Assembly: GCA_016931895.1 (NCBI GenBank)
Contig: JAFGDY010000288.1
Location: 1 to 41,912, forward strand
Source: Anaerolineae bacterium
GTDB lineage: Bacteria > Chloroflexota > Anaerolineae > 4572-78 > J111
Direction: 5' to 3'
DNA: 41,912 nt
The notes under the pieces: generated by a model
Told to the model about the DNA's origin: nothing
Databases searched by the model: none
What the model saw: the letters and a program-made list of their open reading frames with translations, nothing else
Made by a program: the position numbers and the translations under genes
In this document: positions 1 through 41,912 of the stretch, piece by piece
How the letters are laid out: each line of letters begins with the position of its first letter
How positions within the stretch are numbered: the stretch's first letter is position 1

Positions 1-546
1 ATTGTGCGCGGCCTGGCCGATGCCCCGGAGAAGATGCTCTATCGCCAGATTTTTCTGGACACGGCCCAGTTAGCCAGAATTGTAATGGATATGCCCGACG
101 TGGACGAAAACCGGGTGGGCGCCACAGGCGGCAGTCAAGGCGGCGGGTTGACCCTGGCCTGCGCCGCGCTGGAACCCCGCCTCAAACTGGTGGCGCCGGT
201 GTATCCCTTTTTGTGCGACTATCAGCGAGTGTGGGAAATTGACCTGGCCGAGCAAGCTTACGTTGAACTGCACCTCTATTTCCGCCGTTTTGACCCGCTC
301 CACGAGCGCGAGGAGGAGTTATTCACCAAACTGGGTTACATTGACGTGCAACACCTGGCTTCGCGCATTCGGGGTGAGGTGCTTATGTTTGTCAGCCTGC
401 TGGATAAAATATGCCCGCCGTCAACCCAATTTGCCGCTTATAATAAAATCAAGGCCAAAAAGTCAATGGCCCTTTATCCTGATTACGGGCACGAAAATTT
501 ACCCGGCCGGGCGGATACCGTTTTTAAGTTTATGCAAAAACTCTGA
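1..546 (+). CDS. Acetyl xylan esterase / cephalosporin-C deacetylase family hydrolase, C-terminal part
   Basis: The frame is open from base 1, so the gene starts upstream and only about 180 residues are visible. It belongs to the alpha/beta-hydrolase AXE1 group, which removes acetyl groups from xylan oligosaccharides or related esters. The nucleophile elbow GGSQGG (Ser at residue 44 counting the GTG at base 4 as 1), an acid in [11 protein letters not shown] (Asp134) and a histidine in PDYGHE (His163) give the full Ser-Asp-His triad in the right order. The motif [14 protein letters not shown] and the late CPPST segment are typical of this family rather than of dienelactone hydrolases. No signal peptide can be judged because the N-terminus is missing. 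The stop is TGA at 544-546. Confidence 0.85.
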
Positions 547-597
547 TAAAGTAACAAGAAAGTAAGAATGACAGACGCTACAGAGGCACGTTTAAAG

Positions 598-666
598 AGT
601 AACAAAGTAGCAGGGTAACAAAGGCGTTACTCTGCTACTTTGCTACCCTGCTACTTTGCTACCCTG
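598..666. repeat. 16-base direct repeat forming an imperfect hairpin
   Basis: CTACTTTGCTACCCTG occurs twice in tandem at 635-650 and 651-666. The segment at 603-622 is nearly its reverse complement, so the RNA could fold into alternative hairpins. It lies between the hydrolase stop and the convergent end of the acyl-CoA ligase gene. It could work as a terminator region, but there is no T-tract. Confidence 0.6.
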
Positions 667-720
667 CAACTGAGTTGATTTTCCTGCACCAAAAATTGTC
701 GCTGTTGAGCCTTATAGGGT

Positions 721-2532
721 TTAAATCAGTTCTTCTTCCGGTTCCCCGTGCGGTTCTTTTTCTGCTTTTCTTTTGGCCTTGTCTTCGGCTTTCTCTTTGG
801 CCTTTTGCTGTTCTTCGGCCATTAACTGGAGGCGAAGGATTTTACCCACCATTGTTTTGGGTAACTCATTACGGAACTCAACGTAGCGCGGGATTTTGTA
901 TTCGGCCAGCCCTTCTTTACACCAATCAATCAACTCTCGCCGGGTAGCGGCTTCGCCTTCTTTGAGCACAACAAATACTTTGGGGCGCTGGCTGGTGCCG
1001 CCCACCGGCACGCCAATGGCGGCGGCTTCGAGCACTTTGGGATGTTCGTAGAGCCGTTCTTCAATATCGCGCGGATAGATATTAAAACCACCGGCCGCCA
1101 GAATCATGTCTTTTTTACGGTCCACAATGCGGAAAAAACCATCCTCACTCATCTCGGCCACGTCGCCGGTATGCAGCCATATTTTTCCGTCCGCGTGTTC
1201 GCGCAGGGTGTTGGCCGTTTCGGTGGGCATGTGCCAGTAACCTTTCATCACCTGGGGGCCGTGAATGCAAAGCACCCCGGTCTGGCCTGGCCCTAATTCC
1301 TTTTCTTCGGTTTCGTTGTCTACAATTTTGGCCTCGGTATCGGGGATGGGCACGCCAATGGTGCCAATCCGCCCGCCGCTGCCCAGGGGATTGGCATGGG
1401 TTACCGGCGAGGCCTCACTGAGACCATAGCCTTCGACCAATTTGCCGCCGGTGATCCGCTGGAACTCTTGTTGCACTTCCACCGGCAAGCCCGCCGCCCC
1501 GCTGATGCAGGCTTTGATGGATTTTAGATCATATTTGCCTGCTTTAACCCCGGCATTATTGTTGATAACAGTGTACAGGGTGGGCACGCCAGGCAGAAGG
1601 GTGGGTTTGTGTTTGTTAATAGCGGTTAATAAATGAGGAATATCCCGCGCATTGGGGATGATCACTTGCGTATGGCCGTGGAAAACCGACAGATTCATAC
1701 AAACGGTCATGGAGTAACTGTGGGTCATAGGTAGGGCGGTGAGCATCACTTCTTCGCCATCGGTGCCGGTGCCGCCGCCCATCAGCCAGGCCGCGGCCTG
1801 GAGCGCGTTGCTGACAATATTTTTTTGGGTTAGTTGGGCCCCTTTGGGCACGCCCGTGGTGCCGCCGGTATACATTAACACGGCGGTGTCGTCTGGCGTA
1901 ATTTCAACGGGTTGGGGTTTGGCCGGGGCGGAAGACAAAAAATCTTGAAACCAGGTGGTATGGGGGTCGCCGGAAATATCAACCCGGTGCCCGCCTTTTT
2001 TCTCTTTAGCCACTGTAAACAGGGTTTTGAGCAAGCCGGGGAAGTATTCTTTGATGTTGGTTACAATCACGTGGTTGAGCGAGGTTTTGGCGCGCACCTG
2101 TTTGATATTTGGATAGAGCATACTCAACACCACGGCATAGGTGGCCTCGGCGTTATTGAACTGCTGCTCCACCTCGCGGGCCACGTTGAGCGGGTTGCAG
2201 GGCACCACAATGCCGCCCGCTCGCAGCGTGCCGTAATAAGCAATGACATACTGGGGACAGTTGGGCATGTAAATGCCTACCCGGTCCCCTTTTTGTAAGC
2301 CCAACTCTTGCAGGCCGGCGGCAAAACGATCCACCAGGGCATCGAGTTTCTGGTAAGTCATTTTACTGTGGACTTCGCCAACTACAGGGGCCAGGCTGCC
2401 AAAAATGAGGGCAATGTTATGGGGAAATCTTTGGGCGCTTTTGCGCAAAAAATAGTCGGCCGGGTTAGCGGGATAATCAATTGAAGTAGGTACTTCGGGA
2501 TCATAAAATTGATGCCACACGTGTGAAGCCAT
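721..2532 (-). CDS. fadD: Long-chain fatty-acid--CoA ligase (AMP-forming)
   Basis: A 603-residue ANL-superfamily enzyme that activates fatty acids with ATP to acyl-AMP and then acyl-CoA, at the membrane or in the cytosol, for beta-oxidation or lipid synthesis. The P-loop-like motif YTGGTTGVPKG lies at 221-231. GYGLSEASPV, the hinge segment TGDVAEMSEDGFFRIVDRKKDMI-like region and the C-terminal PKTMVGKILR with its catalytic lysine follow in order. The last 30 or so residues are an unusual Lys/Glu-rich tail (KAKEKAEDKAKRKAEKE) beyond the normal family end. ATG at 2532 is preceded by a strong ribosome site (AAAGGAGG). The gene is transcribed alone and converges on the partial hydrolase. Exact chain-length preference cannot be read from sequence. 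Confidence 0.93.
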   Translation of the reverse strand: MASHVWHQFYDPEVPTSIDYPANPADYFLRKSAQRFPHNIALIFGSLAPVVGEVHSKMTYQKLDALVDRFAAGLQELGLQKGDRVGIYMPNCPQYVIAYYGTLRAGGIVVPCNPLNVAREVEQQFNNAEATYAVVLSMLYPNIKQVRAKTSLNHVIVTNIKEYFPGLLKTLFTVAKEKKGGHRVDISGDPHTTWFQDFLSSAPAKPQPVEITPDDTAVLMYTGGTTGVPKGAQLTQKNIVSNALQAAAWLMGGGTGTDGEEVMLTALPMTHSYSMTVCMNLSVFHGHTQVIIPNARDIPHLLTAINKHKPTLLPGVPTLYTVINNNAGVKAGKYDLKSIKACISGAAGLPVEVQQEFQRITGGKLVEGYGLSEASPVTHANPLGSGGRIGTIGVPIPDTEAKIVDNETEEKELGPGQTGVLCIHGPQVMKGYWHMPTETANTLREHADGKIWLHTGDVAEMSEDGFFRIVDRKKDMILAAGGFNIYPRDIEERLYEHPKVLEAAAIGVPVGGTSQRPKVFVVLKEGEAATRRELIDWCKEGLAEYKIPRYVEFRNELPKTMVGKILRLQLMAEEQQKAKEKAEDKAKRKAEKEPHGEPEEELI

Positions 2533-2832
2533 AATTGAATCCTCCTTTGATTCTAAGGTCTACCATTGACCGGATCGCTGCTGTTCAAAATTCCCCAACT
2601 TTTGCGGAAAGAACACAGAAACGCCAATCTTTAGCCTAAAACACCTCTTTTTGGCATTGGATACGAGGGCTATCCTGAGGTTTATGATTGGGACTCCTCA
2701 TCAAACAGGCGGTTTTGGATTAGTGGAAACAAGGTGGCAAGGCGTCCGGGCAGAGTATACTCGCTTGTGGGTTGTCAGGCAAACGGCGCTGAATTTTTTG
2801 GGTTTTTGGGGATGGTTGGAGATGGGTGCCGG
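2533..2832. other. Gap upstream of the acyl-CoA ligase
   Basis: 300 bases between two minus-strand genes. It must carry the acyl-CoA ligase promoter and the end of the preceding transcript. I see the ligase's ribosome site but no convincing promoter pair, hairpin or additional gene. A 61-codon plus-strand frame here has no ribosome site and no recognisable composition. Confidence 0.5.
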
Positions 2833-3594
2833 TTAATGATTATATCGTACCTGCCGGCCCAACACCCAGGCAAAAAACGTTTCGATAAAAAAAATCACCA
2901 AAATAAAGAGTATATCCACGGCAATGGTGATGAGAAAAGCATAGAGCAGATGGGCAATAAGGGTCAGGCCAAGCTGCTGGAGTTGGGGCGATAGCGTGGG
3001 GTTCAGGCCCAGGCCAATGGCCAGGAACAGGGCCAGCCCCAGGTAAATGAGCACGCTCCACCAGGCTTCGCGGTCCGAGGCGCTGGGCAGCATGGCATTA
3101 GAAATGGCAAAAATCAGGTAAAGCCACAACCACACGTCGGGGGTGCCCAGCACTTTGCTTATAACCTGCCACATTACTTCCAGGTCGCCGCCGGTCAGGG
3201 CCTGGCCCACTCCCCCTAACTCCAGCCAGCCCAAACCAATCAGCAGAATAGCGATGCTGCCAAAAATAAGCGGGGCCAAACCGATCAGGCTGTGCCGGAA
3301 AGGGTCGGCCACTTCCACCTGCACCGCGCCCATCTGGAGTTGTCCCCGCCGTTGTTTGGGCCACAAGGAAAAACGGCCCGTTTTGACCCGCAGCAATTTG
3401 GCCGTGAGCCAGTGGCTGAGTTCGTGCAAAAAAGTGCCGGGTAAAAACAACACCCAAAAAACCCACATGGCGGCTTTCTGGCTACCGGTCAATAAAAAAG
3501 CAACCCCCTGCACGTGGGCGCTAATCCAACGTTTCAGGGGGTACATTACGGCAAAAGAAACAATGAGCCAAAAAAGGGTAGACCAACCGGACAT
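2833..3594 (-). CDS. Polytopic membrane protein with HELSH motif, M50-like
   Basis: 253 residues, mostly hydrophobic, with about five to six predicted membrane helices. HELSH at 57-61 sits at the end of a helix and matches the HExxH zinc motif of intramembrane site-2 or M50B-type proteases. It is followed by HWLTAKLLRVKTGRFSLWPK, similar in layout to the HELGH...TGG stretch of M50B proteins. I cannot see a clear NPDG-like third zinc ligand, so activity is uncertain. The gene begins 20 bases after the tpiA stop and probably shares its transcript. The start at 3594 is the first Met of the frame after tpiA; no strong ribosome site precedes it. Substrate unknown. Confidence 0.6.
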   Translation of the reverse strand: MSGWSTLFWLIVSFAVMYPLKRWISAHVQGVAFLLTGSQKAAMWVFWVLFLPGTFLHELSHWLTAKLLRVKTGRFSLWPKQRRGQLQMGAVQVEVADPFRHSLIGLAPLIFGSIAILLIGLGWLELGGVGQALTGGDLEVMWQVISKVLGTPDVWLWLYLIFAISNAMLPSASDREAWWSVLIYLGLALFLAIGLGLNPTLSPQLQQLGLTLIAHLLYAFLITIAVDILFILVIFFIETFFAWVLGRQVRYNH

Positions 3595-3614
3595 GTCACG
3601 CGAAAAAGTTCATT

Positions 3615-4382
3615 TTAACGATATTTAACCAGCGCGCCTTTGACCAGCGCCACAAAGCTATCGGCCTTAAGGCTGGCCCCACCCACCAGGGCGCCGTCAA
3701 CGTGGGGCTGGGCCATATAAGCCTCAATGTTATCCGGTTTAACGCTGCCGCCGTATTGAATTCTGATTTGTTGGGCCACGTTTTGGCTATATATTTTGGC
3801 CAGCGTATCCCGGATAACCCCGCCGATGATGTTATTGGCGTCGGAAGGTTCGGCATTTTTGCCGGTGCCAATGGCCCAGATTGGCTCGTAGGCCACCACC
3901 ACTTTTTGGGCTTCTGCGGCGGGCAAATCGGCAAACGCGGCTTTTACCTGGCCGCCGACAAAGGATTCGGTTTCGCCGGCTTCATTTTGAGCCAGGTTTT
4001 CGCCCACACACACAATGGGCTTGAGATGATGCGCCAGAGCCGCCCTGGTTTTTTTGTTCACTCCTTCGTCGGTTTCGCCAAAATATTGGCGGCGTTCGGA
4101 GTGGCCGATGATCACGTAATCACACCAACCTTTCAGCATCAGGGGCGATACTTCGCCCGTGAACGCGCCCTGGTCTTCCCAGTGCATATTTTGCGCGCCC
4201 AGGCCTATTTTACTCTCGGTGATCACATCCTCAACCGCGCTCAACGCCGTAAAAGGCGGGCACAACACCACTTCCACCCCTTCAATGTCGGCTACCGCCT
4301 CGCGGACCTGGCGAGCCAGCAGCACGGCTTCGGCAATGGTTTTATGCATTTTCCAGTTTCCGGCAATAATTGGGGTTCGCAT
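3615..4382 (-). CDS. tpiA: Triosephosphate isomerase
   Basis: 255 residues, the normal length for this TIM-barrel enzyme, which interconverts dihydroxyacetone phosphate and glyceraldehyde-3-phosphate in glycolysis and gluconeogenesis. All catalytic residues are present: N9-W-K11 at the N-terminus, His94 in GHSERR, Glu166 in AYEPIWAIGTGK with the mobile loop right after it, and the phosphate-binding YGGSVKPDN and GALVGGASL. The frame stays open upstream, but ATG at 4382 is the correct start: it gives the family N-terminus MRTPIIAGNWK and is preceded by AAGGAGA. It is followed after 20 bases by the M50-like membrane gene and is divergent from lgt. Confidence 0.97.
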   Translation of the reverse strand: MRTPIIAGNWKMHKTIAEAVLLARQVREAVADIEGVEVVLCPPFTALSAVEDVITESKIGLGAQNMHWEDQGAFTGEVSPLMLKGWCDYVIIGHSERRQYFGETDEGVNKKTRAALAHHLKPIVCVGENLAQNEAGETESFVGGQVKAAFADLPAAEAQKVVVAYEPIWAIGTGKNAEPSDANNIIGGVIRDTLAKIYSQNVAQQIRIQYGGSVKPDNIEAYMAQPHVDGALVGGASLKADSFVALVKGALVKYR

Positions 4383-4431
4383 CTCCAATTGTCTCCTTCC
4401 AAAATTAGATATAACCAAATAAAATCGCCGT

Positions 4432-4460
4432 ATCTTACCACACTTGGGATTAATCACCAA
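4432..4460 (-). promoter_or_regulatory. Candidate tpiA promoter
   Basis: On the minus strand, TTGGTG (4460-4455) is separated by 17 bases from TAAGAT (4437-4432), about 50 bases upstream of the tpiA start. It is a moderate match to a housekeeping-sigma promoter. Confidence 0.4.
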
Positions 4461-4527
4461 AAGCATGGGAAGCAGGTAAGGGTTGGGCAAAAGGGGATGG
4501 GCTTGAGAAAATTGCCGCCGGTGAGTA

Positions 4528-4555
4528 TTGATTATACGTAAGACTGTGCTATAAT
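4528..4555 (+). promoter_or_regulatory. Candidate lgt promoter with extended -10
   Basis: TTGATT at 4528-4533, 16-base spacer, TATAAT at 4550-4555, with TG one base upstream of the -10 (TGCTATAAT). It is 43 bases upstream of the lgt start. The same TGTGCTATA core recurs upstream of secDF. Confidence 0.6.
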
Positions 4556-4598
4556 ACACCGCGTTTTATAACTCACCCGGTAAAAATGAGGAGAAAAT

Positions 4599-5528
4599 AT
4601 GCCATCCCCAATTGATCCCATTCTTTTTGAATTTGGACCTTTCACCGTGCGGTGGTACGGCCTGTTAATTGTGCTGGGCGCGTTGGCCGCCGCCTACATC
4701 GCCTCGCTTGAAGCCAAGCGCCGCAATGAAGACCCGGAACATGCCTGGAATATTCTCATCTGGTGTTTGATCTTCGGTATCCTGGGCGCGCGACTTTATC
4801 ACGTGTTGTCCAGCCCGGCCGGAACCAGTCGCGATTTCTCCTATTATTTTATTGAACACCCCTTTACCACGCTCAACCTGTTTGGCGCGGCTGTGCCTTT
4901 TCCAACCGCTTTGCTTATCTGGGAGGGCGGCATTGGGATTTTTGGGGCAATTGTGGGCGGTGTTTTGGCTATTCTGATTTACTGTTACCGCCAGCATTTG
5001 AATGTATGGCGCTGGCTCGACATCGCTGCCCCCGGGATGATCCTGGCCCAGGCCATTGGCCGCTGGGGCAACTATGCCAACCAGGAGCTTTACGGCCCTC
5101 CCACCAATTTACCCTGGGGCATTCTCATTACCGACGCGAATCAACGCCTTGCGCCGTATAATGATCTCACCACCTATCCCCTGGAGAGCACCTTGTTCCA
5201 TCCCCTCTTTCTGTATGAGTCAATCTGGAACTTGGTTGGGTTTGTTTTGTTGATGTGGCTGGGGCGCAAGTATTACCATAAATTATATGATGGCGATATT
5301 GCCTCGCTTTATCTCATCTGGTATCCGTTGGGCCGGATATTGATTGAAAGTTTCCGCCCCGACGCCTGGACAGCCTACGGCATTCCGGTGGCGCAAATGG
5401 TGAGCATAGTGATGATTTTGATTGGCCTTGGCCTGATGATCTATCGCCGCCGCAAACCCGGCCTGGCCACCAGCCCGCTGACCCATCCTACCCAACAGCC
5501 GCAGCGTCGCCGCCCGGCCAGAAAATAA
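4599..5528 (+). CDS. lgt: Prolipoprotein diacylglyceryl transferase
   Basis: 309 residues, an integral membrane enzyme that moves diacylglycerol from phosphatidylglycerol onto the lipobox cysteine of prelipoproteins, the first step of lipoprotein maturation. The Lgt signature GRWGNYANQE lies at 154-163. The conserved WEGGIGIFGA region precedes it (109-117) and LGRILIESFRPD follows. Seven membrane helices are plausible. The GGIGIFGA segment lacks the histidine found in the enterobacterial enzyme, as in other Gram-positive-type Lgt proteins. ATG at 4599 is preceded by AGGAG. The C-terminal RRRKPG...RRRPARK tail is strongly basic, fitting a cytosolic end. The Rdx gene follows after 136 bases, which include a short CATTCAC-type tandem at about 5615-5645. 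Confidence 0.96.
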   Translation: MPSPIDPILFEFGPFTVRWYGLLIVLGALAAAYIASLEAKRRNEDPEHAWNILIWCLIFGILGARLYHVLSSPAGTSRDFSYYFIEHPFTTLNLFGAAVPFPTALLIWEGGIGIFGAIVGGVLAILIYCYRQHLNVWRWLDIAAPGMILAQAIGRWGNYANQELYGPPTNLPWGILITDANQRLAPYNDLTTYPLESTLFHPLFLYESIWNLVGFVLLMWLGRKYYHKLYDGDIASLYLIWYPLGRILIESFRPDAWTAYGIPVAQMVSIVMILIGLGLMIYRRRKPGLATSPLTHPTQQPQRRRPARK

Positions 5529-5664
5529 TGGTGGAAAATTAATTGCTTGAATCAGCAAAGACAACCAAAGGCAGAAGCTAGAGGTTGCAGGCAAATAATC
5601 GGCTGAGTCATTCGCCATTAATCATTCACCATTCACCATTCACAATTTTTCAAGGAGTTATCCA

Positions 5665-5907
5665 ATGTTAACCATTTCCATTGAGTATTGCCGGGTTTGA
5701 AACTATACCCCCCAGGCCGTGAGCCTGTTCAATGAATTGATGCAAGATAACGCCGTTGAGGCCCAGCTCGAGTCCGTTAAGATCATCCCTTCCAGCGGCG
5801 GCAAATTTGAGGTGGTGGTCAACGGCGATTTGGTCTATTCCAAGTTGGCCACCGGCCGCCACGCCCAACCCGGCGAGGCGCGCCGGTTGATCAAGGCCAA
5901 GCTTTAA
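5665..5907 (+). CDS. Rdx/SelW-family selenoprotein (CxxU), TGA at 5698 read as Sec
   Basis: Reading through TGA at 5698-5700 gives an 80-residue protein whose N-terminus is MLTISIEYCRV-U-NYTPQA. That is the Rdx (SelW/SelT/Rdx12-like) family start: beta strand, then C9-x-x-U12 redox motif. The rest also fits the thioredoxin-like fold, with GGKFEVVVNGDLVYSK and the late TGRHAQPGE matching the family's GxFEV...SK...GRFPxxGE. Members are small thiol oxidoreductases, often of unknown partner. ATG at 5665 has AAGGAG seven bases upstream. A plain ORF finder begins only at GTG 5719 and loses the active site. The Cys form needs one base change (TGC or TGT), so a recent nonsense mutation or sequencing error is the alternative. 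The ribosome site, intact downstream frame and SECIS-like hairpin favour Sec. Confidence 0.82.
5697..5732 (+). promoter_or_regulatory. SECIS-like hairpin at the in-frame TGA
   Basis: CAGGC (5713-5717) pairs with GCCTG (5723-5727) around the loop CGTGA. TTGAA (5697-5701, overlapping the TGA) can pair with TTCAA (5728-5732) below it. The apical loop begins about 17 bases after the TGA and has G as its second base, within the ranges described for bacterial SECIS elements. The pairing is seen directly; SelB binding is inferred. Confidence 0.6.
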
Positions 5908-6453
5908 GCAAGAGCCTTGATCCATCAGGGTTTGTCTAACCCCTTGTAGACCACAAAATGACACGAATAGCGCGGACGATTTTTATTATTTTTAGGTATA
6001 TTCGCGTTATTTGTTTATTTTTGAACTTACGCAAATCGTTGATGCATTCCAGAGGTGACAGTCACTTACAAAGTGACTGTCACCTCTGGAACGTGCGCAA
6101 CTCCTACATTATTTGCGACGGCTTGAAGTTTACCCCCAAAAAGTTAGTGACAAGATCCCTTTTTTTTGCTACAATGGGAAAAGCTGATGCCCCGGGCCTG
6201 TTTTACCATAACCAGTTTTTATCTTTGGCCAAAACCCTCAAATTTGTGGGTTTACAAGTAACCCCAAATCGTCTAAAATGGGAGGCGGATTTCAAAAACC
6301 GTTGAGTAGTTTTTTGGCCCGTCACCTCAAAAGTGAATAATCGTTCTACAGGATTGTCCGTAATGAGGCCCATAACCGGGGCCGCCGCCGCCCCTGTTTG
6401 TGGTCATCACCAAATTTCTAAAAACTCATTTATTTAATTAGGAGAAAATATTC
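5908..6453. other. Long gap without a supported gene
   Basis: 546 bases. A 115-codon frame from 5958 has no ribosome site, runs across a perfect hairpin and shows no family motif, so I do not call it. The gap contains the perfect palindrome at 6047-6091, an AT-rich stretch around 5960-6030, and near the end the ribosome site (TAGGAG) for the metallopeptidase gene. No clear promoter pair was found. Confidence 0.6.
6047..6091. repeat. Perfect 21-bp inverted repeat with 3-base loop
   Basis: The arms at 6047-6067 and 6071-6091 are exact reverse complements (core CCAGAGGTGACAGTCACTT) around loop ACA. There is no adjacent T-tract, so a terminator is unlikely. The perfection and intergenic position fit a REP-like mobile palindrome. 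Confidence 0.85.
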
Positions 6454-8061
6454 ATGAAAGGTTTTAACAGACAAATTGCTTTATTTATTGGATTGATTTT
6501 GTTTGCCTTAGTACTGGTGGCTTTTATACCCAACGCAAATCCGGCTTCGCAAGTTGGAGCGGAAGCATTAGGGGCAGGACGCGAAGTGGTGGTGCGTTAC
6601 GATGATCGGTTTTTCCCTTTTTATGTACCTCCTCCCAAACAGGCCGAACTGGGTATCCAGGCCGCCACCATCAACGTCAATTGGAATCCGGCCAGTTGTA
6701 CCGGAACGGTCACGGCCTGGCCCAATGATGCCAAAAATGCTTTTTTGCACGCTGCCAATATCTGGGCTTCGCTCCTTACCTCAAATGTGCCCATAGAGGT
6801 GGATGCCTGTTGGCGGTCGGATTTGCCGTCGGGTGTCCTTGGTTCGGCCGGGGCAAGAAATTACTATAGGAATTTTGCAAATGCTCCAACTCCTAACACC
6901 TGGTATGCGGTAGCGTTAGCCAATTCGTTAGCCAATAGCGATCTGGACCCCGGCGTGGCGGATATACGGGCCAACTTCAGTAGTACCTTTAGCTGGTATT
7001 ATGGTACAGACGGCAACCCCGGCGGCCAGTTAGACTTTGTTAGCGTGGTACTGCACGAGCTATGCCACGGTTTAGGCTTTATCGGTTTTTTGGAGTATAG
7101 CGGCGGCGTAGGCAAAGATACCACCAGCCCCGCCAGCTTTGATCTTTTCAGCGAAGATGGCAATAGTGCCACTAAACTTCTGAATTATCCTAATAACTCT
7201 GTTGCTTTGGGCAACGCCCTTCTGGGCAATGCCGGGGGCGTCTATTTTAATGGGACCAATGCCAACGCCGCCAACGGCGGTACCCGGGTCAAACTGTATA
7301 CCCCTTCCACCTGGGATAGTGGTTCCAGTTATTCCCACGTTGATGAAATATTTAACGGTACAGCGAATGCCCTGATGACATACTCTCTGGCGTCAGGAGA
7401 GGCAGAACACAACCCTGGCCCCGTTGTTCTGGGCATCTTCAAAGATATGGGCTGGACCGTAGCCGGCTCCCCCGATCCGCCCACCGGGTTAAGCGCCACT
7501 ACCAGCGCCCAGAATCAAATCAACCTGGCCTGGACGGATAACAGCAGCGACGAGGATGGGTTTAAGATTGAACGCTCGCTAACAGGCGCCGGGCCTTGGG
7601 CCCAAATTGCTACGGTGGTAGCAAATGTAACCACTTATAATGATGTGGGCCTGTTCGCCAGCGCCACTTACTACTACCGGGTGCGGGCCTACAACAGCCT
7701 GGGCGACTCTACTTACGCCGGCCCGGCCAATGATACCACCTCGGCCCCGCCGGGCGGCGCGCCCACTGCCCCCAGCAATCTAAGCGCCACCCAGGTTTCG
7801 CCCACCCAGATCAACCTGGCCTGGACGGACAACAGCATTAGCGAAACCGGCTTTAAGATTGAGCGGTCGGCCAATGGCCTGAGCGGTTGGACGCAAATAG
7901 GTACCACCGGCCCCAATGTAACCACCTACAGCAATACTGTGGTTGCCGGAGTTTATTACTATCACGTGCGGGCGTACAATGGCAGCGGCGATTCTAACTA
8001 TAGCCTTTCCGCCACCAACGCCCAGTTCATTTACGTGCCGGTTATCCTGCGGCGTAACTAA
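6454..8061 (+). CDS. Secreted zinc metallopeptidase-like protein with two fibronectin type III domains
   Basis: 535 residues. An N-terminal signal peptide (about 1-32, hydrophobic IALFIGLILFALVLVAF) is followed by a metallopeptidase-like domain with HELCHGLGF (H201, E202, H205) and a later Met-turn-like ALMTYS. Two FnIII modules follow, roughly 340-425 and 435-520, both carrying INLAWTDNS and FKIERS, so they arose by duplication. The protein ends FIYVPVILRRN. The HExxHGLGF pattern with SHVDE downstream resembles secreted PA-domain-type peptidases; the canonical third histidine of HExxHxxGxxH is absent, so the third zinc ligand is unclear. ATG at 6454 has TAGGAG upstream. It likely degrades extracellular protein; the FnIII domains may bind polymer or cell surface. 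It stands alone, followed by a terminator at 8256. Confidence 0.75.
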   Translation: MKGFNRQIALFIGLILFALVLVAFIPNANPASQVGAEALGAGREVVVRYDDRFFPFYVPPPKQAELGIQAATINVNWNPASCTGTVTAWPNDAKNAFLHAANIWASLLTSNVPIEVDACWRSDLPSGVLGSAGARNYYRNFANAPTPNTWYAVALANSLANSDLDPGVADIRANFSSTFSWYYGTDGNPGGQLDFVSVVLHELCHGLGFIGFLEYSGGVGKDTTSPASFDLFSEDGNSATKLLNYPNNSVALGNALLGNAGGVYFNGTNANAANGGTRVKLYTPSTWDSGSSYSHVDEIFNGTANALMTYSLASGEAEHNPGPVVLGIFKDMGWTVAGSPDPPTGLSATTSAQNQINLAWTDNSSDEDGFKIERSLTGAGPWAQIATVVANVTTYNDVGLFASATYYYRVRAYNSLGDSTYAGPANDTTSAPPGGAPTAPSNLSATQVSPTQINLAWTDNSISETGFKIERSANGLSGWTQIGTTGPNVTTYSNTVVAGVYYYHVRAYNGSGDSNYSLSATNAQFIYVPVILRRN

Positions 8062-8095
8062 AAGGGAGCATTTCAGTTTTGGGCGAATATTGTCT

Positions 8096-8155
8096 CACCG
8101 CCGAGGCGCAGAGGTCGCGGAGAAAAAACTCTGCGTTCTCGGCGTCTCTGTGGTG
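8096..8155. repeat. Imperfect inverted repeat of the GCAGAG / CTCTGCG dispersed type
   Basis: Arms at 8096-8122 and 8129-8155 are imperfect reverse complements (CACC...GCAGAGG against CTCTGCG...GGTG). I recall this sequence type as a common dispersed intergenic repeat in several bacterial phyla. That memory cannot be tested here. Confidence 0.6.
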
Positions 8156-8255
8156 AATTTTGGGTAGATGGGTCAAACTCGCCCCAAAAATGAAATACAC
8201 TCTAACTAAAAGCCACGCTTGATGTATCCAACCAATCGAGTTTTATTAATTCGTC

Positions 8256-8288
8256 CCCCCGCCTCAATTCCAGGCGGGGGATTTTTTT
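8256..8288 (+). terminator. Rho-independent terminator
   Basis: CCCCCGCCT (8256-8264) pairs perfectly with AGGCGGGGG (8272-8280) around a 7-base loop, followed by A and seven T (8282-8288). It would end the metallopeptidase transcript and insulate secDF. Confidence 0.85.
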
Positions 8289-8313
8289 GGCAATCACCAA
8301 ACTGTGCTATACT
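8287..8313 (+). promoter_or_regulatory. Candidate secDF promoter with extended -10
   Basis: TTGGCA at 8287-8292, 15-base spacer, TATACT at 8308-8313 preceded by TG plus one base. The short spacer is offset by the extended -10. It starts inside the terminator's T-tract. Confidence 0.5.
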
Positions 8314-8351
8314 ACTCTTTCTAAAATTCAAACTAGAAAGTAGTTTCATTT

Positions 8352-10829
8352 ATGGACAGACGCAACATCAGTATTCTGATTGGTATTCTTTTATTGACCG
8401 CCCTGTTGGCCTGGATTGTGGCCGTTGATGATCTGGAGTACGTTTTTCCGGCCCAGGCCGAAGGCGAAATTTCCGTAGAATCAACTCCCTTATGGGCCGT
8501 TTTAATGCCCTGGCAAGGCAGCCAACAACGCAGCGTTAAAGTTCACCAGGGCCTGGATTTGCAGGGCGGCCTGCAAGTGGTGTTGGAAGCCGACCTGCCC
8601 ACCGGCCAGGAATTGCCGGAGGGGGCCATGGAAGCGGCCCGGATTATTGTAGATAACCGGGTCAATGGCCTGGGCGTAACCGAGCCGCTGGTGCAACTAC
8701 AGGGCGACAACCGCATCATTGTGGAACTGCCCGGCATCTCCGACCCGGAACTGGCCATCAGCACCATCCGCGAAACCGGCCTGCTGGAATTTGTAGACGC
8801 CGGCCTCACGCCTATTCCCGACGGCGCCGTTATCCAAACCACCTTTGGCGGCGCCCAACCTGAAGAAACCGAAACCCCGGCCGAGGCCCCCGCCGAAGGC
8901 GAAGAGCCTTCAGCAGAACCCACGGCGCCGGCGCAGGTCTACGAAACCGTCATCACCGGCGGCGACCTGGAAGAAGTAAGCAATGCCGGTTTCAATCCCG
9001 ATACCCGGGTGGTTGAAATATACTTCAGCCTCAAAGATGAGGGGGCCAACAGGTTTGCCGAACACACCGGAGACAATATTGGCCGTTTCCTGTGCATAGT
9101 GCTGGATAAAACCGTCATCTCTTGCCCCGTGATCAACGCCAGAATTGATAAGAACGGCACCATCTCCCTGGGCAATGCCGACTTGACGGAAGGGCAGGCC
9201 CTGGCCATTCAATTGCGCTACGGCGCGCTGCCCGTGCCGCTAAAAGTAGTGGAAAGCCGTTCGGTGGGGCCAACGCTGGGGCAGGACTCGGTGCAAAAGA
9301 GCATTCGCGCCGGCACCATTGGGCTGATTGTGGTGCTGCTGTTTATGATTGTGTACTATCGCCTGCCGGGCTTTATGGCCGCCCTGGCCATGGTGATTTA
9401 TGGCCTGCTCAACTTTGGCCTGTACAAAATCATCCCGGTCACGCTCACCCTGCCCGCCATCACCGGCTTTATTCTCTCCCTGGGCATGGCCGTAGACGCC
9501 AATATCCTGGTGTTTGAGCGCCTGAAAGAAGAACTGCGGGCCGGGCGCACCCTGAACAGGGCCATGGAACTTGGCTTCTCCCGCGCCTGGCCTTCTATTC
9601 GAGATTCGGCGGTGAGCACGCTCATTACCTGCGCCATTTTGTTCTGGTTTGGTTCCAACTTTGGGGCCAGCATTGTCAAGGGCTTTGCCGTAACCCTGGC
9701 CCTGGGGGTGGTCACCAATATCTTTACGGCGGTCACGGTCACGCGGACCTTCCTGCGTTTTATGTTGGGTTTAACCGGCGAAGGACTAAAAAACAGCGTC
9801 TTTTTGATGGGTTTTGCCTTGCAAGAGAGGTTTGCCAAAGTGCCCCGCTGGGCCAAAGGTTTGTATGCTATTGTGGACAAACGTAAATGGTTTTATCTTC
9901 TATCGGTCCTGGTCATTATCCCCGGCTTGATGGCCATGGGCATTTCGATGGCCCAATTTGGTTCCCTCTTGAAACCCAGCATTGATTTTGAGGGCGGCTC
10001 GTTGATGGAACTCCAGTTTGAGCAGCCGGTCCGGCCCAGCCAGGTTCGCCAAATTTTTACCGGCTTCACCTACGGCGGCGTTGATTATAAGGATGCCACT
10101 GTGACCACGGCCGAACAATTGGGGCAAGAAACAATTCTGGTTCGTTCCAAGTTTTTACCCGACGAGGCCAAATCAACGCTCCAGGCCCAATTGAGAACGC
10201 AGTTGGGTAACTTTGAGGAGTTGCGGTTTGACTCTGTTGGCCCCACAATTGGGGCAGAGGTAACCCGGGCCGGCCTTATCGCTGTTTCCGTAGCAGCGGT
10301 GGCGATCCTGCTTTACCTGTACTTTGCCTTCCGGGCCGTGCCCAACGCCTTCCGGTATGGGGTGGCCGCAGTGGTGGCCATGCTGCACGACATTTTGGTG
10401 ACGGCCGGCTTTTTTGCCATTGCCGGGCTGGTAGCCGGTTGGGAAATTGACGCCCTTTTCCTCACCGCTATTTTAACCGTTATCGGTTACTCGGTGCATG
10501 ATACCATTATTGTGTTCGACCGCATCCGGGAGAATCTCCCCCGGTATCGCATGGAACCTTATGGCGTTGTTTGTAACCGGAGTCTGTTAGAAACGCTCAA
10601 TCGTAGCGTCGTCACTTCGTTGAGCACCGTTTTTGTGGTGCTGGCTATTTTGCTGTTTGGCGGCAGTACCATCAGGCAATTTACCGCCATCATCCTGGTG
10701 GGCATTATCAGCGGCACTTACTCTTCTATTTTCAACGCCGTGCCGGTGTTGGTTTCCTGGCGGTATGGCGAATTCGGCAATTTCTTCCGGCGATTGATTG
10801 GCCGCGCGCCGGTGGAAGCTACTACTTGA
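8352..10829 (+). CDS. secDF: Fused protein translocase subunit SecDF
   Basis: 825 residues joining SecD (about 1-460) and SecF (about 515-825). SecDF uses the proton gradient to pull proteins through SecYEG on the outer face. SecD begins with a TM helix, then the P1-type periplasmic region (HQGLDLQGGLQVVLEADL) and the six-helix RND bundle with SLGMAVDANILVFERLKEE near 380. SecF has DFEGGSLMELQF and YSVHDTIIVFDRIRENL near 711. An acidic, Pro/Ala-rich insert at about 170-198 (ETPAEAPAEGEEPSAEPTAP) interrupts the SecD outer domain. Ribosome-site match before ATG 8352 is weak. No yajC is adjacent. Many export substrates lie in this window. Confidence 0.95.
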   Translation: MDRRNISILIGILLLTALLAWIVAVDDLEYVFPAQAEGEISVESTPLWAVLMPWQGSQQRSVKVHQGLDLQGGLQVVLEADLPTGQELPEGAMEAARIIVDNRVNGLGVTEPLVQLQGDNRIIVELPGISDPELAISTIRETGLLEFVDAGLTPIPDGAVIQTTFGGAQPEETETPAEAPAEGEEPSAEPTAPAQVYETVITGGDLEEVSNAGFNPDTRVVEIYFSLKDEGANRFAEHTGDNIGRFLCIVLDKTVISCPVINARIDKNGTISLGNADLTEGQALAIQLRYGALPVPLKVVESRSVGPTLGQDSVQKSIRAGTIGLIVVLLFMIVYYRLPGFMAALAMVIYGLLNFGLYKIIPVTLTLPAITGFILSLGMAVDANILVFERLKEELRAGRTLNRAMELGFSRAWPSIRDSAVSTLITCAILFWFGSNFGASIVKGFAVTLALGVVTNIFTAVTVTRTFLRFMLGLTGEGLKNSVFLMGFALQERFAKVPRWAKGLYAIVDKRKWFYLLSVLVIIPGLMAMGISMAQFGSLLKPSIDFEGGSLMELQFEQPVRPSQVRQIFTGFTYGGVDYKDATVTTAEQLGQETILVRSKFLPDEAKSTLQAQLRTQLGNFEELRFDSVGPTIGAEVTRAGLIAVSVAAVAILLYLYFAFRAVPNAFRYGVAAVVAMLHDILVTAGFFAIAGLVAGWEIDALFLTAILTVIGYSVHDTIIVFDRIRENLPRYRMEPYGVVCNRSLLETLNRSVVTSLSTVFVVLAILLFGGSTIRQFTAIILVGIISGTYSSIFNAVPVLVSWRYGEFGNFFRRLIGRAPVEATT

Positions 10830-10890
10830 TAACCATCAATTATATAAGCCCCTAAAGGTTCCAGACGAACCGGCGGTTCGTTCGTCTTTA

Positions 10891-11014
10891 GAGCCTGTCT
10901 GAAAAGCTTGACACAGGCTCCATGTCATTTCGAGCGTAGCGAGAAATCCCTACGGCTTAATGTTTTCAAGCGAGCTTCCGGGAATTTCTCAGCCTATGGC
11001 CTCGAAATGACATA
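10891..11014. repeat. Dispersed palindromic repeat, copy 1
   Basis: Begins GAGCCTGTCTGAAAAGC and contains TGTCATTTCGAG...CTCGAAATGACA as inner inverted arms. The reverse complement of 37371-37498 carries the same order of segments (CCTGTCTGAAAAGC, ATGTCATTTCGAGCGTAGCG, GGCCTATGGCCTC, AATGACAT). This copy lacks the right-hand terminal repeat seen in copy 2. Confidence 0.85.
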
Positions 11015-11042
11015 AGCGTATGTAGAATTTGGGAGCGTATAA

Positions 11043-11075
11043 AAAAGACAACTTGCTCAGACCAAGTTGTCTTTT
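11043..11075. terminator. Bidirectional terminator between secDF and the surface cluster
   Basis: A perfect 13-bp stem, AAAAGACAACTTG (11043-11055) with CAAGTTGTCTTTT (11063-11075), and a 7-base loop. It has an A-run on the left and a T-run on the right, so it can end transcripts from both convergent genes. Confidence 0.85.
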
Positions 11076-11122
11076 GCTTTGTTGGCGCTGACCAGGGCCA
11101 ATAAACTTGCTTGCCGAGAAGC

Positions 11123-13369
11123 TTAAGGAATCACTTGCAGGCCGTCAACTTGGGCTGCTTCGCCGAGTTCATTAAAAGGCGAGAAAATGCGCACGTATTG
11201 ATACGGGCCAAGGTCGGCGGGGGCGCGGGCGTCTACGTCTATTTGGATGCCGGTATCAGGGGCAGGCGGAACAATGAAGGGGGTGCCGTTGTAAAGAACG
11301 GCGGCGCTAAGGTCGGCATTGTTATTTTCCGGCGGGCCGTACGTGGGCCAAAGATTGGTATTGGTATCGGCCAGGTTATCGCCCCAGTAAAAAACGGTAA
11401 ACCAGGGGCCGCTATTAGTTGGGCCAACTTGAATAATAACTTTGTCCAGCATAATCCCCAACCCTGCCCCAAGTTCGTAATAAACCAATTCATAAAAGTT
11501 GGTGTCATCATTCATGATGATGGGGTATCCACCCAGGTCAACCACAATTGCGGCGCCACAGGTAAGATTTCTTTCAGAGCCGTTTGGGGGGGTAGTTGGA
11601 TATACTTCCGGTCCCGTGCCGGAGCCAATAGGGTTGCAACCCCAACCGTCATCGTCCACAATGGTGAGCGCGGATACCGGGGTAGCGCCAAGCGTGGCGT
11701 TAACCGGGCTGCTCAAGGTGAGCGTTAACGTTTCGCCCGGCTGCTCATTAACGGTATCACTAATGACCTGGACAACGAAATTCTGGCCGGTTTGATTGGG
11801 CGCAAAAATCAGCGCGCCGTTCACGGGATTATAATCATAATTGCCCAGGGGGGGCGGCGGGAGAGGTGGAATAGAAGTGGCGCTGCCGTCGGTGGTGCTA
11901 TAAGTGACCGTAACCGCCAGGGCCGATGGCGCGCTGAGCGTAACGGCAACGGTAGCGGTGACGATACCTGTTCCGCCGTCATCGCCCTCGTTTGCGCTGA
12001 ACTCTGTAGAAATAAAACTCACTTCCGGTTGCCCGTCGTTGTCCACAATTTCCAGCGTGGCCGGGTTGGGCGGGCCAAGCGCGGCGTTGGTGGGGTTACT
12101 GAGAGTGAGGTTGACTGTTTCGGTGAACTCGTTGGTCAGAATGTCGTCGGTAATGGGTATGGTAAAGGCGCTGGCGGTTTGGCCGGGCGCAAAAGGCAAA
12201 GTGCCACCGGCGGCGGTGTAGTCGCTGCCGGCCGTCGCCGAACCGTCGCTGGTGGCATAATCTACGGTGACGGTAAACGGTGAAGGCACACTCAGGGTGA
12301 CGGTAACGAGCGCTGCGCCTACATCTTCACTCACGGTATAAATGGGGCGGTCAAATTGAACGGTGGGCTGGTCATTGTCAATAATTGTCACCGTGGCCGG
12401 GTTGGGCGCGCCTGGGGTAGCGTTAACAGGATTACTCAAGGTAACGAAAAAGGTCTCGTTCCCCTCGACAACTGCGTTGTTGATGATGGTTACAGCAAAA
12501 GTTTGGCTGATCTGGCCGGGCAGAAAAGTCAACACGCCGTTGGTGGCGGTGTAGTCGCTGCCGGCCGTGGCTGAACCATCGGCGGTGGCGTAGTTTACGT
12601 TGACGGTTTGCCCTGAAATTGCGCTGAGATTTACCGTTATGGTCACCAAACCATCGGCTTCGTTTGCATTATAATTTGCCGCGCTAAAAGCGACACTCGG
12701 CGGTGGGAGGGGGATGGGGGTGGCCGTAGGCGGCGGCAAGGTGGGTGGCGGCGAAGTGGGCGGCAGGGGAGTGGCGGTGGGCGGAACAAAGGTTGGTGAA
12801 GGTGGCGCAACCGTCGGGGAAGGTAAAGCAGGGGTAACGGTGGGCAAAACAGGCGTTGGCGATGGGGGAACCAGCGTTGGCGAGGCGGCCAGGGTTGGGG
12901 GTGTGGTAGGTGTGGGCAGTGTAGTTGGTGAAGGCGGCGGCAAGGTGGGCGGAATGGCAGTGGGCGAAGGAGATGGCAAAGGGGTAGGGGCCGGAGTGGG
13001 GGTAAAGGTGGGCCAAGCATTGGGCAAGAGGGCCACTTCACTGACCACGCCGGAACCATTGGCTGCTTGAAGCGCAATCTGATCACGGGCCACTTCGGCA
13101 ATAATGCTCTGGTTCAGGGGGGCCGGCGCCAGCAACAGGTCCGTGCCGTAATTGGCTATTCTCGGGGAGAGCATGCTGGCTTCAACCTGCTCTTCCCGGA
13201 TGAGCCACAGGGCGGTTTGCGAAGAACAGAGGATACAGCCAAAACTCAACAACAGAAAAATGAGCGCCAGCAAAGTTCTGCGCCAGCCGTCGTTTTCGTT
13301 TTTTGATTGCTTATTCTGCCATTCTGAAGCAGCAGGTATTTTTGTAGGCGCTATAGACACAATCTGCAA
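11123..13369 (-). CDS. Membrane-anchored surface protein with Pro-rich stalk and Calx-beta domains
   Basis: 748 residues. A short cytosolic N-terminus is followed by a membrane helix (about 32-50, LLALIFLLLSFGCILC) and a conserved segment ALWLIREEQVEASMLS. A Pro/Thr/Ser stalk spans about 118-223. Three Calx-beta domains (about 224-335, 336-445, 446-580) show YATADGSATAGSDYT and VEGNETFFVTLSNP-type motifs. The last 170 residues are unrecognised. Residues 24-110 are clearly homologous to the N-terminus of the gene at 16071-17825, so the two are paralogues with swapped outer domains. Calx-beta domains usually bind calcium in adhesion proteins. The frame begins at TTG 13369, seven bases after AGAGG; an overlapping ATG is out of frame. 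Last gene of the cluster. Confidence 0.75.
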   Translation of the reverse strand: MQIVSIAPTKIPAASEWQNKQSKNENDGWRRTLLALIFLLLSFGCILCSSQTALWLIREEQVEASMLSPRIANYGTDLLLAPAPLNQSIIAEVARDQIALQAANGSGVVSEVALLPNAWPTFTPTPAPTPLPSPSPTAIPPTLPPPSPTTLPTPTTPPTLAASPTLVPPSPTPVLPTVTPALPSPTVAPPSPTFVPPTATPLPPTSPPPTLPPPTATPIPLPPPSVAFSAANYNANEADGLVTITVNLSAISGQTVNVNYATADGSATAGSDYTATNGVLTFLPGQISQTFAVTIINNAVVEGNETFFVTLSNPVNATPGAPNPATVTIIDNDQPTVQFDRPIYTVSEDVGAALVTVTLSVPSPFTVTVDYATSDGSATAGSDYTAAGGTLPFAPGQTASAFTIPITDDILTNEFTETVNLTLSNPTNAALGPPNPATLEIVDNDGQPEVSFISTEFSANEGDDGGTGIVTATVAVTLSAPSALAVTVTYSTTDGSATSIPPLPPPPLGNYDYNPVNGALIFAPNQTGQNFVVQVISDTVNEQPGETLTLTLSSPVNATLGATPVSALTIVDDDGWGCNPIGSGTGPEVYPTTPPNGSERNLTCGAAIVVDLGGYPIIMNDDTNFYELVYYELGAGLGIMLDKVIIQVGPTNSGPWFTVFYWGDNLADTNTNLWPTYGPPENNNADLSAAVLYNGTPFIVPPAPDTGIQIDVDARAPADLGPYQYVRIFSPFNELGEAAQVDGLQVIP

Positions 13370-13487
13370 ACATTATCCTCTGCCCCTAATTAATGGCCCT
13401 GGCGGCAAAATTTTCCCAAAAACTTTGTCGCGCCAACCTCTTCTGTTCTCTTCTGCCTATACACTTTACCCCATTTTGGGCATTAAT

Positions 13488-16043
13488 TCAAGGCCCATTC
13501 TTAAAAATAATTGGCATAAAGGTACTATTTCCGGCGTCCGGCAGGTTCAGGTACGTAAAATGGACATCGCTGGTGGCTGTCAGTTCATCGCCTTCCATAT
13601 CCCGGCCCACGGCCACCACTACGCCGGTTAAGGGGTTGGGCGCGGCGGCCTGAATGGTATAGCTGGCCGTATAAACCCAACCCTCGCCTCCATCAAGGGT
13701 GCTATTGTTATTCCAATCTCCAAACGCATAGGCGGCTTCCCCGGCCAGCGTATCGGTGACCTGGGTGATACTGATGGGGGAACCGTCGCCAATGCTGGCG
13801 ATGTTGATCAGGTCCAAACCAAACAGAAAGAGAGATTGCATGTCATAATTGATCACAATAAAGGTAAAAACTACAGTCTCGTTCAGGTTGGCCACGGCCG
13901 GGCCGCTGCTGACCACCACTAATTGCGGGTCAAAGGAGAGGGTGGTGGTGTGGGTGTCGGTGGCAACCACGTTGTTATTGCTCAGATCTTTGCCTGAAAC
14001 AGTCCCGGTGTTTACCAGTAGATGAGTATCGGTGGGTTGGATGGTATAGGCGGCCGTGTACACCCACGTTTCGCCGGTCTCCAGGAGATTATTGCTGTTG
14101 ACATCGCCGCTGCTGTAGCCGGTGTTGCCGGCGATACTATCGGTTACCATAACCGCAGTGACAGATTTTGTGCCGCTCAGGGCAACGGTGAAACTATAGA
14201 CAAGGCTATCACCCACCGCCGCGGTCAGCGGGCCGGTTTTGGTGAGGGTCAGGCCAAGCGTATTGAATTCATGAGTCACGAGATTGGTCTGGGTGATGAT
14301 CGGCTCGCTGTTGATGAAGGCCTGGTTAGTGATGATAGTTCCGGGCGTTGAGGTGGCCACCGGGACCACCACCAGGGTCATGGTGACTGTGTCGCTGGTG
14401 GCATACAGCCGTCCTACCGTGGCCGTTACCAGGCGGCCTGTGGCTGTAATGCTGCCCTGGCTGATACTATAGGTGATCAAATCCGTGGCGGCGGGCACGG
14501 CATCGGTGACCACGATATTATCCACGTACCCCTCGCCCGTGTTGGAGAGAGCAATGGTATACGTTATCTGTTGGCCCGCTAAAACCGAACTACCCGCAGT
14601 GGGGGTGGCAGTTTTTGTAGCGGTCAGGCCAACCGTACCCAGTTCATGGGTCACCAGATTGGTCTGGGTGATGATTGGCTCGCTGTTGATGAAGGCTTGG
14701 TTAGTGATAATCACCCCTGGGGTTGTGGTGGCCACCGGGGCCACCACCAGGGTCATGGTGACCGTATCGCTGGTGGCATACAGCCGTCCCACCGTAGCCG
14801 TCACCAGGCGGCCTGTGGCCGTAATGCTGCCCTGGCTGACGCTATAGGTGACTAAATTTGTGGCGGCGGGCACGGCATCGGTGACCACGATATTATCCAC
14901 GTACCGGTCGCCCGTGTTGGAGAGAGCAATGGTGTACGTTATCTGTTGACCAACTGAAACAGAGCTGCCGCTCGCCGGCGTAGCTGTTTTTATTACAGCG
15001 AGGTTGACCAGTTTCTCAAAAGTATCAATGAGCTCGTCCTGGGCCTCACTTCTGCTGGCGCCATTGGCGGCGCACAGGCCAAAAGCCAACGGTGTGGTCT
15101 GACCAGAAGTAAGATCAGGGATATTGGCCACAATCCAAACAATATGGTCGTCGGCTGGGAGATTGGTAATGGTGTTGGAGGGCGTAATCATTTGATTTTT
15201 TATATCAAAATCTGTAATGGGATAACTTTCTGGAGGAAAAACATTTCTATCCCCATTAATGCCATATCCTCGCCAACTGCCTTGCAGCAGCGCCACCCCC
15301 ATAGCAAATCCATCGTATAACGGAGCTGCCTCATTCTCGTCTGCAAGATAAACCAGGCGACGAGCAGGATCGTAGTACCCTATGTCGCCATTCTCGGAAA
15401 GAGCTACATCTATATTCACCATAAATAGTAGCTTGCCCTCGGTCAGAGAGATACTGCCGGTGTTTTCAATATCCAATTCCATGATCACACAGTTATTGGC
15501 CGGGGTGGCCAGGGTGCGTTGGGTAATTTGATATGAAAGCGCCTTGCTGGCATATATTACCCGGCTATCCTCACTGTAGGCTGGATAGTTGTTGTGGGGA
15601 GAAGTGTAAAGCGTGATTGGCGTTGTTGGGATAAAATCGCCTTGCACCCCCACATCCACATTATCGCCGGTATGCTGATCAAAGCGGACGGCAATGGTGG
15701 TGCCGGTGATATCATTTCCATCCTGGTCTATTTGGTTTTGGTTGTTTTGGTCAAGGAATTGATTGCTGATTCTGCCGTTGGCATACACCCGCATTTGGTG
15801 GGTGGTAGCCGCAGTGTGGGTAATAACGGTGGTATTGGTGATAACGGCCAACAAAGGGCGAATAGGCGGCGCGGCCTGTATTTTTTGGGAGGTGGCCCAT
15901 AAAAGCAGAAACAAAGCCGCGGCCACCGCCAGGCTGCCCAGGAAAACGGTCAGCGCCAACTGAGCCAATGATTTTTTGGGAGAGGTTTTGGGCGCAGTTT
16001 GTAAAACTGTGACCCGCTGGGATAGGTTTAATGGCTGCGACAA
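13488..16043 (-). CDS. Large surface protein with DUF11-type repeats
   Basis: 851 residues. A membrane or signal segment at about 27-52 (LALTVFLGSLAVAAALFLLLW) precedes a unique region of about 300 residues. Two almost identical DUF11-type repeats follow (ITYTIALSNTG, NIVVTDAVPAATDLITYS), then two diverged repeats with the GETWVYTAAYTIQ motif. The protein ends STFMPIIFKNGP, resembling the tail of the metallopeptidase at 6454. DUF11 arrays are structural parts of bacterial and archaeal cell-surface proteins. The start is TTG at 16043, 11 bases after AAGGG. An ATG at 16068 is out of frame and would need slippage on the A7 run just before the TTG. It lies 27 bases after the cadherin-like gene, in the same probable operon. 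Confidence 0.75.
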   Translation of the reverse strand: MSQPLNLSQRVTVLQTAPKTSPKKSLAQLALTVFLGSLAVAAALFLLLWATSQKIQAAPPIRPLLAVITNTTVITHTAATTHQMRVYANGRISNQFLDQNNQNQIDQDGNDITGTTIAVRFDQHTGDNVDVGVQGDFIPTTPITLYTSPHNNYPAYSEDSRVIYASKALSYQITQRTLATPANNCVIMELDIENTGSISLTEGKLLFMVNIDVALSENGDIGYYDPARRLVYLADENEAAPLYDGFAMGVALLQGSWRGYGINGDRNVFPPESYPITDFDIKNQMITPSNTITNLPADDHIVWIVANIPDLTSGQTTPLAFGLCAANGASRSEAQDELIDTFEKLVNLAVIKTATPASGSSVSVGQQITYTIALSNTGDRYVDNIVVTDAVPAATNLVTYSVSQGSITATGRLVTATVGRLYATSDTVTMTLVVAPVATTTPGVIITNQAFINSEPIITQTNLVTHELGTVGLTATKTATPTAGSSVLAGQQITYTIALSNTGEGYVDNIVVTDAVPAATDLITYSISQGSITATGRLVTATVGRLYATSDTVTMTLVVVPVATSTPGTIITNQAFINSEPIITQTNLVTHEFNTLGLTLTKTGPLTAAVGDSLVYSFTVALSGTKSVTAVMVTDSIAGNTGYSSGDVNSNNLLETGETWVYTAAYTIQPTDTHLLVNTGTVSGKDLSNNNVVATDTHTTTLSFDPQLVVVSSGPAVANLNETVVFTFIVINYDMQSLFLFGLDLINIASIGDGSPISITQVTDTLAGEAAYAFGDWNNNSTLDGGEGWVYTASYTIQAAAPNPLTGVVVAVGRDMEGDELTATSDVHFTYLNLPDAGNSTFMPIIFKNGP
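14268..15017. repeat. 375-bp tandem duplication inside the DUF11 gene
   Basis: Two near-identical units, about 14268-14642 and 14643-15017, exactly 125 codons apart. Nearly all differences visible by eye are single bases. It encodes two consecutive DUF11 modules, and its near-identity suggests recent duplication or gene conversion. Confidence 0.85.
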
Positions 16044-16070
16044 ATTTTTTTGCCCTTGCTAACTGCATTT

Positions 16071-17825
16071 TTACGGCAAAACCGTAATGGTGACGCCGGT
16101 TTCATTGGAAGGGGTCAGGATGGGGTCATAAGCCCTATAGGTAAAGGTGTAGACGCCAAAAACGGTGGGACTGTAAACAAAGGACCCATCCAGGTTGAGT
16201 ATCAGAACGCCGGCGCCGGGCGACGTAACCAGATTGGCGGTCAGGCTGTCGCCGTCTACATCCGTATCATTGCCCAATACGCCGGGGGCGGAGATAACCA
16301 GGGTAGTAGTGAGAGGAGTGGTATAGGCGTCTGGGTTGGCTACCGGCGGGTCGTTGATGGCAAAAATGGTGACCGTGACGACCGCCGTATCGGTAAAAAC
16401 GCCGTCGCTGATGGTGTAGGTGAAGCTGTCGGTGCCGTTGATATTGGGATTGGGGTTATACGTAACCGTATAGCCCGGCACATTGATGGTGGCGGTGCCG
16501 CTCATGGGCGCGCCCACGGCAATCACGGTCAGGGTATCTCCGTTCGGGTCGCTGTCGTTGCCAAGCACATTGATGACGGTAGGGGTATCTTCCGCCGTAT
16601 TGGGTGTATCATTCACCGCTACCGGCGGGCCGTTAACGCTGACGGTCACTGTGGCTGTGTCGGTTAAAAGGCCGTCGCTGATGGTGTAGGTGAAGGTATC
16701 ATTACCGGCAAAGCCGGGGTTGGGGGTGTAAGTGACCGTGGTATTGTTGGTAGTGGCTACGCCGTTGGCGGGCAGCCCCACCGCAATAACGGTGAGAGGG
16801 TCGCCGTCCGGGTCGCTGTCGTTATTTAGCACGGTAATGGTGATAGGGATATTTTGATCGGTAAACGCCGGATCATCCACCGCATTGGGCGGGGCATTGA
16901 TGGAGATAACGGTAATGGTGACCGTAGCCGTGTCGCAGGCCCCGTCATTGTCGCAGACCTGGTAAATGAAAGTATCGCTGCCGCTAAAATTAAGGTTGGG
17001 GGTATAGGTTATTTGGCCGGTGCCGGGATTGACCGCAACGGCGCCGTTGGCCGGGCCGCTGATAACCGCGACGGTGCCGGGCACAAGCGTCCCGTCCGGG
17101 TCGCTATCATTAAGCAAAACATTGACCGTGACCGGCGTATTTTCATTTGTATTGGCGGCGTCGTCTATGGCTATTGGCGGTTGGTTGGGCGGGGGTGGTG
17201 GAACGAGGGTTGGAGTGGGGGGGATAGGCGTGGGTGTGGGCGGGATGAGCGTAGGTGTTGGCAACGCCGGGCTTGGCGTCGGCAGTGGAGGTGTTGGGCT
17301 GGAGGGCGGCACAGGCGTAGGCGGCGCAGCAGTTGGCGGCGCGGTGGTTGGGGCTGGGGGCGCGGTAGGTGGCGGCGCAGTGGGAGGGACGGGGGAGGGA
17401 GGCGATGATAGGGTAGGCGGCGGTATTGGGATTGGCGGTAAGGGGGAAGGGGTTGGGGTTGGAGCCAACGTGGGAACCGGGTTGGGCAAGAACGCAACCT
17501 CATCCACAATTCCCAACGCCTGCGGCGTTTGCCGGAGCGTGTCTTGATCATGGGCAATTTCAGTGGCAATGCTGTTGCGGTCCAGAGGGGCCGGGGCTAT
17601 TGACGGGTCAAGCTCATAGTTGGCTTTGTTTCCGGAAAGCATGCTGGCTTGCACCTGATCTTCATCAATAAACCAGAGCGCGCTTTGTGAAGAGCAGAAA
17701 ATACAGGCAAAACTCAATAGCAAAAAAATGAGGGCAATCAGGATTTTTCGCACCTCATCATTTTCGTTTTTTGTGTTTTTGTTGCCGGTTTCCCCAGGTG
17801 AGGATTGGGACCTTTCGGTTATCAT
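16071..17825 (-). CDS. Membrane-anchored surface protein with Pro-rich stalk and cadherin-like repeats
   Basis: 584 residues from ATG 17825, chosen over a TTG six codons upstream because AAAGG precedes the ATG. The N-terminal module (NEND, helix at about 27-45, then CSSQSALWFIDEDQVQASMLS) is shared with the Calx-beta protein at 11123. A Pro/Thr stalk of about 100 residues follows, then four repeats of about 90 residues carrying PP.A.DD, NVL.NDSDPDGD and YTPNP.F.G.DTFTYTISDG. These match cadherin-like / bacterial Ig-type modules of large adhesins. They are likely calcium-binding through the DSDPDGD loops. First gene of a three-gene minus-strand cluster; the DUF11 gene starts 27 bases later. 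No LPXTG-type sorting signal was seen. Confidence 0.75.
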   Translation of the reverse strand: MITERSQSSPGETGNKNTKNENDEVRKILIALIFLLLSFACIFCSSQSALWFIDEDQVQASMLSGNKANYELDPSIAPAPLDRNSIATEIAHDQDTLRQTPQALGIVDEVAFLPNPVPTLAPTPTPSPLPPIPIPPPTLSSPPSPVPPTAPPPTAPPAPTTAPPTAAPPTPVPPSSPTPPLPTPSPALPTPTLIPPTPTPIPPTPTLVPPPPPNQPPIAIDDAANTNENTPVTVNVLLNDSDPDGTLVPGTVAVISGPANGAVAVNPGTGQITYTPNLNFSGSDTFIYQVCDNDGACDTATVTITVISINAPPNAVDDPAFTDQNIPITITVLNNDSDPDGDPLTVIAVGLPANGVATTNNTTVTYTPNPGFAGNDTFTYTISDGLLTDTATVTVSVNGPPVAVNDTPNTAEDTPTVINVLGNDSDPNGDTLTVIAVGAPMSGTATINVPGYTVTYNPNPNINGTDSFTYTISDGVFTDTAVVTVTIFAINDPPVANPDAYTTPLTTTLVISAPGVLGNDTDVDGDSLTANLVTSPGAGVLILNLDGSFVYSPTVFGVYTFTYRAYDPILTPSNETGVTITVLP

Positions 17826-18224
17826 GTCGGCCTTTAACCCCAAACGGCCAGCACTTTAGTGAATGGAGTTTTTCAACTGGCAAAAGTGCGCCCGCCTGAC
17901 TGCTTTGACAAAGTGACGGCCATTGGAATAATTGCTTCCTTAAATAAGGAGTCTATAACCAGGCGCAAAGGATGCGCTTTAAAATAATGGCAGAGCCAAT
18001 TTTAAGCTTGTCCCGGCTGTTGTATCTCACGGGTTACTTAAGTTAAGCTTTTTGGAAAGCAATAGCGGTGTTAAGGACTTGGGTTTTTATAACTGCCCCA
18101 TGTTGCGGTTATATCGCCCAGGATATTTATTTCTGGGGCAGGAGTTTTTTAAACCGGGTTTGCACCCATACCCAGTTTAGAAATAAAAATCATTGTTGCC
18201 CAGAACGGCTTTACAAAAGTTGGC
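17826..18224. other. Gap upstream of the surface cluster
   Basis: 399 bases between two minus-strand genes, with no supported gene. It should hold the surface-cluster promoter and the histidine kinase is read away from it on the other side. TGCCCCA (18094-18100) and TGGGGCA (18134-18140) form a 7-bp inverted repeat with a 33-base loop. I could not assign a riboswitch class or promoter pair. Confidence 0.5.
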
Positions 18225-20531
18225 CTAAGTTTCAACAAACTTAACAATGTCTTTCTCTGCATGGGCCGGTTCCTGTTCCAACACCGGCAGAGAAAAACTA
18301 AAGGTACTGCCCTGGTTCAGTTTGCTTTGCATCCAGATTTTTCCCTGGTGAGCCTTAATAATGGCCTTGCTCATGTATAAACCTAGGCCGGCCCCACTTA
18401 CTTCAAAAGTGCTCTCTTCATGGATGGCCCTGAAGAAGCGGGTAAAAAGAAACCGCTGGTTCTCTTCAGAGATGCCTACGCCGGTATCTTTTACGTCAAC
18501 CTGAACCTGACCATCTTTTGACTCTACCCAAACCTCCACGCTGCCGCCCGGCAACGTGTAATTGTAAGCATTGTTGAGCAGATTATGCATCACCTGGGTC
18601 AATCTGCTCCAATCACCTTCAATCCAGATAGGCTCATCAGGCACATGGATGCTGAAGGCCAGGTTTTTCTTTTCCATTTGCGCGGCCCATTGTTCGGCCT
18701 CGGTTTGCACAATTTCCACCAGGTCTTCTGTTTCCTGGTCAATGCCTAACGTGCCGGCGTCAATTTGCGATAGGTCTAGCATTTGCTGGATGATATTGAG
18801 CAGGTCGGTTACATTTTGTTCGATGGCCGTAATAAAGCTTAACTCGCGCTCGTCCAATTTTTTGGAGGCCGTCATCTTCAATAAATCGTTGTAGCCTTTG
18901 ATAGCGGTGGGCGGGGTTCTGAGTTCGTGCGACATGCTGGTGATGAAGTCGTCCTTGAGTTTTTCGGCTTCAACTTCGCGGGTAATGTCGCGCAGCACCA
19001 CCACCGACCCCAACCGCTCGCCATCTGAAGTGACCACCGGCGCGGAGAGGGCGCTCAAAAATCGGCGTTCTATTTCAAAACGGCGCGACTCGTGGAAGTC
19101 AAGACCGGTCAAATGATTGAGCAATTCTAACGATTGTTCTTTACCCGGTTGGTATGCTTGACTTGTAACCCCATTCTCTTGAAGTTGAAAATAGGCAAAA
19201 TCGCCGCCGATGGCCTCAAAAATTCCTTCAGCCGCAGGATTGATGGTGATAATATTGCCCTCTAAATCTTGCACAATTACCCCATCAGCAATACTGTTAA
19301 GAATAGCGTTGAGTTTACCGGCTTCTTCCCGCAACGCGGCCGTTTTTCTTTGCAGTTCGGCCGTCATATTGTCAAAGGTGCTGGCCAGAGAGCCAATCTC
19401 GTCTTTGCCTTTGAGGCCGGTGCGCTGGTCCAGATTACCTTTGGCAATCTCTTGCGAGGTCTGCACCAGGCGAATGATGGGCCGGATAATCCGTTGGGAA
19501 ACGGCGTAACCAATCACCAGCACCGCCACCACCCCGCCGGAAAAGATAATAGACAGGAACAGACGGTTTTGGTTGTTGGTGTCGGTAATGAAATTGGTAG
19601 AGAGGGCTACGGCATAAATGCCGTAGATCCGGTCCCGCAGTTTAAAAGGCGCAAAAGCCAAACGATAATTTTGCCCGCGCGCTTCTACTCCCGGTTCAGC
19701 CGGGGCGCCTGTATCCTCTATATCCTCCAGCAGCGTCACTTCTCCGCCCTGGTCAATCACCTGTTGAAACCGTTCCGGGGTGAGAGCTTGTGACAACTTT
19801 TCCCGGTCGGCCTCAGTGGTCACCAGGGTGGAGATGATGACATTGCCTTTGTCGTCAAACAGAGTGATTTCGGCCAGGGCCAGATCACGAATGGCCTCAA
19901 CTTCTTTTTTTAGGTAGGTGCCCACCAGCACGGCCCCAATGGTTTTTCCGTCCATTTTGACCGGGCCAACGGTGTAAACAATCCGTTCATTTGAGGTGGG
20001 GTCTATGGCCAGTTGCACCTCTTTGAGGTTGCCTTTAGGATCAGACAAAACGCGGGCCACCGCTTGCCAGTTGAAGAAGTCTGCCCCGCTGCCCAGATAA
20101 GTTTGGGCGGGGGCGTTGGGCGACACCGCTTCCCGCTGCAAACGCAGCACTTCCTTACCCTGGGTATCCAGCAGCACAATGCTGTCAATATCGGCGGCAT
20201 TGGCGATGATGGGCGAGACCAGGTTGTCAAGCTCTTCAAATCTGCGATCAACCAGGGCCTGGGGCACGCCAATGGTATTGGCTACGGCCCGTTCCACTTC
20301 CAGGCGCAGTTCTTCTCGATTGACGATCTCATCGCTCACAATCCGCCCGGCATCAAGCAACTGGTTGCGGAAACGCTCTTCAAAACTGCCGGCCACCAGT
20401 TGGGTGACCACAAACGTGCCAAATGCAGCCAACACCAACGTTAGCAAAGCATAGGGGATGATAATTCTATGTCGAATGCTGGACGAGAAAAATCTTGATC
20501 CCGCGCTCAGCCACTGGAGCGGACTCTTCAT
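18225..20531 (-). CDS. Membrane sensor histidine kinase (HAMP-PAS-HisKA-HATPase)
   Basis: 768 residues. TM1 is at about 23-46. A large extracellular Cache-like sensor region extends to about 323, and TM2 is at 324-344. HAMP (345-398), PAS (about 405-515), HisKA with His535 in SMSHELRTPPTAIKGY, and HATPase_c with HNLLNNAYNYT, DVKDTGVGI and GAGLGLYMS follow. It would autophosphorylate on His535 in response to an outside or PAS ligand and pass phosphate to a response regulator. None is encoded nearby, so it is an orphan. The second Pro in HELRTPPTAI replaces the usual Leu of the X-region but all ATP-binding boxes look intact. ATG at 20531; ribosome site weak. Divergent from mnmE. Confidence 0.93.
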   Translation of the reverse strand: MKSPLQWLSAGSRFFSSSIRHRIIIPYALLTLVLAAFGTFVVTQLVAGSFEERFRNQLLDAGRIVSDEIVNREELRLEVERAVANTIGVPQALVDRRFEELDNLVSPIIANAADIDSIVLLDTQGKEVLRLQREAVSPNAPAQTYLGSGADFFNWQAVARVLSDPKGNLKEVQLAIDPTSNERIVYTVGPVKMDGKTIGAVLVGTYLKKEVEAIRDLALAEITLFDDKGNVIISTLVTTEADREKLSQALTPERFQQVIDQGGEVTLLEDIEDTGAPAEPGVEARGQNYRLAFAPFKLRDRIYGIYAVALSTNFITDTNNQNRLFLSIIFSGGVVAVLVIGYAVSQRIIRPIIRLVQTSQEIAKGNLDQRTGLKGKDEIGSLASTFDNMTAELQRKTAALREEAGKLNAILNSIADGVIVQDLEGNIITINPAAEGIFEAIGGDFAYFQLQENGVTSQAYQPGKEQSLELLNHLTGLDFHESRRFEIERRFLSALSAPVVTSDGERLGSVVVLRDITREVEAEKLKDDFITSMSHELRTPPTAIKGYNDLLKMTASKKLDERELSFITAIEQNVTDLLNIIQQMLDLSQIDAGTLGIDQETEDLVEIVQTEAEQWAAQMEKKNLAFSIHVPDEPIWIEGDWSRLTQVMHNLLNNAYNYTLPGGSVEVWVESKDGQVQVDVKDTGVGISEENQRFLFTRFFRAIHEESTFEVSGAGLGLYMSKAIIKAHQGKIWMQSKLNQGSTFSFSLPVLEQEPAHAEKDIVKFVET

Positions 20532-20588
20532 GATCTATCAAAACAACTCAGGTCTGGATACCATTGTCTCCCCCGGTTCAGGGGCTTA

Positions 20589-20597
20589 TGGTATAAT
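20589..20597 (+). promoter_or_regulatory. Candidate mnmE extended -10
   Basis: TGGTATAAT: TATAAT at 20592-20597 with TG one base upstream. No good -35 at 16-18 bases. The predicted transcript start, about 20604, coincides with the first base of the leader hairpin. Confidence 0.5.
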
Positions 20598-20603
20598 CCT
20601 ACT

Positions 20604-20650
20604 AAGAAACTGCCGGTAGGCTTGGGGGGTGTGTCCCCCTCTAGTTTCTT
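20604..20650 (+). other. mnmE leader hairpin
   Basis: AAGAAACT (20604-20611) pairs with AGTTTCTT (20643-20650). Inside, GGGGG (20625-20629) pairs with CCCCC (20635-20639) around TGTGT. The hairpin is followed by TT and then CC, so the T-tract is poor. It is either a 5'-end-stabilising stem or an attenuator. Confidence 0.55.
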
Positions 20651-20706
20651 TTCCGGTTGAATAAGGTCCCGGCCTTTAAGGAATCTTCAGGAGAAAACTA
20701 TTAATT

Positions 20707-22086
20707 ATGTACAGTTTAGATGATACCATAGCTACTATTGCTACGTCAATAGGCCAAAGTGGTATTGGCATTGTTAAAATCAGCGGCCCGGAAGCCCGCG
20801 CCATTGGCCAACAACTCTTTCGTTCGGCCAGAGGAGCGGGCCGGTTACAGCCCTATCGCCTGCATTACGGCCACATTATTGAGCCTGAGTCCCAGGCCGT
20901 TGTAGACGAGGCCCTGGTAGTTTACATGCCCAAACCCCATAGTTACACCCGGCAGGACATCATTGAAATTCAAGCCCACGGCGGCATTACGCCCTTGCGC
21001 CAAATTTTAGAGCTGACCTTCAGCCTGGGCGCCCGCCCCGCCGAGGCGGGCGAGATGACCCTGCGCGCCTTTCTCAACGGCCGGCTAGACCTGGCCCAGG
21101 CCGAAGCCGTGCTGGACATCATTGAGGCCAAAACCGACGCCGCCCTGCGGGTGGCTACGGAACAACTGGGCGGCTCTCTTTCGGCCCAGGTTTCTGGGGT
21201 GCGGCTGGCCTTGCTTGATATCCTGGCTTTTTTGGAAGCCAGCATTGATTTTGTGGAAGACGAAATCCCTTTTCAGGATGTCGTTGGTCCTTTAAGTGAA
21301 GCCTCCTTGCGGCTGGAAAAGTTACTTCAAAGCGCCGACAACGGCATTGTTTATCGCCAGGGCGTGCGGGCCGCCATTGTGGGCCGGCCCAACGTGGGCA
21401 AAAGCAGCCTGCTCAATGCCTTGCTGCGCGGCGACCGGGCCATTGTGACCAACATTCCCGGCACCACCCGCGACACCCTGGAAGAAACGGCCAATGTGGG
21501 CGGCATCCCGGTGGTGTTGGTAGATACCGCCGGCATCCGGGCCGCGCCTACGGATGAAGTTGAACGCATGGGCGTAGCCCGCAGCCAAAACGCCCTGGCC
21601 CGGGCCGACTTGGCCCTGCTGGTGGTTGACGGCAGTGGTGATCTGGAAACCGGAGATTGGGAGATTGAGGCGTTGGTCAAAAACAAACCGGCTTTGTTGG
21701 TCATTAATAAAAATGACCTGGCCGCCACCGAGGCGCACCCCATCCCGGCTGATTTTTTGCCCACTGCCGCAGCCCGTGTTTTTATTTCTGCCCTTACCCA
21801 AGAGGGAATTGACACCCTGGAAACGGCCATTGTTGATCTGGTGCTGGGTGGCCGGGTCACTCTGGCCGATACACCGCTGGTGAGCAACCCCCGGCATAAA
21901 TCTTTGCTCCAACGCGCCCTGGCCCACATCCGGGCCGCCATTGAGGCCCAACAAAACGATATTTCCCCCGATCTGGTTTCGATTGACGTGCGCGAGGCGG
22001 TTGAAGCCCTGGGGGAAATCACCGGGGAAACCGTGACCGAGGATTTGTTGGATACCATTTTTGGCAAGTTTTGTATTGGGAAATAA
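20707..22086 (+). CDS. mnmE: tRNA uridine-5-carboxymethylaminomethyl modification GTPase MnmE
   Basis: 459 residues, the usual family length. Together with MnmG it modifies the wobble uridine (U34) of certain tRNAs, using a tetrahydrofolate-derived carbon. The N-terminal TrmE domain begins MYSLDDTIATIATSIGQSGIGIVKISG. The inserted G domain has G1 GRPNVGKSS (226-234), the G2 threonines in GTTRD, G3 DTAGIR and G4 NKND. The C-terminus ends FCIGK with the conserved catalytic Cys456. ATG at 20707 has AGGAG about 12 bases upstream. It converges on ruvA with only 26 bases between the stops. mnmG is not in the window. Confidence 0.97.
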   Translation: MYSLDDTIATIATSIGQSGIGIVKISGPEARAIGQQLFRSARGAGRLQPYRLHYGHIIEPESQAVVDEALVVYMPKPHSYTRQDIIEIQAHGGITPLRQILELTFSLGARPAEAGEMTLRAFLNGRLDLAQAEAVLDIIEAKTDAALRVATEQLGGSLSAQVSGVRLALLDILAFLEASIDFVEDEIPFQDVVGPLSEASLRLEKLLQSADNGIVYRQGVRAAIVGRPNVGKSSLLNALLRGDRAIVTNIPGTTRDTLEETANVGGIPVVLVDTAGIRAAPTDEVERMGVARSQNALARADLALLVVDGSGDLETGDWEIEALVKNKPALLVINKNDLAATEAHPIPADFLPTAAARVFISALTQEGIDTLETAIVDLVLGGRVTLADTPLVSNPRHKSLLQRALAHIRAAIEAQQNDISPDLVSIDVREAVEALGEITGETVTEDLLDTIFGKFCIGK

Positions 22087-22112
22087 CGTTGAACACTCCG
22101 AGGTTAAATGGT

Positions 22113-22697
22113 TTAAAGTTTGGCCAGACTGCTTAACGCCAGCCTTACCTTTTCTTCAACGCTTTGATTCCGGGCTTCCTGGGGCAGTTGTTGCAGGGCG
22201 GCCTGGGCTTCCACCACGCTGTAGCCCAGGGTGGTCAAGGCCGCAATCACTTCGCCGTCGCTATCGCTAATGGGCACGGTGGTTACAAAGATGTCTTCCA
22301 GGCCAATTTTATCTCTGAGTTGAAAAACAATTTGTTTGGCCTTTTTAGGCCCAATGCCCGGCACCCGGGCCAACAGGGCCGCCTCTTCCCGGGCCACGGC
22401 CTGGCGCAAGGTTTCAATGGGGATATGCGAGAGAATGGACAGGGCCACTTTGGGGCCAATGCCCTGCACTTTAAGCAGGGTGCGGAACAAATCCAATTCC
22501 TCTTTATCGGCAAAACCAAACAGGGTCAACTCTTGCTCGCGGACGTGCAGGTGCGTAAAAAGTTGGGTTTTAACGCCCACGTCCAAGATATCGAGCAGCG
22601 TGGCCGGGGCCAGCACCTGAAAGCCCACCCCGTTGACTTCAAGCAAAACCGCGTCGTCTGTTTTATCAATGATTTCGCCGCGCAAAGAACCAATCAT
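22113..22697 (-). CDS. ruvA: Holliday junction branch migration protein RuvA
   Basis: 194 residues. RuvA tetramers hold Holliday junctions in square-planar form and load the RuvB motor. The OB-fold N-terminus (MIGSLRGEIIDKTDDAVLLEVNG) is followed by helix-hairpin-helix motifs, including LLKVQGIGPKVALSIL and RVPGIGPKKAKQIV, and by the RuvB-binding C-terminal domain (EVIAALTTLGYSVVEAQAAL). Its ATG overlaps the ruvC stop as ATGA, so the two genes are translationally coupled. ruvB is not adjacent. Confidence 0.96.
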   Translation of the reverse strand: MIGSLRGEIIDKTDDAVLLEVNGVGFQVLAPATLLDILDVGVKTQLFTHLHVREQELTLFGFADKEELDLFRTLLKVQGIGPKVALSILSHIPIETLRQAVAREEAALLARVPGIGPKKAKQIVFQLRDKIGLEDIFVTTVPISDSDGEVIAALTTLGYSVVEAQAALQQLPQEARNQSVEEKVRLALSSLAKL

Positions 22698-23185
22698 TTG
22701 CTCTCCAACATTCGCAGCCGGGCCGAATGGCTATGGCAGATGGCTACGGCCAGAGCGTCGGCTGCATCGTCGGGCCGGGGGATGTCGTCTAACGACAATA
22801 GCAGTTTGACCATCTGCTGCATTTGCTGTTTGTCGGCCCCGCCGTGGCCGGTAAGAGCCTGTTTCACTTCCAGCGGTTTGTATTCCATAATGGGCAGTCC
22901 GGCATTGGCCAGGGCCAACATTGCCGCTCCCCGCCCGTGCCCCACGGCCAAGGCGGTTTTGGCGTTTCGGCTAAAAAACAGCTCTTCAATGGCCGAGATG
23001 GCCGGCTGCCAGCGGTCTATAATTTGGGTCAGTTCGCGGTAAATGGTTTGCAGGCGTTCCGGCAGCGGCGTGCCTGCCGCCGTGGTGATCACGCCGCAAG
23101 CCACCATGGCCAAATCATCACCGTCCCCTTCTACCACGCCCCAGCCGGTAATAGCGGTGCCGGGGTCAACGCCCAAAACCCGCAT
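22694..23185 (-). CDS. ruvC: Holliday junction resolvase RuvC
   Basis: 163 residues from ATG 23185. The frame extends one codon to TTG 23188, but the ATG forms a TGATG overlap with the yebC stop and is the likely start. RuvC cuts Holliday junctions symmetrically with two metal ions. The RNase-H-fold acidic residues are visible: Asp7 in LGVDPGTAITGWG, Glu in AIEELFF, and the DDAADALAVAICH pair near the C-terminus. GRGAAMLALA and KQALTGHGGADKQQMQ match the family. Middle gene of yebC-ruvC-ruvA, a conserved order. Confidence 0.96.
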   Translation of the reverse strand: MRVLGVDPGTAITGWGVVEGDGDDLAMVACGVITTAAGTPLPERLQTIYRELTQIIDRWQPAISAIEELFFSRNAKTALAVGHGRGAAMLALANAGLPIMEYKPLEVKQALTGHGGADKQQMQQMVKLLLSLDDIPRPDDAADALAVAICHSHSARLRMLESK

Positions 23186-23934
23186 CAAGCCGCGGCCAGT
23201 TCGGCGATGGCCGCATCGCTGAGGTGCAGGCCGGAGTAAACTTGCTGCACGTCGTCAAGTTCTTCCAGCGCTTCAATTACGCCCATCACCTGCTGAGTTT
23301 CTTTTGGGTCCAATTCAATTTCGTTTTTGGGGATAAGGGCCAATTCCGCTTCGTCAATTTTAAGGCCGTTGTCGGCCAGCGCGCCGGCCACGGCGTGAAG
23401 CTGGATGGGCAGGGTGTAGATTTCAATCATTTCGTTACTAATCTCCACATCGTCGGCGCCAGCGTCAACGGCCAGCATAAAAATCTCGTCCGGGTCCTGG
23501 TCGTTGCGTTCCAGGGTGATATAGCCTTTGGTGTCAAACATCCAACTGACTGCCCCGGCTTCAGCCATATTACCCCCCTGCCGGTTGAATACGCGGCGCA
23601 CTTCGGCCAGGGTGCGATTGCGGTTATCGGTGAGGCACTTGATCAAGATAGGGATGCCGTGCGGGCCGTAGGCTTCATAGATGATTTCCTCAAGTTCGCC
23701 CCCTTCCAACTCACCCGTGCCTTTTTTAATGGCCCGTTCGATGTTGTCTTTGGGCATGTTGGCTGCCCGCGCTTTTTCAATGGCCGTGCGCAGCGTTGGG
23801 TTCGACGCCGGGTCGCTACTGCTGCGGGCAGCAATCATTATATCGCGGGTCAGGCGGGTAAAGACCTTACCTCGCCTGGCGTCTTCCGCGCCTTTTTTAC
23901 GTTTAATGGTGCTCCATTTGCTATGGCCAGACAT
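23185..23934 (-). CDS. yebC: YebC/PmpR family translation or transcription factor
   Basis: 249 residues, normal length. The N-terminus SGHSKWSTIKRKKGAEDARRGKVFTRLTRDI is the family signature, and NPTLRTAIEKARAANMPKDNIERAIKKGTG follows. Members were first described as DNA-binding regulators; more recent work on the family links some to relief of ribosome stalling at proline stretches. That role would fit a genome with many Pro-rich stalks, but this is inference. ATG at 23934 is preceded by AAGGGGTGG. First gene of yebC-ruvC-ruvA, and its TGA overlaps the ruvC ATG. Confidence 0.96.
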   Translation of the reverse strand: MSGHSKWSTIKRKKGAEDARRGKVFTRLTRDIMIAARSSSDPASNPTLRTAIEKARAANMPKDNIERAIKKGTGELEGGELEEIIYEAYGPHGIPILIKCLTDNRNRTLAEVRRVFNRQGGNMAEAGAVSWMFDTKGYITLERNDQDPDEIFMLAVDAGADDVEISNEMIEIYTLPIQLHAVAGALADNGLKIDEAELALIPKNEIELDPKETQQVMGVIEALEELDDVQQVYSGLHLSDAAIAELAAA

Positions 23935-24107
23935 ATTCCACCCCTTCTGTAACTATTTTTTGTTGGGAACGCCCGGGTTATTTTTCTATCTAAAAAAATG
24001 GGCTTTATTTACCCGACATTATATCATTAAGGCCAGAAACTTGCCAGAGAATAGGGGCTGCCAAATAAAAGCCGTTGGTAGCTATTCAGGTCACATCATT
24101 CTGAAAC

Positions 24108-25643
24108 TTATTTTGTTTTAGCCATCATTTCGTAGAGGGGGATCAAGGCCTGATACGCCGTCTCAAAGACGGGGTAGATTTTCTCATACACTGCTTGAGC
24201 CGCCGGATCGGGCAGGATTGTTTCGGCGATTTCGTTCATCGTCTCGCTCATCGAAAAATCCGGGTACAGGCCCACGCCAACCCCGCCGATCAGGGCGGCC
24301 CCCATGGAGGTAGCCTCTTCCAGAGTCGCCAGCCGTTGGACAGGGATGCCGTAGATGTCGGCCATCAATCGATTCCAGAAACGGCCTCGCGCCCCGCCGC
24401 CAATGAGGCGCATCGCCTCTATCGGCGCGCCCTGCGCCTTGAAGGCATCGAGGATGACGCGCAGGTTCAAGGTGACGCCTTCCAATACGGCCCGCACCAT
24501 ATCGGCGCGGGTGTGGCGGATGGTCAGGCCGATGAATGCGCCACGTGCTTGCGGATTCCAGCGCGGGCTGCGTTCACCCATCAGGTAGGGCAGAAAAATC
24601 AGCCCGTTGGCTCCGGCGGGCGAGTCTTCGGCTTTTAAATTCATTAATTCATACGGATTGAGCCGCAAAGTGGCGGCGGCCTGAACTTCTACCGGGCACA
24701 ATTGGTCTCGCGTCCATTGGTAAGAGGCTCCGGCAGCCTGCATGGTGCCGGTGGGCGTAAACATGCCGGGCACCACATGGGCAAAGGTAAAGGTTTTAAA
24801 ATCGGGATCATAAATGGGCTGTTGGCTGGCCATAGCAATCCAGGAAGAAGAGCCGACATAATTGTAGGCCATCCCCTCGGCCACCACCCCGGCCCCGGTG
24901 GCGGCGCATGGGCCATCTCCTCCACCCAGAACCACCGGCGTTCCGGCAGCTACCCCAACTTCATTGGCCACAGCAGGCAGCACGCCGCCAACAACATCAA
25001 TGGATTGGCGCAGGTCAGGCAGTTTGGCCGGGTCAAGGTCAACGGCCTCGATGATGCGCTCCGACCACGCGCCCTGTTTCAAATCGTAAAGGTTCATTCC
25101 CGACGCATCCGAGGGGTCAGTAACAAAAGCGCCGGTCAGCCGGGCTACCATTGCGTCTTTGGCATGGCCAATTTTGTAGGCGGCGCGGTAAATATCCGGC
25201 TGGTGGTCGCGCAGCCAGAGTATTTTGCTCAACGAATATGAGACGCTGAGACGATGCCCGGTAAGGCGGTAAACTTCTTCCGGCGGCACCCGCTCACCCA
25301 CCCAGCGCTCCTGCTCCACCGAGCGCTGGTCGGCCCAGATAATGGCGTGGCGCAGGGGGCGGGCCTGTTTATCCAGGGGCACGCAGCCCATCATTTGCCC
25401 GCTGAAAACAAGGCAGGCTATTTCGGTGGGGCCAACTCTGGTTTGTTGGAGGAGTTGGCGGGTGGAGCCGCACACGGCCTGCCACCAATCTGCGGGGTTT
25501 TGCTCGGCCCAACCGGTGTGGGCATACTCGGTGCCGTAGGGGTAAAAGGCGCTGCCGGCCAAAGCGCCGGCGCGGTTGTAGAGCGTGGCTTTATTGCCCG
25601 TTGTGCCCAAGTCGTGGGCCAGAACATAGTTTTTGGTGGTCAT
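24108..25643 (-). CDS. FGGY-family carbohydrate kinase, probably xylulokinase-like
   Basis: 511 residues from ATG 25643, which follows AAAGGAGAGG; a longer reading from 25664 would include the ribosome site. FGGY kinases phosphorylate sugars with ATP. The N-terminal ATPase-fold motif is HDLGTTGNKATLYN. WAEQNPADWWQAV, the sugar-region IIWADQRS and the catalytic-base region GGGDGPCAATGAG follow. The FGGY-C signature region LIGGGARGRFWNRLMADIYGIPV and EEATSMGAALIGGVGVGLY are near the C-terminus. D-xylulose is the best guess from overall resemblance; glycerol or another pentulose cannot be excluded. No sugar transporter or isomerase is adjacent. It lies 52 bases downstream of no coupled gene; the methyltransferase is transcribed in the same direction upstream with an ordinary gap. 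Confidence 0.88.
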   Translation of the reverse strand: MTTKNYVLAHDLGTTGNKATLYNRAGALAGSAFYPYGTEYAHTGWAEQNPADWWQAVCGSTRQLLQQTRVGPTEIACLVFSGQMMGCVPLDKQARPLRHAIIWADQRSVEQERWVGERVPPEEVYRLTGHRLSVSYSLSKILWLRDHQPDIYRAAYKIGHAKDAMVARLTGAFVTDPSDASGMNLYDLKQGAWSERIIEAVDLDPAKLPDLRQSIDVVGGVLPAVANEVGVAAGTPVVLGGGDGPCAATGAGVVAEGMAYNYVGSSSWIAMASQQPIYDPDFKTFTFAHVVPGMFTPTGTMQAAGASYQWTRDQLCPVEVQAAATLRLNPYELMNLKAEDSPAGANGLIFLPYLMGERSPRWNPQARGAFIGLTIRHTRADMVRAVLEGVTLNLRVILDAFKAQGAPIEAMRLIGGGARGRFWNRLMADIYGIPVQRLATLEEATSMGAALIGGVGVGLYPDFSMSETMNEIAETILPDPAAQAVYEKIYPVFETAYQALIPLYEMMAKTK

Positions 25644-25716
25644 GGTTCCTCTCCTTTGAGGCAATAATCTACCAGATAGCGGACGGTGTTGGCGACTTCT
25701 GAGGTTTAAACAGGGC

Positions 25717-26601
25717 CTAACTCGCCTTACCGGCTACGTACACCACCCACTCCTCTGCATCGTACAGGGGCAGGTTGTCCCAACCGGGATAAACTTCAAC
25801 CGTAGCAAAGCCGGCTTGTTTCATCATCTCTATCATTGTTTCAACCGTGTAAGTTTGGTCGCAGAGCATAATTTGCTCTAACTCTCCCGTTTCCAGGTGG
25901 ATAATGTGGAACCGTTCAATGGACATAGCCTCGGCTTCGTCCCAAAAGCGTTCGCCCAGGTGCAAAAAGGGTTTGTCACCCCACAGGCCCTTGTCGTCGG
26001 TGAACCACCAGGTGTTGTGGTTTTTATCTACCCGGTCTTGGTTGAGCAATTCTACGACCAGTTTGCCCCCCGGTTTTAAAAACCGGGCAATTTGGGCCAG
26101 CAGAGCCTGGGCTTCATTTTTTTTGAAAACGCTCAGTTGGCCGTAAATAAACATAGCGGCGTCAAAGCTGGCCTGGCCGTAATTCATTTGCCTGATGTCT
26201 TTTTGCGCAAACGTACACTGCTTGGCCACGCCCTGGCTCAAAGCCAGATCACGGGCGTAAGCAATAGAAGCCGGGCCAAAGTCAACGCCGGTTACTGCGC
26301 AGCCTCGCCGGGCAAATTCTACCGCGTAAAGGCCCGGCCCGCAGGTTACGTCCAGCAGACATGCGCCGGAAAACAATTCCAGTTTCTGCCACAGCCAATC
26401 AATCTGCTTCAACCGTTCGCCTGTTACCCGCGAGGCCGCTCCATGCGATTGGTCCAGGTGTTCCCGCAACATCCGTTCCGAAAAATCTGGGTCGTCCCAG
26501 GGTAAATTGCCGCCTTCACTCCAAGGCGCGGGGCGGCCGGGGCGATGGTATATTTTCCAGAGCGCTTTAGCCAGGTGTTGGTCATTGTTTTTGTGCGCCA
26601 T
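25717..26601 (-). CDS. Class I SAM-dependent methyltransferase
   Basis: 294 residues from ATG 26601, chosen because GGAGGAG lies just upstream. A longer open frame reaches 26703 but crosses a duplicated leader (see the repeat at 26578). The Rossmann-type SAM site is clear: motif I LLDVTCGPGLYAVEFARRG, then the acidic strand end GVDFGPASIAYARD, motif II FDAAMFIYGQLSVF and LKPGGKLVVELLN. The C-terminal half (ERFHIIHLETGELEQIMLCDQTYTVETMIEMMKQAGF) resembles small-molecule methyltransferases. The substrate is unknown. The N-terminal region mentions no membrane or DNA-binding segment. Confidence 0.88.
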   Translation of the reverse strand: MAHKNNDQHLAKALWKIYHRPGRPAPWSEGGNLPWDDPDFSERMLREHLDQSHGAASRVTGERLKQIDWLWQKLELFSGACLLDVTCGPGLYAVEFARRGCAVTGVDFGPASIAYARDLALSQGVAKQCTFAQKDIRQMNYGQASFDAAMFIYGQLSVFKKNEAQALLAQIARFLKPGGKLVVELLNQDRVDKNHNTWWFTDDKGLWGDKPFLHLGERFWDEAEAMSIERFHIIHLETGELEQIMLCDQTYTVETMIEMMKQAGFATVEVYPGWDNLPLYDAEEWVVYVAGKAS

Positions 26602-26690
26602 AACTCCTCCATCATACTCCCGGCCACTAAAATGGTGGCCCCGGCCTGTCTGGTTGTTGTTTTTGTTTGCTATAACCCCCTCATCATACC
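26578..26690. repeat. 72-bp-spaced duplication of the methyltransferase start region, with hairpin between
   Basis: Segments 26578-26618 and 26650-26690 are similar copies 72 bases apart. Each contains, on the minus strand, TATGATG, a purine-rich ribosome-site-like run, TTAT and ACAAAAACAA. The near copy has the real ATG; the far copy has ATA in its place. GGCCAC (26622-26627) and GTGGCC (26635-26640) form a hairpin between them. Confidence 0.75.
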
Positions 26691-26782
26691 ACATCCCCGG
26701 CAATCACTCAAAAAATGTTTTGTTTCTGCCCGGGTGAAATTTCTAATGGAGTTTTGCCTCAAGGCAAGTGAACAATTTCCTA

Positions 26783-26811
26783 TTGACCCATCTTAAAGAA
26801 TGTAATAAGCT
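26783..26811 (+). promoter_or_regulatory. Candidate promoter of the kinase/SIR2 cluster
   Basis: TTGACC at 26783-26788, 17-base spacer, TAAGCT at 26806-26811. It is a good -35 with a weak -10, about 47 bases before the kinase start. Confidence 0.35.
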
Positions 26812-26858
26812 ATTTTATGGTAGTATCTACCGCCAAGGATCCTTAACAAGGGGTAAAA

Positions 26859-28919
26859 ATGGACTTAACCGGAACCTCCATTGGTCAGTATCACGTTATC
26901 GAGCAACTCGGACACGGGGGTATGGCGACCGTCTACAAGGCTCGCCAGCCCAGCCTGGATCGTTACGTAGCCATTAAAGTGCTAAAGGCCGATCTGGCCC
27001 ACGCCGAAGGCTTTGTGGCCCGCTTTGAACGCGAAGCCAGAACCATCGCCCGGTTGCGCCATCGTAACATTCTGACCATTTTTGATTACGGGCACGAGCA
27101 GGACCTGTTTTACCTGGTGATGGAGTACGTTGGCGGAGGCACGCTCAAAGAGCGACTCGGCTGGCCCCAGGACCTGGGCTATGCGGTAAATATGATCTCC
27201 CAAATGGGCAATGCCCTGGCGCATGCCCACCGGCTGGGGATGATTCACCGGGATGTCAAACCGGCCAATATTTTGCTGGTTGAAGAAGACTGGCCTTTGC
27301 TGTCCGATTTTGGGCTGGCCAAGATGGTGCAGGACACGCTGCAATTGACCATGAGCGGGGCCAGCGTGGGCACGCCACAATATATGTCGCCCGAACAGGC
27401 TCAGAGTTTTCCGGTTGACCAACGCAGCGATATTTATTCCTTGGGGGTGGTATTGTATGAGGCCGTTACCGGGCAGCCCCCCTTTGGCCTGGACAGTCCC
27501 ATGGCCGTGGTCCTCAAACACATCAGCGACCCCGTGACCCCGCCCTGCAAATTGCGCTCCGATTTACCCAATGAAATAGAGCGCGTTATTCTCAAGGCTC
27601 TGGCTAAAGACCCGGCCAACCGCTACCAGCGGATGGAAGATTTTGTGACCGATCTACAAAAGGCGGCCAATCTCAACCTGCTCCAGCCGGGCGGCATGCC
27701 CATTAGCCCCAGGGATCCCCCTCTAAATTATGAACCCGTTTCAACCCCAAGCACGCCTTCCCGTCGCCTCCGCCAGCGAAAGTCGCGGTGGGTAAAGGTG
27801 GTTATGAGATTCTTGCTGTTGGTAGGCTTTGGGCTGATCGCTCTCTTGCTTTTTCGGGATTCGCTGTTGCCCCTGGTAGCCCCTCTTATTGAAGAAACCG
27901 CCTCCACTATGTCTGCCGACCTGTTGGCCGGCGTGATCACTCCTTCAGCCGCCGAAGCTACCCCTTTGGAAACATTACCCGTCCCAACGGCCACAGAGCC
28001 TGAGGCCATAACCACCGATCCCCCTCCAACCGCTACCTTTCTCCCCTCACCGGAGTTGACGCCAACCCCAATGCCAACGGCTACGGCGCTCGCGCCTTTG
28101 CCTACACCCACTCCCCCGGCCACGCCAACAGCGCCGCCGCAGCCAACCGTCCAAACGCAAATCTGGCCGGCCGACGGCGCAGAAATGGTCTTTGTGCCCG
28201 CCGGAGGTTTTTTGATGGGCAGCAATGATTTGGGCGATGATGAGCGGCCTATCCACCCGGTTTACCTGGATGATTTTTGGCTGGATAGATATGAAGTGAC
28301 CAACGAACGTTTTGCCCGTTTTGTGGATGCCACCGCTTATCAAACAGAAGCCGAGCAGGCCGGTTGGGGCTGGGTGCGCATCGGTGATGAATGGGAAGAG
28401 GTCAGCGGCGCCGACTGGCGCCACCCGCGCGGCCCCAACAGCAATATTGAGGGCCTTATGGACCACCCTGCGGTTTTGATGAGTTGGAACGACGCCGACG
28501 CCTACTGTGATTGGGCCGGCAAACAATTGCCCACCGAAGCCCAATGGGAAAAGGCCGCTCGCGGCCCGGCTGGTTATGCTTATGCCTGGGGCAACGAGTT
28601 TGACTCAACCAAAGCCAATATCAAAGAGACAGGGCTGAATAATACCACCCCGGTGGGTGCTTTTTCCCCACAAGGAGACAGCGCCTACGGCGCGGCCGAT
28701 ATTACCGGCAATGTGTGGGAATGGGTGGCGGACTGGTACGGCAGCGCTTACTACAGCCAGTCGCCATCGGCTAATCCGCCGGGGCCGGATAGTGGCGCGT
28801 ACAAAGTGTTGCGGGGCGGCTCGTGGCTCTTTGACTCGGTTTACGCCCGTACAGCCTTTCGTTACAATGTAAGGCCCGATTACACTTACGATTTTACGGG
28901 ATTTCGTTGCAGCCGGTAA
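26859..28919 (+). CDS. Membrane Ser/Thr protein kinase with extracellular FGE-like domain
   Basis: 686 residues. The PknB-type kinase domain (about 10-270) has the glycine loop LGHGGMATVY, Lys40 in VAIKVLKA, HRDVKPANILL with catalytic Asp132, DFGLAK with Asp150 and GTPQYMSPEQA, so it should be active. A basic stretch (RRLRQRKSRWVK) precedes one TM helix at about 310-331, then a Pro/Thr stalk (about 370-430) and an FGE-sulfatase (SUMF1-like) domain at 440-684 outside the cell. In the formylglycine-generating enzyme motif GGSx-x-C...C, the two copper-binding cysteines are replaced by Phe658 and Ala663, so the domain is probably a non-catalytic binding module. ATG 26859 follows AAGGGG. The VWA-SIR2 gene begins 86 bases later. 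Confidence 0.92.
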   Translation: MDLTGTSIGQYHVIEQLGHGGMATVYKARQPSLDRYVAIKVLKADLAHAEGFVARFEREARTIARLRHRNILTIFDYGHEQDLFYLVMEYVGGGTLKERLGWPQDLGYAVNMISQMGNALAHAHRLGMIHRDVKPANILLVEEDWPLLSDFGLAKMVQDTLQLTMSGASVGTPQYMSPEQAQSFPVDQRSDIYSLGVVLYEAVTGQPPFGLDSPMAVVLKHISDPVTPPCKLRSDLPNEIERVILKALAKDPANRYQRMEDFVTDLQKAANLNLLQPGGMPISPRDPPLNYEPVSTPSTPSRRLRQRKSRWVKVVMRFLLLVGFGLIALLLFRDSLLPLVAPLIEETASTMSADLLAGVITPSAAEATPLETLPVPTATEPEAITTDPPPTATFLPSPELTPTPMPTATALAPLPTPTPPATPTAPPQPTVQTQIWPADGAEMVFVPAGGFLMGSNDLGDDERPIHPVYLDDFWLDRYEVTNERFARFVDATAYQTEAEQAGWGWVRIGDEWEEVSGADWRHPRGPNSNIEGLMDHPAVLMSWNDADAYCDWAGKQLPTEAQWEKAARGPAGYAYAWGNEFDSTKANIKETGLNNTTPVGAFSPQGDSAYGAADITGNVWEWVADWYGSAYYSQSPSANPPGPDSGAYKVLRGGSWLFDSVYARTAFRYNVRPDYTYDFTGFRCSR

Positions 28920-29005
28920 TCCCTGAAAATAGAATGCAAGAAATCAACTTTACCCTTACTGTAAACCACCCATTTAATCATCAATAAATTGTAGAGGAGA
29001 AAATA

Positions 29006-31801
29006 ATGAAAACCTCACTCTGGCCTGACAAGCTCTTTCTCGCTATCATCCTGATTCTGGTGAGCGTACTTTTTCCCTTACCCGCCCATGGCCAGGACCA
29101 AAACGACGCCCGGCAGCAACGGGCCGTGCCCGGCCTGGACGTGATTATCCTGGTTGACGAGTCGGAGACAATGTGGAATAAAACCGATACCGAGGGCGTC
29201 AGAGTCAACACGGTTAATTATTTTATTGACGTGCTCACCTCTGAGCAATCCGGGGCCACGCACCGGGTGGGCCTGGTTGCTTTTGGCACGGAGCCTCAAG
29301 TGATCCCCTATACCACGCTCGACACTCCCGCCGCCGCCACGACCCTCAAAGAGAGGTACGCGGCCATCCACCGGGGCATTGACGCGCACCATGATAAAGA
29401 GTATACCGACCTCAACCTGGCCCTCCAAGCGGCCCTGGATATGATGACCCAGGATAGCGACCCCACCCGCAAATCTGCCCTTATCCTCATCTCCGACGGT
29501 CAGCCCACCAACCGCCAGACCGGCGAGAAAAAGGGCGAGGAAACGGTTGCAACCTACTTGCAGGAAACGCGCCGCTTGCTGGGGCAGTTGCAGGGATATC
29601 CTTACCTGGCCAATGTTTGCGCCAGCCCCAACGGCGCGCCGCTGTATATGATTGGCATGGGCGTGGACAAACTGGTGGAGTCGTCCAGCCCGGAATATAT
29701 TGAACTCTACCGGGAGTTTTGGCAGGAGGGCGCGGCCAGGGCCGGCGGCTACTACAAAGAGGCAGAGAAAATACAGGAAATGCAGGGCATCAGCACCTAC
29801 ATCTTCTCGGAGTTGCTCTGCACCCCGGCTACGCCCTCGCTGGGCGTGCGCTCGCCCCAGGTGCTTGAATACCAGGTTTACGATAGTTATTTTCAAATTT
29901 TCTTCACCATTTCCGGCAAAGAAAACCCGAAAGTGGCGGCCAAAGTTTACCGGCCCCAGCCGGACGGCAGCAAAGGAACCGTGCCCCTAAACAAAGGCGA
30001 AGAAGGCATTAGTTGGCAAGGCGGCGTGGATTATGAGGTGTGGGGCGTAAAAATTTCGGAGCCTTGGGCCGGCACCTGGCAGGTAGCCCTGGAGGGCGAG
30101 GGTCGGGCCGAGTTTAGTTATGTTTTCTTCCCTAACGTATCCATTGGCCTGGTTGAGCCGGGCAACAACTTTATCCCGGTGGATAAGCCCTTTACCGTTC
30201 GGGCCAAAATTATGGATGAAAACGGCCAGGTGGTTGACGTGCCGGTCAAGGATTTTCAGGTAGAAATAGAGGGGGAAAACTTTAGAAAACAGGTTGGCCT
30301 GGAAAAAGATGGCGATACCTTTGTGGTTGAGCTTGATCCGCTTACGGAAAAAGGTGAATACTCGTTGACCTTCCACACCTTGCTGCCGGACGGCACGCCT
30401 CTTTACGAGCACAAGTGGGTCACGCTGATTTCTGCGCCCTGGGTTGAAGTGACCGAACCGGGCCGGCAGGCCTCGTTTGTGCCCACCGAGCCTATTCCCC
30501 TGGCCGCCGGCGTGCACCTGGCCGGGGCGATCTCTTTTGAAGACACCAAACTGGTGGCCACGCTGTTGAAAGATGGCATCCCGGTCCAGAGCATCGAAAT
30601 GAGTCGTGGCGAAACCACCAGCCAGGGCGACGAGAACGTGGTGGCCTACACCGGCGATTTCCCACTGGTTGAAGAAAGCGGCAATTATGAAGTCCAGGTG
30701 AAATTGATGGCCATTCTACCCGGCGGACGGGTATTTGACCATGAAACTGCGCCGCTGCCTTTATCTGTTTTGCTGCCGCCAACGGCTACGCCGCTGCCTA
30801 CGCCTACGCCAACTTTTACACCCACGCCAGTCCCGCCTACTCCCACCCCTACGGCCACTTCCACCCCTATGCCCACACCCACGCCCACCCTTACGCCTAC
30901 GCCGGTTCCGTTTTTGGTGGCCGCCGCCCGCTCGTCGTGGTGCTGGCCGGGGCTGCTGCTTTTACTGTTACTGGCGGCGCTGATTGCGGTGCTGGCCGGA
31001 TATTGGCGCAAGCGACGTCGCGGGGATGTGCCGGAAAAGATAAAATTATTGGCCGAATTGATGCAGTCCCGTTTGCAAAGTGGCGAGGCACCTTACGTGC
31101 TGGTGTTGGGCAGCGGCCCGGCGGTGAGCCTGGGCAGCCAGTCAATGCAATACGTGGTTCAAGGCGTGGCCGGCACCGCGGATTTGGAAAAGTTTTATAA
31201 AACGCTCGACAGCCTGAGCGCCATGGAACGCTACGTGATTTTGAAGAAATATTTTGGCGAAGCCGATCTCTCGTCGGGCTACCGCTACCTGGCCGAGCTG
31301 GTCAAAAAAGGTTTTTTCAATGTCATCCTCACCACCAATCTTGACCCCTTTGTGGAAGATTCCCTGGCCGAGCATAAAATAAGAGGCGTGGACGTATTGG
31401 TGTGCGGCGAGCAGCGCAACGGCGAAACAATGGATTTGCCTACCAATCCGCAGGCTCAAGTAAGAGTGATCAAATTGCACGGCGATGTTGAAGCTCGCGC
31501 CTTTGCTTTTACCCCCAGCGAGATCACGGTTTTTGGCAACGACAGTGAACGAATTTTACGCCACTATCTCAGCCGCGACGTGATCATTATTGGCCACGGC
31601 CCGCGCGATTACGATATCAACCGGGCCATTGAGCGCGAAGGCGGCTCGGTTTGGTACGTGGGCCAAGACGCCCCGGCCTCGGACGACCCCGTGTACCACG
31701 CCATGCGCGCCCGCCGCACCCAGGCCAACGTGATTACGGGCGATTTTGGCTGGTTTGACCCATTTTTTGATGCGTTGTATGAAGAGTTGATGCGTTCTTA
31801 A
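29006..31801 (+). CDS. VWA domain / transmembrane / cytosolic SIR2-like fusion protein
   Basis: 931 residues. A signal peptide (about 1-29, ending PLPAHG) leads to a von Willebrand A domain (about 45-235) with MIDAS-type DESET (D51, S53, T55) and LISDGQPTN. Beta-rich regions follow to about 595, then a Pro/Thr stalk (about 595-640) and a TM helix at about 648-668. WRKRRRGD after the helix puts the C-terminus inside. The C-terminal 240 residues are a SIR2-like fold: LVLGSGPAVSLGSQ, TTNLDPFVEDSL with Asn778 and KLHGD with His825, the residues expected for NAD cleavage in this superfamily. Such domains are NADases in ThsA and DSR defence proteins. VWA plus SIR2 across a membrane is not an architecture I know. 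ATG follows AGAGGAG. Confidence 0.88.
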   Translation: MKTSLWPDKLFLAIILILVSVLFPLPAHGQDQNDARQQRAVPGLDVIILVDESETMWNKTDTEGVRVNTVNYFIDVLTSEQSGATHRVGLVAFGTEPQVIPYTTLDTPAAATTLKERYAAIHRGIDAHHDKEYTDLNLALQAALDMMTQDSDPTRKSALILISDGQPTNRQTGEKKGEETVATYLQETRRLLGQLQGYPYLANVCASPNGAPLYMIGMGVDKLVESSSPEYIELYREFWQEGAARAGGYYKEAEKIQEMQGISTYIFSELLCTPATPSLGVRSPQVLEYQVYDSYFQIFFTISGKENPKVAAKVYRPQPDGSKGTVPLNKGEEGISWQGGVDYEVWGVKISEPWAGTWQVALEGEGRAEFSYVFFPNVSIGLVEPGNNFIPVDKPFTVRAKIMDENGQVVDVPVKDFQVEIEGENFRKQVGLEKDGDTFVVELDPLTEKGEYSLTFHTLLPDGTPLYEHKWVTLISAPWVEVTEPGRQASFVPTEPIPLAAGVHLAGAISFEDTKLVATLLKDGIPVQSIEMSRGETTSQGDENVVAYTGDFPLVEESGNYEVQVKLMAILPGGRVFDHETAPLPLSVLLPPTATPLPTPTPTFTPTPVPPTPTPTATSTPMPTPTPTLTPTPVPFLVAAARSSWCWPGLLLLLLLAALIAVLAGYWRKRRRGDVPEKIKLLAELMQSRLQSGEAPYVLVLGSGPAVSLGSQSMQYVVQGVAGTADLEKFYKTLDSLSAMERYVILKKYFGEADLSSGYRYLAELVKKGFFNVILTTNLDPFVEDSLAEHKIRGVDVLVCGEQRNGETMDLPTNPQAQVRVIKLHGDVEARAFAFTPSEITVFGNDSERILRHYLSRDVIIIGHGPRDYDINRAIEREGGSVWYVGQDAPASDDPVYHAMRARRTQANVITGDFGWFDPFFDALYEELMRS

Positions 31802-31808
31802 GGACTAT

Positions 31809-32813
31809 ATGAAAACATCTCCACAACTTCCCGGTTGTATAATGGCTGCGGCCATTGTGATGGGGCTTTCCGCTATTCCTCCCGCAATAAAGGGAGGGTT
31901 AGTGTTAATGTCCTTTCGTGCCGAAGATGAGGCCATCAGTGAGCTAATAGTGCTTTTGGCTTTTTATTGGGGCGATGTTATCCTCTCACTTGTGCTTGCT
32001 TGGGGTTTATGGCATTTAAAAAATTGGGCACGCATTATGGTCATTGTGGTGTTAAGTTTAGCAATACTAGCCGGTTTTGCAGCAGGTGGCTTTGCCGGAA
32101 TAGCTATGTTGGCCTTATTGGGATATGTTGTTTATTGGTTTGCATCAAACGGAGAATATTTTACTCTTTCCAAAACAGGTGTTCCCGGAGAAAAACCTGG
32201 CAACCATATTAAGTCAACAGGAGGAACTGAAGTGGCAGAACACCCTGATGCGCGTACTTTTGCCGCCGGCATAACTATTGTTATTGGAATCTTGGTTATT
32301 TTAAGTGGACTTCAGTCGTTATTAGGAGACGCAAATGCGTTTGGCTTCTACTGTAATATACCCGCAGGGATCGCGCTTATTTTTGTGGGATGGATCATCA
32401 AGCCAAAAGATCGGCCTGGCAGGGGGGCTACTGTAGTTTCAAAGAATGATGAATTGTTATCCCAAAATAGCAATCCTGTAACAGATACTTCTCCAGCGTT
32501 ATCCGTTGGTGCGGCTATGGTAGATGCCGGCCAGCAGGGTGTGGTCAAAAACGCTAAAATAAAAGTGTGGAAAAGATATGCGGATGGGGGAGAAAACGCC
32601 AAAGTTGCGGAGGATCAGGCGTTCAATCAAGATCCTGTTCCAGTGAAAATTATCAAGATGGGAGAAGATGAGGCCAACACTTCTGAATGTTTAGATGTGT
32701 TTTATTGTCCGTGGTGTCATAAAGCCTATCAAGTGGATCAAGGGATTACTCAAGAAGCAAATGTTATATTTCGGTGTATAAAATGTAATAAGTCAGTAGT
32801 TTTGCATTTTTAA
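31809..32813 (+). CDS. Multi-pass membrane protein with C-terminal zinc ribbon
   Basis: 334 residues of unknown family. About four helices lie in the first 110 residues and two more around 150-195. A low-complexity cytosolic region follows, and the protein ends with CPWCHKAY...CIKCNKSVV, a CxxC-x18-20-CxxC zinc ribbon at about 302-328. It starts seven bases after the VWA-SIR2 stop, with AGGA as part of the ribosome site, so the two are almost certainly co-transcribed. The ribbon may bind the SIR2 or kinase domain, or nucleic acid; this is inference. The gene is visibly richer in A+T than its neighbours. Confidence 0.7.
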   Translation: MKTSPQLPGCIMAAAIVMGLSAIPPAIKGGLVLMSFRAEDEAISELIVLLAFYWGDVILSLVLAWGLWHLKNWARIMVIVVLSLAILAGFAAGGFAGIAMLALLGYVVYWFASNGEYFTLSKTGVPGEKPGNHIKSTGGTEVAEHPDARTFAAGITIVIGILVILSGLQSLLGDANAFGFYCNIPAGIALIFVGWIIKPKDRPGRGATVVSKNDELLSQNSNPVTDTSPALSVGAAMVDAGQQGVVKNAKIKVWKRYADGGENAKVAEDQAFNQDPVPVKIIKMGEDEANTSECLDVFYCPWCHKAYQVDQGITQEANVIFRCIKCNKSVVLHF

Positions 32814-32884
32814 CAATTTGAATTGGAATATTGCTTCATTTGGGGCATACTTTGAAAAACTCTGAAGCTAATCTGGAGGGAATT

Positions 32885-33178
32885 ATGCCCCAGCCGAGCC
32901 ATATCCGAGATGTACGACTGATGCAGTATTTGCGTCTGTTCAGCAATGTGTTTAGTTTGCCCCAATGGAAGTACGTTGTGACAGTATTCCTGGGTTTATT
33001 GCACTGTGATGAACGGCGCACCCTGTCAGCTTTGTTACGCCAAGTGTTCACCAAGGTGACTATCTTTGGCTTGTGCTATTTTCTACGGACAGCCAAGTGG
33101 TCAGTGGAAGCGTTGACGACTGTCTGTCAGGCCCATTTCTATGCTCAAGTAGCTCCCTTGGCGGCCAAAGTCCATTGA
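32885..33178 (+). pseudogene. N-terminal fragment of a DDE-type transposase
   Basis: 98 residues from ATG 32885, which has GGAGGG six bases upstream. LQYLRLFSNVF-like start, VTVFLGLLHCDERRTLSALLRQVF and LCYFLRTAKWSVEAL resemble the helical N-terminal part of IS701/IS4-type transposases (family recalled, not searched). The frame stops at 33178 with no catalytic DDE region after it. Up to 33270 only short, stop-rich frames remain. It interrupts the row of membrane genes and marks past insertion here. Confidence 0.5.
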
Positions 33179-33277
33179 ACTCCTCGGCACAAAGCCCATC
33201 TCGCCTGATCATGCTAATGTTTTCCCCTCTGATCATTTTGGTTTGGTCGGCAAATTAAAGTGGTCCTGAAACCCAGA

Positions 33278-33306
33278 TTGCAAAATTAGATAAAACGAGT
33301 TATACT
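33278..33306 (+). promoter_or_regulatory. Candidate promoter of the M50-like gene
   Basis: TTGCAA at 33278-33283, 17-base spacer, TATACT at 33301-33306, 45 bases before the ATG. The downstream gene therefore probably has its own transcript. Confidence 0.55.
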
Positions 33307-33351
33307 TAACATAATACAGAGCGTTTTTGCCTGATTTGGGAGAAATTAGGT

Positions 33352-34056
33352 ATGGAGGAGGTTAACGTCTTTGCCCCACTCAATATGGAGGCAGTCGTCG
33401 TTCTGGCGGCGGCCATTGTGGCCGGGATAGTGCTGGCCTTTACTTTATTCGCTCCCTTTGATCGCCTTTTTACCACCATTCATGAGTTAGGTCATGTTTT
33501 TGCCGCTATACTCACCGGGGGTGAAGTGAAGGGCTTTGAAGTCCACTTTAGAAGCAAAGGCAGCCAGAAAGGGGTAACAAATTTTGAGAAGGGAGACCCT
33601 CATTATATCATTCCGGCAGGGTATATGGCCACCGCAATTTTCACCACAGGATTGACCTTGGTGAGTGGCTTGCCGTACCTTGCGCCTTACGCTGTGAGTT
33701 TTTTAGGTATTTTGTTGATTTTTAGCGTTTTGCGTCATGGCCGATCTCTATCAACGGCAATTATCGGGCTGGCCTTGGGCACCGGATTCATTTGGGTGGC
33801 CTGGAATAGTGCATTGATCTGGTCAGTCTTTTTACTTTACTTACTCGCTGTCATAGGCATAGTGGTAGCTATTCGTGACTCGCGGACAATAACCCACCTG
33901 GCCCGCTTTGATCCCGCAGGTATCCACGATGCCGCTCAAATGGCCAAACTCACCGGCCGGTCGGCAAAATTTTGGGCTGCCGCCTGGTCCATCACAACGT
34001 TTTTGATGATAGCCGTAGCTCTCTGGTTTACCTGGCTGCGTCATTTATCCGCGTGA
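33352..34056 (+). CDS. M50B-like membrane metalloprotease homologue
   Basis: 234 residues with about six membrane helices. HELGH (H44, E45, H48) in FTTIHELGHVFAAILTGGEVKGFEVHF is the zinc motif of M50B-type intramembrane proteases, and the following TGG...V.GFE matches that family's strand region. A third ligand is not obvious. Site-2-type proteases often release regulators from the membrane, so a target among the neighbouring membrane proteins is possible but unproven. ATG 33352 lies just after ATTAGGT. The 3' end overlaps the convergent GNAT gene by 12 bases. The M50-like protein at 2833 is a second, only distantly similar HExxH membrane protein. Confidence 0.75.
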   Translation: MEEVNVFAPLNMEAVVVLAAAIVAGIVLAFTLFAPFDRLFTTIHELGHVFAAILTGGEVKGFEVHFRSKGSQKGVTNFEKGDPHYIIPAGYMATAIFTTGLTLVSGLPYLAPYAVSFLGILLIFSVLRHGRSLSTAIIGLALGTGFIWVAWNSALIWSVFLLYLLAVIGIVVAIRDSRTITHLARFDPAGIHDAAQMAKLTGRSAKFWAAAWSITTFLMIAVALWFTWLRHLSA

Positions 34057-34590
34057 ATTGTCCTCCTGGCCCATCCTCTCTTCTCTCAACAGCGAAAACC
34101 ATTCAATATCAAGATTCCGGCCTTTTAAGAATATTGCTTGCCTGGCAATCCCTTCGCTCTTGAAGCCGCATTTTTGGGCCACTTTTTTTGAAGCCGGATT
34201 GCCCACCACCACGCTCAATTGCAGCCGGTTGATCTTTTTGGTTTCAAACAAAAACTTGACCAACAACGACAACGCTTCGGTCATGCATCCTTTGTTTCGA
34301 CTGGCCCGGTCAAAAAGGATGTAGCCAATTTCAAGCCCGTCAAAATACGGCACGGATTTGAAATACCAAATGCTACCCAATATTTTGTCCTTTTTATTGA
34401 CAATCACCAACCGGCCAAAATTCTCACTCCAAAAGCCATGTTCGGCAAAATCCTTTTTGAAGGCCGGTTGAGCCGTCAGGAAAACCGGAAAATAATCCCC
34501 CCTGTTCTCGATATCCGACCAAAAATTGAACAAAATGTCCAAATCTTTCTCTTGAATCACGCGTAAGTTGATTTTGTCGCCTTTAATCAT
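34045..34590 (-). CDS. GNAT-family N-acetyltransferase
   Basis: 181 residues from ATG 34590, preceded by AAGGAGAA; the open frame runs far upstream through a repeat and is not coding there. The fold is the RimJ/RimL-like GNAT type: INLRVIQEKDLDILFNFWSD at the start, LEIGYILFDRASRNKGCMTEALSLLVKFLF with the acetyl-CoA pyrophosphate loop region (Arg-Asn-Lys-Gly), and the late strand NRLQLSVVVGNPASKKVAQKCGFKSEG. Members acetylate protein N-termini or small amines; the substrate here is unknown. It overlaps the convergent M50-like gene by 12 bases. Confidence 0.88.
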   Translation of the reverse strand: MIKGDKINLRVIQEKDLDILFNFWSDIENRGDYFPVFLTAQPAFKKDFAEHGFWSENFGRLVIVNKKDKILGSIWYFKSVPYFDGLEIGYILFDRASRNKGCMTEALSLLVKFLFETKKINRLQLSVVVGNPASKKVAQKCGFKSEGIARQAIFLKGRNLDIEWFSLLREERMGQEDNSRG

Positions 34591-34701
34591 TGGTAATGTT
34601 CTCCTTGCTGACGAAAAATTCAGTGTTTTTGGCTGGCAAGGTATGGTATGGCCTTCAGCCTGGTTTGTCAAAGCCAAAGCCGAGATTTGCTCTATATCTT
34701 T

Positions 34702-34831
34702 GACAAGACCTCCGATGCCGGGTGTGTCCAGAATTTTAGGAAAGCACAGGGGGAAATTTGGGGGGATACCCCCTACACCGCCCGGTCCTCCTAAAATATC
34801 GGACAGACCCTCCGATGCCGGAGGTCTTGAC
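34702..34831. repeat. Long imperfect inverted repeat, MITE-like
   Basis: The left arm (34702-34740, GACAAGACCTCCG...AATTTTAGG) matches the reverse complement of the right arm (34790-34831, CCTAAAATAT...GGAGGTCTTGAC) with a few differences. TCCGATGCCGG occurs in both arms in direct orientation. The centre holds GGGGGATACCCCC. It lies between divergent genes and carries no reading frame. Confidence 0.75.
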
Positions 34832-34884
34832 ATTACCTTGGAAAGAACGTATATTAGGGCATCGTTGCTGAAGGGAGTCAGTCG

Positions 34885-36345
34885 GTGACCACGCCCACTC
34901 AACAATCCGTCCCCCAGCGAGACCTGGCCTGGCAGATAATGCGGGCCGCCCTGCAAGCCGTTGACCCGGCTCAAGCCGTTCGCCGGTGCCTGCATCTCAC
35001 CGAAAACAACCTGATCGTTTCAGACCCCCACGGCCCTGAACAAACTTACCATCTGGCCGACTTCGACCGGGTATTGGTTGTGGGCGGGGGCAAAGCCGGG
35101 GCGCCAATGGCCGCTGCGGCGGCAGAGGTTTTGGGCGACTACCTATCCGGCGGCGTGGTGCTGGTCAAACATAAACACACCCTGGCCGACCCCACCGCTA
35201 CCGGCCTCATCGAAATTATCGAGGCCGGCCATCCCCTGCCCGACCAGGCCGGTGTGCGTGGGGCGCAAAAGATCATTGATTTGCTGCACAGCGCCACCGC
35301 CCGTCACCTGGTGCTGTGTCTTATCTCCGGTGGCGGTTCGGCGCTGCTGACCGCGCCGGTAGCGGGTGTTTCTTTGGCCGATTTGCAGGCGCTGACCCAA
35401 ATTCTGCTGGCCTGCGGCGCCCCTATCCATCAAATCAACACCGTGCGCAAGCACCTCTCGCGGCTCAAGGGCGGGCAGTTGGCGCGATGGGCCGCCCCGG
35501 CCACAGTGGTCAGCCTTATCCTGTCCGACGTGGTGGGCGACCCCCTGGACGTGATTGCCTCCGGCCCCACCGTGCCCGACCCCACTACTTTTGCCGACGC
35601 CTGGACTGTGTTGACGCGCTATCGGGTAGAGAACGACATCCCGGCGGCCATCGGGCGCCATCTTACCGCCGGACTTAGCGGCCAACTGGCCGACACCCCC
35701 AAACCCGGCGCTCCCGTTTTTGACCGGGTGCAAAACATTATTGTGGGCAGCAACCGGCTGGCGGCCCGCGCTGCGGCTGACACTGCCGAAAAGCTGGGCT
35801 TTGACCTGGTATTGCTGACAACGTTTAGCGAGGGTGAAGCGCGGGAGGTAGGGCGAGTGGTGGCGGGCCTGGCCAAAGGTTTGGCTCGCGGCGAAACCAT
35901 GCATCCGGCAGGCAGGCCAATTGCTAAACCCGCCTGTTTGATTTTGGGAGGAGAAACAACGGTAACGTTACGGGGCAACGGCCAGGGAGGGCGCAATCAA
36001 GAAATGGCCCTGGCTGCGGCCCTGGCTCTGACCGGTTGGGACAACGTCCTTATTGCTTGCCTGGCCACCGACGGCACCGACGGCCCCACCGACGCGGCCG
36101 GCGCTTTTGCCGATGGCACAACCGTGGCCCGCGCCGCCGCCTTGGGCCTGGACGCCGCAGATTTCCTGGCTCGCAACGACGCCTATCACTTTTTTGAACC
36201 GTTGGGCGATTTGATTATGACCGGGCCGACCCGGACGAATGTGAATGATTTGACGTTGATTTTAGTCGGCCGTAAGGAGAACTCAAATGAAAGCGATGAT
36301 TTTGAACGAATTGGGCAACCTGGCCGAAAACAACTCGCCCCTTGA
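34885..36345 (+). CDS. Glycerate 2-kinase (MOFRL family)
   Basis: 486 residues. This family phosphorylates D-glycerate to 2-phosphoglycerate, feeding glycolysis. The N-terminal domain has VLVVGGGKAGAPMAAAAAEVL, LIEIIEAGHPLPDQAG and LISGGGSALL. The MOFRL C-terminal domain has CLILGGETTVTL.GNGQGGRNQEMALAAAL and LIACLATDGTDGPTDAAGAF. The start is GTG 34885 with GGGAG upstream. The family normally ends near LTLILVG, but here the frame continues about 20 residues and overlaps the start of the alcohol dehydrogenase by 59 bases. The extension (KENSNESDDFER...) is read in another frame over the downstream ribosome site and is likely non-functional. Probably co-transcribed with that gene. Confidence 0.92.
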   Translation: MTTPTQQSVPQRDLAWQIMRAALQAVDPAQAVRRCLHLTENNLIVSDPHGPEQTYHLADFDRVLVVGGGKAGAPMAAAAAEVLGDYLSGGVVLVKHKHTLADPTATGLIEIIEAGHPLPDQAGVRGAQKIIDLLHSATARHLVLCLISGGGSALLTAPVAGVSLADLQALTQILLACGAPIHQINTVRKHLSRLKGGQLARWAAPATVVSLILSDVVGDPLDVIASGPTVPDPTTFADAWTVLTRYRVENDIPAAIGRHLTAGLSGQLADTPKPGAPVFDRVQNIIVGSNRLAARAAADTAEKLGFDLVLLTTFSEGEAREVGRVVAGLAKGLARGETMHPAGRPIAKPACLILGGETTVTLRGNGQGGRNQEMALAAALALTGWDNVLIACLATDGTDGPTDAAGAFADGTTVARAAALGLDAADFLARNDAYHFFEPLGDLIMTGPTRTNVNDLTLILVGRKENSNESDDFERIGQPGRKQLAP

Positions 36346-37315
36346 ACTAACCGACCTGCCTGATCCCCTTCCCGGCGAAAAGGAAATTTTGGTGAAAGTT
36401 TTGGCCTGCGGCGTATGCCACACCGAGTTGGACGAAATTGAAGGCCGCACTCCGCCGCCGCAGTTGCCCGTTGTTTTGGGCCATCAGGTGGTGGGCCGTG
36501 TGGTAGAAATGGGCCGGGCCGCCCAAAAACACAAGGTCGGCGATAGAGTGGGCATTGCCTGGATTTACTCCAGTTGCGGGCGGTGCCGGTTCTGTCAAAC
36601 CGGGCAAGAGAATCTATGCCCCAATTTTAAGGCCACCGGCCGGGATGCCAACGGTGGTTATGCCGAGTATATAACCGTGCCGGAAGACTTTGCCTATCCT
36701 ATCCCCCCAACCTTTTCTGATCTTGGAGCGGCGCCGTTGTTATGCGCCGGAGCCGTGGGTTATCGTTCGCTCCGGCTGGCTGGCCTGCAAGATGGACAGA
36801 ATTTGGGATTCACCGGCTTTGGCGCGTCGGCGCACCTGGTTTTGCCGATGGCGCGGCACCGCTATCCGCGGGCCAAAATATTTGTGTTTGCCCGCAATCC
36901 CAAAGAGCGAGAATTTGCCCGGGAACTGGGCGCGGTGTGGGCCGGTGATACAGCCGAAAAAGCGCCCGAAAAGTTGAACGCCATCATAGATACCACGCCC
37001 GTGTGGAAACCGGTGGTAGAAGCCCTAAAGAACCTGGCCCCGGGAGGCAGGCTGGTGATCAACGCCATTCGTAAGGAAGATGGAGACAAAGAATACCTGT
37101 TGCGGCTGGATTATTCCACTCACCTGTGGCTGGAAAAAGAGATCAAAAGCGTGGCCAATGTAACCCGGCGTGACGTGCAAGAATGTTTGCAACTGGCCGC
37201 CGAGATACCGCTCAAACCGACGGTGGAGCAGTTCCCGTTGGCAGAAGCCAACCAGGCTCTGCTTGAACTCAAAACGCAAAAAATCCGGGGGGCAAAAGTT
37301 TTACAAATTGGTTGA
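36287..37315 (+). CDS. Zinc-dependent alcohol dehydrogenase (MDR superfamily)
   Basis: 342 residues. NAD(P)-dependent oxidation of an alcohol or reduction of an aldehyde. The catalytic zinc ligands are in ACGVCHTELDE and GHQVVG; Gln replaces the usual Glu of GHE, as in a known subgroup. The structural zinc site is CGRCRFCQTGQENLC. The Rossmann region has LGFTGFGASAHLVLPMARHRYP. The C-terminus matches ANQALLELKTQKIRGAKVLQI. ATG 36287 has AAGGAG upstream, inside the 3' end of the glycerate kinase frame. The dispersed repeat at 37371 follows the gene. Confidence 0.93.
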   Translation: MKAMILNELGNLAENNSPLELTDLPDPLPGEKEILVKVLACGVCHTELDEIEGRTPPPQLPVVLGHQVVGRVVEMGRAAQKHKVGDRVGIAWIYSSCGRCRFCQTGQENLCPNFKATGRDANGGYAEYITVPEDFAYPIPPTFSDLGAAPLLCAGAVGYRSLRLAGLQDGQNLGFTGFGASAHLVLPMARHRYPRAKIFVFARNPKEREFARELGAVWAGDTAEKAPEKLNAIIDTTPVWKPVVEALKNLAPGGRLVINAIRKEDGDKEYLLRLDYSTHLWLEKEIKSVANVTRRDVQECLQLAAEIPLKPTVEQFPLAEANQALLELKTQKIRGAKVLQIG

Positions 37316-37370
37316 GCCGCCCTTGGCCAAATTCAGCATGATCTACCGATCAAAATTGACCTCTCAGAAG

Positions 37371-37493
37371 CTGTCTGAAAAGCATGTCATTTTGAGGCCA
37401 TAGGCCGAGAAATCCCTGGAATCTCGCCGGAAAACTTCACGCCGTAGAGATTTCTCGCTACGCTCGAAATGACATGTTGGGCTTTTCAGACAG
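37371..37493. repeat. Dispersed palindromic repeat, copy 2, with 13-bp terminal inverted repeats
   Basis: CTGTCTGAAAAGC (37371-37383) and GCTTTTCAGACAG (37481-37493) are perfect terminal inverted repeats. Inside, ATGTCATTTTGAG and CTCGAAATGACAT form nested arms. Copy 1 lies at 10891-11014 in the opposite orientation. No coding capacity, so it is MITE-like. Confidence 0.88.
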
Positions 37494-37520
37494 GCTCTCA
37501 GGCCGGTAACATTCAAGCTC

Positions 37521-37549
37521 TTGACAAAATAGAAAGAGTGGAATATAAT
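37521..37549 (+). promoter_or_regulatory. Consensus promoter of the TetR gene
   Basis: TTGACA (37521-37526), exactly 17 bases, TATAAT (37544-37549): a full match to the housekeeping consensus, 43 bases before the ATG at 37593. A regulator often represses its own such promoter. I see no clear palindromic operator. Confidence 0.85.
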
Positions 37550-37592
37550 ATGGGTGACTGCCCACCCACTATTAATAATCAAAGGAGACCCC

Positions 37593-38219
37593 ATGCCCCG
37601 TTTATCCACCGCCGTAAGAGACGACGTTTTAACCGAAACCCGGCAACAACTCCTGGCCGCCGCCGCCGTGGAATTTGCCGACAAAGGCTTTGCCAGCGCC
37701 AATATTAACCATATTTCCACGGCAGCCGGTTTTGCCAAAGGCACCATCTATAATTATTTCTCCAGCAAACGGGCGCTGATGCTGGCCCTGATTGACGAAA
37801 TTGCGGCTACCCATACTAATTTCATTATGGCCCAGGTTGAAACTGCCCCAAACCCCACTCAACGTTTGCAACGCTTCTTCAGCGCCGGTTTCACCTTTGT
37901 TGAACAACATTCCGTGCAGGCGCGGCTGGCCATTAACGTGGTCTATGGCCACGACGACGAATTCAAACAGCGTATCTATCAAGCCTACCAGCCGCTGTTC
38001 ACTTTGCTGATTGAGGGCATTGTGGGCGACGGCATAACCCAGGGTGACTTCAAACATGTAGACCCGAATCTAACCGCGGCCCTGCTGATGAGCATTTACC
38101 TGGGCAGTTGTTCGTTATTGGACTCAGTAGGCAAAATTTGGTTCGACCCCGACCAGATTGTGATCTTTGTGATGGAAGGGCTGCGGCAACCGAATGGCCG
38201 CTATGAAGACCAGGAGTGA
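37593..38219 (+). CDS. TetR/AcrR-family transcriptional regulator
   Basis: 208 residues. The start is ATG 37593 with AAAGGAGA; an upstream GTG at 37554 falls at the expected transcript start and is rejected. The N-terminal helix-turn-helix domain (about 10-58) reads LLAAAAVEFADKGFASANINHISTAAGFAKGTIYNYFSSKRALML, a textbook TetR signature. The C-terminal ligand-binding domain is helical and diverse. It lies five bases upstream of a broken gene, which may have been its regulated partner. The ligand is unknown. Confidence 0.94.
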   Translation: MPRLSTAVRDDVLTETRQQLLAAAAVEFADKGFASANINHISTAAGFAKGTIYNYFSSKRALMLALIDEIAATHTNFIMAQVETAPNPTQRLQRFFSAGFTFVEQHSVQARLAINVVYGHDDEFKQRIYQAYQPLFTLLIEGIVGDGITQGDFKHVDPNLTAALLMSIYLGSCSLLDSVGKIWFDPDQIVIFVMEGLRQPNGRYEDQE

Positions 38220-38224
38220 GTGCA

Positions 38225-38696
<472 letters not shown>

Positions 38697-38770
38697 AAAT
38701 CACGGCAAGGGGGTGGGCATAGGTATGCGGCCTTATATAGTTTTTCAGAAAAAGAATTTGAGCCTCTGTC

Positions 38771-38805
38771 GGGTGGCGAGAGGGCACAATGCCCTCCTCC
38801 CACCC
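38771..38805. terminator. Strong compound hairpin between convergent genes
   Basis: GGGTGG (38771-38776) pairs with CCACCC (38800-38805), a 3x3 internal loop follows, then GAGGGCA (38780-38786) pairs with TGCCCTC (38790-38796) around CAA. It lies eight bases from the stop of the minus-strand SRPBCC gene. There is no good T-tract, so a REP-like role is the alternative to termination. Confidence 0.55.
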
Positions 38806-38812
38806 TAAAACA

Positions 38813-39664
38813 TTATCTGAACATCTGTAGTAACCCTCCAATAGTCACAACGACGAGCAGCAATAGAATCAAACTGTATTTAGGTCGCGGCTCGAAAATC
38901 AAAAGAGGCCAAAGCCAAATAACGCCATAGACGGCTGCAAGCAAAGTGGCTTGGATATTTCTGCCTATAAAGATCATTATGATTATGCCAATGCCAGACA
39001 AAAAAACGCCCAAAAGCCATAAATTATCTGAAGTTGAAGATAAGCGAACCCCAGCACCCGCTTCGGCCTGGGCCTTAAACCCCATCAGCATTCTTCTTTC
39101 CATGATATAATGCAATGGCCTTCCAATAAAATCACCAATTATACTCTTCAGATTTGGCAATTCCTGCCCATGGGTGCGTACGATCAAACGAGTTTGCTTT
39201 GAATTGATCTTCTTCAAAACAAAAGCCCCCCAATCTTTTAAAACAAACGATTGTCCAGGTTCAACCGCTACTACCGGAAAATTATATTTTATTAGGCTCT
39301 TGGATTCATCGAGCGATGCTGGCACAATACGCCCCACTTTCATTTCTTGAAATTCTGGTTCTACATCTCCCTTGCGGAACTCATATCCTAATGCCTTTTC
39401 GATAAAAGAGTAACTGAAAAATCCTCCCCGGTCCGCCCCCAGTTGAACCAGCCATTTCCAAACTTCAGAAATTGGCGCATTTATAGTTATCGCCCGAGTG
39501 GCGCTTATATATGGGGCTAAACTATCTCCCACTAACGGCATTTTTACTTCATTTTTAGATGCGCCCCAAGTTAAGATTATGGGGCGCAGAAAAACAGCAT
39601 ATACTATTATTTGAAGGCCAATAATAAATATAAGGATTAAAAAAGATTCCATTATATTTGACAT
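38813..39664 (-). CDS. SRPBCC-domain membrane protein
   Basis: 283 residues. An N-terminal TM helix (about 7-28) is followed by a START/SRPBCC-like domain (about 55-190): SATRAITINAPISEVWKWLVQLGADRGGFFSYSFIE, then GDVEPEFQEMKVGRIVPAS and FVLKDWGAFVLKKI. At least two more helices fill the C-terminal third. SRPBCC domains form a cavity for hydrophobic ligands; combined with membrane helices a lipid-related role is plausible, not shown. ATG 39664 is preceded by GGAG. The gene is A+T-rich compared with its surroundings, which may reflect acquisition. Confidence 0.75.
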   Translation of the reverse strand: MSNIMESFLILIFIIGLQIIVYAVFLRPIILTWGASKNEVKMPLVGDSLAPYISATRAITINAPISEVWKWLVQLGADRGGFFSYSFIEKALGYEFRKGDVEPEFQEMKVGRIVPASLDESKSLIKYNFPVVAVEPGQSFVLKDWGAFVLKKINSKQTRLIVRTHGQELPNLKSIIGDFIGRPLHYIMERRMLMGFKAQAEAGAGVRLSSTSDNLWLLGVFLSGIGIIIMIFIGRNIQATLLAAVYGVIWLWPLLIFEPRPKYSLILLLLVVVTIGGLLQMFR

Positions 39665-39690
39665 TGTTACTCCTCAGACTTCCAGAGTTT

Positions 39691-39812
39691 GTAATTATTC
39701 ACCTTGTCTCCCATGTCACTGCGAGCCAGAGGCGAAGCAGTCTCCATCCTGGCATTGGAGATTGCTTCGGACTGCGCCCTCGCAATGACATGCCAAGAAG
39801 GTGAATAGTTAC
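39691..39812. repeat. MITE-like repeat with nested inverted arms
   Basis: Outer arms: GTAATTATTCACCTT (39691-39705) against AAGGTGAATAGTTAC (39798-39812), one mismatch. Inner arms: ATGTCACTGCGAG and CTCGCAATGACAT. The inner GCGAAGCAGTCTCC / GGAGATTGCTTCGGACTGC is of a type I recall as a common dispersed repeat. It lies between two minus-strand genes. Confidence 0.8.
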
Positions 39813-39866
39813 CAGAGTTTTTTAAGGAGCGCGTAGGTTGGATTAAACGAAAGTGAAACCCAAAAG

Positions 39867-40808
39867 TCATCCGGTTTTCTGGTGGAACCAGTCCAGGGTT
39901 TGGCGGATAGCCTGGCGGTGGGGAGTCGGGTTGGCGACAAACGCCCTCTCGAACTTGCCGTGGTCCACAATGAACGCCTCCTCAAACTCGTACAGCATTT
40001 CTTTCATTTCACGTAATACTGGTACAAACAAAGCCAGGATAGAGACCATCACCTTCGGCATCACGCTGACCTTGAATGGTGTCCCTGCTTCCTCGAATAC
40101 CAGTTCAAGGAATTGGCGCGTAGTCAGTGTCTCGGCGTTGGGAATGTGCCAGACTTCACCCAATGCTTCGTCGTGTTCTCCAAGCGTCACTAGTCCTCTG
40201 CCAAAGTCCTCAATGTAAGTGTAGGTATGCGGCATATCCAGATTGCCAAACACACTGGCAGCTTTTCCTGACAGCGCCTGGGGGAACACCCGCTCTCCGA
40301 CGGCAGTGACCAGCGCACCCGGCCCGTAGAAGTCGGAACCGCGCCCGATCGTGGCTCTCACTTTGCCGCTAGTATGAGCTTCCATCAGAGTGGTTGCTAT
40401 CTGAGCACGGACGCGGCCTTTGCGCGTAGTGGCGACGTAGGGCAGGTCTTCGGTCATCGGCCCTGATACCGGGCCATACATATATAGGTTGTCGCCAAAG
40501 ACCAGTTTCGCATTGGCAGATGCTGCGCCTGCAATAATCCCATCCATAATGGCGGGCCAAAGTTCCACCCATTTGGTATAGTCCACGCCGATACAATTGT
40601 ACACTACACTGGCTTCTTTGCAGGCTTGACGAGCACTGGCGGGGTCACTGGCGTCAGCCTGTACAACTGCGACTCCGGCGGGTACCTTTGCCTGCCCTCG
40701 ACGGTTGACCATTCGAACTGGTTTGCCACATGCAACCAATTCACGCATCACCGCCAACCCCAGCGGGCCGGCGCCGAATACGACGTGTAGCTCAGAATTA
40801 ATGCTCAT
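39867..40808 (-). CDS. NAD(P)-dependent epimerase/dehydratase-like protein (atypical SDR)
   Basis: 313 residues. The Rossmann start is HVVFGAGPLGLAVMRELVACGKPVRMVNRRG. It continues with VVQADASDPASARQACKEASVVYNCIG, LVFGDNLYMYGPVSGPMTED and IGRGSDFYGPGAL, all typical of extended SDR proteins acting on nucleotide sugars or similar substrates. YTYIEDFGRGLVTL and VWHIPNAETLTTRQFLELVFEEAG are in the C-terminal half. The Tyr of the YxxxK catalytic motif is not obvious; LYMYGP is nearby. ATG 40808 follows GGAGAG. Substrate unknown. Confidence 0.88.
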   Translation of the reverse strand: MSINSELHVVFGAGPLGLAVMRELVACGKPVRMVNRRGQAKVPAGVAVVQADASDPASARQACKEASVVYNCIGVDYTKWVELWPAIMDGIIAGAASANAKLVFGDNLYMYGPVSGPMTEDLPYVATTRKGRVRAQIATTLMEAHTSGKVRATIGRGSDFYGPGALVTAVGERVFPQALSGKAASVFGNLDMPHTYTYIEDFGRGLVTLGEHDEALGEVWHIPNAETLTTRQFLELVFEEAGTPFKVSVMPKVMVSILALFVPVLREMKEMLYEFEEAFIVDHGKFERAFVANPTPHRQAIRQTLDWFHQKTG

Positions 40809-40823
40809 TGAGTCTCTCCTTTC

Positions 40824-40967
40824 GATTCACTACCCGACATTTGAGATGGCTACCCTCCCGCAGGTTCAAAAATCGTCTTGATTATGGGCCAAATCTCGTG
40901 ACCAGCGTGTAAAATGACCCAAAATTACTGCCTAACCTGCGGGAGGTTGAGAGTCGGGTAACGAATC
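40824..40967. repeat. Terminal-inverted-repeat element upstream of the epimerase gene
   Basis: GATTCACTACCCGAC (40824-40838) against GTCGGGTAACGAATC (40953-40967), and perfect CTCCCGCAGGTT (40855-40866) against AACCTGCGGGAG (40934-40945). The arms of about 43 bases enclose about 67 bases without a frame. It may separate the epimerase gene from its original promoter. Confidence 0.8.
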
Positions 40968-41012
40968 CTTTCGATAGAACATATCCGATTTTGACGAGCC
41001 GCATAATTTGTA

Positions 41013-41678
41013 TTAGACAGCTTCCTGGGCCGTCATGTCAGGCTCACTCATCTGAATATCATACGCCCGCCCGGTAAAAATCGTCAATAGCAGAGATAAG
41101 ATAGAAAAGTAAAAGCTGTTGAGGAACAAATCCGGGTTGTTCAGATCAAAAAAATACACCAGAATGACGGAGCCGATCGTCAAAAACACGCCGTTGATAA
41201 CCGCCACACCAAACACCCACGGCCATAACGCGGCCAGGAAACGCCGGGCATTTACGGGGAGATGTTGGCGCCACCAAGTTGCCGGCGCTCCAATGCCGAC
41301 CCCCGCCACCCCGGCCAGCATGCCAATCAGCGGCGGGCCGACCCCACCCCCCACCAACAGCAAAGCAATCGAAAGCAGCAGCAGCGTGCGCCCATAGCGC
41401 TTGTTGCGCCCCAATATCGCCCAGGCCACAATGGCCACGGAAATCAAGATGGTGAGAATCCCCGTGACCAAGAGATTGGGAACAATGGTCACGCCCGGCT
41501 CGCCGCCCATGTTGGTGGCAATCGGCCCCTGTGTCCATGAATTTACAAAGATACTATCCGGCTTTACATTGCCTTGCAGAACCTCGCCCACGCCGTGGGT
41601 GAGACCGCCCAGCCCTGCCAAAATACCAAATATCAAAGCTGTGCTTTTTGCCGCGCTGAAAGTGGTTTTGTTTTCCAT
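41013..41678 (-). CDS. Multi-pass membrane protein of unknown family
   Basis: 221 residues from ATG 41678, which follows AAAGGAGA; the frame extends ten codons upstream through the ribosome site. About six membrane helices: STALIFGILAGLGGLTHG, VPNLLVTGILTILISVAIVAWAI, LLLLSIALLLVGGGVGPPLIGMLAG, FLAALWPWVFGVAVINGVFLTIGSVILVYFF and FYFSILSLLLTIFTG. The outer loop between helices one and two holds the conserved-looking VNSWTQGPIATNMGGEPGV. No enzyme motif was seen, and I do not recognise the family. Confidence 0.75.
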   Translation of the reverse strand: MENKTTFSAAKSTALIFGILAGLGGLTHGVGEVLQGNVKPDSIFVNSWTQGPIATNMGGEPGVTIVPNLLVTGILTILISVAIVAWAILGRNKRYGRTLLLLSIALLLVGGGVGPPLIGMLAGVAGVGIGAPATWWRQHLPVNARRFLAALWPWVFGVAVINGVFLTIGSVILVYFFDLNNPDLFLNSFYFSILSLLLTIFTGRAYDIQMSEPDMTAQEAV

Positions 41679-41842
41679 AAATCTGTCTCCTTTAGTGTAC
41701 ATCGCCAAGTTCCTCTATTTTGGGAAAACTAAGATTCAAAGTTGGGCCATTGAAAGATAAGCACGGCGACCAAAATCGCCAGATTAATAAGAATGCCAAT
41801 GGCGCCTTTATCATGCAGTTTCTGCCATCTTGAATTTAGAAT

Positions 41843-41879
41843 AAAAAATGGGCGGGCTGCGAGTTGCGCAGAACCGCCC
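41843..41879 (-). terminator. Minus-strand terminator for a gene entering from the right
   Basis: On the minus strand, GGGCGG and CTGCG (41879-41867) pair with CGCAG and CCGCCC (41861-41850) with small bulges, followed by A-T-T-T-T-T-T (41849-41843). The gene it ends lies beyond the window. Confidence 0.65.
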
Positions 41880-41912
41880 TTGGGTAGAGAATTTGGCTAT
41901 GAACACACAAAA

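What the first reader, a model, noticed from the sequence alone, without database searches (positions are those of the whole stretch)
26859..32813. Candidate membrane signalling or conflict system: kinase-FGE-like, VWA-SIR2, zinc-ribbon
Three consecutive plus-strand genes. The first two have the same plan in opposite order: outer sensor, Pro/Thr stalk, single helix, cytosolic enzyme (kinase; SIR2-like). The third follows by seven bases and adds a membrane zinc ribbon. Known: SIR2-like domains act as NADases in anti-phage proteins, and kinase plus VWA modules occur in multi-part conflict systems. Inference: an outside signal bound by VWA or the FGE-like domain could switch kinase and NAD-consuming outputs.
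Basis: partly seen in the sequence, partly recalled or inferred. Interest (0 to 1): 0.8.

Follow-up and report, generated by a model that had tools for sequence, protein, structure and literature searches.

The report
Membrane SIR2 receptor paired with kinase

Summary
The three genes are real and laid out as described. Genes 1 and 2 form a conserved pair: kinase-TM-stalk-FGE-like, and signal peptide-VWA-beta domains-stalk-TM-SIR2 (TM, one transmembrane helix). Full-length orthologues are adjacent in a sister species and in another family of the class, in different surroundings. In a fourth genome VWA-SIR2 is at a contig edge and no kinase-FGE orthologue was found. The zinc-ribbon gene occurs in 1 of 100 genomes and is missing at the sister locus, so it is not part of the system. 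The SIR2 domain keeps the Asn and His needed for NAD cleavage in SPARSA, lacks the zinc module of deacylases, and models closest to anti-phage SIR2 proteins. The FGE-like domain lacks both catalytic cysteines, so it is probably a binding domain. In related genomes the same SIR2 type is fused to or encoded beside NTPases, trypsin and TPR domains, and a related VWA receptor carries a helical tail shared with free SIR2, TIR and CHAT proteins. Best reading: a surface receptor whose output is NAD cleavage, tuned by the partner kinase. Ligand, NADase activity and phage role are untested. All ectodomains are under purifying selection, which argues against an arms-race sensor.

The parts
26859..28919 (+). 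Gene 1: Ser/Thr kinase - TM - Pro/Thr stalk - FGE-like domain (686 aa)
   Evidence: orthologues 73% (G001) and 68% (G071) next to VWA-SIR2
26889..27629 (+). Protein kinase domain (aa 11-257), cytosolic; K40, D132 (HRD) and D150 (DFG) present
   Evidence: Pfam PF00069 E=3e-49; residues read from the sequence, invariant in A2
27798..27854 (+). TM helix of gene 1 (aa 314-332)
   Evidence: hydropathy and charge
28179..28913 (+). FGE-like (C-type-lectin fold) domain (aa 441-685), predicted outside; human FGE Cys336/Cys341 positions are A663/T665
   Evidence: Pfam PF03781 E=6e-69; alignment to 1y1e
29006..31801 (+). Gene 2: signal peptide - VWA - beta-rich domains - Pro/Thr stalk - TM - SIR2 (931 aa)
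   Evidence: orthologues in 3 further genomes
29141..29503 (+). VWA domain core (aa 46-166), MIDAS-type residues D51-x-S53-x-T55, T134, D164 invariant
   Evidence: Pfam PF13519 E=1e-9; A1
29858..30769 (+). Beta-rich extracytoplasmic region (aa 285-588), no Pfam match
   Evidence: secondary structure of a low-confidence model, mean pLDDT 58
30776..30907 (+). Pro/Thr stalk (aa 591-634)
   Evidence: sequence
30941..30997 (+). TM helix of gene 2 (aa 646-664)
31043..31798 (+). SIR2 domain (aa 680-931), cytosolic; N778 (TTN), H825 (KLHGD), D868 (RDxDIN)
   Evidence: Pfam PF13289 E=1e-8; Foldseek and VIA-align; profile match to SPARSA Sir2 E=3e-8
31809..32813 (+). Gene 3: TM protein with CPWC/CIKC zinc ribbon; lineage-specific orphan, NOT part of the conserved pair
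   Evidence: 1 of 100 genomes; absent in the sister locus

Best explanation
Genes 1 and 2 encode a two-component cell-surface receptor. VWA-SIR2 displays a metal-dependent VWA and beta-rich ectodomain on a stalk, and a change outside (ligand, envelope damage or contact) clusters or reorients the molecules so that the cytosolic SIR2 domains become active NAD+ hydrolases, lowering NAD and arresting or killing the cell. The partner kinase, with an FGE-like binding domain outside, senses the same or a second cue and sets the threshold by phosphorylating VWA-SIR2 or a shared target. Shown here: domains, topology, conserved pairing, catalytic residues, purifying selection. Inferred: NADase activity, activation by clustering, cross-talk with the kinase, cell-death outcome.
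For: Pair conserved with one-to-one full-length orthologues in the same genus (73%) and in another family of the class (67-68%), in different surroundings. The kinase-FGE orthologue stands out: each genome has 20-45 kinase or FGE matches, and the next best are partial at 61% or less. N778 and H825 align with SPARSA N142 and H186, whose alanine mutants lose NADase (PMC10781750), and H825 with KomC H146. Only one Cys in the SIR2 domain, so no zinc module, as in the SIR2_2 NADases (PMC12700824). Foldseek top hits are DSR2, ThsA, KomC and SPARSA; VIA-align Z 13.2 to SPARSA. The same SIR2 type in related genomes is fused to AAA-wHTH, trypsin or TPR, or is encoded beside AAA/NACHT-like NTPase and TPR proteins. 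A paralogous VWA receptor lacking SIR2 (L022) ends in a tail 44% identical to the tail of a free SIR2 protein (pairwise E=2e-13), i.e. the split form of the fused window protein.
Against: No biochemistry. The gene pair is not in a defence island: the neighbours are housekeeping genes (RuvA, RuvC, YebC, MnmE). VWA-SIR2 is not found in plasmid records and its SIR2 domain is not found in phage records. The ectodomains are about as conserved as the enzymes (68-78% identity, dN/dS about 0.08-0.2) and diverge about as much as MnmE, unlike a typical fast-evolving immune sensor. In G036 no kinase-FGE lies in the 260 bp upstream of VWA-SIR2 and no full-length orthologue was found. SIR2 model pLDDT is only 69.
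Confidence: 0.48

Rival explanations
1. Envelope-homeostasis signalling: the SIR2 domain uses NAD without killing (ADP-ribosylation, a nucleotide signal, or an NAD-sensing regulatory domain), and the kinase and VWA-SIR2 report cell-wall or adhesion state as an ordinary physiological switch.
For: Strong purifying selection on all domains, including both ectodomains; housekeeping neighbourhood; divergence like MnmE; distant VWA receptors of this family end in FHA-like domains in operons with PP2C-like, kinase and tubulin-like genes, which looks like regulation rather than killing.
Against: The SIR2 type belongs with NADases and lacks the zinc module of deacylases (PMC12700824). Its nearest relatives are fused to or encoded beside conflict-type modules. 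Distribution is patchy: 4 of 396 genomes of the class.
Confidence: 0.27
2. A surface-acting anti-phage system: the VWA or FGE-like domain detects adsorbing phage and SIR2 depletes NAD (abortive infection).
For: SIR2 relatives DSR2, ThsA, SPARSA and KomC are anti-phage; patchy distribution; FGE-like domains are proposed invader sensors in multicellular bacteria (PMC8195603, PMC10907252).
Against: Not in a defence island; ectodomains conserved rather than diversifying; no reverse transcriptase in the window's genome, so no diversity-generating retroelement acts on the FGE domain; the studied anti-phage SIR2 proteins named here sense inside the cell (established knowledge).
Confidence: 0.15
3. 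Two independent proteins that merely share an operon; the kinase does not act on VWA-SIR2.
For: In G036 VWA-SIR2 has no recognisable kinase-FGE next to it, and a VWA receptor paralogue in G071 (L022) stands without a kinase. Linkers and stalk of the kinase gene are poorly conserved (39-45%).
Against: Adjacent in the same order in two unrelated genomic contexts although each genome holds dozens of kinase/FGE paralogues. Distant VWA receptors also sit near kinase genes.
Confidence: 0.08
4. Three-part system including the zinc-ribbon membrane protein.
For: Seven-base gap on the same strand, probably co-transcribed.
Against: No relative in 100 genomes, including the sister species and both f15 species; VWA-SIR2 is followed directly by the M50B gene in the sister locus.
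Confidence: 0.02

Closest known systems
SIR2_2 NADases of anti-phage systems: SPARSA (GsSir2/Ago), ThsA (Thoeris), DSR2, KomC
   Same: SIR2 fold, catalytic Asn-His pair, no zinc-binding module; best structural and profile matches.
   Different: Those proteins are cytosolic and activated by intracellular cues (established knowledge); here SIR2 hangs on the inner end of a single-pass membrane protein with a VWA ectodomain. Sequence identity is only 11-18%.
Conflict systems of multicellular prokaryotes with vWA, FGS (FGE-like), kinase and effector-associated domains (Kaur et al. 2020, PMC7159879; 2021, PMC8195603)
   Same: Same parts list: vWA, FGE-like lectin fold, S/T kinase, SIR2 effector, adaptor tails, STAND NTPases in related genomes; found in a Chloroflexota lineage.
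   Different: No MoxR/VMAP, STAND or GAP1 core in the pair; vWA and FGE-like domains are predicted outside the cell; SIR2 is fused directly to a VWA receptor. In the passages read, SIR2 is named once, as an effector in the EAD10 (GreA/B-C - PIN) system.
Kinase + VWA + PP2C modules (kinase often with zinc ribbon) described in GAP1-N2 neighbourhoods (PMC7159879)
   Same: Kinase gene next to a VWA gene.
   Different: No PP2C gene beside the pair; the zinc ribbon here is a separate, non-conserved gene; the VWA is an ectodomain of a fused SIR2 receptor. Distant VWA receptors in families f6/f31 (L070-L074) look closer to such modules.
Death receptors of animals (TNFR1, FAS) - analogy only
   Same: Outside sensor, single TM, death-linked output inside; paralogue L022 uses a small helical tail like an adaptor.
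   Different: No homology of the ectodomain is claimed; here the enzyme is fused directly.

Membership tests
SIR2_2 (SIRim-like) NADase family | Significant match to the family profile | tested here: met
   Pfam SIR2_2 E=1.2e-8, 35.6 bits against a cut-off of 24.5
SIR2_2 (SIRim-like) NADase family | Catalytic Asn and His | tested here: met
   N778 and H825 align with SPARSA N142/H186 and are invariant in 4 orthologues (PMC10781750)
SIR2_2 (SIRim-like) NADase family | No zinc-binding module | tested here: met
   one Cys in aa 680-931
SIR2_2 (SIRim-like) NADase family | NAD+ hydrolysis | not testable with these tools
   needs an enzyme assay
Canonical sirtuin deacylase | CxxC...CxxC zinc module | tested here: not met
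   sequence
Formylglycine-generating enzyme | Two catalytic (copper-binding) cysteines, human C336/C341 | tested here: not met
   A663 and T665 at these positions; no Cys there in the orthologues either
Hanks-type Ser/Thr kinase | Complete catalytic motifs (VAIK Lys, HRD Asp, DFG Asp) | tested here: met
   K40, D132, D150, invariant
Metal-binding VWA domain | MIDAS DxSxS/T, Thr, Asp | tested here: met
   D51-S53-T55, T134, D164 invariant; metal binding itself not tested
MoxR-vWA ternary conflict system (VMAP type) | MoxR AAA+ ATPase and VMAP partners encoded next to the vWA gene | tested here: not met
   neighbours of the pair are a methyltransferase, the orphan gene and M50B
EAD-coupled conflict system | Adaptor domain shared by receptor and effector | tested here: not met
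   the window protein is a direct fusion with no tail; the shared tail exists in the paralogue L022 and in free SIR2 proteins of G071/G036
Diversity-generating-retroelement target | Reverse transcriptase in the genome | tested here: not met
   no RVT_1 match in G000

The most novel reading that the evidence does not exclude
A bacterial cell-surface death receptor: a single-pass protein that senses outside through a VWA ectodomain and carries a SIR2 NADase as its own cytosolic executioner, gated by a co-encoded transmembrane kinase with an FGE-like ectodomain. It would be one member of a modular set in which the same VWA receptor type carries SIR2, an adaptor tail, or an FHA-like domain.
Probability: 0.33. 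Interest if true: 0.75.

Novelty: new variant of a known kind. Interest (0 to 1): 0.52.

Why it matters
The bacterial SIR2 NADases studied so far are, to my knowledge, switched on by cues inside the cell. A conserved receptor that joins an outside-facing VWA domain to a SIR2 NADase would mean some Anaerolineae (many of them filamentous and community-dwelling) can decide life or death from surface cues, much as animal death receptors do. The domain-swap series (VWA-SIR2, VWA-adaptor tail plus free SIR2, VWA-FHA-like) gives a ready experimental ladder for how outside sensing is coupled to NAD loss.

Tried and rejected
Zinc-ribbon gene as third member: rejected. FGE-like domain as an active formylglycine-generating enzyme: rejected, both cysteines missing. 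DGR-diversified FGE sensor: rejected for this genome. SIR2 as a canonical deacylase: unlikely, no zinc module. Mobile-element carriage: no plasmid match for VWA-SIR2 and no phage match for its SIR2 domain. Ectodomain fold: the model was too poor (pLDDT 58, pTM 0.35) to search. Promoters and terminators: counts within about 1.6 sd of shuffles, so not informative. The shared tail has no Pfam family, so its EAD-like nature is an inference from its fusions. Literature searches for a VWA-TM-SIR2 protein found none, in an incomplete library.

Full report
WHAT IS THERE. The window is a contig of a 6.06-Mb, 97% complete genome; orthologue records are titled Anaerolineae/Anaerolineales MAGs. Gene 1 (26859-28919) encodes a Hanks-type kinase with complete catalytic motifs, one TM helix with seven net positive charges on the kinase side, a Pro/Thr stalk and an FGE-like domain. 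Gene 2 (29006-31801) encodes a signal-peptide-like N-terminus, a VWA domain with complete MIDAS-type residues, about 300 residues of beta-rich sequence, a Pro/Thr stalk, one TM helix followed by WRKRRR, and a SIR2 domain. Gene 3 (31809-32813) is a small TM protein with a CPWC/CIKC zinc ribbon.

WHAT IS CONSERVED. A search of 100 related genomes found full-length VWA-SIR2 in G001 (same genus, 73%), G071 and G036 (another family of the class, 67-68%). In searches of 396 genomes of the class only these four genomes had it. The kinase-FGE gene lies immediately upstream in G001 and G071. It is a clear one-to-one orthologue: the full-length matches are 73% and 68%, whereas the dozens of other kinase or FGE genes in these genomes match only in part at 61% or less. 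Everything else around the pair differs between the window and G071. In G036, VWA-SIR2 sits near a contig end; the 260 bases upstream hold no FGE end and no full-length orthologue was found elsewhere in that assembly, so the pairing is 3 of 4. The zinc-ribbon gene is absent from G001, where VWA-SIR2 is followed by the M50B gene that follows gene 3 in the window, and it has no relative in 100 genomes. The conserved unit is therefore the pair.

SELECTION. Between the window and its orthologues, approximate dN/dS is about 0.08-0.2 in the kinase, FGE-like, VWA and beta domains and about 0.13 in SIR2 versus G001 (synonymous sites are near saturation in the more distant pairs). The FGE-like ectodomain is 78% identical in both comparisons, as conserved as the kinase. 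MnmE, as a housekeeping yardstick, is 84% and 63-65% identical in the same comparisons. Both sensors probably recognise something constant.

THE SIR2 DOMAIN. It matches Pfam SIR2_2. Profile search of PDB sequences gives SPARSA Sir2 (E=3e-8), KomC and ThsA. N778 and H825 align with SPARSA N142 and H186 (residue numbers counted on the alignment), whose alanine mutants lose NADase activity (PMC10781750); H825 also aligns with KomC H146, the residue mutated in PDB 9xvc. There is a single cysteine, hence no zinc module; its absence is typical of SIR2_2 proteins, and the module is required for deacetylation by canonical sirtuins (PMC12700824). A model with mean pLDDT 69 and pTM 0.77 matches DSR2, ThsA, KomC and SPARSA first by Foldseek and SPARSA first by VIA-align (Z 13.2, 208 residues, 3.9 A), though many sirtuins score within two Z units. 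A NADase is the likeliest reading but is not shown.

THE FGE-LIKE DOMAIN. It is closest to true FGE by sequence, but the two cysteines that make FGE an enzyme (human C336/C341, from established knowledge) are A663 and T665 and are absent from the orthologues too. It is likelier a ligand-binding C-type-lectin-fold domain. Such domains are proposed invader sensors in conflict systems, sometimes diversified by retroelements (PMC8195603, PMC10907252). No reverse transcriptase was found in this genome.

THE MODULAR FAMILY. In G036 and G071 the same SIR2 type is fused to AAA-wHTH, trypsin-like, TPR or unassigned domains. In another Chloroflexota family (f76) more distant members flank AAA/NACHT-like NTPase and TPR genes. 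A paralogue of the VWA receptor in G071 (L022:3595-6057, minus strand) has the same ectodomain and TM but no SIR2; instead it ends in a roughly 50-residue helical tail that is 44% identical to the tail of a free SIR2 protein from the same genus. That tail also occurs on AAA/STAND, TIR-FGE, CHAT-TPR, kinase and beta-propeller proteins and has no Pfam family. By the logic used for effector-associated domains (PMC7159879) it is a candidate adaptor, and the window protein is the fused form of the same receptor-effector link. More distant VWA receptors in other families carry FHA-like tails in operons with kinase, PP2C-like, FHA-like and tubulin-like genes (these annotations were read from sequence, not profile-tested).

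MECHANISM. Most likely: ligand or damage outside, clustering of VWA-SIR2, NAD+ hydrolysis inside, growth arrest or death, with the partner kinase setting the threshold. Domains, topology, pairing, catalytic residues and selection are shown; activity, clustering, phosphorylation and outcome are inferred. Clustering is chosen because the related ThsA, Avs5 and FAM118 sirtuins need filament formation for activity (PMC12700824). The constancy of the ectodomains and the housekeeping neighbourhood make a general envelope or contact cue at least as plausible as phage recognition.

NOVELTY. Every part is known from conflict systems of multicellular bacteria (PMC7159879, PMC8195603). No description of a VWA-TM-SIR2 receptor with a kinase-FGE partner was found in the open library searched. 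I rate it a new variant of a known kind.

Noticed in passing
L022:3595-6057 (-), L027:3193-4314 (-), L026:13998-15263 (-), L089, L093, L090, L100, L086, L094, L101: A roughly 50-residue helical tail (NLxxLEExxAxYGxxxPLxLxNEID) is shared by a VWA receptor and by SIR2, AAA/STAND, TIR-FGE, CHAT-TPR, kinase and beta-propeller proteins; no Pfam family, candidate unregistered adaptor.
   Followed up: partly
L142:4460-13251, L145:3600-12142, L143:3-8313: In Chloroflexota family f76 a recurrent gene set pairs two or three SIR2 proteins with an AAA/NACHT-like NTPase and a larger TPR/NTPase protein; in L145 one SIR2 protein also carries a PNP_UDP_1 (nucleoside phosphorylase) domain.
   Followed up: partly
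L028:9556-11376 (-), L029:1537-3552 (-): SIR2 paralogues with a lost glycine motif (LGSSLSL) and TLN instead of TTN; L028 also has KLRGD instead of KLHGD: possible inactive NADases.
   Followed up: no
L070-L074: Distant VWA receptors with FHA-like cytosolic tails in operons with kinase, PP2C-like, FHA-like and two tubulin-like genes (families f6, f31).
   Followed up: partly
window 33352-34056: An M50B-like membrane peptidase gene (HELGH motif) follows the locus here and directly follows VWA-SIR2 in G001, but not in G071.
   Followed up: no
L100:1489-3159 (own genome, contig C274): A protein of the same genome combining the helical tail, a TIR domain, a Pro/Thr-rich stretch, SH3_3 and an FGE-like domain: a TIR counterpart in the same genome.
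   Followed up: no
window 18225-20531 (-): A dCache-HAMP-PAS-HisKA sensor histidine kinase in the same contig, apparently unrelated.
   Followed up: no
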